NCBI GenBank assembly: GCA_902520595.1
Contig: CABYOM010000005.1
Location: forward strand, 1 to 51,378
Length of the DNA: 51,378 bases
Direction: 5' to 3'
From: an uncultured Candidatus Poseidoniales archaeon
GTDB taxonomy: Archaea > Thermoplasmatota > Poseidoniia > Poseidoniales > Poseidoniaceae
The translations under genes and the position numbers were made by a program. Positions within the stretch are counted from its first letter, which is position 1; each line of letters opens with the position of its first letter. The notes under the pieces are model-generated. The model saw only the letters and a program-made list of their open reading frames with translations. It searched no databases and was not told the origin of the DNA. Below, piece after piece: positions 1 through 51,378 of this stretch.

Positions 1-340
1 TTCCTTGTGCAGTTTCCGGTCTAAGAAAACCAGGGCGCCCTGACGAACCTGCACCAATTGTTGTATTGAACATCAAATTTTGCGCAGTGATCGGTGACCA
101 AACAGGGGCTTGACAGGATGGGCAAGGAGGTTTCGATTCGTCGAGGAGAGATTGAAGTTCTGATTTGGTTAACGCATCGGGATTTGGGTGGTGCAATTCT
201 AGCAATGTATCTGCTCTACTTGCTTCCTCACAAGTGGTACAAACGGTCATGAAGTCAGAAAACTCACCAACGTGACCCGATGCTTCAAGAACTGCATATG
301 GAGTGACGGTAGGACAAGATATTTCGACGATATTTCCAAG
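1..340 (-). pseudogene. glyS: Glycyl-tRNA synthetase, N-terminal half fragment, inverted relative to the C-terminal half
   Basis: Read on the minus strand, this stretch encodes part of the class II catalytic domain of archaeal/eukaryotic-type glycyl-tRNA synthetase. It starts at GNIVEIS (about 337), then ASGHVGEFSDF, a zinc-finger-like insert with CTTC and CPSC pairs (PPCPSC), QNLMFNT, and finally the hallmark motif FLRPETAQG at the window edge. It runs off the left end. There is no plausible start codon: an in-frame stop lies at 362-364, just upstream of the first homologous residue. The rest of the enzyme (LREFNMAE onward) is on the opposite strand from about 337. The two pieces therefore abut head to head, so this is a broken or artefactually rearranged gene, not a normal partial CDS. 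The family match is secure. Whether the break is biological is unknown. Confidence 0.85.
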
Positions 341-342
341 AG

Positions 343-1389
343 ATGATACGGTTGCGGGAATTTAACATGGCCGAATTAGAATATTTCATCAACCCACACG
401 AAGAACCATCTCACGATTTTTCTCCATGGGATGAAAACGAGGTTACACTTCTCGCAGAAAGTAAAGGCGAGCTCAAAATGAGTATACCTCAAGCGATTGA
501 AAAAGGTGTGATTCGGCATGCAACCGTTGGATATTTTATGGCTCAGACTTTTGATTTTTTATCAAAAGTCGGAATAGATACGCAAAGAATTCGGTTCCGC
601 CAGCATGAAGCAGATGAAATGGCGCATTATGCAAGCGATTGCTGGGATGCTGAAATTCACGGTTCCTACGGGTGGATTGAGTGTGTCGGTATCGCACATA
701 GAGGGTGCTACGACTTAGAATCTCACGAGAAGGCTACTGGGAAATCTCTGCGTGCTCGTCGTGAATTTGACCAACCCCAAATCCTTGAAATTGACGGATG
801 GACGACTGAGGGTGCGAAAGCAGGTCCCGCATTTCGAGCATTGGCGGGTGCTGTCAAAGAAGCCGTTGAGGGTTTACCTGCGAACTCGACATTCCCTCTT
901 GCAGTTACGCTTTCTAATGGTGAGAAAGTGACCGTAGAGCAAGAGCATGTTAAGCGTGACCAGCGTACTGAAACCGTCACCGGTGAATGGTATATACCTC
1001 ATGTTGTTGAGCCTGCATTTGGGATCGACAGAATCATCTGGCATATTCTTGATCACGCTTATGATGAATCTGGTAAAGATGGTGAGGCCTATACGACTAT
1101 GCATTTGAGCGAGCATGTCGCACCTGTTGACTATTGCATATTCCCCTTGTTTGAAAAAGATGGTATGGGTGAACTTGCCCAACGCATTCATGCTACCATG
1201 TGCTCAAAGCCAAACGTAGTTTCAATGTATGACGCAAGTGGTTCAATTGGCCGTAGATATGCTCGTGCTGATGAAATAGGGGTTCCAAACTGTATTACTG
1301 TGGATCATCAATCGCTTGAAGACAATACAGTTACGATTCGTGATAGAGATTCTGGAGAGCAACATCGGGTTGCTATCGATTCCCTCTAA
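343..1389 (+). CDS. glyS: Glycyl-tRNA synthetase, C-terminal half (5' part missing from this strand)
   Basis: Encodes the second half of glycyl-tRNA synthetase, which charges tRNA-Gly with glycine. Homology already starts a few codons before the ATG (QEMIRLREFNMAE, around 337), the region right after class II motif 2. Visible further on are the catalytic-core segment DAEIHGSYGWIECVGIAHR, class II motif 3 (FGIDRIIWHIL, residues about 227-237) and the C-terminal anticodon-binding domain (PLFEKDG ... GSIGRRYARADEIGVPNCITVD, about 265-330). The usual archaeal enzyme is well over 500 residues; only 348 are here, and the missing N-terminal half lies inverted at 1-340. The reading frame is intact to the stop. 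The ATG at 343 is simply the first in frame and not a credible native start. rfcL follows on the same strand. Confidence 0.85.
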   Translation: MIRLREFNMAELEYFINPHEEPSHDFSPWDENEVTLLAESKGELKMSIPQAIEKGVIRHATVGYFMAQTFDFLSKVGIDTQRIRFRQHEADEMAHYASDCWDAEIHGSYGWIECVGIAHRGCYDLESHEKATGKSLRARREFDQPQILEIDGWTTEGAKAGPAFRALAGAVKEAVEGLPANSTFPLAVTLSNGEKVTVEQEHVKRDQRTETVTGEWYIPHVVEPAFGIDRIIWHILDHAYDESGKDGEAYTTMHLSEHVAPVDYCIFPLFEKDGMGELAQRIHATMCSKPNVVSMYDASGSIGRRYARADEIGVPNCITVDHQSLEDNTVTIRDRDSGEQHRVAIDSL

Positions 1390-1460
1390 CCGTATCGTTA
1401 ACCATGAAAACGATTGTTTCATCGGTGAATGTTGAAGAACCTTCGGAAAATTGTCGAACT

Positions 1461-2996
1461 ATGGCTGGTATTTCCGATTGGACGGAGCGACATCGGCCAT
1501 CGTCAGAACGGCATCTTGAGGGAAACGAAGTCCAGCGGCGTAAAATTCGTGCTTGGCTCGATGAATGGAAGAACGGTACACCCCGAAAGAAAGCACTTTT
1601 GCTTGTTGGACCTCCAGGAGTTGGTAAGACGTCTGTAGCACGTGCAATTGCACAAGATATGGGTTGGAATGTTATTGAACTCAATGCATCGGATGCAAGA
1701 AATGCTGCTACAATACGCAAAGTGGCTACACAGGGTTCTACGCATCGCTCTTTATTCCACAATCCGAATGAAAAGAAACAACGAACACTCGTTTTACTGG
1801 ATGAGGTCGACCACCTTTCCGGTGGACTAAGAGCAGTGAGCCAGGACAGAATCGAAAAAGCAATGCTGGGAAATGACGATTCAGGAAAAGACGTTTCTTT
1901 GAAAGGTGATTCGGGAGGAAAAGCCGAACTGCTCAATCTTCTAGCCAAAACTCGACAACCGGTCATCCTTGCATGCAATGAAATAATGGGATTATGGGGG
2001 AGAGGTTCTTCTTGGAGTTCCACAAGAGATCGATTCACCAAGCACCTCCAAACCATCACCTTTGACCGAGCGAGTGATGAGGCACTTCGGCGTATAGCAC
2101 GGAGAGTCTTGCGTGAAGAAAGTTTAGAATTTGAGGATACTGCCATAGAAGCATTGGTCGAAAGTAATCCGGGGGATTTACGTGCGTTAGTTCGAGACTT
2201 GCAAGTTCTTTCCTCAACCTCAACAGGCAAAATTTCCAAGGAAATGGTCATTGGACAAGCTCTTGCAGGCCATAGAGACACATCAGAAGGTGTCTTTCCA
2301 GGGTTGGACAAGTTGTATAGATCTACAAATGCTGAAGAAGCAGTTCGTATTGGCCGTTCTATAGAAAAGTCACCCCCCGATATGATCAATTGGGTTCATT
2401 GGAATAATGCAGGATTATTCCCCCAGCCCCAAATGATACGACGAGGTGCGCAGAGTCTTTCAACTGCCTCAAAGATGTATATGGGTCAGTTTCGAAGTAC
2501 TGCCCACCGCTCATGGTATTGGAGTGGACAACTCGCAAGCCTCTCTGCTTCAGTTACCAACTCAACGCCTTTTACTGGAAGAATATATCCATCGTATCCT
2601 CACTTTCTTCGTCGACAAACATCCCGCACACGACCTTCAATCATCAAGCGTATGGTGAGTTATTCAGGGATGAGTCAGTCGGCTCTTCGCGAAGAAATAC
2701 TCCCGCTGCTAACTGCAATGCTCAAAGATTCACCGCAACTTGGCGATTCAGAAAATTTTGACCTTTCTCTCAAGTTCGGACTGAGTGGAGAGGAGCACGC
2801 ATCCCTAGCAGGATTGCCGCTCACTCGAAAAGCCACCAAAGCCCTCGTAGCAAGGTATGATGAGCAATATGAGAGTCAGTTAACCGAACAAACCTTTGAT
2901 GCGATTCCCGAAGAAAAGGAGATTCAAAAAGAGGAAGTTTCCGAACATAAGGATGATGAGCCATCTGCATCCAATGGCCAAATGAAGTTATTTTGA
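1461..2996 (+). CDS. rfcL: Replication factor C large subunit (clamp-loader AAA+ ATPase)
   Basis: Large subunit of the archaeal clamp loader, which opens and loads the PCNA ring at primer-template junctions. The N-terminus carries the RFC box (WTERHRP), Walker A GPPGVGKTS (residues about 50-58), Walker B LLDEVDHL (about 112) and a sensor segment ACNE, followed by the lid and collar regions. The C-terminal tail is charged and ends in QMKLF, a short PCNA-interacting (PIP-like) motif expected for this subunit. At 511 residues the length fits RfcL. An in-frame ATG exists at 1404, but the ATG at 1461 puts the WTERHRP box close to the N-terminus, as usual, so I chose it. Its 3' end overlaps the convergent trkH by 9 bp. 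Confidence 0.93.
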   Translation: MAGISDWTERHRPSSERHLEGNEVQRRKIRAWLDEWKNGTPRKKALLLVGPPGVGKTSVARAIAQDMGWNVIELNASDARNAATIRKVATQGSTHRSLFHNPNEKKQRTLVLLDEVDHLSGGLRAVSQDRIEKAMLGNDDSGKDVSLKGDSGGKAELLNLLAKTRQPVILACNEIMGLWGRGSSWSSTRDRFTKHLQTITFDRASDEALRRIARRVLREESLEFEDTAIEALVESNPGDLRALVRDLQVLSSTSTGKISKEMVIGQALAGHRDTSEGVFPGLDKLYRSTNAEEAVRIGRSIEKSPPDMINWVHWNNAGLFPQPQMIRRGAQSLSTASKMYMGQFRSTAHRSWYWSGQLASLSASVTNSTPFTGRIYPSYPHFLRRQTSRTRPSIIKRMVSYSGMSQSALREEILPLLTAMLKDSPQLGDSENFDLSLKFGLSGEEHASLAGLPLTRKATKALVARYDEQYESQLTEQTFDAIPEEKEIQKEEVSEHKDDEPSASNGQMKLF

Positions 2997-4634
2997 TTCT
3001 TCGCGATTTTTCTTATCGTCTTTTTCTTCCATTATTCTGCGATACAAGGCAATTGCAGAACGGTCGGAGTGCACACGACTTTCACGCCTCCATGTTCTTG
3101 GATGCATCAAGATGACGGCAGTGAGTAATTCGAGACGACCGAACCACATCAAAACTGAGGTGATGAGTAATGCACCAGAATTCATACCTGCCCAAGTTGA
3201 ACTTGGGCCGTAATCTCCCAACGTTGGGCCCGTGTTACCAAGCGACGATGCTACTACCATCGTCACGCTCTCAAACGTATCACCCGGCATAAAAATTGCT
3301 AAAATCAAGCTTGATATGAAAAACAAACCTACCCAGACGAAGAGCATACCGACAATCAGACCTATCTGGTTCTGTTCGACTACTTCGCCATTCATTCGAA
3401 TTTGTTCAATCTTTCTTGGTTGAGCAATTCGTACGAGTTCTCTCATTGCTACTTTAAACGCCAAAGTGACCCTCAAAAGTTTCAATCCTCCACTGGTCGA
3501 ACCTGCACTTGCTCCTACAACCATCAAGATGAAGAGAATCAAATGGGTAACCAATGGCCAAGATGCATCCATGTAGTCTGTCGATGTATATCCAGTACTG
3601 GTTCCGATAGAAATGACTTGAAACATACTGTGACGTAACGATCTTCCTGCAGATGTGCCTGAAGCAACGAGTGCTACGAATACTGCGAGAATAGCCACTG
3701 TGATGTAAACGACATAATTTCGAAACTCTTCATCACCAAAGGCCCTCTTGAAATCTCCATCACGAATGAACCAAAGAAGCGTGAAATTTACACCCGCAAG
3801 GAACATAAAAATGATAATGATTGATTCAACTAAGAACGAATTGTAGAATCCAATACTTGCATCGTGCGTCGAAAACCCACCCGAGGGCATGGTGGTTAGC
3901 GAATGGTTCACTGCGTCAAACAGATTCATTGAACCTGAAAAATAGAGCAATAAGAATTCCATCAAAGTAAGGAACAAATACAGACCCCACAATGCAAAAG
4001 CAGTCTGCTTAAGCTTTGGACGCAGTCGAGAGAGTGAGGGGCCAGTTAATTCTGCTCGGGCAAGAGCCATTCCTCCACCAATGACACGAGAAAGAATCAT
4101 CATCCCAAGCATAATGATTCCCATGCCACCAAACCATTGAGTTAGCGAGCGCCAAATCAGCAAACCTCGAGGTTGTGCATTAATGCAATCCAATGTCGTC
4201 CCAGGAATACAATTTGGACTCATGTTGTGTGTGATTACTGTAGCACCTGTTGTGGTAAATCCTGACATCGATTCAAACCATGAATTAACTGCACCACGTG
4301 CGATATCTGCAAACGATGCATCAGGAGTAAACGGTCCAACAAATACTCCTCCAAGCCAAAAAGGCAGTGAGCCGATAAAAACAGCAATCGGCCAAACCAG
4401 TGCGACCGCAGCAAAAGCCTCTCTGTCTCGTAAGCGCCCAGTCGTATCCATACGGGTTCCCAGACTCAACATGAGTAATCCAATGGTAGGTGAAACGGTT
4501 GCAGGAAGTGCAAATGCATACAATGCTAGTTCAAGATCGTCGAGCCACCATGTGATAAGGCCACAAAGAAACAACGGCAGCGTCAACGCAATAAGCGTCC
4601 ATCCGAGGATGAGATAGAGTACATCGAAACGCAT
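2988..4634 (-). CDS. trkH: Trk-type potassium uptake protein, membrane subunit TrkH
   Basis: Ion-translocating subunit of a Trk/Ktr K+ uptake system in the cytoplasmic membrane. The 548-residue protein has the TrkH layout of four M1-P-M2 repeats, and the selectivity-filter loops are recognisable: SMSGFTTTGATV, TMPSGGFSTHD, SIGTSTGYTSTD and SLGNTGPTLG. A conserved arginine-rich cytoplasmic segment (RMNGEVV region) and a charged C-terminal tail follow. It starts 2 bp downstream of trkA on the same strand, so the two are almost surely co-transcribed and work as one complex, with TrkA gating TrkH. The gene converges on rfcL with a 9-bp overlap. Confidence 0.95.
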   Translation of the reverse strand: MRFDVLYLILGWTLIALTLPLFLCGLITWWLDDLELALYAFALPATVSPTIGLLMLSLGTRMDTTGRLRDREAFAAVALVWPIAVFIGSLPFWLGGVFVGPFTPDASFADIARGAVNSWFESMSGFTTTGATVITHNMSPNCIPGTTLDCINAQPRGLLIWRSLTQWFGGMGIIMLGMMILSRVIGGGMALARAELTGPSLSRLRPKLKQTAFALWGLYLFLTLMEFLLLYFSGSMNLFDAVNHSLTTMPSGGFSTHDASIGFYNSFLVESIIIIFMFLAGVNFTLLWFIRDGDFKRAFGDEEFRNYVVYITVAILAVFVALVASGTSAGRSLRHSMFQVISIGTSTGYTSTDYMDASWPLVTHLILFILMVVGASAGSTSGGLKLLRVTLAFKVAMRELVRIAQPRKIEQIRMNGEVVEQNQIGLIVGMLFVWVGLFFISSLILAIFMPGDTFESVTMVVASSLGNTGPTLGDYGPSSTWAGMNSGALLITSVLMWFGRLELLTAVILMHPRTWRRESRVHSDRSAIALYRRIMEEKDDKKNREESK

Positions 4635-4636
4635 AC

Positions 4637-6055
4637 TTACACCTTGAACCGTTTTTCGAGCTCTACAACACGCTCAGGACTGCAGAAGATGATTAAACGG
4701 TCACCGTCAAGCAAGGTTTTGTCCGGAGATGGTCGAAGTGATTCCCAAGTACCGTTCGTATTAAGACGTTGAATAAAGGCAATCCGCATCCAATCAGGAA
4801 ATGCAGCCTCAAGAACTCTTTTACCGGCAAACTTGGCTTCTTCAGAAACCTGCATACTAACGCCGATGATGTTAGGAATGTTTGACAGAATCGCATAACC
4901 TCCCGCTGTCTTCGTGTGAATTTGTGCGAGCATGTTGTCGACTGCAACACGCTTACGATCCACTGCAAATGTAATACCCATTCGTTGGGTAACTTTCACC
5001 AAATCTGCATCATAGAGTAACAGTCCTGTTCTTGAAACGCCCATATCACTGGCGAGCAATGCTGCTGCTATGCTTGCCAAATCATCTTCAAGTGCAGCGA
5101 TGGCGATGTGATGCTCTGAAATACCAATTTCAGTAAGGATATCTCTGTCGAGGTGGTCGCCATGAATCACTTCGAGAAGTGGATTTGAACCAATCTCAGT
5201 TCCGGCCAGTGTGTTCGCTAATTGCAAGTCTCGCTCGATTACTGTTACTGAAGCACCAGATTTTAGCCAGTCATCAGCAATACGTTGACCAATGTGGTTG
5301 GCTCCGATGACTGCGACTCGTGGTTGAAGAGGGAAATCCGTAGCTTCATGCCCGAATATGTTGAGTATTCGATTAAAACTTGAGAGACCTGTTGTTGCAA
5401 CTGCAATTCTGTCGTTCGGCATCAACATAAAATCGCCGTCAGGGACGAGACTTTTCTCACCATCGCGTTTTAGCCCAACAATCAAAGGCATTCCTCCCTC
5501 GATGTTCTTACTTGCATCACGAAGACTCTGGAATACAATTTGAGAAGCATCACTGGTCACATCCATTTCAACAATAAACGCATCATGGCCAAACGGTATG
5601 ACTTCCTCAATGGCTGATGAACGCAAACCTGAGTGAAGTCTACGAATCGCTCCTTCAAGAGGATTGACGACATAGTCTACCTTCGCCCAATGCGCGAGTT
5701 TACCTTCATCTTGTTCTTCGACATAATTCATGTTTCGGACTCGGCAAATAGTCAACAGTGGTTTGGGTTTTGAGCCATTTAATTCATCATGGGCATGTTG
5801 TGCTAAAGCACAGGCGAGGAGGTTTCTCTCATCGGAATTCGTAGCAGCAACGAATACTTCAGCCTCACCGATCCCGGCTTCATGCAATTTGTGGCGAGTC
5901 GTTAAGTCACCATGAATGACCAATGCATCCAAGTTTTGAGCATTTTTTACAGCTCGCGAGTCTGAGTCAACAAGTACGACATCCATGTCTTCAGCACGTA
6001 ATGCACGTGCCATATCGGTTCCAACCCGACCTGCTCCACCAATAATTATTCGCAT
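4637..6055 (-). CDS. trkA: Trk system regulatory subunit TrkA (two RCK domains)
   Basis: Cytoplasmic nucleotide-binding regulator of the TrkH channel. The 472 residues form two tandem RCK_N/RCK_C units. The first Rossmann fold opens with IIIGGAGRVGTDMARAL (dinucleotide glycine motif, with the acidic ribose-binding residue in VLVDSD). The second opens around residue 248 with VIGANHIGQR and VIERD. Each is followed by a C-terminal RCK_C half (for example DGDFMLMPNDRIAVA and DKTLLDGDRLIIF). This is the full double-length architecture seen in Escherichia coli TrkA and many archaea. It lies between the transglutaminase-like gene (4 bp upstream) and trkH (2 bp downstream), so all three probably share a transcript. 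Confidence 0.95.
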   Translation of the reverse strand: MRIIIGGAGRVGTDMARALRAEDMDVVLVDSDSRAVKNAQNLDALVIHGDLTTRHKLHEAGIGEAEVFVAATNSDERNLLACALAQHAHDELNGSKPKPLLTICRVRNMNYVEEQDEGKLAHWAKVDYVVNPLEGAIRRLHSGLRSSAIEEVIPFGHDAFIVEMDVTSDASQIVFQSLRDASKNIEGGMPLIVGLKRDGEKSLVPDGDFMLMPNDRIAVATTGLSSFNRILNIFGHEATDFPLQPRVAVIGANHIGQRIADDWLKSGASVTVIERDLQLANTLAGTEIGSNPLLEVIHGDHLDRDILTEIGISEHHIAIAALEDDLASIAAALLASDMGVSRTGLLLYDADLVKVTQRMGITFAVDRKRVAVDNMLAQIHTKTAGGYAILSNIPNIIGVSMQVSEEAKFAGKRVLEAAFPDWMRIAFIQRLNTNGTWESLRPSPDKTLLDGDRLIIFCSPERVVELEKRFKV

Positions 6056-6059
6056 TCAA

Positions 6060-7658
6060 TCACCGCAAGATTTCCTTAACTGGCTTCACTTGATACTTTC
6101 CGCCACTCGTATCAACATCTCCAATCGTCGAGTAGTGAGGTGGTGCACGAACAAGTCCATTCGAAGAATACTTTCCAGGTGAATAGTAACTGTTCAACAG
6201 TGTACCCGTACTATCAGCTTCCTCGACCCATGCAATGTAGGCATTTGGAGTATGAAGTAACCATTTGTTGTTGACAACATCCACTGACCCTTCTACAAAA
6301 CAAGTGTCTAACTCAATATTTTGAGATTCACACCATGATTCACTCATTGGCAACATAATGTAACCCCAACCGTGTGCTTCCCAATAATTGTAATCACCAG
6401 TTAGGGCACCAAAAACATACCAGCCGGGGATATTTTTGGCCCGAAGCAACGACAGGAATGCATTTGTTTGTTCGTCGCAATCACCCGTAGATTCTGTAAG
6501 ACAGAGTGGTCCGCTTCGGGCAGGATTAGGAGCATTCTTGTCATATGTGATGTATTTGTGCATATAATCAAATGTAGCACGAGCGTAAGCATACGCATTG
6601 TCTTGAAGTCCTTCTGGTAAACTGGAAGAAATCAATTCTGCCGTTTCAAGAACAATCTGCTCCTGTGCATTAATAGCGTAACCATGGGCTACACCACTGC
6701 GTGTTCCCCGGTCATACCAGTAGGGGCTGGAGAAATCTTGCGCTCTTTCTCCTCCCCCACGTAACGCAATATCACTAAAATCGCCACTGTTATCTACATT
6801 GATAGCTTCATCAAGTCCATCGATTATCGTATCGACTCGAGAACCATCCCACCATGAATAAGATGTGCTGGTTACCCGAGCTTGGAATGAGAAAACAACG
6901 GTTTCACCAGGTTGAAGGTGAAGTTCTAGTTTCACGCAGTTTCCGACATGACATGAACGGTTGTCTGGGCCGTAACCTGGCCACCACACATAGTGACCTT
7001 TGGTAGTGACTTTTTTATCGTCGTAACTAAGTGTTGAACCATCAATGGGGATTGCAATCATATCATCAACCACTGATCCACCGCTTGTAAAGAGGAGGTT
7101 AACTGATAGAACTTCTTGAATAACCGATGTTGGGCTGGGCAAATCGCCATTGACATAAGAAAAATCGGTGTCTTGTCCATTGAGTGATTCAACATCAGTT
7201 GGAATGACGATGTCTTCATACAACCAACCAACTGAACCCGAATTTGTAACAACTATTGTTCGGTCGACTGTGAATGTTGCTACATTATTGTAAACAGCCA
7301 AATCAGCTTCAGCCATGAGCATCACATATTCCTGAATACCAGGTGCCCATTTTTCGAAAACATTTTCTCGAACTTGCGGCGCTAACATAATGAAAGCAAC
7401 GAAGAAAAGCAGAACTAAATGACGGGTCTTATTTCTTCGATTTTTCATGATGTTGACATTACGTCCAGTGTGCGTCTGAACAACACCGCCCTTGGTAGGC
7501 TTCTTGGTCATTTTGAACGTCGTATCCAAATCCCCACGATGGAATTGCTGCTCCATTGCAAACTTGTCAGAACGAATATTTGCCAAGATCCTACCGCATG
7601 AGTAGCAAATCGTGTCACCCGTATAGGTGACACTTTGGCAATAGGGACACGTACCCAT
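6060..7658 (-). CDS. Zinc-ribbon membrane protein with an extracytoplasmic transglutaminase-like domain
   Basis: A 532-residue protein of unknown specific role. It starts with a zinc ribbon (Cys4/Cys7 and Cys18/Cys21: CPYC ... CYSC), then a basic stretch, one membrane segment around residues 72-90 (LVLLFFVAFIMLAP) and a long outside region. Near residues 365-410 is a transglutaminase/protease-like core: GDCDEQT, with the likely nucleophilic Cys, followed by the His motif EAHGWGYI. I chose ATG 7658 because it places CPYC at the N-terminus; the longer open frame upstream overlaps the neighbouring gene and looks non-coding. It is only 4 bp upstream of trkA, suggesting co-expression with K+ uptake. 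Fold assignment is moderately sure; function as protease, cross-linker or inactive binding domain is open. Confidence 0.75.
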   Translation of the reverse strand: MGTCPYCQSVTYTGDTICYSCGRILANIRSDKFAMEQQFHRGDLDTTFKMTKKPTKGGVVQTHTGRNVNIMKNRRNKTRHLVLLFFVAFIMLAPQVRENVFEKWAPGIQEYVMLMAEADLAVYNNVATFTVDRTIVVTNSGSVGWLYEDIVIPTDVESLNGQDTDFSYVNGDLPSPTSVIQEVLSVNLLFTSGGSVVDDMIAIPIDGSTLSYDDKKVTTKGHYVWWPGYGPDNRSCHVGNCVKLELHLQPGETVVFSFQARVTSTSYSWWDGSRVDTIIDGLDEAINVDNSGDFSDIALRGGGERAQDFSSPYWYDRGTRSGVAHGYAINAQEQIVLETAELISSSLPEGLQDNAYAYARATFDYMHKYITYDKNAPNPARSGPLCLTESTGDCDEQTNAFLSLLRAKNIPGWYVFGALTGDYNYWEAHGWGYIMLPMSESWCESQNIELDTCFVEGSVDVVNNKWLLHTPNAYIAWVEEADSTGTLLNSYYSPGKYSSNGLVRAPPHYSTIGDVDTSGGKYQVKPVKEILR

Positions 7659-7779
7659 AACAATTTGGTTATGCAGGCGTTGTATAACGGTTGCGTGCGG
7701 AACACCCCGATAATGCTTATTTGTTAGGGGGGGTAGAATTCGCCAAAAAAAAGCATACTGCAAATAAGTAAGTGAAAAC

Positions 7780-8580
7780 TTACTCTGCTTCGGATGAAAT
7801 ACCGGCCCCGGGAACATCTTTTGGCATGTTTTCGACCTCAGAATCTCGCTGCAAATTTTCTCTTGCATTACGTGCCCAGATTTTTCGCAATCGCTTCTTT
7901 CCCTCTTTTGGAATCGAATCCCAAATCCAGGTTTCTGATGTCCGATTGAAAAGCAGTGCGGCAGGTATGATGAACAACCAAGCGGAAAGATTGACGAGCG
8001 CGAAAGCAAACATCACAACATATGCGCAACGCCAAAAAGTTCCGCGCAGAACAGCACCCCAGCGCTTCCCATTAAGCATCAAATGGCCTTGAAATGAAGT
8101 GATAAGTGCCTCACACCGAGGTCCAAACAAGGCGAGACAAGCAATCTTGATCACGATACTGAGATTGAGATTGAATTCAGTCTCAAGAATACTGAGGATG
8201 AAAACCAACGACATCATACCACCCATCGCCAGTCCTAATGCCCAACCACTTGTTGGTTGAGAACTTCCCCTGCGCACTCGGTCTCGGCGAAGAAGCAGAT
8301 GAACAGCAACGGAGGCAATCAAACAAATGAGAAGAAGATTGAGTGGATTGACTACTGCTGCTTCGTTGTTATTCACCATCACAATATAGGGTACAACAAT
8401 GTTGTTGTGGGTGAAAGAGGCATAAAAACCACCGATTAAAATGCCCCAAAAAACATTACTCCATGCAGTAGGGAGGTCGTAAAAACCTGAATAACGTGTC
8501 ATTACCCCACGCCAACCCAATGTCATTCCAACTAAAGCCGAAACGCTCGCAACCTGAAACAGGAGGAAGGTAGAGGCCAT
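7780..8580 (-). CDS. Multi-pass membrane protein of unknown function
   Basis: 266 residues with about six hydrophobic segments (for example VASVSALVGMTLGW, FWGILIGGFYASF, LNLLLICLIASVAVHLLL, LAMGGMMSLVFILSIL, CAYVVMFAFALVNLSAWLFII) and a charged cytoplasmic tail ending in an acidic stretch. I do not recognise a family. It is transcribed away from the Get3-like gene at 8670, with 89 bp between the two start codons as a shared divergent promoter region. A 121-bp gap with no gene separates it from the transglutaminase-like gene downstream on the same strand. Confidence 0.7.
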   Translation of the reverse strand: MASTFLLFQVASVSALVGMTLGWRGVMTRYSGFYDLPTAWSNVFWGILIGGFYASFTHNNIVVPYIVMVNNNEAAVVNPLNLLLICLIASVAVHLLLRRDRVRRGSSQPTSGWALGLAMGGMMSLVFILSILETEFNLNLSIVIKIACLALFGPRCEALITSFQGHLMLNGKRWGAVLRGTFWRCAYVVMFAFALVNLSAWLFIIPAALLFNRTSETWIWDSIPKEGKKRLRKIWARNARENLQRDSEVENMPKDVPGAGISSEAE

Positions 8581-8669
8581 ATGTCATGGGCTGTGTTTTC
8601 CTTCATCAAGTCGTTGCTTCAAAAAATCCCATCCGCTGTATTCAAGGACCACCATGACTTGGTCGAAGT

Positions 8670-9929
8670 ATGGCTCGACTTTTGTTGTTCGGTGGAAAAG
8701 GTGGTGTCGGAAAAACGACGACGTCCGCTGCAACTGCAGTTTGGCTCGCTGATTCAGGTCTTCGCGTTCTGTTGGTTTCAAGCGATCCTGCTCACTCAAC
8801 TTCTGATTCACTTGGAGTTGAAATTGGCTCCTCACCTACACCAATAGAAGGCGTTGATGGCCTGTTCGGATTGGAAATGGATCCTGAATCAAAGATCTCC
8901 TCGGTTTTGCCCAAATTAGGTGACATGATGAACAATATGGGTTCGAATGGCGGCATGGGTGGATTGGGAAGCCTCAGTATGATGCTTGACCCGAATGCTA
9001 AACAAGAAATGGAGGAAATGCGTTCCGAAGTTCAAACCTCTGACATGGTGATTCCCGGTCTCGATGAGGCCCTTGCTTTTGATGAATTGCTTCGGCATGT
9101 AGAAGATCCTACATGGGATGTCATTGTTTTCGACACTGCGCCGACCGGTCACACCCTGCGTTTCCTTTCACTTCCAGAACTCATCGAAGCTTGGTCGGAC
9201 AGACTCATTCGGATGATGAGAGTCTCGGGCGGATTGCGTTCAATGCTTTTTGGCCGTAAGGAAAGTGATTCAATGAAAGAGGAATTAGAGCGGTTCAGAC
9301 GCCGAGTTCTCCATGTTCGTCGCGTCCTTTCAAACGATGACATTACTTCTTTCACTCTTGTCACCATCCCAGAAAGAATGGGAATCAATGAAACATTGCG
9401 AGCTCATGAATCGCTCCGTGAATACGAATTACCCGTACCCAACTGTCTTGTGAATAGGGTTACTCCTGAATTTGAACACCCGTTTTTGATCAATCGAAGA
9501 AACTCAGAACTTGAGAGAATTGAGGAATTAAAAATAAAATTGAATGATGTCGATATTGCAACAATGGAACTCATGGATGATGAAGTGGTTGGACTTGAAC
9601 GCTTGCGCGATGTTGGAATTCGCCTCTATGGTGATGTCAAAAAACTCGACGATTCCTTGGGTCCGCACCCAGTTGGAATGTCACTTCAACATTCAATCCA
9701 TCGCGGAATGAAGAAGGAAATTGATGGTGATACTGAACGTATATTCTTGCATTATCCGGGGATAAAAAGAGACGAACTTTCACTGCGAAGTCATGAAGGT
9801 GTTCTCTTTGTAGGTCTCAATGGACGCGAACGGGAAGTCGAAACACAAGTTCCAACAAAGGCCAGCCGTGTCAAAGCAAAACTAGAAAATGATGTTTTAC
9901 AACTTGACATACCGCTTACTGAAGAGTAA
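8670..9929 (+). CDS. Get3/ArsA-family ATPase with C-terminal HSP20-like domain
   Basis: Cytosolic P-loop ATPase of the SIMIBI class (ArsA/Get3/TRC40), whose relatives deliver tail-anchored proteins to membranes or energise arsenite export. Visible motifs are the deviant Walker A GGKGGVGKTTTSA (residues 8-20), switch I SSDPAHSTSDSLG (about 37-49) and switch II DTAPTGHTLRFLSLPE (about 155). Residues 85-107 form a Gly/Met-rich insertion (DMMNNMG ... LSMMLD), where Get3 proteins carry their client-binding insert. The last ~50 residues (LSLRSHEGVLFVGL onward) form a beta-rich alpha-crystallin-like domain known in ArsA-like proteins. The CxxC zinc motif of eukaryotic Get3 is absent. A single 419-residue ATPase unit and the SRP54 gene 53 bp downstream favour a targeting role over arsenite efflux. 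Confidence 0.85.
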   Translation: MARLLLFGGKGGVGKTTTSAATAVWLADSGLRVLLVSSDPAHSTSDSLGVEIGSSPTPIEGVDGLFGLEMDPESKISSVLPKLGDMMNNMGSNGGMGGLGSLSMMLDPNAKQEMEEMRSEVQTSDMVIPGLDEALAFDELLRHVEDPTWDVIVFDTAPTGHTLRFLSLPELIEAWSDRLIRMMRVSGGLRSMLFGRKESDSMKEELERFRRRVLHVRRVLSNDDITSFTLVTIPERMGINETLRAHESLREYELPVPNCLVNRVTPEFEHPFLINRRNSELERIEELKIKLNDVDIATMELMDDEVVGLERLRDVGIRLYGDVKKLDDSLGPHPVGMSLQHSIHRGMKKEIDGDTERIFLHYPGIKRDELSLRSHEGVLFVGLNGREREVETQVPTKASRVKAKLENDVLQLDIPLTEE

Positions 9930-9982
9930 AACCCATTTTCATCGATGGGTGGATTGAAATGGGAAAGCCAACAGGGTAGGTC

Positions 9983-11353
9983 ATGGCACTCGAAGGCCTC
10001 TCAAAGGGTATTTTCCGCTCCATTGGGTTGCTCAAGAATAAACGAAAGTTGGATGAGGATGAACTGCGAGAAATGACTCGCAGTCTTCGCAGAGCATTAC
10101 AGGAAGCGGATTTCAACGTTCGTCAAACGAAGGATTTAGTTGAAAAAATGGAAGCCCGTCTTCGTGATGAGGAGCCTCGGCCAGGTATCAATTTGCAAAC
10201 ACACGCAATGAATATCCTCTATACAGAACTTGTTCGAATGCTCGGTCCTGCACATGAATTTCAACCTCATGGTGCTACTCTTCTCCTGGTTGGACTTTAC
10301 GGGCAAGGAAAAACCACAACTACCGCAAAATTAGCAGAGTGGTATCGTCGAAAACACGGTTTGCGTGTAGCCGTAATTGAGGCTGACGTTCACCGTCCCG
10401 GTGCTTATGCACAATTGACACAACTACTGGAAGATTCTACCGTTCAAGTCTATGGAGAGCCCGACACGAAAGATGCACCTACTATTGTGCGAAATGGATT
10501 AGCAGCGTGTGCAGCTGCTGATTTGGTCATTGTCGATACTGCAGGCCGACACCAACTCGATCAAGATCTGGTCGACGAACTTGAACAAATCTCTTCCATT
10601 ACCCGGGCAAGCGAACGCTGGTTAGTCATCGATGCACAAGTCGGACAAGCAGCCGGGCCTGTAGCAGCATCGTTCCACTCTCTTGCCGGAGTAACTGGCA
10701 TCGTGATTACCAAACTTGACGGAACTGCTCGAGGCGGTGGTGCTCTGTCCGCTGTTGCTGCAACAGGCGCCCCAATTGTCCACATTGGAACAGGAGAAAA
10801 TGTTCCAGATTTGGAAAAATTTGAATCAGACCGATTCATATCGAGACTTCTTGGAATGGGCGACATCCAGGGCCTCATCGATTTAGCCCCAGAAGACATG
10901 GATGAAGAAGAAGCCATGCGACTTACTCAACGCTTGATGAGTGGGCGATTCACACTCAATGACATGTACAAACAAATGGAGATGATGTCAAAAGTTGGAA
11001 CTATTGATAAGTTAATGTCGTTTTTACCAGGAAACATGCTTGGAGGAATGGGTGCAATGTCAAAGGGACAAAAAGAAGCCATGCAAGGTAATCTTGACCG
11101 TTATCGAACAATTATGGACAGTATGACTGCTTGGGAGAAGAATGAACCGGCTAAGATCAAAGCCGACCGTATTCGTCGGGTTGCCCGAGGCGCAGGAGTT
11201 CGTGAGAAAGATGTGCGTGAATTAATCGCGCAGTGGAATCGTTCTCGAAAGATGATGAAGGGTATGGGCGGCAACAGAAAACTCAACAAGCAAATGCGCA
11301 AGATGATGAAAGATGGAGACATGGATATGGACCCATCATCATTTGGAATGTGA
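9983..11353 (+). CDS. srp54: Signal recognition particle 54 kDa protein (SRP54, GTPase)
   Basis: GTPase subunit of the signal recognition particle, which binds signal sequences of nascent membrane and secreted proteins. The 456 residues show the N-terminal four-helix domain, the G domain with P-loop GLYGQGKTTTTAK (about 105-117), the DVHRPGAYAQL segment, DTAGRH (about 185), TKLDGTARGGGALS (about 242), and a methionine-rich M domain from about 300 to the end (MSGRFTLNDMYKQMEMMSKVG ... MRKMMKDGDMDMD). Length and order are typical for archaeal SRP54. It is downstream of the Get3-like gene in the same orientation and ends convergently with the gene at 11396. Confidence 0.97.
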   Translation: MALEGLSKGIFRSIGLLKNKRKLDEDELREMTRSLRRALQEADFNVRQTKDLVEKMEARLRDEEPRPGINLQTHAMNILYTELVRMLGPAHEFQPHGATLLLVGLYGQGKTTTTAKLAEWYRRKHGLRVAVIEADVHRPGAYAQLTQLLEDSTVQVYGEPDTKDAPTIVRNGLAACAAADLVIVDTAGRHQLDQDLVDELEQISSITRASERWLVIDAQVGQAAGPVAASFHSLAGVTGIVITKLDGTARGGGALSAVAATGAPIVHIGTGENVPDLEKFESDRFISRLLGMGDIQGLIDLAPEDMDEEEAMRLTQRLMSGRFTLNDMYKQMEMMSKVGTIDKLMSFLPGNMLGGMGAMSKGQKEAMQGNLDRYRTIMDSMTAWEKNEPAKIKADRIRRVARGAGVREKDVRELIAQWNRSRKMMKGMGGNRKLNKQMRKMMKDGDMDMDPSSFGM

Positions 11354-11354
11354 A

Positions 11355-11399
11355 GTGAGGCCGATTTTAACATCTAAAAAGGACCTAAGAAGGCCTCAT
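11355..11399. terminator. Inverted repeat between convergent genes, possible bidirectional terminator
   Basis: GTGAGGCC (11355-11362) and GGCCTCAT (11392-11399) can pair over 7-8 bp around a 29-nt loop that contains T- and A-runs. It sits in the 42-bp gap between srp54 (+) and the convergent membrane protein gene, and its right arm includes that gene's stop codon. The position suggests transcription termination or 3'-end protection. Only sequence symmetry supports this. Confidence 0.3.
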
Positions 11400-12004
11400 T
11401 CTTCTTCAAACCTTGAGGCGAGTTCTTTACTCACCAAAGGCAATTTGCAGTAAGGGCAGTTATCTTTCGGGTTGAGTAAATCTGGACGAATTGCCAAAAC
11501 TGCCATGCAATGTGGGCATGCAGCAAGCATTTCACCCGGTTCGAGTTCAAGAGCGGGGATTGAATCGTCTTTGCCCATGTAGGCGTTTTTGTACCCGGGA
11601 TGAAAATGCGAAAGGGCACGACGGCCAGAACCAAACATAGCCCAAATGAGCAAAAATCCGAACAGAAAACCGCCATTCAAGAGATATGCAAGGGCCAATA
11701 TTGCGAAAACAGCGCCTGCCAATCCAATAATAACTCCACCAACCCAATAGACCATGGGGTTTCGGTTTCGATAAGCGAGGAAGTTAATCAGTAGAATGAC
11801 TGCTGAGACGCTAAAAATCGTGTTCTGTAAAGTCGTTGAGAATAACTGAGAAGAAACTTCCGAAATAATCAGTAGCACAATGAAACTGTCGACCAGAAGG
11901 ATGAAGGTTATTCCACGATGCAATCTGAGGAAAGCATTTGAGCTATTGGTCACAGAACTGGGTTTCATACCCGCAACGACTAACTCGTCTGCTCGGCCTG
12001 CCAT
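11396..12004 (-). CDS. Membrane protein with C-terminal zinc ribbon
   Basis: 202 residues of unknown function. About four or five membrane segments (ITFILLVDSFIVLLII, TIFSVSAVILLINFLAY, MVYWVGGVIIGLAGAVFAILALAYLL, GFLFGFLLIWAMFG) are followed by a cytosolic tail holding a zinc-ribbon-like CPHC ... CPYC pair (about residues 162-185). The start at 12004 gives a short polar N-terminus. It is transcribed divergently from coaBC, with only about 60 bp between start codons, and converges on srp54. It resembles other zinc-ribbon-tagged membrane proteins in this window in layout, not in sequence. Confidence 0.7.
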   Translation of the reverse strand: MAGRADELVVAGMKPSSVTNSSNAFLRLHRGITFILLVDSFIVLLIISEVSSQLFSTTLQNTIFSVSAVILLINFLAYRNRNPMVYWVGGVIIGLAGAVFAILALAYLLNGGFLFGFLLIWAMFGSGRRALSHFHPGYKNAYMGKDDSIPALELEPGEMLAACPHCMAVLAIRPDLLNPKDNCPYCKLPLVSKELASRFEEE

Positions 12005-12065
12005 AGTGGTCGCTACTGTTCATGGTGTTTGAAGGATTGCTCAATTGCAGCCAGCGATAGGGCCA

Positions 12066-13301
12066 ATGGAAGAAGTCATGATGGTGACCATTCTCCCAAT
12101 GCACATGGCGATTCGAGACACCGATGTCGAACGGCGGGGTGAGAGCCTTGCTGGACGGACAATCCTGCTTGGCGTTTCGGGCGGTATTGCTGCGGTCGAC
12201 ACTGTCCGTTTAGCTCGTGAATTACGACGGCACGGCGCTGATGTTCGTGTTGCTCTCACCCACTCTGCCCAGCGAATCATTACACCTCTGGCCGTTGAAT
12301 GGGCAACTCAAGGTGAAGTGATTACAGATTGGGATGGAAATATGGAAGTTCTCGATCAAGTCGATGGAATTCTTGTTGCACCAGCAACTCGTGACACAAT
12401 GGCAAGTTATGTCCACGGATTGCAACATGGACCTTTGATGATGGCCCTTAGCGTCGCACGTAGTCGCGACTGCCCTGTTATGATGATTCCCAGTATGCAC
12501 TTGGATTTGGCGAATGACCCCGTAACCGATGATATCGTACACGAAGTTCGTCAGCATGGAATCCACGTTGTTTGGGGTGAAGAGCAAGAAGGAAAAAGGA
12601 AAACACCTCACCATGAAGAAATTGTAGCCCGATTTGCACACCATATGAACCGTGAAAAGAAAAATCGTAAGGAAGTCGTCGTCACCTTAGGAGCGACACG
12701 ATCTGCAATTGACGATATCCGCTATGTCCAAAACACCAGTTCGGGAGCAACTGGGTTTGCAGTAGCAGATAATCTGTATCGTCATGGCCACGATGTAACG
12801 TGTGTGGCAGGAGTTACTACAGTTACAGCACCTCAATGGCTTCCATTAATCATTGAAGCGACTGAACCCAATGCAATGCTCAAAGAGCTTCAGGTCTTGG
12901 CAAAGGATTCAATTCAGGCTTGGATTCACACTGCAGCAGTTTTGGATTATCTCGTGCCTGAACCTGCTCAAGGTAAAATTGCGAGTCAGCAAGGCACCCT
13001 CAACATCGAACTCATCGAAGGTGAGAAGCATATTGAAGCTATTCGAGATGCATGCAAAGATGCTGTGAGGATTGGATTCAAACTCGAATCAGGTATCAAA
13101 CAAAAAGACTTGATTTATCGGGCTACTGCCCAAATCGAAAAAGCAGGAATGACGGCAGTAGTCGCTAACCGTCTTGAAGACCTCGACGATCAAACTAAGC
13201 CGAGAGGTTATCTGGTTGATTCGCTTGGAAGCCATTTTGTTTTGGAAGATACTTCCAAAATGTGTGAAGCAATTCGGACCTTTGTCGAAAGAGGAATTTG
13301 A
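12066..13301 (+). CDS. coaBC: Bifunctional phosphopantothenoylcysteine decarboxylase / phosphopantothenate-cysteine ligase
   Basis: Carries out two consecutive steps of coenzyme A synthesis: joining cysteine to 4'-phosphopantothenate (CoaB) and decarboxylating the product with FMN (CoaC). The N-terminal flavoprotein half shows GVSGGIAAVDTVRLAR (about residues 36-51) and the APATRDTMA segment. The C-terminal ligase half starts near residue 203 with VVVTLGATRSAIDDIRYV, then NTSSGATG, HTAAVLDYLV, GFKLESG and VANRLEDL. Length (411 residues from ATG 12066) fits CoaBC. A TTG at 12045 and a later ATG at 12078 are also in frame, so the first few residues are uncertain. trmY follows 9 bp downstream and is likely co-transcribed. 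Confidence 0.92.
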   Translation: MEEVMMVTILPMHMAIRDTDVERRGESLAGRTILLGVSGGIAAVDTVRLARELRRHGADVRVALTHSAQRIITPLAVEWATQGEVITDWDGNMEVLDQVDGILVAPATRDTMASYVHGLQHGPLMMALSVARSRDCPVMMIPSMHLDLANDPVTDDIVHEVRQHGIHVVWGEEQEGKRKTPHHEEIVARFAHHMNREKKNRKEVVVTLGATRSAIDDIRYVQNTSSGATGFAVADNLYRHGHDVTCVAGVTTVTAPQWLPLIIEATEPNAMLKELQVLAKDSIQAWIHTAAVLDYLVPEPAQGKIASQQGTLNIELIEGEKHIEAIRDACKDAVRIGFKLESGIKQKDLIYRATAQIEKAGMTAVVANRLEDLDDQTKPRGYLVDSLGSHFVLEDTSKMCEAIRTFVERGI

Positions 13302-13310
13302 GGTTTACCT

Positions 13311-13973
13311 ATGCGCCGGTTTGCCATTCTTGGGAGCCGAGCGATGTCAGAGGGGAAATTGCCTCTCAATGACATGGCCGGTGGAGCAGGACGAATGGAT
13401 GTCTTGGTCCGAGCATTGATGGCGGGTTTACTCACCAGTCACGGCATTCGACATGATACAGAAGTAATCCTGCATCTGATGGGTGGCCCTGGTCCTGCTA
13501 GAAGAATAAAATTTGTAGGCTCTTTACTGAAAGGTGTTCATGCAGAGGAGAGGGCCGTCGCTGGACAAATAGCCAAAGTGCTGAAGGAACCGACCCCCGC
13601 ACGTGGGCATTGGGTTGAACGTTCAGCAGGTATTTTCGACAGTGGGGGGGACATACAGCACACTCTTTCTGAATGGGATGGTGCAAATGTGGTTTGTCTT
13701 GATGCAAATGCTCCAAGATTATGGGCGAGCGAACAGGAACTTCCCCTCAATGGAAACCCGCATTCGACATTTGAAGGGGAACATGGAAACTTTACGATAT
13801 CAGGCATGGATATTGGCTTTGTGCTCAGTGATGACAAACCGTTGAGTGAAGTGCTCTCGGATGAACTCACTTCAAGATCGCTTGGGAGCGAATGGCTTCA
13901 AGGCCATATGGCCATAGCAGTCTGTCACTTTTTAATTGACCAAGGCATGCCGCTGAATCTCAATCAGTCATAG
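13311..13973 (+). CDS. trmY: tRNA (pseudouridine(54)-N1)-methyltransferase TrmY
   Basis: SPOUT-class methyltransferase that makes N1-methylpseudouridine at position 54 in the T-loop of archaeal tRNAs. Family signatures are clear: FAILGSRAMSEGKLPLNDMAG, GRMDVLVRALMAGLLTSHGIR, LHLMGGP and GVHAEERAVAGQI in the N-terminal half, and a C-terminal SAM-binding part with MDIGFVLSDDKPLS. 220 residues matches the family. It starts 9 bp after coaBC, and its end overlaps the convergent surE by 10 bp. Together with cbf5 at 47 kb it adds to the tRNA/rRNA modification genes of this window. Confidence 0.9.
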   Translation: MRRFAILGSRAMSEGKLPLNDMAGGAGRMDVLVRALMAGLLTSHGIRHDTEVILHLMGGPGPARRIKFVGSLLKGVHAEERAVAGQIAKVLKEPTPARGHWVERSAGIFDSGGDIQHTLSEWDGANVVCLDANAPRLWASEQELPLNGNPHSTFEGEHGNFTISGMDIGFVLSDDKPLSEVLSDELTSRSLGSEWLQGHMAIAVCHFLIDQGMPLNLNQS

Positions 13974-14953
13974 AGCCAGGCAGGGTTACCGCCCTCGCAG
14001 GATTCAAGTGCCCACGTAAGCAGTTTGTCGTCAAGAGCGAGAGGGTGAGTTTGCGGCCATACAGGCAAGCATGAGACGCTGGCGGTTCCTTTCGCAACAG
14101 TATCGCAATCACTTTGGGCAACGACTGAATGGTCAATAGAAGCAGCACCGATGGTAAAAGTCGCCGCTTCATCCGACTCTATAGAACTGAAAGAAACGGC
14201 ATCTCTGTACCACCGCATGCCCAATCGAGTTGTAGAAACCTCGCCATTCCATCCGGGGGGGACATTGAGATTGAGCATAAGTTCACCCTGTTGAAAAGCG
14301 GTGCGTAAGGCAGATTTTGGATCGCTTTCCCATGCTGGATGCTCTGGAATCTCAGGCCATCGGGTAAGGTGTGTTGCAGACAGGTCAACTTTGGGACGGC
14401 GGAGATTAAATGGCACGACTGGAAGAACTCCAAGAGCCACCTCGATGAGTTGAACGGTTGCTTCAACAGCGCCTTCCATTCCTTCTGTTTCAAACGAGGT
14501 GAACGAAGAAGCAATTGCAGGCATGCCGTAAAGGCCTGCTTCACGAGCAGCCCCCATCGTTCCGCTGTGATACGAATCTTGTGACATGTTTGGGCCGAGA
14601 TTGACACCAGACACGACAAGTCGGGGTTGTATTCCTGGAACTGCATGCTCTAATCCACCATCCAACGCCACAATCATGGTATCGCATGGTGTACCTTCTA
14701 ACTCAAACAGAAGGGTTTTGTCCTTGCCACCATTCAAATCCCACTGGGAAAGAAGGTCATCTCTATTTCGCAATTCCATCGGTGTTCCAAGATTGATTCG
14801 CATTCCTGCTGCGGAATTATTTTCATGAGGAGCAAAGGCAACAACGTTGTGACCTGCTTTGTTGAGTGCTTGGACAAGGAGACGAAAGCCTGGAGCCTCA
14901 ATGCCGTCATCATTTGTGAGTAATATCCAACCTTGGTCATTTGCCGCTGACAT
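13964..14953 (-). CDS. surE: 5'/3'-nucleotidase SurE
   Basis: Metal-dependent nucleoside monophosphate phosphatase of the SurE family. The N-terminus has the diagnostic LLTNDDGIEAPGF with the metal-binding Asp pair (about residues 13-14), then APHENNSAAG (the conserved phosphate-binding Asn/Ser region), GTPCDTMIVAL and SGVNLGPN. The family core is about 250 residues; this one is 329, with extra sequence in the C-terminal half. It lies 9 bp downstream of the DMT permease gene on the same strand, so OPT transporter, permease and SurE may form one transcript, perhaps for peptide and nucleotide salvage (inference). Its end overlaps trmY by 10 bp. Confidence 0.92.
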   Translation of the reverse strand: MSAANDQGWILLTNDDGIEAPGFRLLVQALNKAGHNVVAFAPHENNSAAGMRINLGTPMELRNRDDLLSQWDLNGGKDKTLLFELEGTPCDTMIVALDGGLEHAVPGIQPRLVVSGVNLGPNMSQDSYHSGTMGAAREAGLYGMPAIASSFTSFETEGMEGAVEATVQLIEVALGVLPVVPFNLRRPKVDLSATHLTRWPEIPEHPAWESDPKSALRTAFQQGELMLNLNVPPGWNGEVSTTRLGMRWYRDAVSFSSIESDEAATFTIGAASIDHSVVAQSDCDTVAKGTASVSCLPVWPQTHPLALDDKLLTWALESCEGGNPAWLYD

Positions 14954-14962
14954 CGTATCGCC

Positions 14963-15961
14963 TCATTCCACTCCGGTTGCCGAATGGGTTTGATTGTTCG
15001 TATTGTCCATATCTCGACCACCTAAGATGACTAAGACCACACCAAGTATGAGAATTGGACCACCGACCCACGTCCACTGGCCTGGAACACCGCTATCAAA
15101 GAAAGCCCAGCCAATAAATGAACCAATCAAAGGTTCAAGCGTCACACTTGTTGAAATGGTGAGAGGCGATATGTACCTCAGGCAGGTATTGAGCCCCGTG
15201 TGACCGAGAAGGCCAGCAATCAGTGCAAGTGCTAAAAACCACGGAAAGAATTCGGGTTCAGTCCAACCCGTAACTCCGAAAGATGAGAAATCAGGTTCCA
15301 TAATCCATGATGCCGGAATAAGTAGAAACGAGGCGAGAAGCGTGACTGGAAAAGCGTAAAGGAAAATTGGCATCCATTCACGCAGTATACGCCCGCTGAT
15401 GATGTAGCCGACCACAAAGACTGCTCCGAAAAAAGCGAGCGCATCACCCCATAGAGTCACGGTGTGACCGCCTTGCTGATGTCCCTGGTCTAGTAAGGTA
15501 AGAGCGGCGCCAGAAAAGCCAATGATTGCACCCAAAGTTTCTCGACGGTTTGGAAGACGGTGCCCGATAACCAAAGTCCCTAAAACACCCATTCCAACAA
15601 TAATGATGAGAGGGTGAGCGGTTACAAACAGCAGTGAATGGGTAAGGGAAGTTGCATCTAAGCTGGCAACCCACGAGCCAAAGTGGAGTGCGAGAGCGAA
15701 GCCACTAAGCGTGAGAATGACAAGGGTTCTTTGTTCAAACATGCGTGATTTCACAGAAGCATTTTGCTGTATCCATTGGAAAATGAAAAACGGTGCGAGT
15801 ACCACGGAAGTAAGTTGCAATCTCCATGAAGCACGAAGGAGGGGTGGGACCGAATCAACGTGCTGGAACAATGCACCCGCACTTGAAACGCCACAAACTG
15901 CTGCGACGAGTAATCCCCAGACCCAAAGCGGAGCCTTGGGAGTTTGTGTCATGTTCTTCAC
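14963..15961 (-). CDS. EamA/DMT-family permease
   Basis: 332-residue drug/metabolite-transporter superfamily permease with about ten membrane helices arranged as two EamA repeats. The second half ends in the typical SPLTISTSVTLEPLIGSFIGW helix pair. The substrate cannot be told from sequence. The gene starts 2 bp after the OPT transporter stop and ends 9 bp before surE, so all three are likely translated from one mRNA. An in-frame ATG at 15952 is an alternative start. Confidence 0.88.
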   Translation of the reverse strand: MKNMTQTPKAPLWVWGLLVAAVCGVSSAGALFQHVDSVPPLLRASWRLQLTSVVLAPFFIFQWIQQNASVKSRMFEQRTLVILTLSGFALALHFGSWVASLDATSLTHSLLFVTAHPLIIIVGMGVLGTLVIGHRLPNRRETLGAIIGFSGAALTLLDQGHQQGGHTVTLWGDALAFFGAVFVVGYIISGRILREWMPIFLYAFPVTLLASFLLIPASWIMEPDFSSFGVTGWTEPEFFPWFLALALIAGLLGHTGLNTCLRYISPLTISTSVTLEPLIGSFIGWAFFDSGVPGQWTWVGGPILILGVVLVILGGRDMDNTNNQTHSATGVE

Positions 15962-15963
15962 GC

Positions 15964-18279
15964 TCAGTTCTCAAGCACTGCGTCTACGCTGTCGCCGCCA
16001 ATCACACCTGCTCGCTTAAACAAGAGATAGATTCCACCACCGATTAGAACATTCAACCCAATGAATCCAAACATGCGTCCGACATACCATACTATGCTGT
16101 CAGGGTTGGGAACCAATGTGTCGAGGAACGAAAGTATACTCGATTCTGTGCCAAAGAAAGCTTCGCCAGTTAGCAGACCCGCAGCAACCATAAACGTACT
16201 CAACAGAATGAGGGCACGCTGCTTTTCAGCAACTGTTGCACCCTCTTTTTCTTTGATTGCCTCAATCTTTGGACGAAGTTTCTTGTCTTCCCATTTATCT
16301 CGTGAATAACCTCCAATGAGCATAGGCAATGTGTGAGGGATATCGAGATACATTCCGAGTCCGAACGATGTACCCATTCCAGTGCCCCATTCGACGAACA
16401 TTCCGAGAAGGAATCCGAGCGCAAGGAGATTCAAATCACCTTGGCGTTCAGCGAAAATTACTGAGAAGGTCGCAAAAGCATTGGCTTGTGGTGCCATCAA
16501 ATCGATGGTTCCATCAGCGAGTTGCTTTGAAAGGAAGATAGCTACACCGGCACCAATAATTGCACCAGGAATAACACCCATGATATTTCCTTTCGAGATG
16601 TGATAAGGACGGTTACCGATGTAAAGGCTGTTCTTGTAGTCCCCAATGACGGTTCCCGACATAGAAATCGCTGAACCAAACACGGTTGTTCCAACCAGAC
16701 CGAGGAGAACCGCATCTTGGGTGTTCAATTGTAGGAGATCTTGGGCATTTAAGAAAACACCAAGAAGCATGAGGAGAACGATGAATGAGGTCCCTGAAAC
16801 AGGCTCAATGCCAGTTTCACCCATGACTCGGACTGCGATTGCGCCGAGTAAAAAGGTGGTAAAGATGAGGACGGTTGCAAAGACCAGTGAAGCTAGGACT
16901 GAAAATCCACCAATTGTGAAAATTCCAATCATCGCCAGGAACGTGATACCCATGAAGATAGGAATGTGTTTGAGAGGCCATTCATACCAACCTTTTCCTT
17001 CCATGTATTCGAGACTACCATCGCCTTTGAACGCTGAGCCGATATCAGCGAAGATATTGACAAAAGTTTTCCACATTTTGGCGAGACCAAACATTCCACC
17101 TCCAACAATCGAACCGATAGCAATCGTACGAACCGTCTTGGAGAAGGCAATCATTTGTAGAGATGCTGAACCACCAGCAGCGTAATCCTGAATTGGAATG
17201 TTCGCTTGCTGTGATGCGTCGTAAATTGGGAAATTGAAGTAAACAACAAGTGGAACCAAAAAGAACCAACCAACGAGTGTTCCAAGGTTGACAAGGAATG
17301 CTACACGGGTTTTCATGAACCAGCCAATAGCAAACATCGAGGGGGTAAGTGCTACGCCAATATACGTGTAGGCAAATGGATTCCACTGGGTCTCAGCCGA
17401 CCAATGTGTGTAGTTAAGCGAGACACCATCTTCAATTCCACTCGGTTGGTGAATCTTGCCGTTTGAATAAAAAGTTGCAAGACCGTAATCACCAATGTGT
17501 CCGGATTCGGCTAAGAAATCGAGTAGGGCCATTTTCTTGCCGTCCAACCAAATTAAAGGATATTCAACGAGGAACAATGCACCCATCGTGATTGCGGTCC
17601 ACCAACCAATCGTTTTCAGTGATTCACGAGCGTGTTCAACTGCACCTGTATTTACATCTGAAGCAATATCCAACATCTTCAAAGTCGCTTCAAAGCCTGG
17701 CAATGGAAGAGGATCTTCAACCAACCAAACACGCCTGAAAATGATGAAATACATTATGCCTAAGAAACCGGCAAACATGCTTGCAACAATTCCAACAAAT
17801 GCGAGATTAAACGTATCGGCATTACTGATTAGCGGGCCATCTGCTAAGAAATAACGAGAATCAGAAGCCAATAGGAAAATTGCTGGGAACGTAAAAATGA
17901 AACCAGTCGATGCGTGAGTTGCCCCTGTTGTTGCAGAAGTAGCAATGTTCACTTCAGATGGTGACCACTTGAGAGCCATGCCCAGAAGATAGGCGATATA
18001 CCACGCAGCTGAGATTGCCAAACCAAGTTTGAGACCGATATATGCAGTGACTCCAGAAAACACAGCTCCAATCGCGATGCCGTAAATCACTTTTGGAGTG
18101 CTCCAGTGAGATACTTCGAAGGATTCTTTGAGATTTTTCTCCTCTAGGTATTGCTCAAGAACCCCGGTATTGAGGTTGTTATACATGTCGTCATCAAGCC
18201 AAGTCAGTGTACCTTTCTCAATGGCTTTCAAGCCCTGAGGAGTAACCGGCTGGCGGTATGCAGATTTTTCGACACCCAT
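15964..18279 (-). CDS. OPT-family oligopeptide (or metal-chelate) transporter
   Basis: 771-residue polytopic membrane protein of the oligopeptide transporter (OPT) superfamily, with roughly 14-16 hydrophobic segments. Family-type sequences include GVTAYIGLKLGLAISAAW near the N-terminus, the conserved MGETGIEPVSGTSF segment, and GTGMGTSFGLGMYLDIPHTLP followed by LIGG near the C-terminus. Relatives in prokaryotes import small peptides, probably by proton symport, though some carry metal complexes. It heads a compact minus-strand group with the DMT permease and surE. Peptide uptake fits a protein-degrading marine heterotroph, but substrate is not decidable here. Confidence 0.92.
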   Translation of the reverse strand: MGVEKSAYRQPVTPQGLKAIEKGTLTWLDDDMYNNLNTGVLEQYLEEKNLKESFEVSHWSTPKVIYGIAIGAVFSGVTAYIGLKLGLAISAAWYIAYLLGMALKWSPSEVNIATSATTGATHASTGFIFTFPAIFLLASDSRYFLADGPLISNADTFNLAFVGIVASMFAGFLGIMYFIIFRRVWLVEDPLPLPGFEATLKMLDIASDVNTGAVEHARESLKTIGWWTAITMGALFLVEYPLIWLDGKKMALLDFLAESGHIGDYGLATFYSNGKIHQPSGIEDGVSLNYTHWSAETQWNPFAYTYIGVALTPSMFAIGWFMKTRVAFLVNLGTLVGWFFLVPLVVYFNFPIYDASQQANIPIQDYAAGGSASLQMIAFSKTVRTIAIGSIVGGGMFGLAKMWKTFVNIFADIGSAFKGDGSLEYMEGKGWYEWPLKHIPIFMGITFLAMIGIFTIGGFSVLASLVFATVLIFTTFLLGAIAVRVMGETGIEPVSGTSFIVLLMLLGVFLNAQDLLQLNTQDAVLLGLVGTTVFGSAISMSGTVIGDYKNSLYIGNRPYHISKGNIMGVIPGAIIGAGVAIFLSKQLADGTIDLMAPQANAFATFSVIFAERQGDLNLLALGFLLGMFVEWGTGMGTSFGLGMYLDIPHTLPMLIGGYSRDKWEDKKLRPKIEAIKEKEGATVAEKQRALILLSTFMVAAGLLTGEAFFGTESSILSFLDTLVPNPDSIVWYVGRMFGFIGLNVLIGGGIYLLFKRAGVIGGDSVDAVLEN

Positions 18280-18371
18280 GAAATCGTGGTCCTATACGCT
18301 ACGCGTGTGTTGCAAGGTGGGGGAATCCGTTTGAATAGGTTGCTGTTGTTTGGAATCGATTTACCAGATGT

Positions 18372-19121
18372 TTAACGAGGAAAATCCTCTCTCGAGGAGC
18401 TGTCACGAATCATGACTGCAGGTAATCCTCCCCAAACTTCTCCAGCAGGAATAGTACGGTATTTGGGGATGAGCGCATTTGTTGCTACGACAGCATTTTC
18501 TTCGATGACTACTCCAGGTTGGACCGTTGCACGGGCACCGACCAGTGAACCCTTTTTCATGTGAATAGGAGCAAAAACCATCTGTCCTTTTTCGACTAAA
18601 TGACCGTTGAAAATTGCTCCTCCCCCAATCACGCAATCATCGTCGATGCGAATTAAGAATGGGTCGTTCAAACGAACGGAATTAATCTGTGTATTCTTGC
18701 CAACTTTCGCACCAGCAACACGAAGATATGCAGTAGCCAAAAACGAAGGTACTAAATGCTGGAGGAAGGGTTGTGTTGAGCGGAGTATCTGACCACAGAA
18801 AGCCCAACGTATGGTTGTGAATGACGCCAAAGGAACAATTGTTTTCTCATCGATTCTCAAATGAAGGATGAATTGAAGCAGAGACGAAAAAATCAGAAGA
18901 GAAATAATGTAGACGATAAACGAACTTGACAAAACAAGCCCTGTAAACAAAGCTTGTGCCCATTGGTGGTCATAAGAAAGCAATGAGTCAGCCCATTCAT
19001 AGTAGACAATGGCCGGTGCTATGGGTACACCCCACACAATGATCATAACTGTGATGACCACAAACGAGCCCAATGTTTGAAGCAGTTGGAATGTTTTCAC
19101 GGCTTGCGCTTGAGTACTCAC
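18372..19121 (-). CDS. Membrane-anchored hexapeptide-repeat (left-handed beta-helix) protein
   Basis: 249 residues. The N-terminal ~100 residues contain two or three membrane helices (FVVITVMIIVWGVPIAPAIVYY; LVLSSSFIVYIISLLIFSSLLQFIL). The C-terminal half is a hexapeptide-repeat beta-helix: VGKNTQINSVR, IRIDDDCVIGGGAIF, KGSLVGARATVQPGVVIEENAVVATNALIP, then the WGGLPAVMIRD cap typical of acetyl- and acyltransferases. Similar domains occur in the C-terminal part of Pls-type proteins associated with peptide synthetases and in surface-polymer acyltransferases. It could be an acyltransferase, or a scaffold without activity. It is one gene in a same-strand run with the MFS gene upstream (62 bp) and the OPT gene downstream. 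Confidence 0.78.
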   Translation of the reverse strand: MSTQAQAVKTFQLLQTLGSFVVITVMIIVWGVPIAPAIVYYEWADSLLSYDHQWAQALFTGLVLSSSFIVYIISLLIFSSLLQFILHLRIDEKTIVPLASFTTIRWAFCGQILRSTQPFLQHLVPSFLATAYLRVAGAKVGKNTQINSVRLNDPFLIRIDDDCVIGGGAIFNGHLVEKGQMVFAPIHMKKGSLVGARATVQPGVVIEENAVVATNALIPKYRTIPAGEVWGGLPAVMIRDSSSREDFPR

Positions 19122-19182
19122 TTCATAATGTTAAGCCCAAAACCCCGTGTAGAACAGAGGAATATGCCCGAACTTAGTCAAA

Positions 19183-21192
19183 TCACTCCGAAACTAAACC
19201 GTTTTCTCGAGCGATACGGTCTTCTTCAGCAGCAACGCGAATACCCTCTTCCAGGTCGACACGACTCGTAAGATAGGTTCCAGCAAGAATCACAATCGTT
19301 ATGGTCAAAATCGCAACACGACTATCGAATAATCCGCTGGTTATTCCATATAGGAAAGTTCCAATCATCGCCGCAGACTTACCGAGGAATCCGAAGAATC
19401 CGAAGAACTCTGATGTTCGTGTCTCAGGAATGAGCATTGAGAACATAGAACGTGCTTGAGCACCAGCGGCACCCATAGCAACTCCAACAAACAAACCGAG
19501 GATTATCCACTGCAAGGATACAGAAATTCCAAAGCGTTCCCAGACATTCTCTTTCATGAATTCAGCATAACCGTCAACAGGCCCACCTTGATCAACAATA
19601 GTTGGATGTTGAGCTCCAACTTCTGACTCACCACTCAAATTTCCTCCGACAAACAGGATGGAGAAACGGTGGTCGGTAGCATTATCGAAAGCAGTAACTA
19701 TTGCTACACCATCTGCCTCTGAAATAGACTTGACCTCATCTTCGCTTACCGTGGCGTTCTCTGCTAAAATTGAGGCACCCATCAAACCGATGAGGACAAC
19801 GAGGAAAATCAGAATTGCTCCTTTCGCACCCATTTCTAAGCCTTGGATGTAGACCATGGCTCCACCGAGTAAACCGAGCATAACGATGATAAACAGACAC
19901 ACGAGTATTCCAGATCCGATTGTACTCGCACCAGCATCCTCAGAGCTGTAATCAGGAGTTGGGAAGTGCTCTTGGAAGGCATCACGGAATTCATCATCAC
20001 CTTCAGACGATTCACCAATCCAACCTTCATAACCTCGGTCATAAAGTGTGGTGAGGACATATTGACCCTCCTCTCCATCCGTTTCAGTCCATTCAAAGGT
20101 GAAATCGTGACCAGAATCTTCGGCAGCGATATCAGTTTCAAGGTCAAGTGGAGCAAATCCTGCGGCAACAACCGCAACACCGCAGTAAATCAACAGCGAG
20201 AGCATGAGTGCAAACTTTGTACCTTTCACGTTCGCTAATTTTCCGAATAAAAGGGTCATTGGAATTGCAACGACGTTAACAGTGAGAAGAAGCAAGATGT
20301 TCATGCTTGGGTCAAGTCGAAGGACCGATTCACCGAAAGCACTTGCCATGCTTGCAATGGTGTTGACCCCGTCGTAGAACAAGAGGTATGCAGCAAGGAA
20401 AAGTGCGAGAATCTTGAACTTCTTGATCTCACCAAATGTTTGGAATACTTGACTGTAGGCCACTTTTGTTGCATGACCAAGACCCTGCCACTCCATGTTC
20501 GAAGGAATCTCTGGTTCCGGTGTCCACTTGAACATCAGCATACCGAATCCCCACCACCACAGCGAAGAAGTAACAAATATTGCTGCAAGTTTGAAGTTCG
20601 TGTCCCAGTCAAAAGGACCCATCAGAATGATGAGATGGAAAATGAGCAGGAGAGAACCGCCCATGAATCCATACGCATAACCTCGGCTCGATACGTGGTC
20701 CATGCATCGCTTTTCAGCAAGATAGGGCATGAAGGAATAGTAAATGACGTTACCACCGGTGAATCCAACGGTACCTATGGCGTACATGAGAGCCAAGATA
20801 ATGTATCCCTGAGAGCCAAAATAGGGAGCAGCGCCCATCAGCGCAGTAAAGATGACACCTGTAACCGTATACCATTTCAGAAGTTTTTTCTTGATAGGCA
20901 TTCTATCCGCAATGACTCCTAACGCAGGCGCAGTTACAACCACAAGAAGCATAGATGCCGTGAGAATGTATGCATAAAAGGTGTCACCAGATTGTGTTCC
21001 CGTTGCAAGGTTGTAGAGGTTCGCCATCAATGCAGGAGCAATTACTGTCATAACAGTGAGCGCATATGCTTGATTTCCCCAATCATACCAATACCATCCC
21101 TTGAGTGCTTTTTTCTCATGTTCAGGCATTGCCTCCAAGGCTGCTTCAACCGAAAATGCTTCAGTTGCAGTTGCTGTTCCGGCTTCGGACAT
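19183..21192 (-). CDS. UMF1/Atg22-like major facilitator transporter with large extracytoplasmic insertions
   Basis: 669-residue MFS transporter. The start WYWYDWGNQAYALTVMTVIAPAL is the signature of the UMF1 (unknown major facilitator 1/Atg22-like) family, whose fungal relatives export amino acids from the vacuole. Helices 1-6 look normal. Between the halves there are two unusual soluble insertions: an acidic domain of about 75 residues and a second of about 85 residues (SEDEVKSISEADGVAIVTAF ... WERFGISV), separated by two membrane helices. The last helices resume at LQWIILGLFVGVAMGA. I chose ATG 21192 over 21237 because it removes a Ser-rich run. Family members are usually around 400-450 residues, so the insertions are notable. 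Substrate unknown. Confidence 0.85.
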   Translation of the reverse strand: MSEAGTATATEAFSVEAALEAMPEHEKKALKGWYWYDWGNQAYALTVMTVIAPALMANLYNLATGTQSGDTFYAYILTASMLLVVVTAPALGVIADRMPIKKKLLKWYTVTGVIFTALMGAAPYFGSQGYIILALMYAIGTVGFTGGNVIYYSFMPYLAEKRCMDHVSSRGYAYGFMGGSLLLIFHLIILMGPFDWDTNFKLAAIFVTSSLWWWGFGMLMFKWTPEPEIPSNMEWQGLGHATKVAYSQVFQTFGEIKKFKILALFLAAYLLFYDGVNTIASMASAFGESVLRLDPSMNILLLLTVNVVAIPMTLLFGKLANVKGTKFALMLSLLIYCGVAVVAAGFAPLDLETDIAAEDSGHDFTFEWTETDGEEGQYVLTTLYDRGYEGWIGESSEGDDEFRDAFQEHFPTPDYSSEDAGASTIGSGILVCLFIIVMLGLLGGAMVYIQGLEMGAKGAILIFLVVLIGLMGASILAENATVSEDEVKSISEADGVAIVTAFDNATDHRFSILFVGGNLSGESEVGAQHPTIVDQGGPVDGYAEFMKENVWERFGISVSLQWIILGLFVGVAMGAAGAQARSMFSMLIPETRTSEFFGFFGFLGKSAAMIGTFLYGITSGLFDSRVAILTITIVILAGTYLTSRVDLEEGIRVAAEEDRIARENGLVSE

Positions 21193-21286
21193 AGACGATG
21201 ATGAACTCTTTAGGCTTATGAATACAATACCGGCCAATAACCGAAATATGGGGATTCATATTTCGAATGAAAAGGCTCAATCCCAT

Positions 21287-21667
21287 TCAGCGTTCAATTT
21301 TGTATCGGCCGAGAGCTTCCATCCAAAGAATTTCTTGGCCTGATGCGACTTCAATCTCAGGATCAACAGGGAGAATCATCATCGAGTGGTCTTTCATGTT
21401 CATTGCGTGGACTTCCTCGCCATCAATGTGAGTGACCATAGCCTTGCCTTTCTCAATCATTGGAACATTGATGCTATCGGTGACTGTGCCGACGTGAGAG
21501 ATTTTCTTTGAGGAGAAAAGTGACACCAGTTCGAGACGAGCCTTTGCAGAACCGTGCTTACCAGGCTTCGACTTGGAAATGCTCAAAATCTTGTAAGCCT
21601 CTTCATCGACAACGCAAAAGCGTCCGACTTTCAAAGTTCTAATTTCGACACGGTCTGTTCCTGGCAT
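21287..21667 (-). CDS. eif5A: Translation initiation factor 5A (aIF5A)
   Basis: Archaeal homologue of eIF5A/EF-P, which binds the ribosome and relieves stalling at difficult peptide bonds. 126 residues: an N-terminal SH3-like domain with the exposed modification loop KPGKHGSAK, whose central lysine (about residue 36) would become hypusine or deoxyhypusine, followed by an OB-fold C-terminal domain. The length is normal. It lies between an SDR gene and the MFS gene on the same strand with short gaps. No deoxyhypusine synthase gene is visible in the window. Confidence 0.96.
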   Translation of the reverse strand: MPGTDRVEIRTLKVGRFCVVDEEAYKILSISKSKPGKHGSAKARLELVSLFSSKKISHVGTVTDSINVPMIEKGKAMVTHIDGEEVHAMNMKDHSMMILPVDPEIEVASGQEILWMEALGRYKIER

Positions 21668-21732
21668 ACAATCCCTCTGTTTGCGCTGTCAAGGTGCTGG
21701 CTTATCACCCTTCGCTCTTTTTCACATAGATT

Positions 21733-22479
21733 TTACAGTTCACGAACATCAAACCTTTGTCCTGAATGTTCCATTGAATGATTCAAGATAAGTTGAGATA
21801 ATTTTTCTGCTACGTCTTTACTTTGAGTGAGGTGGCCATCTGTATACAAAGAAACAAAATCTCCATGCGATGGAAAGTTTGCTGGGTTTGCTGAACGTAT
21901 ATCTGACTGCATACCAGTATCAACAACACCTGGCGCTACAGAAATAGCGCTAATGTTTGCATCTGCGCCTTCAGCTGCCAAACATTTCGCCCACATATCC
22001 AGACCGGCTTTCGAAACACAGTATGCAGACCAAGATTCAACAGGTCGAAGTGATGCACCGCTTGAGATTGTGGTGACTCGCGATTGTTTGGTGCCGCCCA
22101 TGAGGTGCATTACCTGTTGAGTTAAATCCTGAACACCGATGAGGTTTGCTTGAATACAATTCGTCCATTGAGCCATATCGGAATTCGCCATCGAGTTGAT
22201 GGGGAAGATTGTGCCTGCATTATGCACGATACCCGCAATCCAGTCAAATTGCTCGCAGATTTTTTCTGCAGCAGACTGGATGTCGGCGGGAAGTGACAGG
22301 TCACAGGCTATTGAAAAAGAGCCAGTGCAAGAATCTGCTAACAAATCACCAATCTCGACCAACTCATTTGAAGAGCGGGCCAACCCAATAACTGGATGGC
22401 CTTGCTCAGCTAATTGCAGTGCAATTTCTCTACCTATTCCTTTCGATGCACCTGTAACGATGTATGGTCCGCCAGCCAT
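21733..22479 (-). CDS. Short-chain dehydrogenase/reductase (SDR)
   Basis: 248-residue NAD(P)-dependent oxidoreductase of the classical SDR family. The Rossmann glycine motif TGASKGIGREIA is at residues 8-19, the structural HNAG motif near 90, the catalytic serine in ISSGAS, and the catalytic YCVSK (Tyr-x3-Lys) near 154. After the catalytic motif, VAPGVVDTGMQ is typical. An arginine after the first strand (LARSS) suggests NADP preference. Its substrate is not predictable. It is upstream of aIF5A on the same strand with a 65-bp gap. Confidence 0.9.
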   Translation of the reverse strand: MAGGPYIVTGASKGIGREIALQLAEQGHPVIGLARSSNELVEIGDLLADSCTGSFSIACDLSLPADIQSAAEKICEQFDWIAGIVHNAGTIFPINSMANSDMAQWTNCIQANLIGVQDLTQQVMHLMGGTKQSRVTTISSGASLRPVESWSAYCVSKAGLDMWAKCLAAEGADANISAISVAPGVVDTGMQSDIRSANPANFPSHGDFVSLYTDGHLTQSKDVAEKLSQLILNHSMEHSGQRFDVREL

Positions 22480-22544
22480 AACATTGGCCAGTGAGGCGGG
22501 TATTTCATCATGACTCTAACTGGACATCATTACCAAATGAAAGA

Positions 22545-22646
22545 TTATTCATCAATCGACTTTCGAGAAACAAGGGTTGCAGCCAAAAGTGAAAGAATAC
22601 CAATCAATGCCGTAAAGCCCGGAACATTGGATGAAGATGTTTCTCT
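22545..22646 (-). pseudogene. Relic of a PGF-CTERM-type protein C-terminus
   Basis: On the minus strand a 33-codon frame reads SSSNVPGFTALIGILSLLAA and ends with basic residues (SRKSIDE) and a TAA stop at 22545. This is a complete archaeosortase-type tail: a PGF motif, a hydrophobic helix and a charged end. It closely parallels the tail of the intact upstream gene (LPGFTASMGLLALLGALAFSR). It is bounded upstream by an in-frame TGA at 22647, has no start, and lies only 20 bp beyond the stop of the big secreted-protein gene. It is best explained as the leftover 3' end of a deleted or duplicated paralogue. Confidence 0.65.
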
Positions 22647-22666
22647 TCATCTCTGGTTCTCGTGGT

Positions 22667-25600
22667 TCACTCGCTTTCCAATTCCCTGTTTGTATTTCTT
22701 GAAAAAGCAAGTGCTCCAAGGAGAGCTAACAATCCCATCGAGGCAGTAAATCCGGGAAGAGATGTTCCTGAATCCCCATCCAGTGTGACAAGCACTTCGG
22801 TTGTTGCCGAATTGTTTGGGTCACCCCAAGTAATGGTTACTGTGATTGTTTCATTTGTGTCTGAACCAACCGTCACCATAGCACCAGCATTCACCTGGCC
22901 AGTTATTGGTCCCACTGTTACGACCATGTCTTGCCCCGTCACGGAATCAAAACTGTTCATTGTAATTGTGATTGGATCATTATCGGCATCAACGCATACC
23001 GCGATTATGTAGTAACTTCCAGCAGGAACCGTAATCTCAGGAGAAATTCCCGTCCCCAGTCCTTGAACAGTTGAAGTTCCAATCTCCAATTCTGAAATTG
23101 CAGCGACACCCGTGACCTCTTCAGGCATTCCGTCTGCCTCAAGGGTATAGTGAATCGCACAAGTAGGTAATTGATTCAACGGGAAATCAGAAGCATCGTA
23201 AGGATCTGTTCCTCGAAGTGTTTCGTAATCGTCGATAAATCCGTCACCATCGTCGTCTTCGTCCATTATGTCACAAATCCCGTCACCGTCGAAGTCCATC
23301 GGTATCGAAGAAGCGTCATCCGTCAGTGTACCGCACTCAATTTCGATTTGGTCCGGCCATCCATCGAGGTCGGAATCTAAACATCCATTGCTTTGGACGA
23401 TACTACCAGGAAGTGTAGTAGGGCACTGATCAACTGGGTCAAAAACACCATCTGAATCGCCATCAGAGGTTGAATTCTGAATCCAGCAAAGTTCATCATC
23501 ATTCACATCTGTCGATTGGAGAAGAGTTTCACCAGCGTAAAATTCTGCTGAGAAACACGCATTTTCAGAGGCAACAAGAGACGTAAACTCGAGATTGACT
23601 TCTTCTGCCGAATCCGTACCTTCGACCCACTCCCACGAACCGGAATCCAAGATCATGGTCTGTTCGTGATTCGAGTTGGTTGACAAAAATGCGCCTGGAG
23701 AACCATCATCGGTATCATCTTCATCATTGGTATTATCACCATCACCGTTATCATCGGTATCATCGTTATCATCGGTATCATTGCTGTCAATATCGTCATC
23801 AGCCTGTTCATCTGAAGACGCCAATCCGGATACAGTCCAGTCAACATAATACATCTGACCTGCGTCCAACAGTGTAAACATCATCGAAATCTCACCCCAT
23901 CCACCGGGATTGAGCGTACGAGTTACCTCCATGTTGGCATTATCTTGATTTCCTGGATCTTCAATAACTGAAATCTTATCACTTACATACGTAGCCATCA
24001 GCGTGTTATCGATTTCTCTGGTAAGTCTACAACTTACCAAATATTCGCCGACTTCACTCGGAGTAAAACTGTAGTCATGATTCGCTGGGCCGTTGTGATC
24101 GAACACACTGGATTGAACGCTAAGAGTCATGTAAGTGTTGAAATCAACCAGTGAACAATCCGTTCTAAAGTCAAGAATAAAGACGTTTTCAAAGTCAAAA
24201 AACCATTGAACAAAGCCTTCAATATTCATGTTCAGCATAACTTCATCTTGTCCGCCTTCAAACAAAATCTCGACCACTTCACCACCAACCACAAAATTAC
24301 TGGCATCAGATTCAACAAGAGTTACATCCAGCATAGTTAATTTCGTAAAAAAGGACATCGAACCGTTCTCTAATGCTCCAAATTCAACACCGCAACAAAC
24401 GGGCAATTCGATTGAAAGTACTTGAGAGTGAGAGGTTGCCGAAGGAGTAAATACCGCATCTGCTGAAATCAGTTGTTCTCCGTTTGAGCCGCTGGTGACC
24501 AAAGCGAAATCGTAACAGTATGTATGATCGTGTGAGTCGTCGTGATGAGTGGTTAACTTGCATAATTCTGCTACGACTTTGTATTGGCTACCAACGTATA
24601 GTCCTGAAGTGCTGACGGTTAACTGCACCGTGTCTCCACCGTCGTAATGCAACGCATCAGTAGTCGCTGAATCAATATGCTCAACACCGGTATAATTGGC
24701 ATCAAGTACTGAAATACCGGTGCGTGTGACTGAACCCATGACCATAGAATCATTATCACGGACTAAGATACAGGTCACAACATATTCACCACTCAACTCT
24801 GGTGAAAAACTCAGGTCCTCATCAAACGAATTACGACGGTTCATGGTGAGACTTTTATTATCGATAACGCTCGTTGAATCTGAAAGTTCACACGTCATTG
24901 TGTAATTCAATACATACGAATTTTCGTGATCGAGATTCCAGTGGGTCGAAAAGTGCAATTCCATACCGATGAGTAATGGATTTCGATGTGGATTGAGGAC
25001 TGATTGAACAAGTTCGCCTCCGAGGATGAAGTCATCTGATTGTTCGAAGACAAGTTCAACACCCTGAATTGATAGATAGCCATTCAACGCATATGAGCCG
25101 TTTTCAATGGATGTCCTAAATGGAGAGCCAGTTGTTTCATTTACTTCCCAATCTCCACAGCAGTCGATGTCAATTGAAATCGTTTCAACATGGTAGGAAT
25201 CCAAAGCCGTGAATGTTAAGGAACCTCCGACAACTGTGTTCTCCTGTTCTGGAGAGGTTGCATATGACAAGAAAACATCACTTGAGCATCGATATAAGTA
25301 ATCATCTTCGTGTTCGTCGTATTCATAGTAGGAATCACAGAATTCATACGCAAACGTGTATTCTTGACCAACGTAAAGATCAGTCATATTCACTTCAAAG
25401 GTCGTTGGTGATGTACGGTTGAAGTACGAATTTGTCGGCTCGATCGAAAGGGATTCATTCGCAGTGTAATTTGCTTCAATGATAGTGAAATTATCTCCTA
25501 CCGCGGTTGCAAGAATGGATCCGTCAGCATCGCGAATAAGTTCGCAATCTAGATGATGAATACCTGACTGATTTGAGAAAAGTGAAAAATATGGGTCTAC

Positions 25601-26293
25601 AAGGTCATATCCACCTTCCCACGTGAGGCTGTCAGAATCCATTGTCACACCTGTGGAGTTCATCAATTCGCAATGCGTTGTGTACGAGAGAAGATCATAA
25701 TTCAAAAATTCCAGCAACCAGAACGGTTGAAAGCCATAATTCATGCCGAGGAGAATATTTTCATTCTCCCATTCTTCAAACAGTTCTGCAGAACCTCCGA
25801 GGACAAATGGATTACTGTAGGCTGATGCAAATTCTATGTAGGAATTACTCAAGGTATCAAGTCCTCGCAATTCAACCTCAAACATCATGCTTCCATTGTC
25901 GAAATCATTCGTATCAAGGATTGAAAGAATCGAAATGTAAAACATGTTGCCCGATCCGATATCAACCGAACCGTCTAACAGAGGGTAAGTATCATGCAAG
26001 CAATCCCATTCGTATTCATCAAGTTCTTCATTCCAATCTGCCTCCGCATTACACAATTTGTATTCAATACTGTATTCAGTGTTTGAATCAAGACTTCCGG
26101 CATTGACGGAAATGGAAATGTTTGAACCCCGTTGGTAGAACTCGCTCAAGACATCAACAGTAATCGATTCTTGGCCAGTTGAACGGCTTGCAATGTTGGA
26201 ATTGGACGATTGAACAATCCCAACTGATACTGAAGTGAGAAGAAGCAGAGCGATGAACAGGCTTTGAGACGTTTTCGAAGATGGGGGAACCAT
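22667..26293 (-). CDS. Large secreted, cell-surface repeat protein with PGF-CTERM-type sorting signal
   Basis: 1208 residues, exported and probably lipid-anchored at the C-terminus. It has a signal peptide (SLFIALLLLTSVSVGIVQS) and three successive beta-rich repeats of roughly 250 residues (about 30-290, 295-550, 555-800) plus a shorter fourth. Each repeat carries a matching segment with a Cys pair (EYSIEYKLC, EYTFAYEFC, QYKVVAELC) followed by a His/Asp/Glu-rich loop and a second Cys. An Asp/Asn-rich linker near 840-880 and thrombospondin-type-3-like calcium motifs (DSDGVFDPVDQCP, DLDGWPD, DFDGDGICD) come next. The tail is LPGFTASMGLLALLGALAF plus charged residues, an archaeosortase A-type signal. 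Function is unknown; adhesion or surface structure is a guess. Confidence 0.85.
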   Translation of the reverse strand: MVPPSSKTSQSLFIALLLLTSVSVGIVQSSNSNIASRSTGQESITVDVLSEFYQRGSNISISVNAGSLDSNTEYSIEYKLCNAEADWNEELDEYEWDCLHDTYPLLDGSVDIGSGNMFYISILSILDTNDFDNGSMMFEVELRGLDTLSNSYIEFASAYSNPFVLGGSAELFEEWENENILLGMNYGFQPFWLLEFLNYDLLSYTTHCELMNSTGVTMDSDSLTWEGGYDLVDPYFSLFSNQSGIHHLDCELIRDADGSILATAVGDNFTIIEANYTANESLSIEPTNSYFNRTSPTTFEVNMTDLYVGQEYTFAYEFCDSYYEYDEHEDDYLYRCSSDVFLSYATSPEQENTVVGGSLTFTALDSYHVETISIDIDCCGDWEVNETTGSPFRTSIENGSYALNGYLSIQGVELVFEQSDDFILGGELVQSVLNPHRNPLLIGMELHFSTHWNLDHENSYVLNYTMTCELSDSTSVIDNKSLTMNRRNSFDEDLSFSPELSGEYVVTCILVRDNDSMVMGSVTRTGISVLDANYTGVEHIDSATTDALHYDGGDTVQLTVSTSGLYVGSQYKVVAELCKLTTHHDDSHDHTYCYDFALVTSGSNGEQLISADAVFTPSATSHSQVLSIELPVCCGVEFGALENGSMSFFTKLTMLDVTLVESDASNFVVGGEVVEILFEGGQDEVMLNMNIEGFVQWFFDFENVFILDFRTDCSLVDFNTYMTLSVQSSVFDHNGPANHDYSFTPSEVGEYLVSCRLTREIDNTLMATYVSDKISVIEDPGNQDNANMEVTRTLNPGGWGEISMMFTLLDAGQMYYVDWTVSGLASSDEQADDDIDSNDTDDNDDTDDNGDGDNTNDEDDTDDGSPGAFLSTNSNHEQTMILDSGSWEWVEGTDSAEEVNLEFTSLVASENACFSAEFYAGETLLQSTDVNDDELCWIQNSTSDGDSDGVFDPVDQCPTTLPGSIVQSNGCLDSDLDGWPDQIEIECGTLTDDASSIPMDFDGDGICDIMDEDDDGDGFIDDYETLRGTDPYDASDFPLNQLPTCAIHYTLEADGMPEEVTGVAAISELEIGTSTVQGLGTGISPEITVPAGSYYIIAVCVDADNDPITITMNSFDSVTGQDMVVTVGPITGQVNAGAMVTVGSDTNETITVTITWGDPNNSATTEVLVTLDGDSGTSLPGFTASMGLLALLGALAFSRNTNRELESE
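23680..23810 (-). repeat. Asp/Asn codon-rich tandem-like repeat inside the secreted protein gene
   Basis: A stretch of short iterated units (on the plus strand, variants of ATCATCGGT and ATCATC) encodes the Asp-rich linker DDIDSNDTDDNDDTDD and similar. It is low complexity and likely to vary in length between strains by slippage. The encoded linker could bind calcium, next to the calcium-type motifs that follow. Confidence 0.55.
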
Positions 26294-26354
26294 ACTCTAC
26301 GCAACCAGTGAAGATTAATAACAGTTCCAGACTAAACACAAGGGGGATTTAGAA

Positions 26355-26364
26355 GATATATATC
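26355..26364 (-). promoter_or_regulatory. Probable TATA box for the large secreted-protein gene
   Basis: GATATATATC is a perfect AT-rich palindrome 62-71 bp upstream of the ATG at 26293. An archaeal TATA box there would put transcription start near 26330, giving a leader of about 35-40 nt. The rest of the 306-bp gap (26294-26599) contains nothing else I can identify. Confidence 0.4.
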
Positions 26365-26599
26365 GAAAATAACGTCATGAAATCTGTTCTCACAATATCT
26401 GCTCCATCTTCAGCAATTTGAAGCTCGATAGAACGAATTAAACGCTGACATCTTGGTAAATTTCTCCCCGAAATGCAAAAAGGGGGAAGTAAAAACCGAT
26501 TTGAATTCCATTACTGAATCGTGTTTTAAGAAACGCTTCAGGCGGTTCTCCAAGAAGTTCGATGGCGCGTATTTGACTGGATGGATGAAACGAGCCGAC

Positions 26600-27448
26600 T
26601 CAATATGAGTAAAATCCCTGGCCGGATTTACGACCTAATTTACCGTCGTTAACCATCTCTATGAGCAGTGGGGCTGGTGCGTATTTTTCAGTGCCAAACC
26701 CGTCATGAAGAACGTTCATGATATGAAGAACTGTGTCTAAACCGATTAAATCACACAGTGCTAAAGGACCAATGGGGTGATTCATTCCAAGCTTCATTAT
26801 TCCATCGATGGCTTCTGGTTGAGCAACTCCTTCTTGAAGCGTTAATATTGCTTCGTTCAGCATTGGACAGAGAATTCTATTTGATACAAAGCCTGGGAAA
26901 TCATTGCAGGAAAGGGCTGTTTTACCCATAATTTGCGATGCTTCAACCACGGCAGCGTTGGTATCTTCACTGGTCTTTTCACCGTTGATAATCTCTACTA
27001 ATTTCATGATAGGAACAGGATTCATAAAATGCATTCCGATGACTTTGTCCGGCCGGTTTGTCGAATCAGCAATGGTCGAAATCGAAATGGAAGATGTGTT
27101 CGAAGCGAGAATGGCATCCGGCTTACAGACTTGGTCCAATTCCTGAAAGATGCTGACCTTCAAGTCGAGGATTTCAGGAACTGCTTCAACTACTAAATCA
27201 CAGTCGGCACAATCCGAACGGTCGATGGACAGAGAGATTCGTTTGCGTGCTGCGTCGGATTCTTCCTGAGTCATGCGTTCTTTCGATACGAGTTTGGCCA
27301 GAGATTTCTCTATTGCAGCAATTCCACGGTCGACGAACTCTTGCTTAATGTCGATCATCGTCACATCATATCCAGCACATGCTGCCACTTGTGTGATTCC
27401 ATTCCCCATTTGTCCGGCGCCTAAAACTGCGATTTTCTTGATATCCAT
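26600..27448 (-). CDS. 3-hydroxyacyl-CoA (3-hydroxybutyryl-CoA) dehydrogenase
   Basis: 282-residue NAD-dependent L-3-hydroxyacyl-CoA dehydrogenase that oxidises 3-hydroxyacyl-CoA to 3-ketoacyl-CoA in fatty-acid beta-oxidation, or the reverse. It shows the Rossmann motif [11 protein letters not shown] (residues about 8-18), the [12 protein letters not shown] segment, SNTSSISI, and the catalytic histidine in [15 protein letters not shown] (about 135-149). The C-terminal domain has [14 protein letters not shown] and ends [11 protein letters not shown], typical of the family. ATG 27448 was chosen because GGTGAG lies a few bases upstream; a GTG at 27457 is possible. An acyl-CoA dehydrogenase of the same pathway is at 30.7 kb. 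Confidence 0.93.
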
Positions 27449-27560
27449 ATGACTCACCTAACCGTCCCACATCGAATTGATTGATGAACCTGCCCGACAT
27501 TTCCAATGACCCGTGAAGACGCTTTCGTCCAAAGAACATCCAAACAAATGTGGAAGAGGT

Positions 27561-27632
27561 AGCCCGACTCGGATTTGAACCGAGGTCAACGGGACCAAAA
27601 CCCGTTATGATGGACCCCTACACTATCGGGCT
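27561..27632 (-). tRNA. tRNA-Gln (anticodon UUG)
   Basis: A 72-nt cloverleaf on the minus strand: a 7-bp acceptor stem (AGCCCGA/TCGGGCT), an anticodon stem ACGGG/CCCGT with loop TTTTGGT, giving anticodon TTG, and a T arm CTCGG-TTCAAAT-CCGAG. No intron. The CCA end is not encoded. The D-stem has one weak pair. It lies between the 3-hydroxyacyl-CoA dehydrogenase and the HD-domain gene. Confidence 0.93.
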
Positions 27633-27693
27633 ATGATACACAGGCGGTCGGCCCACCCTTTTGTTTTTGTCGGAACCTCAACATCAAAATTAT

Positions 27694-28167
27694 TCAAGGA
27701 AGGAGATTTTGAATTTCATCATCATCAATTTTCTGTCGAGCGCTGTTGATGAACTCTTCAAGCGAAATTCCATGTTTTTCTTGATAGATTTCCGCTTGAA
27801 GAGCCATGTCCAACTTATCGAGTTGTTTGACAAATTTTGCTTCAAGCGTCTGGCCTTGCTCATATTCTACAAGCAATGCCACCCATTCTGGTGCGAGTTC
27901 TTGCATCGCATTGATTTCATCTTCAGCCTTTGATGAAGTATCGTCATGAGGTGTCAAATCCCCAACACGGACTTCGGGAACATCATGAACAATACACATT
28001 GCAAGGATTCGTTGCAAATCAAGATTTGAGGGCGCGAGTTTGAGTGCTAACATCGACATACCCCACGAATGGGCAGCTACAGATTCAGGACCTTGAATTC
28101 CTGCACGAACCCATCCGGTTCGCAAGACATTTTTCAGCCCAAGTATCTCTTTCAACTGGTCGCGCAT
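27694..28167 (-). CDS. HD-domain phosphohydrolase (YfbR/HDDC2-like)
   Basis: 157-residue HD-superfamily metal-dependent hydrolase. The metal ligands are visible: AAHSWGMS (His), CIVHDVPEVRVGDLTP (His-Asp, then the conserved E and GD) and KLDKLDMALQAE (distal Asp). This pattern matches the 5'-deoxynucleotidase YfbR / HDDC2 group, which dephosphorylates deoxynucleoside monophosphates. I chose ATG 28167; a TTG at 28185 is also in frame. It is divergent from alkA with about 50 bp between start codons, so the two promoters must nearly overlap. Confidence 0.87.
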   Translation of the reverse strand: MRDQLKEILGLKNVLRTGWVRAGIQGPESVAAHSWGMSMLALKLAPSNLDLQRILAMCIVHDVPEVRVGDLTPHDDTSSKAEDEINAMQELAPEWVALLVEYEQGQTLEAKFVKQLDKLDMALQAEIYQEKHGISLEEFINSARQKIDDDEIQNLLP

Positions 28168-28218
28168 GGTTGTGCGATAAGACAAGCACTCAAAACCTCG
28201 ACGCTTTATTCTTAAAAC

Positions 28219-28830
28219 ATGCAGACCGGCAAACCGACGTGGTGGGACAAGGCCAATGAAGTGTTAAGTCAAGATGAACTTCTTGGAGCAGTTGTCCGTT
28301 CTTATCCCGACGAAAGCCTCATTGGAAGAGGCGATCTCTTCTCGACACTGATTCGTTCAATTGTTGGCCAACAGATTTCAGTCATCGCAGCAGATGCAGT
28401 TTGGGGGCGCTTGGTTGAGTTAGTCGGGGAAGTAACACCTGAATCGATACGTAAGTATTCCACAGAACAACTCGCAACTTGCGGGCTTTCACGCCCGAAG
28501 TCGAGCTACATTCACGGACTTGCAATGGAAGCAAAGGCATTGATTCTCGAAAATTGGGATGAATTCAGTGATGAAGAACTCATCAAACATTTCAGTCAGT
28601 TTCGTGGTGTTGGACCGTGGACTGCTGAGATGATTCTCATATTCACACTGATGCGGCCTGATATATTCAGTATCGGAGATATTGGATTGATAAGGGCCGT
28701 ACAAAAACTGGTTCCCGAAGCAGAGTCGAAGCAGGAGGTTGTTGAAATTGCGCAACGTTGGGCACCTTATCGAACTGCAGCATCTTGGTATCTTTGGCGC
28801 ATGCTTGACCCCGTACCGGTAGAATATTAA
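28219..28830 (+). CDS. DNA-3-methyladenine glycosylase (AlkA-like, HhH-GPD)
   Basis: 203-residue base-excision-repair glycosylase that removes alkylated purines from DNA. It has the HhH-GPD layout: LFSTLIRSIVGQQISVIAA, a helix-hairpin-helix at FRGVGPWTAEMIL (about residues 128-140), and the catalytic aspartate in the following IFSIGDIGLIRAV. A C-terminal WAPYRTAASWYLWR is typical of AlkA/MAG homologues. There is no N-terminal extension, so it resembles the short archaeal and bacterial type. ATG 28219 is preceded by an AT-rich TATA-like stretch. Confidence 0.9.
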   Translation: MQTGKPTWWDKANEVLSQDELLGAVVRSYPDESLIGRGDLFSTLIRSIVGQQISVIAADAVWGRLVELVGEVTPESIRKYSTEQLATCGLSRPKSSYIHGLAMEAKALILENWDEFSDEELIKHFSQFRGVGPWTAEMILIFTLMRPDIFSIGDIGLIRAVQKLVPEAESKQEVVEIAQRWAPYRTAASWYLWRMLDPVPVEY

Positions 28831-28870
28831 TCATAGAAGATTTGACATTGTGACACCTTCAGGGCATCAC

Positions 28871-29830
28871 ATGAGCGACGATGCTGGAGGTGTCCCCACT
28901 ATGTCGGAAAGGCTCAATGCAACTGGCTCTAAATTAGCAGAACTATCTAAAAAAGCGGCTGAAGCAACAAAAGTTGCCGCTCAAAAGACTGCTGAAGTGA
29001 GCATCGATGCTGCCCAAACAGCAACCAAAGCCAGTAAGAGTGCTGTTGCCAAAACCAACGAGAAAGTCAAGCAGGCAGTTCAAGATTCGAAGGACAAGCG
29101 TAACGAAAAGCGTGAAATGAAGGCACAGAAGGCAAAGGAAGATTTGTTGTCCGAGCCAATTCTCGATGATGTACCTGCAATGATTACGCTTCCTGAATTT
29201 GAAAATGAGCGTATGGAAGTTGTTAACGAACAGCAGACCAACCAACTCCTCCTTCTTGAGCAAATGGAGCGACTTTCTTCCCGAATCGACGCATTGGAAA
29301 GAAGATCAAGAGGCGAATTCCAACTAGCAGAAGGTGATTCTGATTCATTGGAAAAGCATTCACAACCAAAGTATTCTAACTATTCTAAAAATCAAATGAT
29401 TGGCACAAATCAAATTATGGGAGAAATGCTACACATTCTTGGGGCATCGCTTCTTTGGATCGTCGCGCTTGTTGGAATGGACCAAGTTGTTACTGATAGG
29501 CAGTTGATGCTTACACCAGCTTATCCTGCAGACCTTCTTATTTGGTCAATCGGCTCTTTTAGCTGGGTCATGTATCTCCTGCATAGACTTGGTAAATCTG
29601 GATTGAAAATGCCGCTATTGATACAAGTTCAAGCCTCATTGGCTGTTGGGATTACAACCCTCATGGGTCTAATGCTCAATGGCGATTCTATGTCGACCGT
29701 TTCCAATGTCTGGACATGGGGTACAATTGTCGCAATCGCATTGTTACTGGGAAGCAGCTTGTTAGCAACTGCATGGAGTTCAACCAAGAAGTTAGTGGGC
29801 ATTCGTGAAACCGTAGAAATCATCGATTGA
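28871..29830 (+). CDS. Coiled-coil protein with amphipathic Lys/Ala repeats and C-terminal membrane domain
   Basis: 319 residues, no recognised family. Residues ~10-90 are Ala/Lys-rich with an 11-residue-like periodicity (LSKKAAEATKVAAQKTAEV), resembling LEA or apolipoprotein-type amphipathic helices. A predicted coiled coil follows (LLLLEQMERLSSRIDALERR, about 120-140), then a polar linker and four membrane helices (about 185-305), ending in the motif KKLVGIRETVEIID. ATG 28871 was chosen; GTG 28850 is also in frame. The last 16 codons are present again as a detached copy at 30637-30684. Confidence 0.7.
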   Translation: MSDDAGGVPTMSERLNATGSKLAELSKKAAEATKVAAQKTAEVSIDAAQTATKASKSAVAKTNEKVKQAVQDSKDKRNEKREMKAQKAKEDLLSEPILDDVPAMITLPEFENERMEVVNEQQTNQLLLLEQMERLSSRIDALERRSRGEFQLAEGDSDSLEKHSQPKYSNYSKNQMIGTNQIMGEMLHILGASLLWIVALVGMDQVVTDRQLMLTPAYPADLLIWSIGSFSWVMYLLHRLGKSGLKMPLLIQVQASLAVGITTLMGLMLNGDSMSTVSNVWTWGTIVAIALLLGSSLLATAWSSTKKLVGIRETVEIID

Positions 29831-29835
29831 TGGCT
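29783..29835 (+). repeat. Direct repeat copy 1 (3' end of the coiled-coil membrane gene)
   Basis: 53-bp segment covering the last 15 codons, the stop and 5 bp beyond in the gene at 28871. It matches 30637-30689 at 47 of 53 positions. Five of the six differences are silent and the sixth is Val to Ile. The two copies lie 854 bp apart in the same orientation and bracket two small membrane-protein genes. Confidence 0.8.
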
Positions 29836-29912
29836 CTTATTCTCAAAGGATGTTAGTGACATTTGATTGGACACACGAATATGATTAAGTCCTATGGAGA
29901 ATTAGCAGTCTC

Positions 29913-30326
29913 ATGCCAAAAACATTTGACCGCGCTCCGGAATTACCTAAAATGCGACGTAGAATTGGTCGCGATACTACCGAGTTGCTTACCACATCAC
30001 TGGCATTGGCTTGTAGCGCTGGCGTTTTTGGAATCATGATTCGATGGTCTTTTTTCGATATCGCTGAACAAACTGAATATGATTTTATGAAAAATTTCTT
30101 AATCGGGGCGACCGCTTTTCTTTGGCTCGTTGTAATCCGATTAGAATTAACTGCCAAAAACAAGGCAGAAACTTTGTACGGTCACCAAATGAAAGAGTAT
30201 GAGATTATGCGCACAAAATGGCTTGAAATTGCATCAAAGAAGATGGATTTTGAGGCAAATAAATCTATTAAACAGCCTGAACCTGAAGAGAAAGATTACA
30301 AAAAACACTCAAAATCTAAGAATTAG
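29913..30326 (+). CDS. Small membrane protein of unknown function
   Basis: 137 residues with two membrane helices (LLTTSLALACSAGVFGIMI and FLIGATAFLWLVVIRLEL) followed by a charged helical, Lys/Glu-rich cytosolic tail. No family recognised. Base composition is more AT-rich than the neighbours. It lies inside the segment bounded by the 53-bp direct repeats. The next small gene starts 15 bp downstream, so the two are probably one transcript. Confidence 0.55.
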   Translation: MPKTFDRAPELPKMRRRIGRDTTELLTTSLALACSAGVFGIMIRWSFFDIAEQTEYDFMKNFLIGATAFLWLVVIRLELTAKNKAETLYGHQMKEYEIMRTKWLEIASKKMDFEANKSIKQPEPEEKDYKKHSKSKN

Positions 30327-30341
30327 CAAAGTGGTCAGGGG

Positions 30342-30596
30342 GTGACCAATTCCTTTTTGAGAAAGAAAGTCAAGCTTTCTCTATTGGAATATGAAGATAG
30401 GCATGTTACTCTTCCACTCTTCACTTCATCACTCGCATTGATTACCGGTTTTACATACATATTTCCTATAATTGCAGTCGTCAGTCTTCCGTTCTCTGTG
30501 TTAATCGTTTATTCAATATTCACCGGTGATATTGATTTGATTGATTCACATTCAAGTATCGATTCCAATAAAACAGATTTAACTGAAGAGGAATAA
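30342..30596 (+). CDS. Small membrane protein of unknown function
   Basis: 84 residues from a GTG start preceded by the purine-rich AGGGG. One long or two short membrane segments (LFTSSLALITGFTYIFPIIAVVSLPFSVLIVY) and an acidic Ser/Asp-rich tail. The LTTSLAL/FTSSLAL stretch vaguely echoes the gene at 29913, but I cannot claim homology. It lies inside the direct-repeat-bounded patch and is AT-rich. Confidence 0.45.
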   Translation: MTNSFLRKKVKLSLLEYEDRHVTLPLFTSSLALITGFTYIFPIIAVVSLPFSVLIVYSIFTGDIDLIDSHSSIDSNKTDLTEEE

Positions 30597-30636
30597 CTGG
30601 CTACTGAAGGAGTATACTTCAGATGTTTCGAGGCCT

Positions 30637-30689
30637 ACTAAGAAGTTGGTAGGCATCCGTGAAACCATCGAAATCATCGATTGATGGCT
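30637..30689 (+). repeat. Direct repeat copy 2 (orphan gene 3' end)
   Basis: Encodes TKKLVGIRETIEIID plus a TGA stop at 30682-30684, matching the C-terminus of the protein at 28871, but has no gene upstream in frame. The homology continues 5 bp past the stop. It overlaps the stop-codon end of the acyl-CoA dehydrogenase on the other strand. It looks like the original 3' end of the gene left behind after an insertion or partial duplication. Confidence 0.8.
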
Positions 30690-31867
30690 TCAGGGTCCTT
30701 GAAGAGATCTCGAGTGATGTTCTTGTGATGGGATTCAATAGTTCCACCACCAATTTCTAAAAGTTTGGAATCTCTCCACAGCCGTTCAACATGGTATTCA
30801 CCGACATATCCGTACCCTCCCATGACTTGCATGGCAGCGTCTGCGATTTCCTTAGCGCCAGTTGCGGCGAATAACTTCACGCCATCCGAGTCAAGACGGT
30901 GGCCGGGTTTTCCAAGCGTCATCTGTTGAGCAGTGTCATAGATGTAGGCACGCATTGAACGGTATTTTGCCCACGATTCTCCAATGTAGCGCTGAATTTG
31001 TCCGAAGTCTCGAATTTGATATTTAAATGCTGTTCGTTCAGTAGCATAGCGGTTCATGTCTTCAAGAGCACGCCGAGATATGCCAAGAGCCATGGCAGCG
31101 AGTGTGAGTCGTTCAATTTCCAAGTTTGCCATCATGTGGATAAGTGATTCACCAGGTGAGCCGACAAGGTTCGCATTGGGAACAATGCAATCTTCAAAGA
31201 CAAGTTCAGCAGTATTGGATGCACGCATTCCAGTTTTGTCCATTATTTTCTGACCAACACTGTAACCTTGCATTCCAGCCTCAACCAGGAACGTCGACAT
31301 CTGGACACGTCCTCTTTCATCAACTCCAGTCTTCGCATAGACCCAAACGACATCTGCAGGAGTTCCATTATCATCGAGACAACCGTTGGTGATCCACATC
31401 TTACGGCCATTGAGCAACCAGGTTCCGTCTTCCTGTTGAACAGCGGTCGTTGACAATCCGAGAACATCCGTCCCTGCGTCTGGCTCAGACATGGCCATCG
31501 CACCAATCCATTCACCGGAACAAACATGTGGAAGGATTCGTGCTTTCTGTTCTTCATTACCGTTGAATGAAAGATTGTTGACAAAAAGCATTGAGTGGGC
31601 AAGATAGGCGAGGGCAAATCCAGGGTCGGAGGCTGAGAGTTCTTCATGAACAATTGCGCAAGCAGTCGCATCAAGACCGGCTCCGCCGTATTTTTCATCA
31701 GCACTGATACCCAAGAGACCAAGTTCACCCATTGAGCGGAGCAGTGGTAAATTGAATGCCTCATCGCGGTCGTGTTCCAGTGCTTGAGGTTCAACATGTT
31801 CTTTGGTCCAATCACGAACCATCTCACGTAACATTGCGTGTTCTTCACTAGGATTGGCTATATCCAT
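30674..31867 (-). CDS. Acyl-CoA dehydrogenase (isovaleryl/glutaryl-CoA-dehydrogenase-like)
   Basis: FAD-dependent acyl-CoA dehydrogenase, first step of acyl-CoA beta-oxidation or branched-chain degradation. 397 residues: an N-terminal helical domain, a beta domain with AMSEPDAGTDVLGL and WLLNGRKMWITNG (FAD/substrate contacts), and a C-terminal helical domain with MQVMGGYGYVGEYHVERLWRD. Where medium-chain enzymes have YEGT with the catalytic Glu, this has EIGGGT, as in isovaleryl-CoA dehydrogenase. The alternative Glu position is present in LEIERLTLAAMALG. ATG 31867 was chosen since the longer frame (31906) adds a Lys-rich lead not typical of the family. Confidence 0.93.
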   Translation of the reverse strand: MDIANPSEEHAMLREMVRDWTKEHVEPQALEHDRDEAFNLPLLRSMGELGLLGISADEKYGGAGLDATACAIVHEELSASDPGFALAYLAHSMLFVNNLSFNGNEEQKARILPHVCSGEWIGAMAMSEPDAGTDVLGLSTTAVQQEDGTWLLNGRKMWITNGCLDDNGTPADVVWVYAKTGVDERGRVQMSTFLVEAGMQGYSVGQKIMDKTGMRASNTAELVFEDCIVPNANLVGSPGESLIHMMANLEIERLTLAAMALGISRRALEDMNRYATERTAFKYQIRDFGQIQRYIGESWAKYRSMRAYIYDTAQQMTLGKPGHRLDSDGVKLFAATGAKEIADAAMQVMGGYGYVGEYHVERLWRDSKLLEIGGGTIESHHKNITRDLFKDPEAINR

Positions 31868-31924
31868 CGTCTCACCCGTTTTGCGGGAGTGACTCTCCTT
31901 TTTCACCCTTTGTTGAGTTTCAAA

Positions 31925-32431
31925 TCAAGAACGCCTCAAGAAACTACGACGCTTTCGTCGCTTTCCCCTTGAATTTGAGGCATCTCGTGCTGATACTCTG
32001 ACTTCATCTTCCATTCCAGTAGCTGGCCTCGAGCGTGTTGCTGGAGGTGGTCCACGCATCGAACGGCGTCGGCGAATCGGCTCAGGTTGTTTTTTGACTC
32101 GACGCACCTTGCGATTTGATTCTTGATTCAAAGGAATCTTACGAGAACGCTGACCGACATGTTGGAGATGCGAATTGTAGGTTGTAGTAACATTGGATTT
32201 CGGTGCAAGTCCTGCATTCGACAAAACTTTCTGCGCCCGTTGACGAGGTGTTGTCACCCGCACTTCATCGACAATTCTGTTGGCTAAATGAGAGATGGAT
32301 TGGTCGCCTTTGACCGTGGGTGCTTTTCGCACATCAACATGCAATTCACCCTTCGTTTGTTGTTCATCGTCCATCAATCCCAAAAGGAAATTTGTGCTCA
32401 AAGCATCCTGCTTTCGCTCAACCATACGCAT
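31925..32431 (-). CDS. Basic, Arg-rich protein of unknown function
   Basis: 168 residues, probably mostly disordered in its second half. The first ~75 residues are mixed polar. The rest is strongly basic with Arg/Lys clusters (RKVRRVKKQPEPIRRRRSMRG, ending RGKRRKRRSFLRRS), suggesting nucleic-acid or ribosome binding. No known domain. It is on the same strand as, and upstream of, the acyl-CoA dehydrogenase, 57 bp away. Codon use looks like a genuine gene, but nothing else confirms it. Confidence 0.55.
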   Translation of the reverse strand: MRMVERKQDALSTNFLLGLMDDEQQTKGELHVDVRKAPTVKGDQSISHLANRIVDEVRVTTPRQRAQKVLSNAGLAPKSNVTTTYNSHLQHVGQRSRKIPLNQESNRKVRRVKKQPEPIRRRRSMRGPPPATRSRPATGMEDEVRVSARDASNSRGKRRKRRSFLRRS

Positions 32432-32512
32432 CCCATCAGGACAGAATGCTGTTTGATTGTATTATGAAGGTTCCCCGCCAAAAGATGGCGAAAAGAGCGT
32501 TTTTTAAGCGTT

Positions 32513-32689
32513 TTATCTGTCATCAGAGACAGCGTCAAGGAATGCTTTGTAATCGACCTCGTTGTCAAATTCAAGAGGAATGACCATGATTTCATCGCAA
32601 TCTTGGCACTGATAACGTTGTCCGGTCATGAAACCAGCATAAGGGTAAACTCGTATTCCGTAACAAGCAATGCAAATTCGAAAAGACAT
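32513..32689 (-). CDS. Small zinc-ribbon protein (58 residues)
   Basis: A short frame starting MSFRICIACYGIRVYPYAGF and containing CIAC ... CQDC, two Cys pairs spaced about 21 residues apart as in rubredoxin-like zinc ribbons, followed by an acidic C-terminal helix (FDNEVDYKAFLDAVSDD). Small single-domain zinc ribbons of this kind are common in archaea and often touch nucleic acids or proteins. It lies upstream of the basic protein gene on the same strand. Function unknown. Confidence 0.6.
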   Translation of the reverse strand: MSFRICIACYGIRVYPYAGFMTGQRYQCQDCDEIMVIPLEFDNEVDYKAFLDAVSDDR

Positions 32690-32760
32690 GATATCAAATG
32701 CTCCTGTCGGTTACGGATAATAAGTATGTGCTTAATATGAATTTGAAACGCATGGAAATT

Positions 32761-34329
32761 TCAACTTGAGCACGAAAGCATTGAGCAGCCGATTCGATGT
32801 CGCGCCCATTCAGGACGTTTCTGAAACCATTCCAGTTCATGTCCCGGTTGCTCATCGTATGGGTTTTCAAGAAGTTTAAGCAGGGATTCACAAACTGAAT
32901 AATCACCCTTTTCTGCTGCATCAATGGCGAGTTGAGCCATCCAATTACGCAAGACATATTTTGGATTTGCTTGCAGCATTCTTTCACGATTCGGCTGACC
33001 GTCGACTCGATTCCACCAAGCCTCTAACCAATCATTCCAAGCTTGAATCGGAATGGTTGATTCATCATAGAAGGCAGATTGAAGAGCAGAAATGTCCGGC
33101 GATTCAATCGAGCTAAGTAATCGGAAAAATATCGTCATATCAGTTTCGACTTCCTGCAAGAGACTGTTGAGATTACGAATCAATTCTTCATCGGTTTCCA
33201 AAAAGGTGTCTAAACCCAATTTATCAGCCCACATTTTGTTATGATGATGATCAAAACTGTCTGTATATGCAGTTAACACATCATGCAAGCGTTCAGGCGT
33301 CTCCATGAGCGGAACCATAGCCTCAAGCAAGCGAGCAAGATTCCAAGCAGCAATTTGTGGCTGTTGACCATAGCGATATCTTCGGGTGGAAGAGTCTGTC
33401 GTATTCGGCGTCCAACCGGGATTGTAGTCTTCAAGCCAGCCATACGGGCCATAATCAATGGTAAGGCTATGTATCGACATGTTATCGGTATTCATAACAC
33501 CATGAACAAAACCAACACGCATCCAGTGCGAAACCATCAGCGCAGTTTCTTCTGCAATATGACTTAACCAAGCGATTAATCCATCATCGTCTGCACATGA
33601 ATGAGAAGGAAAATGAGTTGTGACTGTATGCTCAACTAAGGTTTTCAGGGTCTCTTTATCACCGGTTGATGAGTGAATTTGAAAGCTACCAAACCGGAGA
33701 AAGCTCGGTGCAACTCGACAAACAACTGCGCCTGGTTCTTCAGAAGGATTTCCGTTATACATCACATCTCTAACAATCGATTCTCCCGTTGTTGCAAGTG
33801 ACAATGCACGAGTTGTTGGAACACCGAGATGATGCATTGCTTCGCTGCAAAGAAACTCACGTATTGAAGAGCGGAGTACGGCTTTACCGTCGGCAAATCG
33901 TGAGTAAGGGGTATGCCCCGCGCCTTTGAGTTGTAATTCGAGCACGCCAGTAGGGGTGAGTACTTCTCCAAGGGTAATGGCCCGACCGTCACCTAACTGA
34001 CCTGCCCAATTTCCAAACTGGTGCCCGCCATATCGCTGCGCATACGGTTGCATACCCTCAACTACCGAACCGCCAGCAAGAACTTCATCCTCACCGCGTG
34101 ACAATCCAAGTGTTTCAGCGATATTCTCTGACCACAGGTGAATGGTAGGGTTGGGTGCAGCAAAAGGTGTGACCTTTGACCAACATGCACCGGGAACTTG
34201 TCGTGATGGACCATCGCTGACCTCATCACCGGGAGTTTGTTCAAGAAAACGTTGAGACCACTTCAATGATGCAAGAGGTCCCATGGGTGAGGGATATTCA
34301 CGGGCACTATCAACCTGTGTGTGCATCAC
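32761..34329 (-). CDS. selO: Protein adenylyltransferase SelO (YdiU/UPF0061)
   Basis: 522-residue pseudokinase-fold enzyme of the SelO family, which transfers AMP from ATP to Ser/Thr/Tyr residues of target proteins, linked to redox homeostasis in bacteria and mitochondria. Family motifs are clear: [46 protein letters not shown], and the catalytic region [22 protein letters not shown]. It ends with Ser-Cys-Ser-Ser, close to the conserved C-terminal Cys/Sec region of the family. It overlaps the SMR pump gene by 4 bp (ATGA), so the two are translationally coupled. The family is mainly bacterial/eukaryotic, which suggests acquisition by transfer. Confidence 0.94.
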
Positions 34330-34658
34330 TCAACTGATGCATCGCTGAACAATCGCAACACAATAACGCCTGCTACAATAAGACCCATGCCAATAACGGC
34401 TCCAGCATCGAGACGCTGATCGAAGAAAAGAACCGAAACCAAAGCAATTCCAGCTACACCAATTCCAGACCAAACTGCGTAAGCAACCCCAATTGGTATT
34501 GTATCGAGTGTCAATGAGAGAAAATAGAACGCAGCGCTGTATCCAACAAGCACTATGAGAGAAGGCCAAAGTTTGGTGAAACCCTCTGTTGATTTGAGTA
34601 AAGAAGTCGCAATGACTTCCGAGATAATTGCAAATCCCAGTAAAACCCACTTATTCAT
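34326..34658 (-). CDS. Small multidrug resistance (SMR) transporter, EmrE-like
   Basis: 110-residue, four-helix proton-coupled exporter of the SMR family, acting as a dimer in the cytoplasmic membrane. It has the membrane-embedded glutamate (Glu14, in [13 protein letters not shown]), the [12 protein letters not shown] loop and the [10 protein letters not shown] segment of EmrE-type pumps. In EmrE, Glu14 binds drug cations and protons. It overlaps selO by 4 bp, and a NikR-like regulator gene is 67 bp upstream on the same strand. Substrates could be quaternary amines, guanidinium-like compounds or polyamines. Confidence 0.94.
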
Positions 34659-34725
34659 ACTGCAAGGACAGAGAGACGCTACATATCTATTTGCATTGAG
34701 AGATGGTTGTATCCTACATTAACCA

Positions 34726-35151
34726 TCAACAGCAGCCTTCTTCACGCATTGGAGCAGTAACGAGAGAAACCTTGTCAACATTGTGAATATTTTGTAATTG
34801 TTCAATGGTTTCACGGAAGTTCGCTGCTGTTCCGATCGCGTGTAAGATGTCAACACAAGCATGACTGTGCGGGAGACAACTGTGATTGTAAGTAGTGATT
34901 TCAAGACTTTCCGAGTGTCGAAGATCCATCAATTTGTGCTCGATTCCATGCTGATAATAAATGACGAGATGACCTTCAACAACAACATCATCCTTCATGT
35001 TATTTATTTCGCCATGCTCACGTATTTCTGCAAAATAAAGAGCCGCATCTCGAAGGAATTTACTTCTGTTTTGATAACCTGATTTATCAATCAAACGTTC
35101 AAGTCCATCGGAAAAAGATTTGTCGGCACTGAAGGATATAATTTGGCTCAT
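34726..35151 (-). CDS. NikR-like ribbon-helix-helix metalloregulator
   Basis: 141-residue transcription regulator. The N-terminal ~45 residues form a ribbon-helix-helix DNA-binding domain (IISFSADKSFSDGLERLI ... NRSKFLRDAALYF). The C-terminal ~90 residues resemble the ACT-like metal-sensing and tetramerising domain of NikR (VEGHLVIYYQHG start). Candidate ligands include His79, His90, Cys92, His95, His97 and Cys99, not the exact His-x10-His-x-His-x5-Cys order of Ni-binding NikR. The protein ends in Cys-Cys. It is divergent from a small membrane protein gene and upstream of the SMR/selO pair, which it may control (inference). Confidence 0.82.
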   Translation of the reverse strand: MSQIISFSADKSFSDGLERLIDKSGYQNRSKFLRDAALYFAEIREHGEINNMKDDVVVEGHLVIYYQHGIEHKLMDLRHSESLEITTYNHSCLPHSHACVDILHAIGTAANFRETIEQLQNIHNVDKVSLVTAPMREEGCC

Positions 35152-35207
35152 GGTATTGCGTTCTACCCTTCATTAATAATAATGTCGAAGAGAATACTAT
35201 TAATCTA
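35152..35207. promoter_or_regulatory. Divergent promoter region with AT-rich dyads, candidate operator
   Basis: The 56 bp between the NikR-like gene and the gene at 35208 contains ATTAATAATAAT and, 12 bp further on, TACTATTAAT, plus an imperfect GTATT/AATAC inverted pair. Divergent autoregulated promoters commonly carry ribbon-helix-helix operators in such a place. Only position and symmetry support this. Confidence 0.3.
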
Positions 35208-35492
35208 ATGCGTGAAACAATGCATCAAAATGTTCATTTCATGATGGCTCCAGTTTCAATCATGACCGAAGAACAGGAGACCAAGCCAAGAGGATTACTT
35301 CGTGTGTTTTCTTTCAAATTTTCATACATGGACCTGCGTCTTGCGACAGGGACTGGTGTCTTTGCAGGGTTGTTTGCAGCGAAGATATGGACTCCAGTCT
35401 TGGATTTTGAATGGTACTGGTACATGATTGCAATGTTTGCCTTAATGATGAAACCCCTCATGAGTTTCTTCTCACAATTCTATTCATCGTGA
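35208..35492 (+). CDS. Small membrane protein
   Basis: Up to 94 residues with two hydrophobic segments (LATGTGVFAGLFAAKIW and YWYMIAMFALMMKPLMSFF). No family recognised. The ATG at 35262 (MTEEQETKPRG) is an equally good start and would leave a normal leader after the AT-rich promoter elements. It is divergent from the NikR-like regulator, so it might be under its control. Confidence 0.5.
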   Translation: MRETMHQNVHFMMAPVSIMTEEQETKPRGLLRVFSFKFSYMDLRLATGTGVFAGLFAAKIWTPVLDFEWYWYMIAMFALMMKPLMSFFSQFYSS

Positions 35493-35586
35493 GTGGATGA
35501 ACGCAGCTACCACCCATCCGAATGAATTCGAAGTAAAATATTCTTGAACGGGTAATACGAAGTATCTACTCATTTTCCGAGCGTGA

Positions 35587-36246
35587 TTATGACTTCTTTG
35601 TCAATTCAGTCATGACAAAAGGTTTCGTCAATTCGAGTAACGGTGAAAAACGCTTGACTCGAAGAGGTGCCGGCTTGAAGTTAATTTCACCGTCGATACC
35701 TTCCCAAAATCCAGGCTGAGATAATGCAGGAATGGGTTTATTCCTACAATTACAGCCTGTGGCAAATTTCCATGGATACTTGAACAACATTTGGAAGGCA
35801 GATCTGAAACCAAATTTATCCCCAATGTGTTCGATAATGCACAGTTTCCCACCTGGTTTGAGCATTCGGTGTGCCTCTGCGACGATCTTGTGAGGGTCTG
35901 GAACACTGCACAACAGTGTCGTGAAGACAACATAATCGAAAGACTCAGGGGGCTCCTCAAGTTCGTGAAGATAGCCTTGGAAAACTGTAACCCTATCCTC
36001 CATTTCTGCCACCATTTTATGACATTCCTCGACCAGTTTTCGATCGGGTTCGACTGCTACCCAGTGTTCGACTTCCGGCCTGTTTAGAAAGTAGACATTA
36101 ACGCCAATACCTGCACCGACCTCAAGAACTCTGCCGTGAATGCCGTCAAACAACTCAGTTTTTGCGTCTTTTAGCATTTTACTGGTGTCAATCAAAACCT
36201 TCCGAGAAAGTTTGTCGAGCCGACCAAGTTTGTTTGTTTCTTTCAC
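35587..36246 (-). CDS. Class I SAM-dependent methyltransferase (METTL7-like)
   Basis: 219-residue methyltransferase with the SAM-binding motif I LEVGAGIGVNVYFL (about residues 40-53), an acidic ribose-binding strand end (VAVEPD), motif IV FDYVVFTTLLCSVPDP and post-motif LKPGGKLCIIEHIG. The second half, with KFATGCNCRNKPIPALSQPGF, resembles METTL7/UbiE-type small-molecule methyltransferases, some of which methylate thiols. The substrate is not known. It stands alone on the minus strand, divergent from the fRMsr gene. Confidence 0.87.
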   Translation of the reverse strand: MKETNKLGRLDKLSRKVLIDTSKMLKDAKTELFDGIHGRVLEVGAGIGVNVYFLNRPEVEHWVAVEPDRKLVEECHKMVAEMEDRVTVFQGYLHELEEPPESFDYVVFTTLLCSVPDPHKIVAEAHRMLKPGGKLCIIEHIGDKFGFRSAFQMLFKYPWKFATGCNCRNKPIPALSQPGFWEGIDGEINFKPAPLRVKRFSPLLELTKPFVMTELTKKS

Positions 36247-36402
36247 AGTTGCATGTAGGCGTTTGAGATTTATAGTCTAACCCAACCATAGAAAAGGTAA
36301 GTTAGCACCTGTTGTTTATTGAACGAAGTTCGGAAGGCTACGATTCGCCTAAATGCAAGGAAAAAAGCAAGTTATCAAATATCAGCAATACAAGAAGTAG
36401 TC

Positions 36403-36858
36403 ATGACAAACCACGATGATGTATTTGATAGAATCCAATCCCTACTCGAGGATGAAGACGATTGGGTATCTGCCATGTCAACAGTTGTCTGTGAATTACA
36501 CAATTCCTTCGAACATTTTCACTGGACCGGATTTTACCGAACCGTTGAGCCAAATCTATTGAAAATCGGACCTTACCAAGGTGGCCATGGCTGTTTAGTC
36601 ATTCCCTTTGACAAAGGCATATGCGGCGCTGCTGCAAGAACTGGGAAAACACAAGACGTGCCGGATGTTCATGAAAGAATTGAACACATTGCGTGCAGTT
36701 CCAGTACACTAAGCGAAGTCGTTGTTCCAATAAAGAGTTCAAACGGTCAAGTCGTTGCAGTCCTCGACCTCGATTCAGACTTACCCGCAGCTTTTTCGAC
36801 CTCAGACATCTCGTTTACCGAACACCTTTGCCAATACTTAGGTGCAAAATATTTCTAA
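36403..36858 (+). CDS. msrC: Free methionine-R-sulfoxide reductase (GAF-type fRMsr/MsrC)
   Basis: 151-residue GAF-fold enzyme that reduces free methionine-R-sulfoxide using thioredoxin-type donors. Motifs match the family closely: HWTGFYR, KIGPYQGGHGC, KGICGAAARTGKTQDVPDVH and IEHIACSSSTLSEVVVPI, with the three conserved cysteines (about 64, 74, 98). VLDLDSDLP completes the domain. ATG 36403 was chosen; a TTG at 36319 adds a basic, non-conserved lead. The histone-deacetylase-family gene begins 16 bp downstream on the same strand. Confidence 0.93.
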   Translation: MTNHDDVFDRIQSLLEDEDDWVSAMSTVVCELHNSFEHFHWTGFYRTVEPNLLKIGPYQGGHGCLVIPFDKGICGAAARTGKTQDVPDVHERIEHIACSSSTLSEVVVPIKSSNGQVVAVLDLDSDLPAAFSTSDISFTEHLCQYLGAKYF

Positions 36859-36874
36859 TGAGCAAGGTGTTTAA

Positions 36875-37891
36875 ATGACGATTTACGGCGTTGATTCAAA
36901 GGAGTATAACCAAACGATAAATGATGATAAATCAGACCACAGATTATCAATTTGGTATCATCCAATATACACCAGTGGTATTCACCCTGATGCAAGATTT
37001 CCTCGAGATCGATATACCAAATTGGTTGACAAACTCACTACCCCTGAATATTCTCGTAAATTTATCATTAAGCAACCAACCGAAGCATCACGAAGCGAAC
37101 TAATCATAGCACACGATCCATCCTATGTTGATAATTTTCTAAATCAAAACTTGACTGAAAAGGAGATTAGGCGAATCGGTCTAACTCCGTGGACGTCACA
37201 AATAATTCCACGAACACTGCTTTTGATGGGTGGAGCGATTGCGGCCTTAGAACACGTAATGGAAAACGGGGGTATTGCAGGCAACATGGCAGGAGGTACC
37301 CACCATGCACACTACGATTTTGGCTCCGGTTATTGCATATTCAATGACCTTGCTGTATGCTCTTTAATGGCATTGAACAAGTATCAGTTGACGAAAATTG
37401 CTGTAATTGATTTGGATGTACACCAAGGAGACGGCACTGCAACTATTTTGCAAAATGTTGACGAGGTTTTGACAATTTCAGTCCATTGCAAGCAGAACTT
37501 TCCGTTTCGCAAGTCAGAAAGTGATTATGATCTCGAACTACCTGCAGATTCAGGTGATGAAGAAATTTTGGCAACGGTTGCCAAAGCGTTAGACATCGCC
37601 GAGCAATTCAACCCGGAGCTCATACTTTTCCAAGCTGGTGTTGACGGATTAGCCACCGATGCTCTCGGTAAATTGAACATTTCCCGCCAAGCAATGAGCA
37701 AGAGAAACGAGATGGTTTTCGACCTCGCAGTTGAACGATTGATTCCGACGCTCGTATTCATGGGAGGTGGTTACTCAGATCCAATTGATCATACCATCGA
37801 TGCGTTTGGTGATTTATTTCTCAGTGCTTCCCGTGCAAATAATCAATTTCTCAGCAAAATCGATTCTGAAGCCTCAGATTCAATCAATTGA
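36875..37891 (+). CDS. Histone deacetylase/AcuC/acetylpolyamine amidohydrolase family protein
   Basis: 338-residue zinc-dependent amidohydrolase with the arginase/deacetylase fold. It shows GGTHHAHYDFGSGYCIFNDLAV (catalytic His pair and Gly/Tyr), DLDVHQGDGTA (zinc-binding Asp and His), QAGVDGLATDALGKL (zinc Asp) and MGGGYS (transition-state Tyr). Prokaryotic members deacetylate lysines (AcuC) or acetylpolyamines. The pocket loop does not decide which. It is downstream of and likely co-transcribed with the fRMsr gene. Confidence 0.92.
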   Translation: MTIYGVDSKEYNQTINDDKSDHRLSIWYHPIYTSGIHPDARFPRDRYTKLVDKLTTPEYSRKFIIKQPTEASRSELIIAHDPSYVDNFLNQNLTEKEIRRIGLTPWTSQIIPRTLLLMGGAIAALEHVMENGGIAGNMAGGTHHAHYDFGSGYCIFNDLAVCSLMALNKYQLTKIAVIDLDVHQGDGTATILQNVDEVLTISVHCKQNFPFRKSESDYDLELPADSGDEEILATVAKALDIAEQFNPELILFQAGVDGLATDALGKLNISRQAMSKRNEMVFDLAVERLIPTLVFMGGGYSDPIDHTIDAFGDLFLSASRANNQFLSKIDSEASDSIN

Positions 37892-37916
37892 TTTATCTGC
37901 AGAGTGGTGAATGAAC

Positions 37917-38081
37917 TTACAATTCTTCTCCATACCAGCAATAAGTGAGTTCTTCATTCTGAAACACGACTTTGGCGTTTTTCCAGACTTCAAGTTGGTA
38001 CTCAATGCTGTATCGTTCTCCACATTTACGGAGGTATTCCTCAAAACGTTCCGCCTTTCCGGTATAGATGAAGTTGGGCAT
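37917..38081 (-). CDS. Small protein of unknown function (54 residues)
   Basis: Begins MPNFIYTGKAERFEEYLRKC and ends TYCWYGEEL. It has balanced, protein-like composition with an amphipathic helix after the first strand and two Cys residues 39 apart. A longer start at 38126 is possible. No family recognised. It converges on the deacetylase-family gene with a 25-bp gap. The 38082-38304 stretch upstream holds nothing I can identify. Confidence 0.5.
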   Translation of the reverse strand: MPNFIYTGKAERFEEYLRKCGERYSIEYQLEVWKNAKVVFQNEELTYCWYGEEL

Positions 38082-38304
38082 GGTGTTTCTATCGCAGGCC
38101 GGAAGATAACCTTTGGCCAGCCCCAAAGGCTCAGACCCTCCTCACCACGAAAGAATTAACACAACAAGAATTGAAAATTGTCCGACTAGGTAAACAAATG
38201 AATCATAGGCGCTGCTTGCTGTCTCTTTGCTTAAACATCTCAGAAAGGATTGTGTTTAACAAATCAATATGAGGTGAGATATTTACAGTAACATGGTATT
38301 TAGT

Positions 38305-38376
38305 GCTCGTACCGGGATTTGAACCCGGGTCGAAGGAATGAGAGTCCTTCATGATGGGCCACTACACTATACGAGC
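38305..38376 (-). tRNA. tRNA-Glu (anticodon CUC)
   Basis: 72-nt cloverleaf on the minus strand: acceptor stem GCTCGTA/TACGAGC (7 bp), anticodon stem AAGGA/TCCTT with loop CTCTCAT, giving anticodon CTC, and T arm CCGGG-TTCAAAT-CCCGG. No intron and no encoded CCA. AT-rich sequence with a TAAATA-like element lies upstream (on the plus strand around 38405). Confidence 0.93.
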
Positions 38377-38553
38377 GTGGATGGTTTGGCCACCGATACC
38401 CCGTATTTAGCCGTCACCCATTCAATTATTCAACGAAAGTATGGTGAACTAATTCTTCAAATATCCATTCACTTTAACCATTGAGTGAAAGTGAAAAAAA
38501 GAATGCTGCGGCTGTGAATGAGATTAAGTTTCAGTTGAGGGGTGTTTCGTCGC

Positions 38554-38562
38554 TTGATATAC
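38554..38562 (+). promoter_or_regulatory. TATA-like element ahead of the structured leader
   Basis: TTGATATAC lies in otherwise gene-free sequence (38377-38690) downstream of tRNA-Glu. A start of transcription about 25-30 bp on (near 38587) would produce a leader of roughly 250 nt in front of the winged-helix gene, including the GC-rich folded block. Weak evidence. Confidence 0.25.
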
Positions 38563-38692
38563 TGGTGCCCATGAGTTTGGTTCATGCACAACAATGCAAA
38601 TACCCTTGAAAAATTATCATTCAGCGACCTACCATGCTCGACTGTAAAAGAACAACAACCCACATGGGCAGAGAAATCCTCTACACTCTATG

Positions 38693-38835
38693 CTCACCCC
38701 AGCGGCAAGCTCCCATCTCGGTTTGCCGCTGCCGGGTGGCAACCCTGGCACCGACCTGGTGGCTCCGGGACTGCTCTGGTCAGCACAACAGTTGCAAGCC
38801 TTACCCGTCGCAGCCAAATCGCAATCCGAGGTGAG
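38693..38835 (+). ncRNA. GC-rich structured RNA, candidate 5' leader regulator or stand-alone ncRNA
   Basis: This 143-nt block is about 60% GC in a mid-40s% background and folds well on paper. An outer stem, CTCACC (38693-38698) with GGTGAG (38830-38835), closes a junction. Hairpin P2 is CAGCGGCAA/TTGCCGCTG (38700-38708/38723-38731). Compound stem P3 is CGGGT-GGC-AAC (38733-38743) with GTT...GCC..ACCCG (38791-38807), enclosing two more hairpins: CCTGG+CACC/GGTG+CCGGG at 38744-38769 and TGCT/AGCA at 38772-38785. The GGTGAG arm is the natural ribosome-binding site of the ATG at 38841, so the outer stem would hide it. I recognise no known riboswitch, SRP, RNase P or 5S RNA signature. Strand and function are unproven. 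Confidence 0.42.
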
Positions 38836-38840
38836 GCTTG

Positions 38841-39080
38841 ATGGGAAGAACACAACGTCTACGCCAAGAAATCTCAACCTATCTCGCATCGGTTGGAGAA
38901 GCGAACACAACCGATATCTTAGAGCATGTAAACAAGCGCTTCCGATGGGGTGCAACCATGAACCAACTCGGAAATGTCCTCGCACGTGATCGCCGATTTA
39001 TCAAAGTCGGTTTCGATGAAGGAACCGACATTGGTGGTTTCAGAATGCGGGTTTGTGTCTGGTCAATTGCTTCTGCTTAA
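38841..39080 (+). CDS. Small winged-helix-like protein
   Basis: 79 residues starting MGRTQRLRQEISTYLASVG. The pattern helix-helix (ILEHVNKRFRWGATMNQLGNVLARD) followed by a basic beta-wing (RRFIKVGFDEG) resembles a compact winged-helix DNA-binding domain, as in several short archaeal proteins. The ATG has a good GGTGAG ribosome-binding site 5 bp upstream, which lies inside the outer stem of the structured leader. The prenyltransferase gene follows 37 bp later on the same strand. Role unknown; a regulator or replication/repair accessory protein is possible. Confidence 0.65.
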   Translation: MGRTQRLRQEISTYLASVGEANTTDILEHVNKRFRWGATMNQLGNVLARDRRFIKVGFDEGTDIGGFRMRVCVWSIASA

Positions 39081-39117
39081 GGCAAAGCACTCAAAACCTG
39101 AACGCCTACGCAGAACC

Positions 39118-39993
39118 ATGGCGGTCGATGTTCGAGCATTCATCGAATTGATGCGGCCTAAGAACATGGTTTTGGCGGCGATGACCGTACCCCTCGGGGC
39201 TCTGTTTGGGCTGAATGCTTCGCTCACTCCAGAGCAAACATCTGCAGTCGGTGTCCAAATTTTCGCAGTCATGACGTTCATGGGTGCTGGAAATGTCATG
39301 AACGACATTCAAGATGTTGTCATTGATACGCAAGCGCATCCAAATCGACCAATTCCTTCGCAACGCGTCTCGACCGAAGCAGCCAAAAAATTCGCTGTTG
39401 GCCTTTGGATTCTCAGTATCTCTGCTATGGCATACGGAGCGTATGACTTGGCCCAAAACGATGCCACATGGTGGCCATTAGCTGTAATTTATCTCACCGC
39501 AGCTACAATGATGCTAACCTATGATTTGGGACCAAAGACCAAAATCAAGGGCCTCATTGGAAACATATCGATCTCGTTGATGGTCGCTGCAGTCATTCTG
39601 TATGGAGCGGCAACCGTTGATTCCATGTCATGGCTGGTATTCTATGTCGCAGGAGTTGTCTTCTTCACCAACCTCGCTCGTGAAATGGTCAAGGATTGTC
39701 AGGACATGCTCGCAGATGAAGGCCTTCGAACGACTTTACCAATGAAAATCGGTTTGGAAAACACGCGGATGGCTGCATACGTGCTAATAATCGCAGGACT
39801 TGTATGTCTTTACATTCCGTATTGGCGAGGGCCTTTTTCCTTTGGACAATTGGTTCTTCAAACACCTGCAATACTCATGCTTATCACCCTTAACGGACCG
39901 CTCTACAAAGGTGAAGATGTGCAAGTTTCCGCTCGCATACGAGCATCAATGCTCTTGGGATTAATCGGTTTCATCCTCACAATGTACGTGTGA
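39118..39993 (+). CDS. UbiA-family prenyltransferase, probable geranylgeranylglycerol-phosphate geranylgeranyltransferase
   Basis: 291-residue polytopic membrane enzyme of the UbiA superfamily with about eight helices. The two Mg-diphosphate motifs are present: NVMNDIQDVVIDTQAHPNRPI (NDxxDxxxD, about residue 59) and REMVKDCQDMLAD (about 190). In archaea this type makes 2,3-di-O-geranylgeranylglyceryl phosphate, the second ether bond of membrane lipids, and the NRPIPS sequence after the first motif fits. Other UbiA members use aromatic acceptors, so the exact acceptor is inferred. ATG 39118 was chosen, since the open frame upstream overlaps the winged-helix gene. Confidence 0.88.
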   Translation: MAVDVRAFIELMRPKNMVLAAMTVPLGALFGLNASLTPEQTSAVGVQIFAVMTFMGAGNVMNDIQDVVIDTQAHPNRPIPSQRVSTEAAKKFAVGLWILSISAMAYGAYDLAQNDATWWPLAVIYLTAATMMLTYDLGPKTKIKGLIGNISISLMVAAVILYGAATVDSMSWLVFYVAGVVFFTNLAREMVKDCQDMLADEGLRTTLPMKIGLENTRMAAYVLIIAGLVCLYIPYWRGPFSFGQLVLQTPAILMLITLNGPLYKGEDVQVSARIRASMLLGLIGFILTMYV

Positions 39994-39994
39994 G

Positions 39995-40975
39995 TTATTC
40001 GAGTGCCATAAATTCGCCCATAGCATCCCATGCGCCTCTGTTAATGAAGTAAGCAAGTAATGACATTTGACCCCACATCCTGTTTTCGGCTTGGTCAAAT
40101 ACAATTGAATGCTCATGATCCATAACCCAATCTGTGACTTCATCTCCTCGATGTGCAGGCAGGCAATGCATGAATTTCCAGTTTTCCTCCATATTGGATA
40201 CCAGCTCTTCATTGATTTGGAAGCCCTCAAACGATTCGACTTTATCTGTGAGGTGTTCTTCACCCATCGAAATGAAGACATCCGTGTAGACAACATGGGC
40301 ACCTTTGACAGCTTCAACGGGGTCGTTTGTTTCAACGACTTTACTGCCGTTTTTTTCTGCGATACTCTTTGTTCGTGAAACAACTTCTTCATCCGGTTCA
40401 TACCCTTTGGGAATAGCATAGTGGATATCAATTCCGAGCATAGCACAACCGAGCATCAAATCATGAAGAACGTTATTGCCGTCTCCTACCCAAGCGACTT
40501 TCAAATATTCACGGTCATCAAAATGTTCCATTATGGTCATCAAATCTGCTGCTGCTTGGCAGGGATGATGCTTGTCAGAGAGTGCGTTAAGAACCGGAAC
40601 ATCTGCATGCTTAGCGAGTTCTTCGACATCAGAATGAGAAAAGCAACGGTAGGTCATTCCACCTAAAAATCGTGAAAGAACTTGCGATGTATCACCAACT
40701 GTCTCTGATTTCCCTAGTTGTATATCGTTCTTGAGCAAGGTCAACGGATATCCACCGAGCCGGTTGATGCCGACCTCGAAGGATACTCGAGTTCTTGTTG
40801 ACGGTTTCTCGTAAATCGAACCAATAGCAAGTGTGTCAAGCGGCATAAAGTTCTGAGCGACTTCGTCTGAACGCTTCCAAAGACGTTTGAATTCTATCGC
40901 CCATTTCAAAATCATTTCAAAGTCTTCTTCGACATCGTCAATTGCAAGTAGATGTTCCGCCATACACCTTTCCAT
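39995..40975 (-). CDS. argF: Ornithine carbamoyltransferase
   Basis: 326-residue enzyme that joins carbamoyl phosphate and ornithine to citrulline in arginine synthesis. Signatures: carbamoyl-phosphate-binding STRTR (about 61), HPCQ (about 137), an SMG loop in DVFISMGEE, and the ornithine-binding and catalytic HCLPAHRG (about 275). The SMG loop and HCLPAHRG separate it from aspartate carbamoyltransferase. An in-frame ATG at 40963 (MAEHLL) is an alternative start. It converges on the prenyltransferase gene with 1 bp between stops. Confidence 0.95.
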   Translation of the reverse strand: MERCMAEHLLAIDDVEEDFEMILKWAIEFKRLWKRSDEVAQNFMPLDTLAIGSIYEKPSTRTRVSFEVGINRLGGYPLTLLKNDIQLGKSETVGDTSQVLSRFLGGMTYRCFSHSDVEELAKHADVPVLNALSDKHHPCQAAADLMTIMEHFDDREYLKVAWVGDGNNVLHDLMLGCAMLGIDIHYAIPKGYEPDEEVVSRTKSIAEKNGSKVVETNDPVEAVKGAHVVYTDVFISMGEEHLTDKVESFEGFQINEELVSNMEENWKFMHCLPAHRGDEVTDWVMDHEHSIVFDQAENRMWGQMSLLAYFINRGAWDAMGEFMALE

Positions 40976-41017
40976 AGAAAGACGGCTTCTAAGTGTTATG
41001 AGGTGCGAAAGAAAGAA

Positions 41018-41836
41018 TCAATTCTTTTCATGCTCAATGTCACTTGCAAATCCGTCACGTGCATCACTCATACCACCAAACAATGCTTGGGCGAAGGTGA
41101 GAATGTCTGCAAGCCCTTCTTCGAGTTCGGATGAAAGTGGAGTCAAACCTGGTGCTTGGGAGAACTCTTGCATCAAACGAAGTTGGTTGATTGCGAACTC
41201 GGTTCTCTGTCCACCCGCTTCTTCATACAGTGCCATTTCTAAAATTTCTAATCGCTCTGACCATTCAAGGATTTTTTCTAATTCCTCAGGTTCAAGTAGA
41301 TCAGATTTTGACAAGAAGTTTTTCGTCGGCAAGCCAAGTCGAAATTCAACAATGCTTGAAAGAAGCATTTGCGAAACGAATCCTGAAGGGGAGCGAGAGA
41401 GCATAGGGTCAAACAAATAGATGATTGCCGATTGTTCACGGCCAATGACCTCAATCAAGTGATTACTTGCTTCACGGAATGCGAACAGTTCTACTTGCCC
41501 GGGTGTGTCAACAACCATGACTTCACCGGAAAGCGCATGCAATTGCCCTGCAACATCACCAGCTTGAGCAGCCAAAAGATCAGCAGCAAGGATTTGGGCA
41601 CCGTTCGGTCCAAGGTCATATTCAGACATAACTTCAGTGAGCGAAATCAAATCACGAACATCGAATTCTGCGTCATAATGCACTCGTTCTGCCCCTGGAT
41701 CAAGGTTGACTGCAATGGCATCAGTTTCCAAAAATCGAGACCAACGCTGAAAAGATGTCACCAAAGAAGACTTTCCTGCACCTGCAGTTCCAACAACAAA
41801 GAGCACTGGCGGGGTGCCACTATCCATACCGACCAT
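41018..41836 (-). CDS. GPN-loop GTPase
   Basis: 272-residue GTPase of the GPN family (archaeal/eukaryotic; eukaryotic homologues help assemble and import RNA polymerase II). P-loop VVGTAGAGKSSLV (residues about 12-24), NLDPGAE (switch-type Asp), the family-defining Gly-Pro-Asn in DLGPNGA (about 74), switch II VVDTPGQVELF (about 109) and the base-recognition region LSKSDLL. The archaeal partner is unknown, but a role in RNA polymerase biogenesis is a common inference. ATG 41827 is an alternative. It is divergent from the Pro/Met-repeat protein gene. Confidence 0.92.
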   Translation of the reverse strand: MVGMDSGTPPVLFVVGTAGAGKSSLVTSFQRWSRFLETDAIAVNLDPGAERVHYDAEFDVRDLISLTEVMSEYDLGPNGAQILAADLLAAQAGDVAGQLHALSGEVMVVDTPGQVELFAFREASNHLIEVIGREQSAIIYLFDPMLSRSPSGFVSQMLLSSIVEFRLGLPTKNFLSKSDLLEPEELEKILEWSERLEILEMALYEEAGGQRTEFAINQLRLMQEFSQAPGLTPLSSELEEGLADILTFAQALFGGMSDARDGFASDIEHEKN

Positions 41837-41943
41837 GCCCCTTCCTCCGTACCACCCTACATCAACATGGTGGCAAAACCAACAAAAGACTCTGCAAACG
41901 GTCGCTTTTTCGAAAACTAAGGGGGAGAACGGTTATGTGCTCA

Positions 41944-41952
41944 TTGTATATG
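41944..41952 (+). promoter_or_regulatory. Probable TATA box for the Pro/Met-repeat protein gene
   Basis: TTGTATATG lies 42-50 bp ahead of ATG 41994. Transcription would start near 41972-41976, followed by a GAGG ribosome-binding site (in ATAGAGGAATTG). This supports 41994 as the true start and not the longer open frame from 41814. Confidence 0.4.
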
Positions 41953-41993
41953 GGAGTGTTGCCGCTTGTGCGGTTAACATAGAGGAATTGAAA

Positions 41994-44900
41994 ATGAGCG
42001 AAGAAAAACCACCTATGCCACCCGGAATGCCTGCAATGCCGCCTATGCCTCCTGCTCCTCCTGGAATGGATGCACCCGGAGCACCTCCTGCTCCTCCAGG
42101 CATGCCACCTATGCCTCCAATGCCTGCTATGGACGCACCTCCTGCTCCACCGGGTATGCCACCTATGCCGCCTATGCCTGAAATGGATGCACCACCTGCT
42201 CCTCCTGGCATGCCTGCTATGCCACCAATGCCAGAGATGGACGCTCCTCCAGCTCCACCTGGTATGCCCGCAATGCCTCCTATGCCTGCTATGCCGGCAA
42301 TGGACGCTCCACCTGCGCCTCCTGGTATGCCACCTATGCCACCAATGCCAGAAATGGACGCACCACCTGCACCTCCAATGCCAGAAATGGACGCACCACC
42401 TGCTCCACCTGCTCCACCTGGTATGCCACCAATGCCGCCAATGCCTGCTATGGAAGCAGAAGCGCCTGATGCATCTGCATTGATGGCTGATAGCGCCGCT
42501 CTACTCGGAGCACCTGCACCTCCTGCAATGGATGCAGAAGCGCCTGCTGAAGAGCCATCTATGCTCGACACTGCAGCACTACTTGGCACACCTGCACCTC
42601 CCGCACCGCCAGAAGAAGTAGCTGAAATTCCTACACTTCCTGCGTCCTTGACCCCTGATCCGGTTCTCGGAACGCCAGACAACCTCATGGGTGAACAAGC
42701 AGGAGCCGTTATTCGAAGCAGTGCAGAAGTTGACGAAGTTCTTGGTGACAAACTTGAAGGTACGCTCCATGAAGTCGAAAAGGCCACACTTAGCGCTGAT
42801 GGAGAAGTCATTAAGCAGACCGTTAAAGGAACGCTCAAAGTCAACAATCCTTCTGCAGAAGACCGTATTTACGACATCGATGTTATGCTTGACCATGCTG
42901 ATGCAACTGACATTGGCGGAGATAATGTCTCTGTTGATGAACTTGAAGCAGGCGCAAATTACAGTATGAAATACAAGGTAAGTGGCAAGAGAATGCTCGT
43001 CTTACGCGAACGATTGGATACAAATCCTGCACGTTCTCAAGAACATTCACTTTCAGTTGCCTCCAGCGAAGAAGGTGGACCAATTGCTCTTGAAATTGAA
43101 GTTGAAAATACTGCAAATGTAGCGATCAACGATGTCCATGTCAGTCGACCACTCCCCGATGAGTTCAGTTTCGACAATACTGGAGCAGCTACCCTTGAAG
43201 ACAATACCCTGTCATGGGATGTCGGAACACTTGCTGCCGGTGAAAAGCAGATTTTGAGCATTGAAGGAACAATCGTGGTATCTGGAACGAAATCAATCAA
43301 TGCTGGAGTTGCTTCTGCCACATACACTTCCAACTCGACACTTTCGAACCTGAACTTTAGAGAACTCGATGCATTCTGCCGAGGATTCTCCTACATGCGT
43401 GTTCGGGAAGACGAGCGACCTGACAACTGGATTTGCCGAACGACATTCGAGAACCGTTCTTCATTCGCAGTTGACTTGGTCAAACTTCAAGTCCGTATGA
43501 AAGGAAGTGATGACCTTCTCTTTGATATCAGCGATGTTCGCCAAGATGTCAAGCCTCATGGAAAGTGGGAAAGTGAAGAACGCACCGTTATGGCGCAATC
43601 GAAGCCTGACTTTGCTACTGAACTTGCTTATACAATTCTCCCTCGTGCAAGCCGAAGCACAGAAGGTTCAATCAGTTTAGAAGCAAAGACTCTGCAAGTA
43701 GTGGAAGCAAACCTTGAGAAGGTCTACTCGACCACTGGACTGCGTTCATATCGCTCACAAAAAGTGACTGCCACATTGACGCTCACCAATAATGGTTCGG
43801 CCGATATCAATTTGATGCGAATTACTGACGACATACCTGGATTGTTCGATGCACCTGATGCATCTACAATGACCATCAACGTCAATGGAAAGGAAATCGA
43901 TTCCGAGCAAATCAAGTGTGAAATCAACAGCGGAATTACTCTTGAAAAGACCAACCGCTCACCCGATGGAGACGGCCACACAATGACGGTAACCGTTGGT
44001 GCTCGTGGACCTGTTGGCCTGAAGCCGGGTAAGAGCATGACCATCGAATACGATTTGGTTGCTCCAGATCCTTCACCTGACAACTCAAACATTACTGCAC
44101 CTGCCCGAACTGAATTCAGCGCAGAGCGTTATGGACCAGTATGCACTGTTGACACAACTGAAGCTCCTGCAATCAGTGTGATCCACAACCGACGTGATTT
44201 CTCGTTCGGAAAGACTACACAGAAGATTGGTGGTAAAGGTCGGCATGAAGTGTTGATTCTCTTCTCCAACGATGGAGACACTGCATTGAAGGACGTCATC
44301 CTCACTGACATTATTCCTGAGAAGTTCGAAATCAAAGATTGGTTAATTCGAGGTAACTCCGACAAGAGAGATGACTGCGAAATGAATACTGAGGCTGGAG
44401 AAGGTGGTACTCACATTACTTGGACAATTCCAATTGTCGAAAAGGGTGAGCGACTCGAGGTCTCGTTCGAGATTCATGGACCAGGTGTCATCGATGGTGA
44501 AGCAGGAAACCGATTCCACGGCGTTCACTTTGGTGATGAAGTCGAAACTGAAGACATCGCATCCCCAGTCGAAGAGGCTGTTGAAGAAGAGGCTGTTGAA
44601 GAAGAGGCTGCTGAGGAAGAAGAAGTTGAAACAAATGTTTCGTGGAGAGAAGATGTTCTACTCCGTGTGATGGCTGCGGCCGAAATTGATGTAGAACTTC
44701 GTGATGAATTTGTCAAGCATGCCGTAAATTTCGATTCAGACAACAATGGATACCTCAAGAAGGCAGAACTACAAGCTGCTGCTGATGCATGGAATGCAGA
44801 TGCAGGAGAAGAAGAAGAAGTCGTTGCTGAGGAAACCGTTGAAGAAGCGGTCGAAGAGGCGGTGGAAGAATCAACTCCTGACGAAGTAAGCGAAGAAGCC

Positions 44901-45008
44901 GATGCTGAAGATGCTGAAGTTGAGGGTGGAGAAAAAGCGTGCCCAACCTGTAATGCAATGTGTGCTGCTGATGCAACTTCATGTTCAGTGTGTTTCTATA
45001 CATTCTGA
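41994..45008 (+). CDS. Large Pro/Met-repeat protein with Ig-like domains, EF-hand and C-terminal zinc ribbon
   Basis: 1004 residues, unrecognised as a whole. Residues 1-155 are an iterated PPAPPGMPPMPPMPEMDA-type repeat. Residues 155-220 hold two ALLGAPAPPA/ALLGTPAPPA elements. From about 235 to 845 there are several beta-sandwich domains resembling DUF11/CARDB-type modules, with segments such as IEVENTANVAINDVHVSRPLPD and LTLTNNGSADINLMRITDDIPG. An acidic EEAVEEE stretch follows, then a canonical EF-hand loop DSDNNGYLKKAE (about 913-924), more acidic repeats, and a zinc ribbon CPTC ... CSVC at the end. There is no signal peptide or membrane helix, although such beta domains are usually extracellular. 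ATG 41994 has GAGG and a TATA element upstream. Confidence 0.8.
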   Translation: MSEEKPPMPPGMPAMPPMPPAPPGMDAPGAPPAPPGMPPMPPMPAMDAPPAPPGMPPMPPMPEMDAPPAPPGMPAMPPMPEMDAPPAPPGMPAMPPMPAMPAMDAPPAPPGMPPMPPMPEMDAPPAPPMPEMDAPPAPPAPPGMPPMPPMPAMEAEAPDASALMADSAALLGAPAPPAMDAEAPAEEPSMLDTAALLGTPAPPAPPEEVAEIPTLPASLTPDPVLGTPDNLMGEQAGAVIRSSAEVDEVLGDKLEGTLHEVEKATLSADGEVIKQTVKGTLKVNNPSAEDRIYDIDVMLDHADATDIGGDNVSVDELEAGANYSMKYKVSGKRMLVLRERLDTNPARSQEHSLSVASSEEGGPIALEIEVENTANVAINDVHVSRPLPDEFSFDNTGAATLEDNTLSWDVGTLAAGEKQILSIEGTIVVSGTKSINAGVASATYTSNSTLSNLNFRELDAFCRGFSYMRVREDERPDNWICRTTFENRSSFAVDLVKLQVRMKGSDDLLFDISDVRQDVKPHGKWESEERTVMAQSKPDFATELAYTILPRASRSTEGSISLEAKTLQVVEANLEKVYSTTGLRSYRSQKVTATLTLTNNGSADINLMRITDDIPGLFDAPDASTMTINVNGKEIDSEQIKCEINSGITLEKTNRSPDGDGHTMTVTVGARGPVGLKPGKSMTIEYDLVAPDPSPDNSNITAPARTEFSAERYGPVCTVDTTEAPAISVIHNRRDFSFGKTTQKIGGKGRHEVLILFSNDGDTALKDVILTDIIPEKFEIKDWLIRGNSDKRDDCEMNTEAGEGGTHITWTIPIVEKGERLEVSFEIHGPGVIDGEAGNRFHGVHFGDEVETEDIASPVEEAVEEEAVEEEAAEEEEVETNVSWREDVLLRVMAAAEIDVELRDEFVKHAVNFDSDNNGYLKKAELQAAADAWNADAGEEEEVVAEETVEEAVEEAVEESTPDEVSEEADAEDAEVEGGEKACPTCNAMCAADATSCSVCFYTF
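42005..42460 (+). repeat. In-gene tandem repeats encoding Pro/Met-rich units
   Basis: About 450 bp of imperfect tandem units around 45-54 bp long, built from CCTGCTCCTCCTGG-, ATGCCACCTATGCC- and GAAATGGACGCACC-like blocks. They encode repeats of Pro-Pro-Ala-Pro-Pro-Gly-Met and Pro-Met-Pro-Glu-Met-Asp. Near-identical neighbours imply recent expansion and likely length variation between strains. The antisense frame here is long and open only because of the repeat composition. Confidence 0.75.
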
Positions 45009-45040
45009 GACAATCAGACGTGAAGCAGTGCGATAAGCAC

Positions 45041-45481
45041 TTACTCAGGGAATACCCATTGCGGCCAGTTCTCGTTTTCTGAAGAATTACTAACGATCAC
45101 GAGTATAGGCCGATTGACTTGCGAAAGCACGTCGTCCAGAGAGTTAAGAGTCGAGGGCGTAATTACGCCGTCTCGCATATCGACTGCCAACCATGCTTCG
45201 GGATACTGTCCCATCCATGCAGAAAGTTCGGCTTCGATTCCTTCTGGGGGAATCCCTTGCCGTACGCTTGCAATGAATCCCCATCCAGGTGGACATCGGC
45301 GCTCTGCATCAGTCCAAAGGAAAATCCGGGGATTGCTATCCAAACGTCCTAACTGTTCAGTTGCCTCATCAAGAGTCACACATACGGGACGATTCGGCAT
45401 CGGCACGGGAACGGAATGGCGCCAAGTTCGGTCTAAATCCAACGGTTCTCTGCGGCGCATGACATTCCGATGCTGCCGCAT
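45041..45481 (-). CDS. Hypothetical protein (146 residues)
   Basis: No recognised family. The N-terminus is Arg-rich (MRQHRNVMRRREPLDLDRTW). The rest alternates strands and helices (RPVCVTLDEATEQLGRL, RIFLWTDAERRCPPGWGFIASVRQG, LDDVLSQVNRPILVIVS), consistent with a small soluble alpha/beta domain. Several ATGs near the start make the exact N-terminus uncertain. It converges on the Pro/Met-repeat gene with a 32-bp gap and is divergent from the DUF106 gene. Confidence 0.6.
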   Translation of the reverse strand: MRQHRNVMRRREPLDLDRTWRHSVPVPMPNRPVCVTLDEATEQLGRLDSNPRIFLWTDAERRCPPGWGFIASVRQGIPPEGIEAELSAWMGQYPEAWLAVDMRDGVITPSTLNSLDDVLSQVNRPILVIVSNSSENENWPQWVFPE

Positions 45482-45546
45482 CGTTTCAAACTCTCGGCGA
45501 GAATGAATGAAGTGTGCAAATTGCTGAAAAAAACAAGCGAACCTTC

Positions 45547-46491
45547 ATGCCCTCTATCCGCCGCCCTATGACCATGTCCAACGGGAATTCGCCCCCGCCA
45601 CCTCAGCCGCCGGGTGGATCAATGCTGATGATGCTTGGAGTTATGGTCTTGATGACATTGCTCATCATGAACCCAAGTATTCGTAATTCATTGGGCGATA
45701 CTGCAGACCCAATTCTGTCTCCACTTCTGCCTGAAGAAGCATACTTTGTCTTCACAGTACTCATCTTAGGCAGTTTTTCTATGACCATGAATACAGTACT
45801 TAGAAATTTCTTCACCGACCCAATGGCGCAAGCGCATATCGGTCATCGACAAGGTCAAGTTCGCAAGATGTTGAACGATGCTCGAATGTCCCGTGATACG
45901 ATTCTTCAAGAGAAAGCAACAACTCTCCAACAACAGATGATGCCCGAACAATTGAAAGTGCAAATGGGGGCAATGAAGCCAATGATGTTTACAATGATTT
46001 TCATCATCGCTATCTTTGCATGGCTCACCATGGCAGTAGAGAATTTCCGTGTTGATTATGTGTCGCTTCCGTGGGCATCAGAATGGAATTTACTTGAAGA
46101 CAAGTTCTTGTTTTTCCCTGCATGGATTTGTGCTTACATCTGTATGAGTGCACCACTTGGCAGAGTAATTGACCGGCACATCAAGTTGTTTCGATACCGA
46201 AAGCATCCCCTTGTAACTGCTGGAGATACCCTCAAAGAACCATTGCTCCACCTTGTTGTATCTTCAACTGGTCCCAAGGACAGCGCCGCTCAGCGCAGAA
46301 AGCAACGCAGTCAACGAAATTCACAAGGCAGCCGCAAAAAATCCAAATCTTCGTCGAAAGAAAACACTCAAGAGCAATCGTTCAAGAGTGATTCGAATTC
46401 GAACGAATGTCCAGAATGTGGACTTACCATGATCACAAGACTCGGTGCACGTAGTCGTCGTTGCGATGTTTGTCGCCATGAGTGGGTGTAG
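45547..46491 (+). CDS. DUF106/EMC3-TMCO1-like membrane protein (Oxa1/YidC superfamily) with C-terminal zinc ribbon
   Basis: 314 residues. Members of this archaeal family are distant relatives of YidC, Oxa1, EMC3 and Get1 and probably insert small membrane proteins. It has an N-terminal membrane helix (MLMMLGVMVLMTLLIM), a second helix (FVFTVLILGSFSMTMNTVL), a cytosolic coiled-coil segment (about 85-140, MLNDARMSRDTILQEKATTLQQQMMPE), then two further helices. The tail is Lys/Ser-rich and ends in a zinc ribbon CPEC ... CDVC that is extra to the core family. GTG 45514 and ATG 45568 are alternative starts. DUF106-cmk-cbf5 is a conserved archaeal gene order, seen here intact. Confidence 0.88.
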   Translation: MPSIRRPMTMSNGNSPPPPQPPGGSMLMMLGVMVLMTLLIMNPSIRNSLGDTADPILSPLLPEEAYFVFTVLILGSFSMTMNTVLRNFFTDPMAQAHIGHRQGQVRKMLNDARMSRDTILQEKATTLQQQMMPEQLKVQMGAMKPMMFTMIFIIAIFAWLTMAVENFRVDYVSLPWASEWNLLEDKFLFFPAWICAYICMSAPLGRVIDRHIKLFRYRKHPLVTAGDTLKEPLLHLVVSSTGPKDSAAQRRKQRSQRNSQGSRKKSKSSSKENTQEQSFKSDSNSNECPECGLTMITRLGARSRRCDVCRHEWV

Positions 46492-46493
46492 AA

Positions 46494-47030
46494 ATGACCC
46501 GGATTACCGTTTCAGGACATCCTGGAAGCGGTACAAGCACACTTGTTCAAGGACTCATTGAACGCTTTGGGTGGACTGCTCTAAACGGCGGAGATGTATT
46601 TCGTAACGAAGCAGCTCGGAGGGGGATGAGTCTCCAAGAGTTTGGAGAGTTATGCAAACAAGACTTGGAAGTCGATCGCAAACTCGACAAATTACTTCAA
46701 GAAAAAATGCTTGAAGACTCTGCAGACATCGTTGAGTCCCGTCTCGCTGGATGGTGGGCATACCGACTCAAGATTCCATGCGTCCGGCTTTGGCTTGAAG
46801 TCGATGAGAACGAACGTGCAAAACGAGTTTCCGGGCGAGAAGGGATTTCTATAGAACAGGCGGTACATGAAAATAAAATACGCTCAGAGGTTGATGCGGA
46901 ACGATTTATGGAACTCTATCAACTGCTCCCTGAACAGCGAGAACCCTATACCTCATCACTTGACGCAACAAACCTTGGCAGCGAAGAAGTGCTCGCTGCT
47001 GCTATCTCAATTTTGGAGGAATCGAAGTGA
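46494..47030 (+). CDS. cmk: Cytidylate kinase (archaeal type)
   Basis: 178-residue nucleoside monophosphate kinase that phosphorylates CMP/dCMP with ATP. P-loop ISGHPGSGTSTL-like sequence at the N-terminus (VSGHPGSGTSTLVQGL, residues 5-20), GGDVFRNEA (substrate-binding region), ESRLAGW, and the lid RAKRVSGREG. This is the short archaeal form adjacent to cbf5, as in many genomes. ATG 46494 begins two bases after the DUF106 stop codon, and its TGA overlaps the cbf5 GTG by 4 bp, so the three genes are coupled. Confidence 0.93.
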   Translation: MTRITVSGHPGSGTSTLVQGLIERFGWTALNGGDVFRNEAARRGMSLQEFGELCKQDLEVDRKLDKLLQEKMLEDSADIVESRLAGWWAYRLKIPCVRLWLEVDENERAKRVSGREGISIEQAVHENKIRSEVDAERFMELYQLLPEQREPYTSSLDATNLGSEEVLAAAISILEESK

Positions 47031-47995
47031 CACAACACATTCTTGATGCCGATGCTTCAACGAATCCTTCCATTGGAGGCAAGCCTGATTCACGTGATGT
47101 GATGGAACGACTTGCCTCAGGATTTATTCTTCTTGACAAACCTGCAGGACCTACTTCACACCAACTTGCCTCATGGGCTCGTGACATGTTCGGACTTGAA
47201 CGCTTAGGTCATGGAGGAACACTTGATCCGTTTGCGACGGGGGTGCTTCCATTGATGGCTGGAAAGGCAATGAAGTTAACCAAGAAAATATTAACTCACA
47301 AAAAAACCTACATCTGCGTATTTCGATTTGCCACCGCACCTGATGAAAAAGAGTTATTTGAAGTGATGAAAAAACTCACAGGTAGAGTCTACAATGTCCC
47401 CCCGGAAGTTTCAGCGGTAAAAGTTCAAGTTCGAACCCGTAAAATTTACACTTTCGACAACATCGAAATCAAGGGAAATGACATGATTGCTCGAGTTCAT
47501 TGCGAGGCTGGGACGTACATTCGAACGATTGCTCGTGACATGGGACTGCTCTTGGACATGAAAGTGCAATTGAAAGAATTACGCAGAGAAACAACTGGTG
47601 TGTTTAAACTTGAAGATTGTATAACTATGCAAGAATTAGCGGACGCAATCTGGCTATGGAAAGATTGCAACCAACCAGAAGCACTTCTTCGAGTGATTCA
47701 TCCTGTTGAAAAATTATTGCTTGATTTACCATCTGCTACAGTCAAAGACAGTGCTGCGGCTGCTCTTGCCCATGGTGCACCCTTGCTACGACCAGGAATT
47801 GTGAGCATCCAGTCTGATGTGAAAGCAGGTAAACAAATGATGATTGAAACACTCAAAGGGGAAGCCGTTGGAATCGTAACGCTGACGCTGGGGAGTAATG
47901 AAATCTCTACATTAAGTGAAGGTGAAGTTGCACGACCAAGTATGGTCTTGCTCGATGAAGGATTATACCCTCGTCGCTGGAAGTCTCCAGAGTGA
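47027..47995 (+). CDS. cbf5: Cbf5/TruB-family tRNA/rRNA pseudouridine synthase with PUA domain
   Basis: 322-residue pseudouridine synthase, catalytic subunit of archaeal H/ACA ribonucleoproteins and also able to modify tRNA U55. It shows FILLDKPAGPTSHQLASW, the catalytic aspartate in GHGGTLDPFATGVLPL (about residue 64), the KTYICVFRFA strand, VPPEVSAVKVQVRTRKIY and EAGTYIRTIARDMG. A C-terminal PUA domain (about 230-315) includes ALAHGAPLLRPGI. The GTG start overlaps the cmk stop (GTGA). No L7Ae, Nop10 or Gar1 gene is visible nearby. Confidence 0.94.
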   Translation: MTQHILDADASTNPSIGGKPDSRDVMERLASGFILLDKPAGPTSHQLASWARDMFGLERLGHGGTLDPFATGVLPLMAGKAMKLTKKILTHKKTYICVFRFATAPDEKELFEVMKKLTGRVYNVPPEVSAVKVQVRTRKIYTFDNIEIKGNDMIARVHCEAGTYIRTIARDMGLLLDMKVQLKELRRETTGVFKLEDCITMQELADAIWLWKDCNQPEALLRVIHPVEKLLLDLPSATVKDSAAAALAHGAPLLRPGIVSIQSDVKAGKQMMIETLKGEAVGIVTLTLGSNEISTLSEGEVARPSMVLLDEGLYPRRWKSPE

Positions 47996-47999
47996 ATCA

Positions 48000-48140
48000 A
48001 TGATTCTCAAGCTTCAACGTATTCTTCGTAAATGTATTCTTCTGTTTCTATTCGTATTTTCAATACTGACATATGATTCCCACATCCACTTTGTCAACGG
48101 TGTTGAACGGCCCCCACGGCCTCAAAGCAAATTTTTGTGA
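48000..48140 (+). CDS. Short ORF with an N-terminal hydrophobic (signal-like) segment
   Basis: 46 codons beginning 5 bp after the cbf5 stop: a basic start (MILKLQRILRKC), a hydrophobic run (ILLFLFVFSIL) and a polar, Pro-rich tail ending QSKFL. It could be a tiny membrane peptide coupled to cbf5, or the 5' remnant of a deleted secreted-protein gene. The rest of the 47996-48227 gap has only the hairpin listed below. Coding status is doubtful. Confidence 0.3.
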   Translation: MILKLQRILRKCILLFLFVFSILTYDSHIHFVNGVERPPRPQSKFL

Positions 48141-48146
48141 GACGGT

Positions 48147-48173
48147 CCCCCTATCAAGTTTGAGGGTGTTTTT
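48147..48173 (+). terminator. Possible terminator after the DUF106-cmk-cbf5 operon
   Basis: CCCCTATCAAGTTTGAGGG can form a short CCCT/AGGG stem and is followed by a T-rich GTGTTTTTC. Archaeal transcription often ends at such T-runs. The site lies between the convergent cbf5 operon and the exported-protein gene ending at 48228. Confidence 0.3.
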
Positions 48174-48227
48174 CGCGTTATCCGTCATCAGAGATTGTTT
48201 TTCCAAGCCAATGCGAAGGAAAAAGAA

Positions 48228-50627
48228 TCACTCTATTTTTTGGATCTTTGCGGGCATCAAAAAGACAAATATTCCAATAATTACGGCTAAAGCCAAAACA
48301 GTTAGGCCCCAAAACATTCCATCGGAGAGTTGATCTGAACTTGACACATCATCATTCGGTGAGAGAGCTGGCTCAATTGCTACGGCCAATATACCCTCGT
48401 TGTTGTCTTCTTGACCTTCTGGAATTTCCAATCCTCGATCAATAATGGCTCTGAACTGAATTTGTTCTTTGTCTTCAGGCACTTGCCAATCACAGGTGAC
48501 ATAAGCGACTGTTCCAGGTTGCAGCATTGGAAGTGTTTCAAAATCTACTAATTCAGAATTCGATTCACAACGTACGGAAATGAGGGTCGCCTCTGCTTGA
48601 CCTATGTTTCGTATGAGAACGCGAACTGATACAATATCTCCTGCTCGAATAACTTCATCTCCAATATCAATCTCTTCGACGTAGAGATCTGGTAAAGCGA
48701 GAACCTCAAGATCGAGGATTCGCTCGACACAAGAGGTTTGATCACAGAGTGAGACTAAAACCGAGGTGAAACCAGGATTAGGAGCATTGACAGTAACGGT
48801 CTTGTTCATCACATCGACAAGTGCCCATGAGCGATTCGTGGATGCCGTTAATCCGGATGAGTCAATATCTGAATAATCAAAGGAAAGCACGGTTGGGACT
48901 GATAATTCAACTGGAACCAATGATTGAAACTCTTGAAGAACTGGAGGATCGTCAACGGTTTGAACATTCACGAGGAACTGTTCAACCCAGGTATTTCCAG
49001 ATACATCCGTCACAGTTGTTTGAACGGTTGCCTGACCAGAGGATTCCGGCTGAAGTGACAGACGAATGTCACCTTCTGTAAGGTCGATGACAACAAGGTC
49101 TGGGTTGGAATTTGAAAAGGATACGTGAAGGTCTTCATATGCTGTTCTATCGTCTGTGCAGCGATACAAGAACGGCAAGATTCGACCGCCACCATCTTCG
49201 GTTAACGATTGTTCACCAACGGGTATACAGACGGGGTCTTCATCCCATTCAATATCATATCCGCCGGTAATGGACATCGAGGTAACTTCAAAGGCGGTCG
49301 TACTTGCATTTCCAAGCGAGTCCCAGGTAAACCATGATTTGAGTTCAACCTTGATTGATGTGTCATCTTTCATCATGTGCTTGCCGATTGGGAATGAGAG
49401 AGACAGAGAAGGAGACAAGGCTACAGGTTGGTTTGTAACAAGTTCATCGTTGACAAATAAGAGCCAACGAGAATATACCGAATCAAGTCCGTCAACATCA
49501 CCGAAGATACGACCTTGCAATGTAAGGGTCGGGTCGTTAATATCTACAGTCACGGATGAGATGCACGCATCAATAGTAGAGAGCCGCAATTGCGTGAAGG
49601 CATGGTCTGGAAGAAGCATGTGCTCGTTCATTTGGGCAAACTCAGAAAAGGAAACTCCGTCATCAGAAAATGAGTATTCAAGAACGACATCGTCAAGCGA
49701 TTCATTTTGAAGCGTGAAGTGTGCTCTACCAATTCGCTGTCCTGGTGGTGTTTCAATAATTTCACTGGTCCAGATACCAGATGTTCCTGCGCCGCTGGAC
49801 TGGAGCCCGCATGACGATAATGCCATATTTTCAGATGTTCCAAGGGTCAAATCCAGACCAAAGAGAGGCATTTCATGTCCCGAAAATTGCGCTTGTGCAG
49901 AACCGTATTCACCACCATACCACGGAGTCTTCATTACCACTTGCATACCGACAGCATCGACGTTTAATTGCGAATCATCGGTCGAACCAACCGATACGTA
50001 GTCAAGAGTCATGACTGCATTCTGAATCATTCCCCAATCCCAAGTCGTCAAGTCCGTGATGTTGTATGACCACTCAGTTGAGAGGTAGTCGAGTGAACCT
50101 TGAGTGTTGGAAAAGGTTGTCAGTGGTTCGTAATACTGCCCATCATCGTAATTAATCGAAAATCGAACTGAATCCTGATACAATGGGTCGGGGACTGAAA
50201 AAGCAACAACAACATTGACTGCAAGAACATCGTATTCCGTAGAACCAATTGCGTTGAAAGAAGATAATTGTATTTCAGGGCCCGTCGACCAAGATGTCGC
50301 ACCATCAGGGGTTCCAAGGGAGTTGTTGGAGTCTGTCGGCGTACTTTGCGCCCAAAACGTCATCACATCCTGATTCATTGGCCGATGGTGAACCATAGTC
50401 AGGCGCTGGTCAGCAACCATGACGTCGGTGTAGGTTGCTGGTTCTTCGGAAAAAGAGGTGAGTGACCCGACCGTCCAGTTCGTGGGCTGAGAAAAATCGC
50501 CATCAGGAAAGATGTCTACATTCATAGTTTGGTGAACCGAACGAGCTGAAACCACGCTGTAGGGTGCGAGAAGCAGCACAATGAGCAGGAAAAAAGAGGT
50601 CAAAACTTTCGCTTTAGCGCTTCGCAT
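48228..50627 (-). CDS. Large exported membrane-anchored protein with CARDB-like domain
   Basis: 799 residues. A signal peptide (KVLTSFFLLIVLLLAPYSVVSA) supports ATG 50627 over the ATG at 50678. The extracytoplasmic region is beta-rich: a jelly-roll-like N-terminal part (VDIFPDGDFSQPTNWTVGS), a middle with Cys residues, cadherin/Ig-like repeats (SGQATVQTTVTDVSGNTW; VPTVLSFDYSDIDSSGL) and a CARDB-type adhesion module near 690-770 (DLYVEEIDIGDEVIRAGDIVSVRVLIRNIGQAEA). It ends in a membrane helix (FWGLTVLALAVIIGIFVFLM) with a short basic tail and no PGF motif, so it should be anchored by the helix. Function unknown, probably cell-surface. Confidence 0.83.
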   Translation of the reverse strand: MRSAKAKVLTSFFLLIVLLLAPYSVVSARSVHQTMNVDIFPDGDFSQPTNWTVGSLTSFSEEPATYTDVMVADQRLTMVHHRPMNQDVMTFWAQSTPTDSNNSLGTPDGATSWSTGPEIQLSSFNAIGSTEYDVLAVNVVVAFSVPDPLYQDSVRFSINYDDGQYYEPLTTFSNTQGSLDYLSTEWSYNITDLTTWDWGMIQNAVMTLDYVSVGSTDDSQLNVDAVGMQVVMKTPWYGGEYGSAQAQFSGHEMPLFGLDLTLGTSENMALSSCGLQSSGAGTSGIWTSEIIETPPGQRIGRAHFTLQNESLDDVVLEYSFSDDGVSFSEFAQMNEHMLLPDHAFTQLRLSTIDACISSVTVDINDPTLTLQGRIFGDVDGLDSVYSRWLLFVNDELVTNQPVALSPSLSLSFPIGKHMMKDDTSIKVELKSWFTWDSLGNASTTAFEVTSMSITGGYDIEWDEDPVCIPVGEQSLTEDGGGRILPFLYRCTDDRTAYEDLHVSFSNSNPDLVVIDLTEGDIRLSLQPESSGQATVQTTVTDVSGNTWVEQFLVNVQTVDDPPVLQEFQSLVPVELSVPTVLSFDYSDIDSSGLTASTNRSWALVDVMNKTVTVNAPNPGFTSVLVSLCDQTSCVERILDLEVLALPDLYVEEIDIGDEVIRAGDIVSVRVLIRNIGQAEATLISVRCESNSELVDFETLPMLQPGTVAYVTCDWQVPEDKEQIQFRAIIDRGLEIPEGQEDNNEGILAVAIEPALSPNDDVSSSDQLSDGMFWGLTVLALAVIIGIFVFLMPAKIQKIE

Positions 50628-50683
50628 GTAGATACGAGGCCAGCGAATACACTTGAACAAGAGGGTTCTTCGTTCCACTTCTT

Positions 50684-50719
50684 AACAATTTAAGCGCAGG
50701 GTACTCCCTGCGGATTGTT
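50684..50719. promoter_or_regulatory. Strong interrupted palindrome between the exported-protein gene and tRNA-His
   Basis: AACAAT-TTAAG-CGCAGGG-TACT-CCCTGCG-G-ATTGTT: a perfect 7-bp inner stem with a 4-base loop, plus a perfect 6-bp outer stem. It lies 57 bp upstream of ATG 50627 and 37 bp upstream of tRNA-His. It may be an operator for the divergent exported-protein gene, a structured leader, or a terminator for transcription entering from the side. Only the symmetry is observed. Confidence 0.4.
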
Positions 50720-50755
50720 GAAATACCAAGCGCATAACGGCAAACTACCTCTCAT

Positions 50756-50828
50756 GGCTGTGATGGTGTAGGGGTTAGCACGGCAGATTGTGGTTCTGCC
50801 AGCCCGAGTTCGATTCTCGGTCACGGCC
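50756..50828 (+). tRNA. tRNA-His (anticodon GUG) with encoded G-1
   Basis: 73-nt cloverleaf. The acceptor stem GGCTGTGA/TCACGGCC has 8 pairs because the histidine-specific extra G (-1, position 50756) is encoded and faces C73 (50828). Anticodon stem GCAGA/TCTGC with loop TTGTGGT gives anticodon GTG. T arm CCGAG-TTCGATT-CTCGG. No intron and no encoded CCA. It ends 3 bp from the convergent ribA stop. Confidence 0.94.
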
Positions 50829-50831
50829 CCT

Positions 50832-51378
50832 TCAATTGTCATCCAGTTTACTTTGGTCAATTTGGTGACCCATCCGTTCAACTTTTGTTTCCAAATACGA
50901 CCTGTTTTGGTCGCCTACACCTACAACCAGTGGAATCAATTCTTCGACATTAATCCCATGCTTTTCGAGCTGCTCTTTCTTGTTCGGGTTATTTGAGAGA
51001 AGGCTTACTCTCGGGATATCAAGAGCTGATAGCATGCTTGCAGCAATACTGTAATCTCTGCCATCGCCTGGAAGGCCAAGCATCAAATTTGCATCGAGGG
51101 TATCTGCACCTTTATCCTGCAAGTGATATGCCTGGATTTTGGCATGCAAGCCAATGCCTCGCCCTTCTTGGCGAAGGTAGAGTAAACATCCCCAACCTCG
51201 CTCAACAATCGCCTTTAGAGCAGCGTCAAGTTGTGGGCCACAATCACACCGCAGACTTCCCAATGCATCTCCAGTCAAGCATTCGGAGTGTACGCGTATC
51301 ATGACAGGATCAGGACCCGACATATCTCCAAGAGTGAGTGCGACATGGTCGAAACCAGTTGAGGACTCATGGAATACT
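50832..51378 (-). CDS. ribA: GTP cyclohydrolase II (RibA), 5' end outside the window
   Basis: Opens the imidazole ring of GTP, first step of riboflavin synthesis in bacteria. Zinc-binding cysteines are in SECLTGDALGSLRCDCG and the catalytic arginine region is RQEGRGIGL. RTxDANLMLGLPGD-like (TLDANLMLGLPGDGRDY) and LLSNNPNKKEQLEKHGI follow, as in the family. The frame stays open to the right edge, with conserved-looking sequence (GFDHVALTLGDMSGPDPVMIR), so ATG 51323 is internal and the true start lies beyond 51378. Most archaea use the unrelated ArfA-type enzyme; RibA here fits acquisition from bacteria. It converges on tRNA-His. Confidence 0.93.
   Translation of the reverse strand, partial: VFHESSTGFDHVALTLGDMSGPDPVMIRVHSECLTGDALGSLRCDCGPQLDAALKAIVERGWGCLLYLRQEGRGIGLHAKIQAYHLQDKGADTLDANLMLGLPGDGRDYSIAASMLSALDIPRVSLLSNNPNKKEQLEKHGINVEELIPLVVGVGDQNRSYLETKVERMGHQIDQSKLDDN

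Follow-up and report, generated by a model that had tools for sequence, protein, structure and literature searches.

A conserved hairpin inside a small archaeal gene that overlaps a DUF3860 winged-helix gene: a putative dual-coded cis-acting RNA element

The window analyzed here (the whole stretch of DNA, 51,378 nt) is contig C5 of a 1.42 Mb draft genome. A block within it, read in an earlier note as a non-coding leader with the layout of a riboswitch, is on comparison of sequences part of a small ocean-archaeal gene, previously unannotated, that stands in tandem with a winged-helix gene. Comparison with related genomes establishes a conserved small protein, an overlapping winged-helix gene and, inside the first coding sequence, a hairpin that is under selection and whose loop is invariant. 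We consider it probable (roughly 70%) that this hairpin is a dual-coded, cis-acting element of the overlapping small-protein/DUF3860 unit, serving as a putative binding site that sets the output of the gene pair.

A small gene in tandem with a DUF3860 gene

The block in question (38693-38843) is internal to an open frame that runs from an ATG at 38584 to a TGA at 38841. The features of the gene pair are as follows:

38554..38562, + strand: TATA-like box TTGATATAC of the small-gene promoter, at a distance from the ATG that is conserved in aligned relatives
38584..38841, + strand: small protein gene of 85 codons, open in all relatives found
38828..38834, + strand: Shine-Dalgarno-like site GAGGTGA of the winged-helix gene, within the small gene
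38839-38841, + strand: stop codon TGA of the small gene
38839..38843, + strand: TGATG stop/start overlap, in which the A of TGA is the A of ATG 38841
38841..39080, + strand: DUF3860 winged-helix-like gene (Pfam PF12976, E 1.2e-16)

The GC richness reported for the block was confirmed (0.60-0.63 over 38625-38849, compared with approximately 0.37-0.51 around it), while its non-coding character was not: the block codes, and the amino-acid frame is conserved through it in all relatives. The frame is free of stops in the 27 genus relatives found with the protein. A profile of the small protein matches 44 of the 63 genus genomes and, in a sample of 194 genomes from the order Candidatus Poseidoniales (Marine Group II), 89 genomes representing 11 of 21 genera; throughout this order the protein is conserved upstream of DUF3860. 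In the sister family of the order, a divergent small protein (e.g. ...LVHASGDQENGNWRPLVQP...) occupies the same genomic place. Outside the hairpin, differences in the small gene fall mostly at third positions, and the pN/pS values of 0.42-0.46 (codons 1-36) and 0.19-0.30 (codons 55-86) indicate purifying selection on the small protein. A "leader riboswitch" call made from a single sequence therefore needs a coding test first.

The downstream protein is a clear DUF3860 member (61 bits, with a Pfam cut-off of 27) related to the solved structure 2od5 (PDB E 3.8e-12), whereas the upstream small protein matches no family. It has no match in Pfam, NCBIfam or PDB (no solved relative), a Pfam search with 22 of its members returned only two weak matches at chance level, no relative was found in the viral collection searched, and its AlphaFold model is uninformative, with a mean pLDDT of 54. 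The small protein adds an unannotated family that is common to Marine Group II archaea. In 19 of the 63 genus genomes (including G002, G004, G063, G074 and G081) no small-protein match was found, reflecting either an assembly gap or a real loss; the completeness of some of these genomes is 80-88%. Weak matches elsewhere in the genus were rejected as paralogs, those inspected (L091-L093) being antisense frames of a large subtilase-like gene.

In archaeal promoters, the spacing from TATA box to start predicts where transcription begins. The centre of the TATA-like box lies ~26 nt from the small-gene ATG, a distance that is fixed across aligned relatives, and we infer from this geometry that the small-gene mRNA is leaderless or nearly leaderless. 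At 90 of 91 loci, the stop of the small gene overlaps or adjoins the next start. The GGTGAG ribosome-binding site described earlier does end 5 nt before ATG 38841, and GGTGAG or GGTGAA occurs at this position in all hairpin-bearing sequences checked.

Three further observations concern the neighbourhood. Most genus genomes carry a second DUF3860-like gene (e.g. G003:C9:16804-17019), approximately 39% identical. Contigs of relatives often end ~270-700 nt upstream of the small gene (L203, L207, L208, L210 and L213), near the position of the tRNA-Glu of the window (38303-38376, - strand), and this upstream region may be variable or repeated, breaking assemblies. Downstream, a long repeat of the MPPAPPGMPAMPP type lies close to the start of a large ORF (41814-45008) whose end contains cysteine.

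Evidence for base pairing within the coding sequence

The hairpin occupies codons 37-51 of the small gene and has the following parts:

38695..38699, + strand: 5' half of the outer extension, CACCC, pairing with 38734-38738
38700..38711, + strand: 5' arm of the core hairpin (CAGCGGCAAGCU), included in the covariation counts
38712..38719, + strand: hairpin loop CCCAUCUC
38720..38731, + strand: 3' arm of the core hairpin (GGUUUGCCGCUG), included in the covariation counts
38734..38738, + strand: 3' half of the outer extension (GGGUG), set off from the core by a 2-nt bulge

The perfect 9-bp hairpin of the earlier note is thus real and longer than described, with a core of 12 bp (38700-38711/38720-38731) and 5 bp beyond the bulge. 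In the outer extension (n=30), two pairs are invariant, one is broken in 6/30 sequences and one in 2/30, and the evidence is weaker than for the core. All 30 distinct genus sequences share UCCCAUC (38711-38717) without change, and a second genus, g19, keeps it. The loop 9-mer TCCCATCCC is not enriched in the genome.

Pairing holds in 97.3% of stem cells across the 30 distinct sequences, five stem pairs have changed on both sides, and doubly changed cells number 30, compared with 8.8 in shuffles; if the partner is slid along, pairing falls to 29-55%. A tree-aware null, in which 3' substitutions were randomly relocated on a tree of the rest of the locus (hairpin codons excluded), gave a mean core pairing of 85.7% and a maximum of 98.0%, so that 0 of 3000 reach the 98.4% observed over 41 tips. 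Pair 12/37 shows a repeated C-G/U-A exchange by way of Ser AGC-AGT with Ala-Thr GCT-ACT. Two-sided changes at pairs 16/33, 17/32 and 19/30 involve amino-acid replacements, namely Lys-Glu, Lys-Arg together with Phe-Ser, and Leu-Ile together with a change in the final base of codon 46; each of the three amounts to no more than roughly a single event on the tree. The pair-keeping replacements (Lys-Arg/Phe-Ser, Leu-Ile/codon 46 and Ser codon/Ala-Thr) clearly illustrate an archaeal protein bending to an RNA constraint.

Synonymous sites tell a similar story. In codons 37-54, pS is 0.14-0.20, compared with 0.57-0.60 in the rest of the small gene and 0.68-0.73 in DUF3860, and synonymous change in the hairpin codons is reduced three- to fourfold. 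A gene overlapping in another frame was rejected as the cause of this constraint because the alternative frames, with stops counted over the stretch from before the hairpin into DUF3860, are interrupted in nearly all relatives. Recoding that preserves the protein gave a mean of -13.6 kcal/mol compared with the observed -30.8 kcal/mol, a loss of ~17 (mean z -5.2), and the recoding z is at or below -3.1 in 41 of 41 sequences. When eight genes of the window were scanned, z reached -5.5 only at the hairpin; the minimum over 530 scanning windows of the other seven was -4.0.

These results bear on whether the hairpin could be a by-product of protein conservation and codon usage. No part of the small protein is more strongly conserved than the motif of the hairpin region (H-P-S-G-x-[LI]-P-S...A-A-x-G-W-Q-P), and some covarying pairs involve amino-acid changes that might reflect protein co-evolution. 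This explanation is hardly credible, as recoding with the protein held fixed destroys the stem, synonymous sites are constrained at the hairpin alone, and a clade with a related protein motif lacks the stem (z near 0). Covariation in coding alignments may arise within codons (PMC11234323), but this is a poor fit since the hairpin columns sit in different codons and nest antiparallel as a helix. Judged by these comparisons, the hairpin shows covariation beyond phylogeny and structure beyond coding need, as is asked of a conserved cis-acting structured RNA, and in its codons the same letters are held by both protein and RNA shape.

The strand of the structure had been left unsettled. For the hairpin, G-U pairs kept in the + sense (11 U-G at columns 15/34 and 13 G-U at 18/31) identify the + strand, because they would be A-C on the other. 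For the whole block, comparison with shuffles gave z -2.9 (0/200) on the + strand and an unconvincing z -1.7 (12/200) on the - strand. Inverted repeats are typical of operators. An operator-like repeat bound as DNA by a transcription factor, for instance the winged-helix protein of the neighbouring DUF3860 gene, is nonetheless very unlikely for three reasons. First, the many kept G-U pairs would be mismatches in a DNA repeat. Second, the arms vary and the loop is fixed, which is the reverse of operator half-sites. Third, the hairpin lies >100 bp inside a transcribed gene.

The earlier note had placed the hairpin in a non-coding three-way junction whose outer stem, CTCACC (38693-38698)/GGTGAG (38830-38835), would hide the DUF3860 ribosome-binding site in the manner of a translational riboswitch or autoregulated leader. 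The complementarity is present in the window, the z of -2.9 is in keeping with a structured + strand, and in the window's own fold the ribosome site forms an 11-bp pairing with 38795-38805. Evolutionary support for the outer stem is lacking, as its six pairs are all intact in only 17 of 48 sequences and its one freely varying position, the third base of an Ala codon, is T, C or A opposite an unchanged base; the stem stays constant at positions dictated by the protein and the Shine-Dalgarno site, and its changes at positions free to vary go uncompensated. The 11-bp alternative was likewise rejected, as it decays in close relatives. The ribosome site is not more hidden than in recoded versions (unpaired probability 0.32 vs 0.36), and the 3' part of the block, for which a compound stem with two hairpins was proposed, does not exceed synonymous recodings in structure (mean z -0.67). 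At gathering or permissive thresholds, Rfam 15 matches in the window were tRNAs only, with nothing credible in 38400-39000. With a coding frame conserved throughout the block, a junction of this kind is highly improbable. A pairing of the loop with the DUF3860 start (UCCCAUC/GAUGGGA) fits the window and was also discarded, since the start context is GAUGAG in other clades while the loop is unchanged. What stands of the proposed structure is a + strand RNA element with compensatory changes in related genomes, confined to one hairpin; conservation of an amino-acid frame in place of pairing had been named as grounds for abandoning it, and the frame is indeed conserved, with the pairing of this one hairpin conserved alongside.

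Putative role and relation to known systems

Covariation and synonymous constraint together indicate a selected hairpin with a C-rich invariant loop, which is probably a binding site tuning translation or decay. Transcription would start at or next to the small-gene ATG, as the TATA spacing suggests. Ribosomes would finish the small protein, stop at TGATG beside the internal Shine-Dalgarno site and re-initiate on DUF3860, a step suggested by the overlap and by the coupling tested in Haloferax volcanii (PMC6728339). The hairpin would present its loop on the mRNA, where a putative protein or RNA partner could bind in cis, and the bound hairpin might slow or block ribosomes on the small gene, or affect re-initiation or mRNA decay, thereby setting the output of the coupled pair.

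A simpler possibility is a site at which ribosomes stall or pause with no dedicated binder, with consequences for how the small protein folds, for mRNA decay or for re-initiation on DUF3860. A GC-rich stem of 12-17 bp within coding sequence could plausibly obstruct ribosomes, but a pure obstacle needs no fixed loop, and the invariance of UCCCAUC throughout the genus set and in g19 makes this unlikely. The loop is instead predicted to be read by a protein or RNA. Assuming that the hairpin is such a binding site, autoregulation by an operon product is a natural guess. It is conceivable, though we hold it only tentatively, that the hairpin represents a new class of fully dual-coded archaeal cis-regulatory RNA in which a dedicated putative regulator, possibly one of the operon's own two proteins, acts through the C-rich loop to gate small-protein/winged-helix translation. 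If true, this gating would concern a gene pair of abundant surface-ocean archaea.

Both overlapping gene pairs and structured mRNAs of archaea have precedents. In Methanococcus, ribosomal protein L1 is autoregulated through an mRNA structure in the coding region of its operon's first gene; the genes and the structure differ here, and the resemblance to the hairpin is one of layout. A k-turn consists of a 3-nt bulge followed by tandem G-A pairs, while the present stem has a 2-nt bulge between standard pairs and no G-A pairs. Archaeal L7Ae autoregulates through a k-turn stem-loop in the 5' leader of its own mRNA (PMC6298567), which is similar in being an archaeal mRNA structure with putative control of translation by protein binding; the hairpin described here lacks a k-turn and lies inside a coding sequence. 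Coupling of TGATG/ATGA overlaps by termination-reinitiation was shown experimentally in H. volcanii (Huber et al. 2019, PMC6728339), and the present pair resembles those in its 1-nt TGATG overlap, internal Shine-Dalgarno site and co-directed archaeal genes. It differs from that mechanism, as described there, in the conserved covarying hairpin of the upstream gene, and coupling of the present pair is a prediction. In Mycobacterium tuberculosis, Mbox, a known riboswitch class, controls a small upstream ORF (PMC12810186); a small conserved upstream ORF and an RNA element are found in both cases, with the RNA here inside the ORF. In the open-licence literature searched, we found no hairpin that covaries, lies entirely within a small archaeal coding sequence and has its pairs kept by amino-acid changes. 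Lying hidden in a coding sequence, the present structured RNA would escape leader-based searches.

Distribution of the hairpin among relatives

A covariance model of the hairpin gave one strong match per genome, always at the small-gene locus, in 41 genus genomes among 319 of the order; the element therefore precedes the same gene in every copy, as the earlier note had asked. All other matches in the 319 genomes had E above 0.1, and no hairpin regulon was found among them. As the hairpin is single-copy, a shared function cannot be read from other genes.

In L072, L132 and L134, whose protein carries the variant HSTGKLPE, the small protein and the overlap are kept and the hairpin is absent, indicating that it is dispensable in this clade. 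In the nucleotide tree, rooted by midpoint only, the hairpin-less clade neighbours the AGA-codon clade, and this position favours loss of the hairpin. In the two g19 genomes covered (L158 and L159), a hairpin of at least 14 pairs occupies the corresponding position and retains the CTCCCATCCC stretch (z about -4). Its 3' arm has been rebuilt and is quite different, and the protein differs too (RDDCWQ). The genus covariance model scores these two genomes weakly (12 bits), so the g19 hairpin is recognized by folding and loop rather than by the model. The other genera and the sister family are without the hairpin. One sister-family genome (L165) has a lone strong fold in its small gene, at codons 28-47 of the scanned frame (z -4.5), absent in its relatives, that is probably due to chance.
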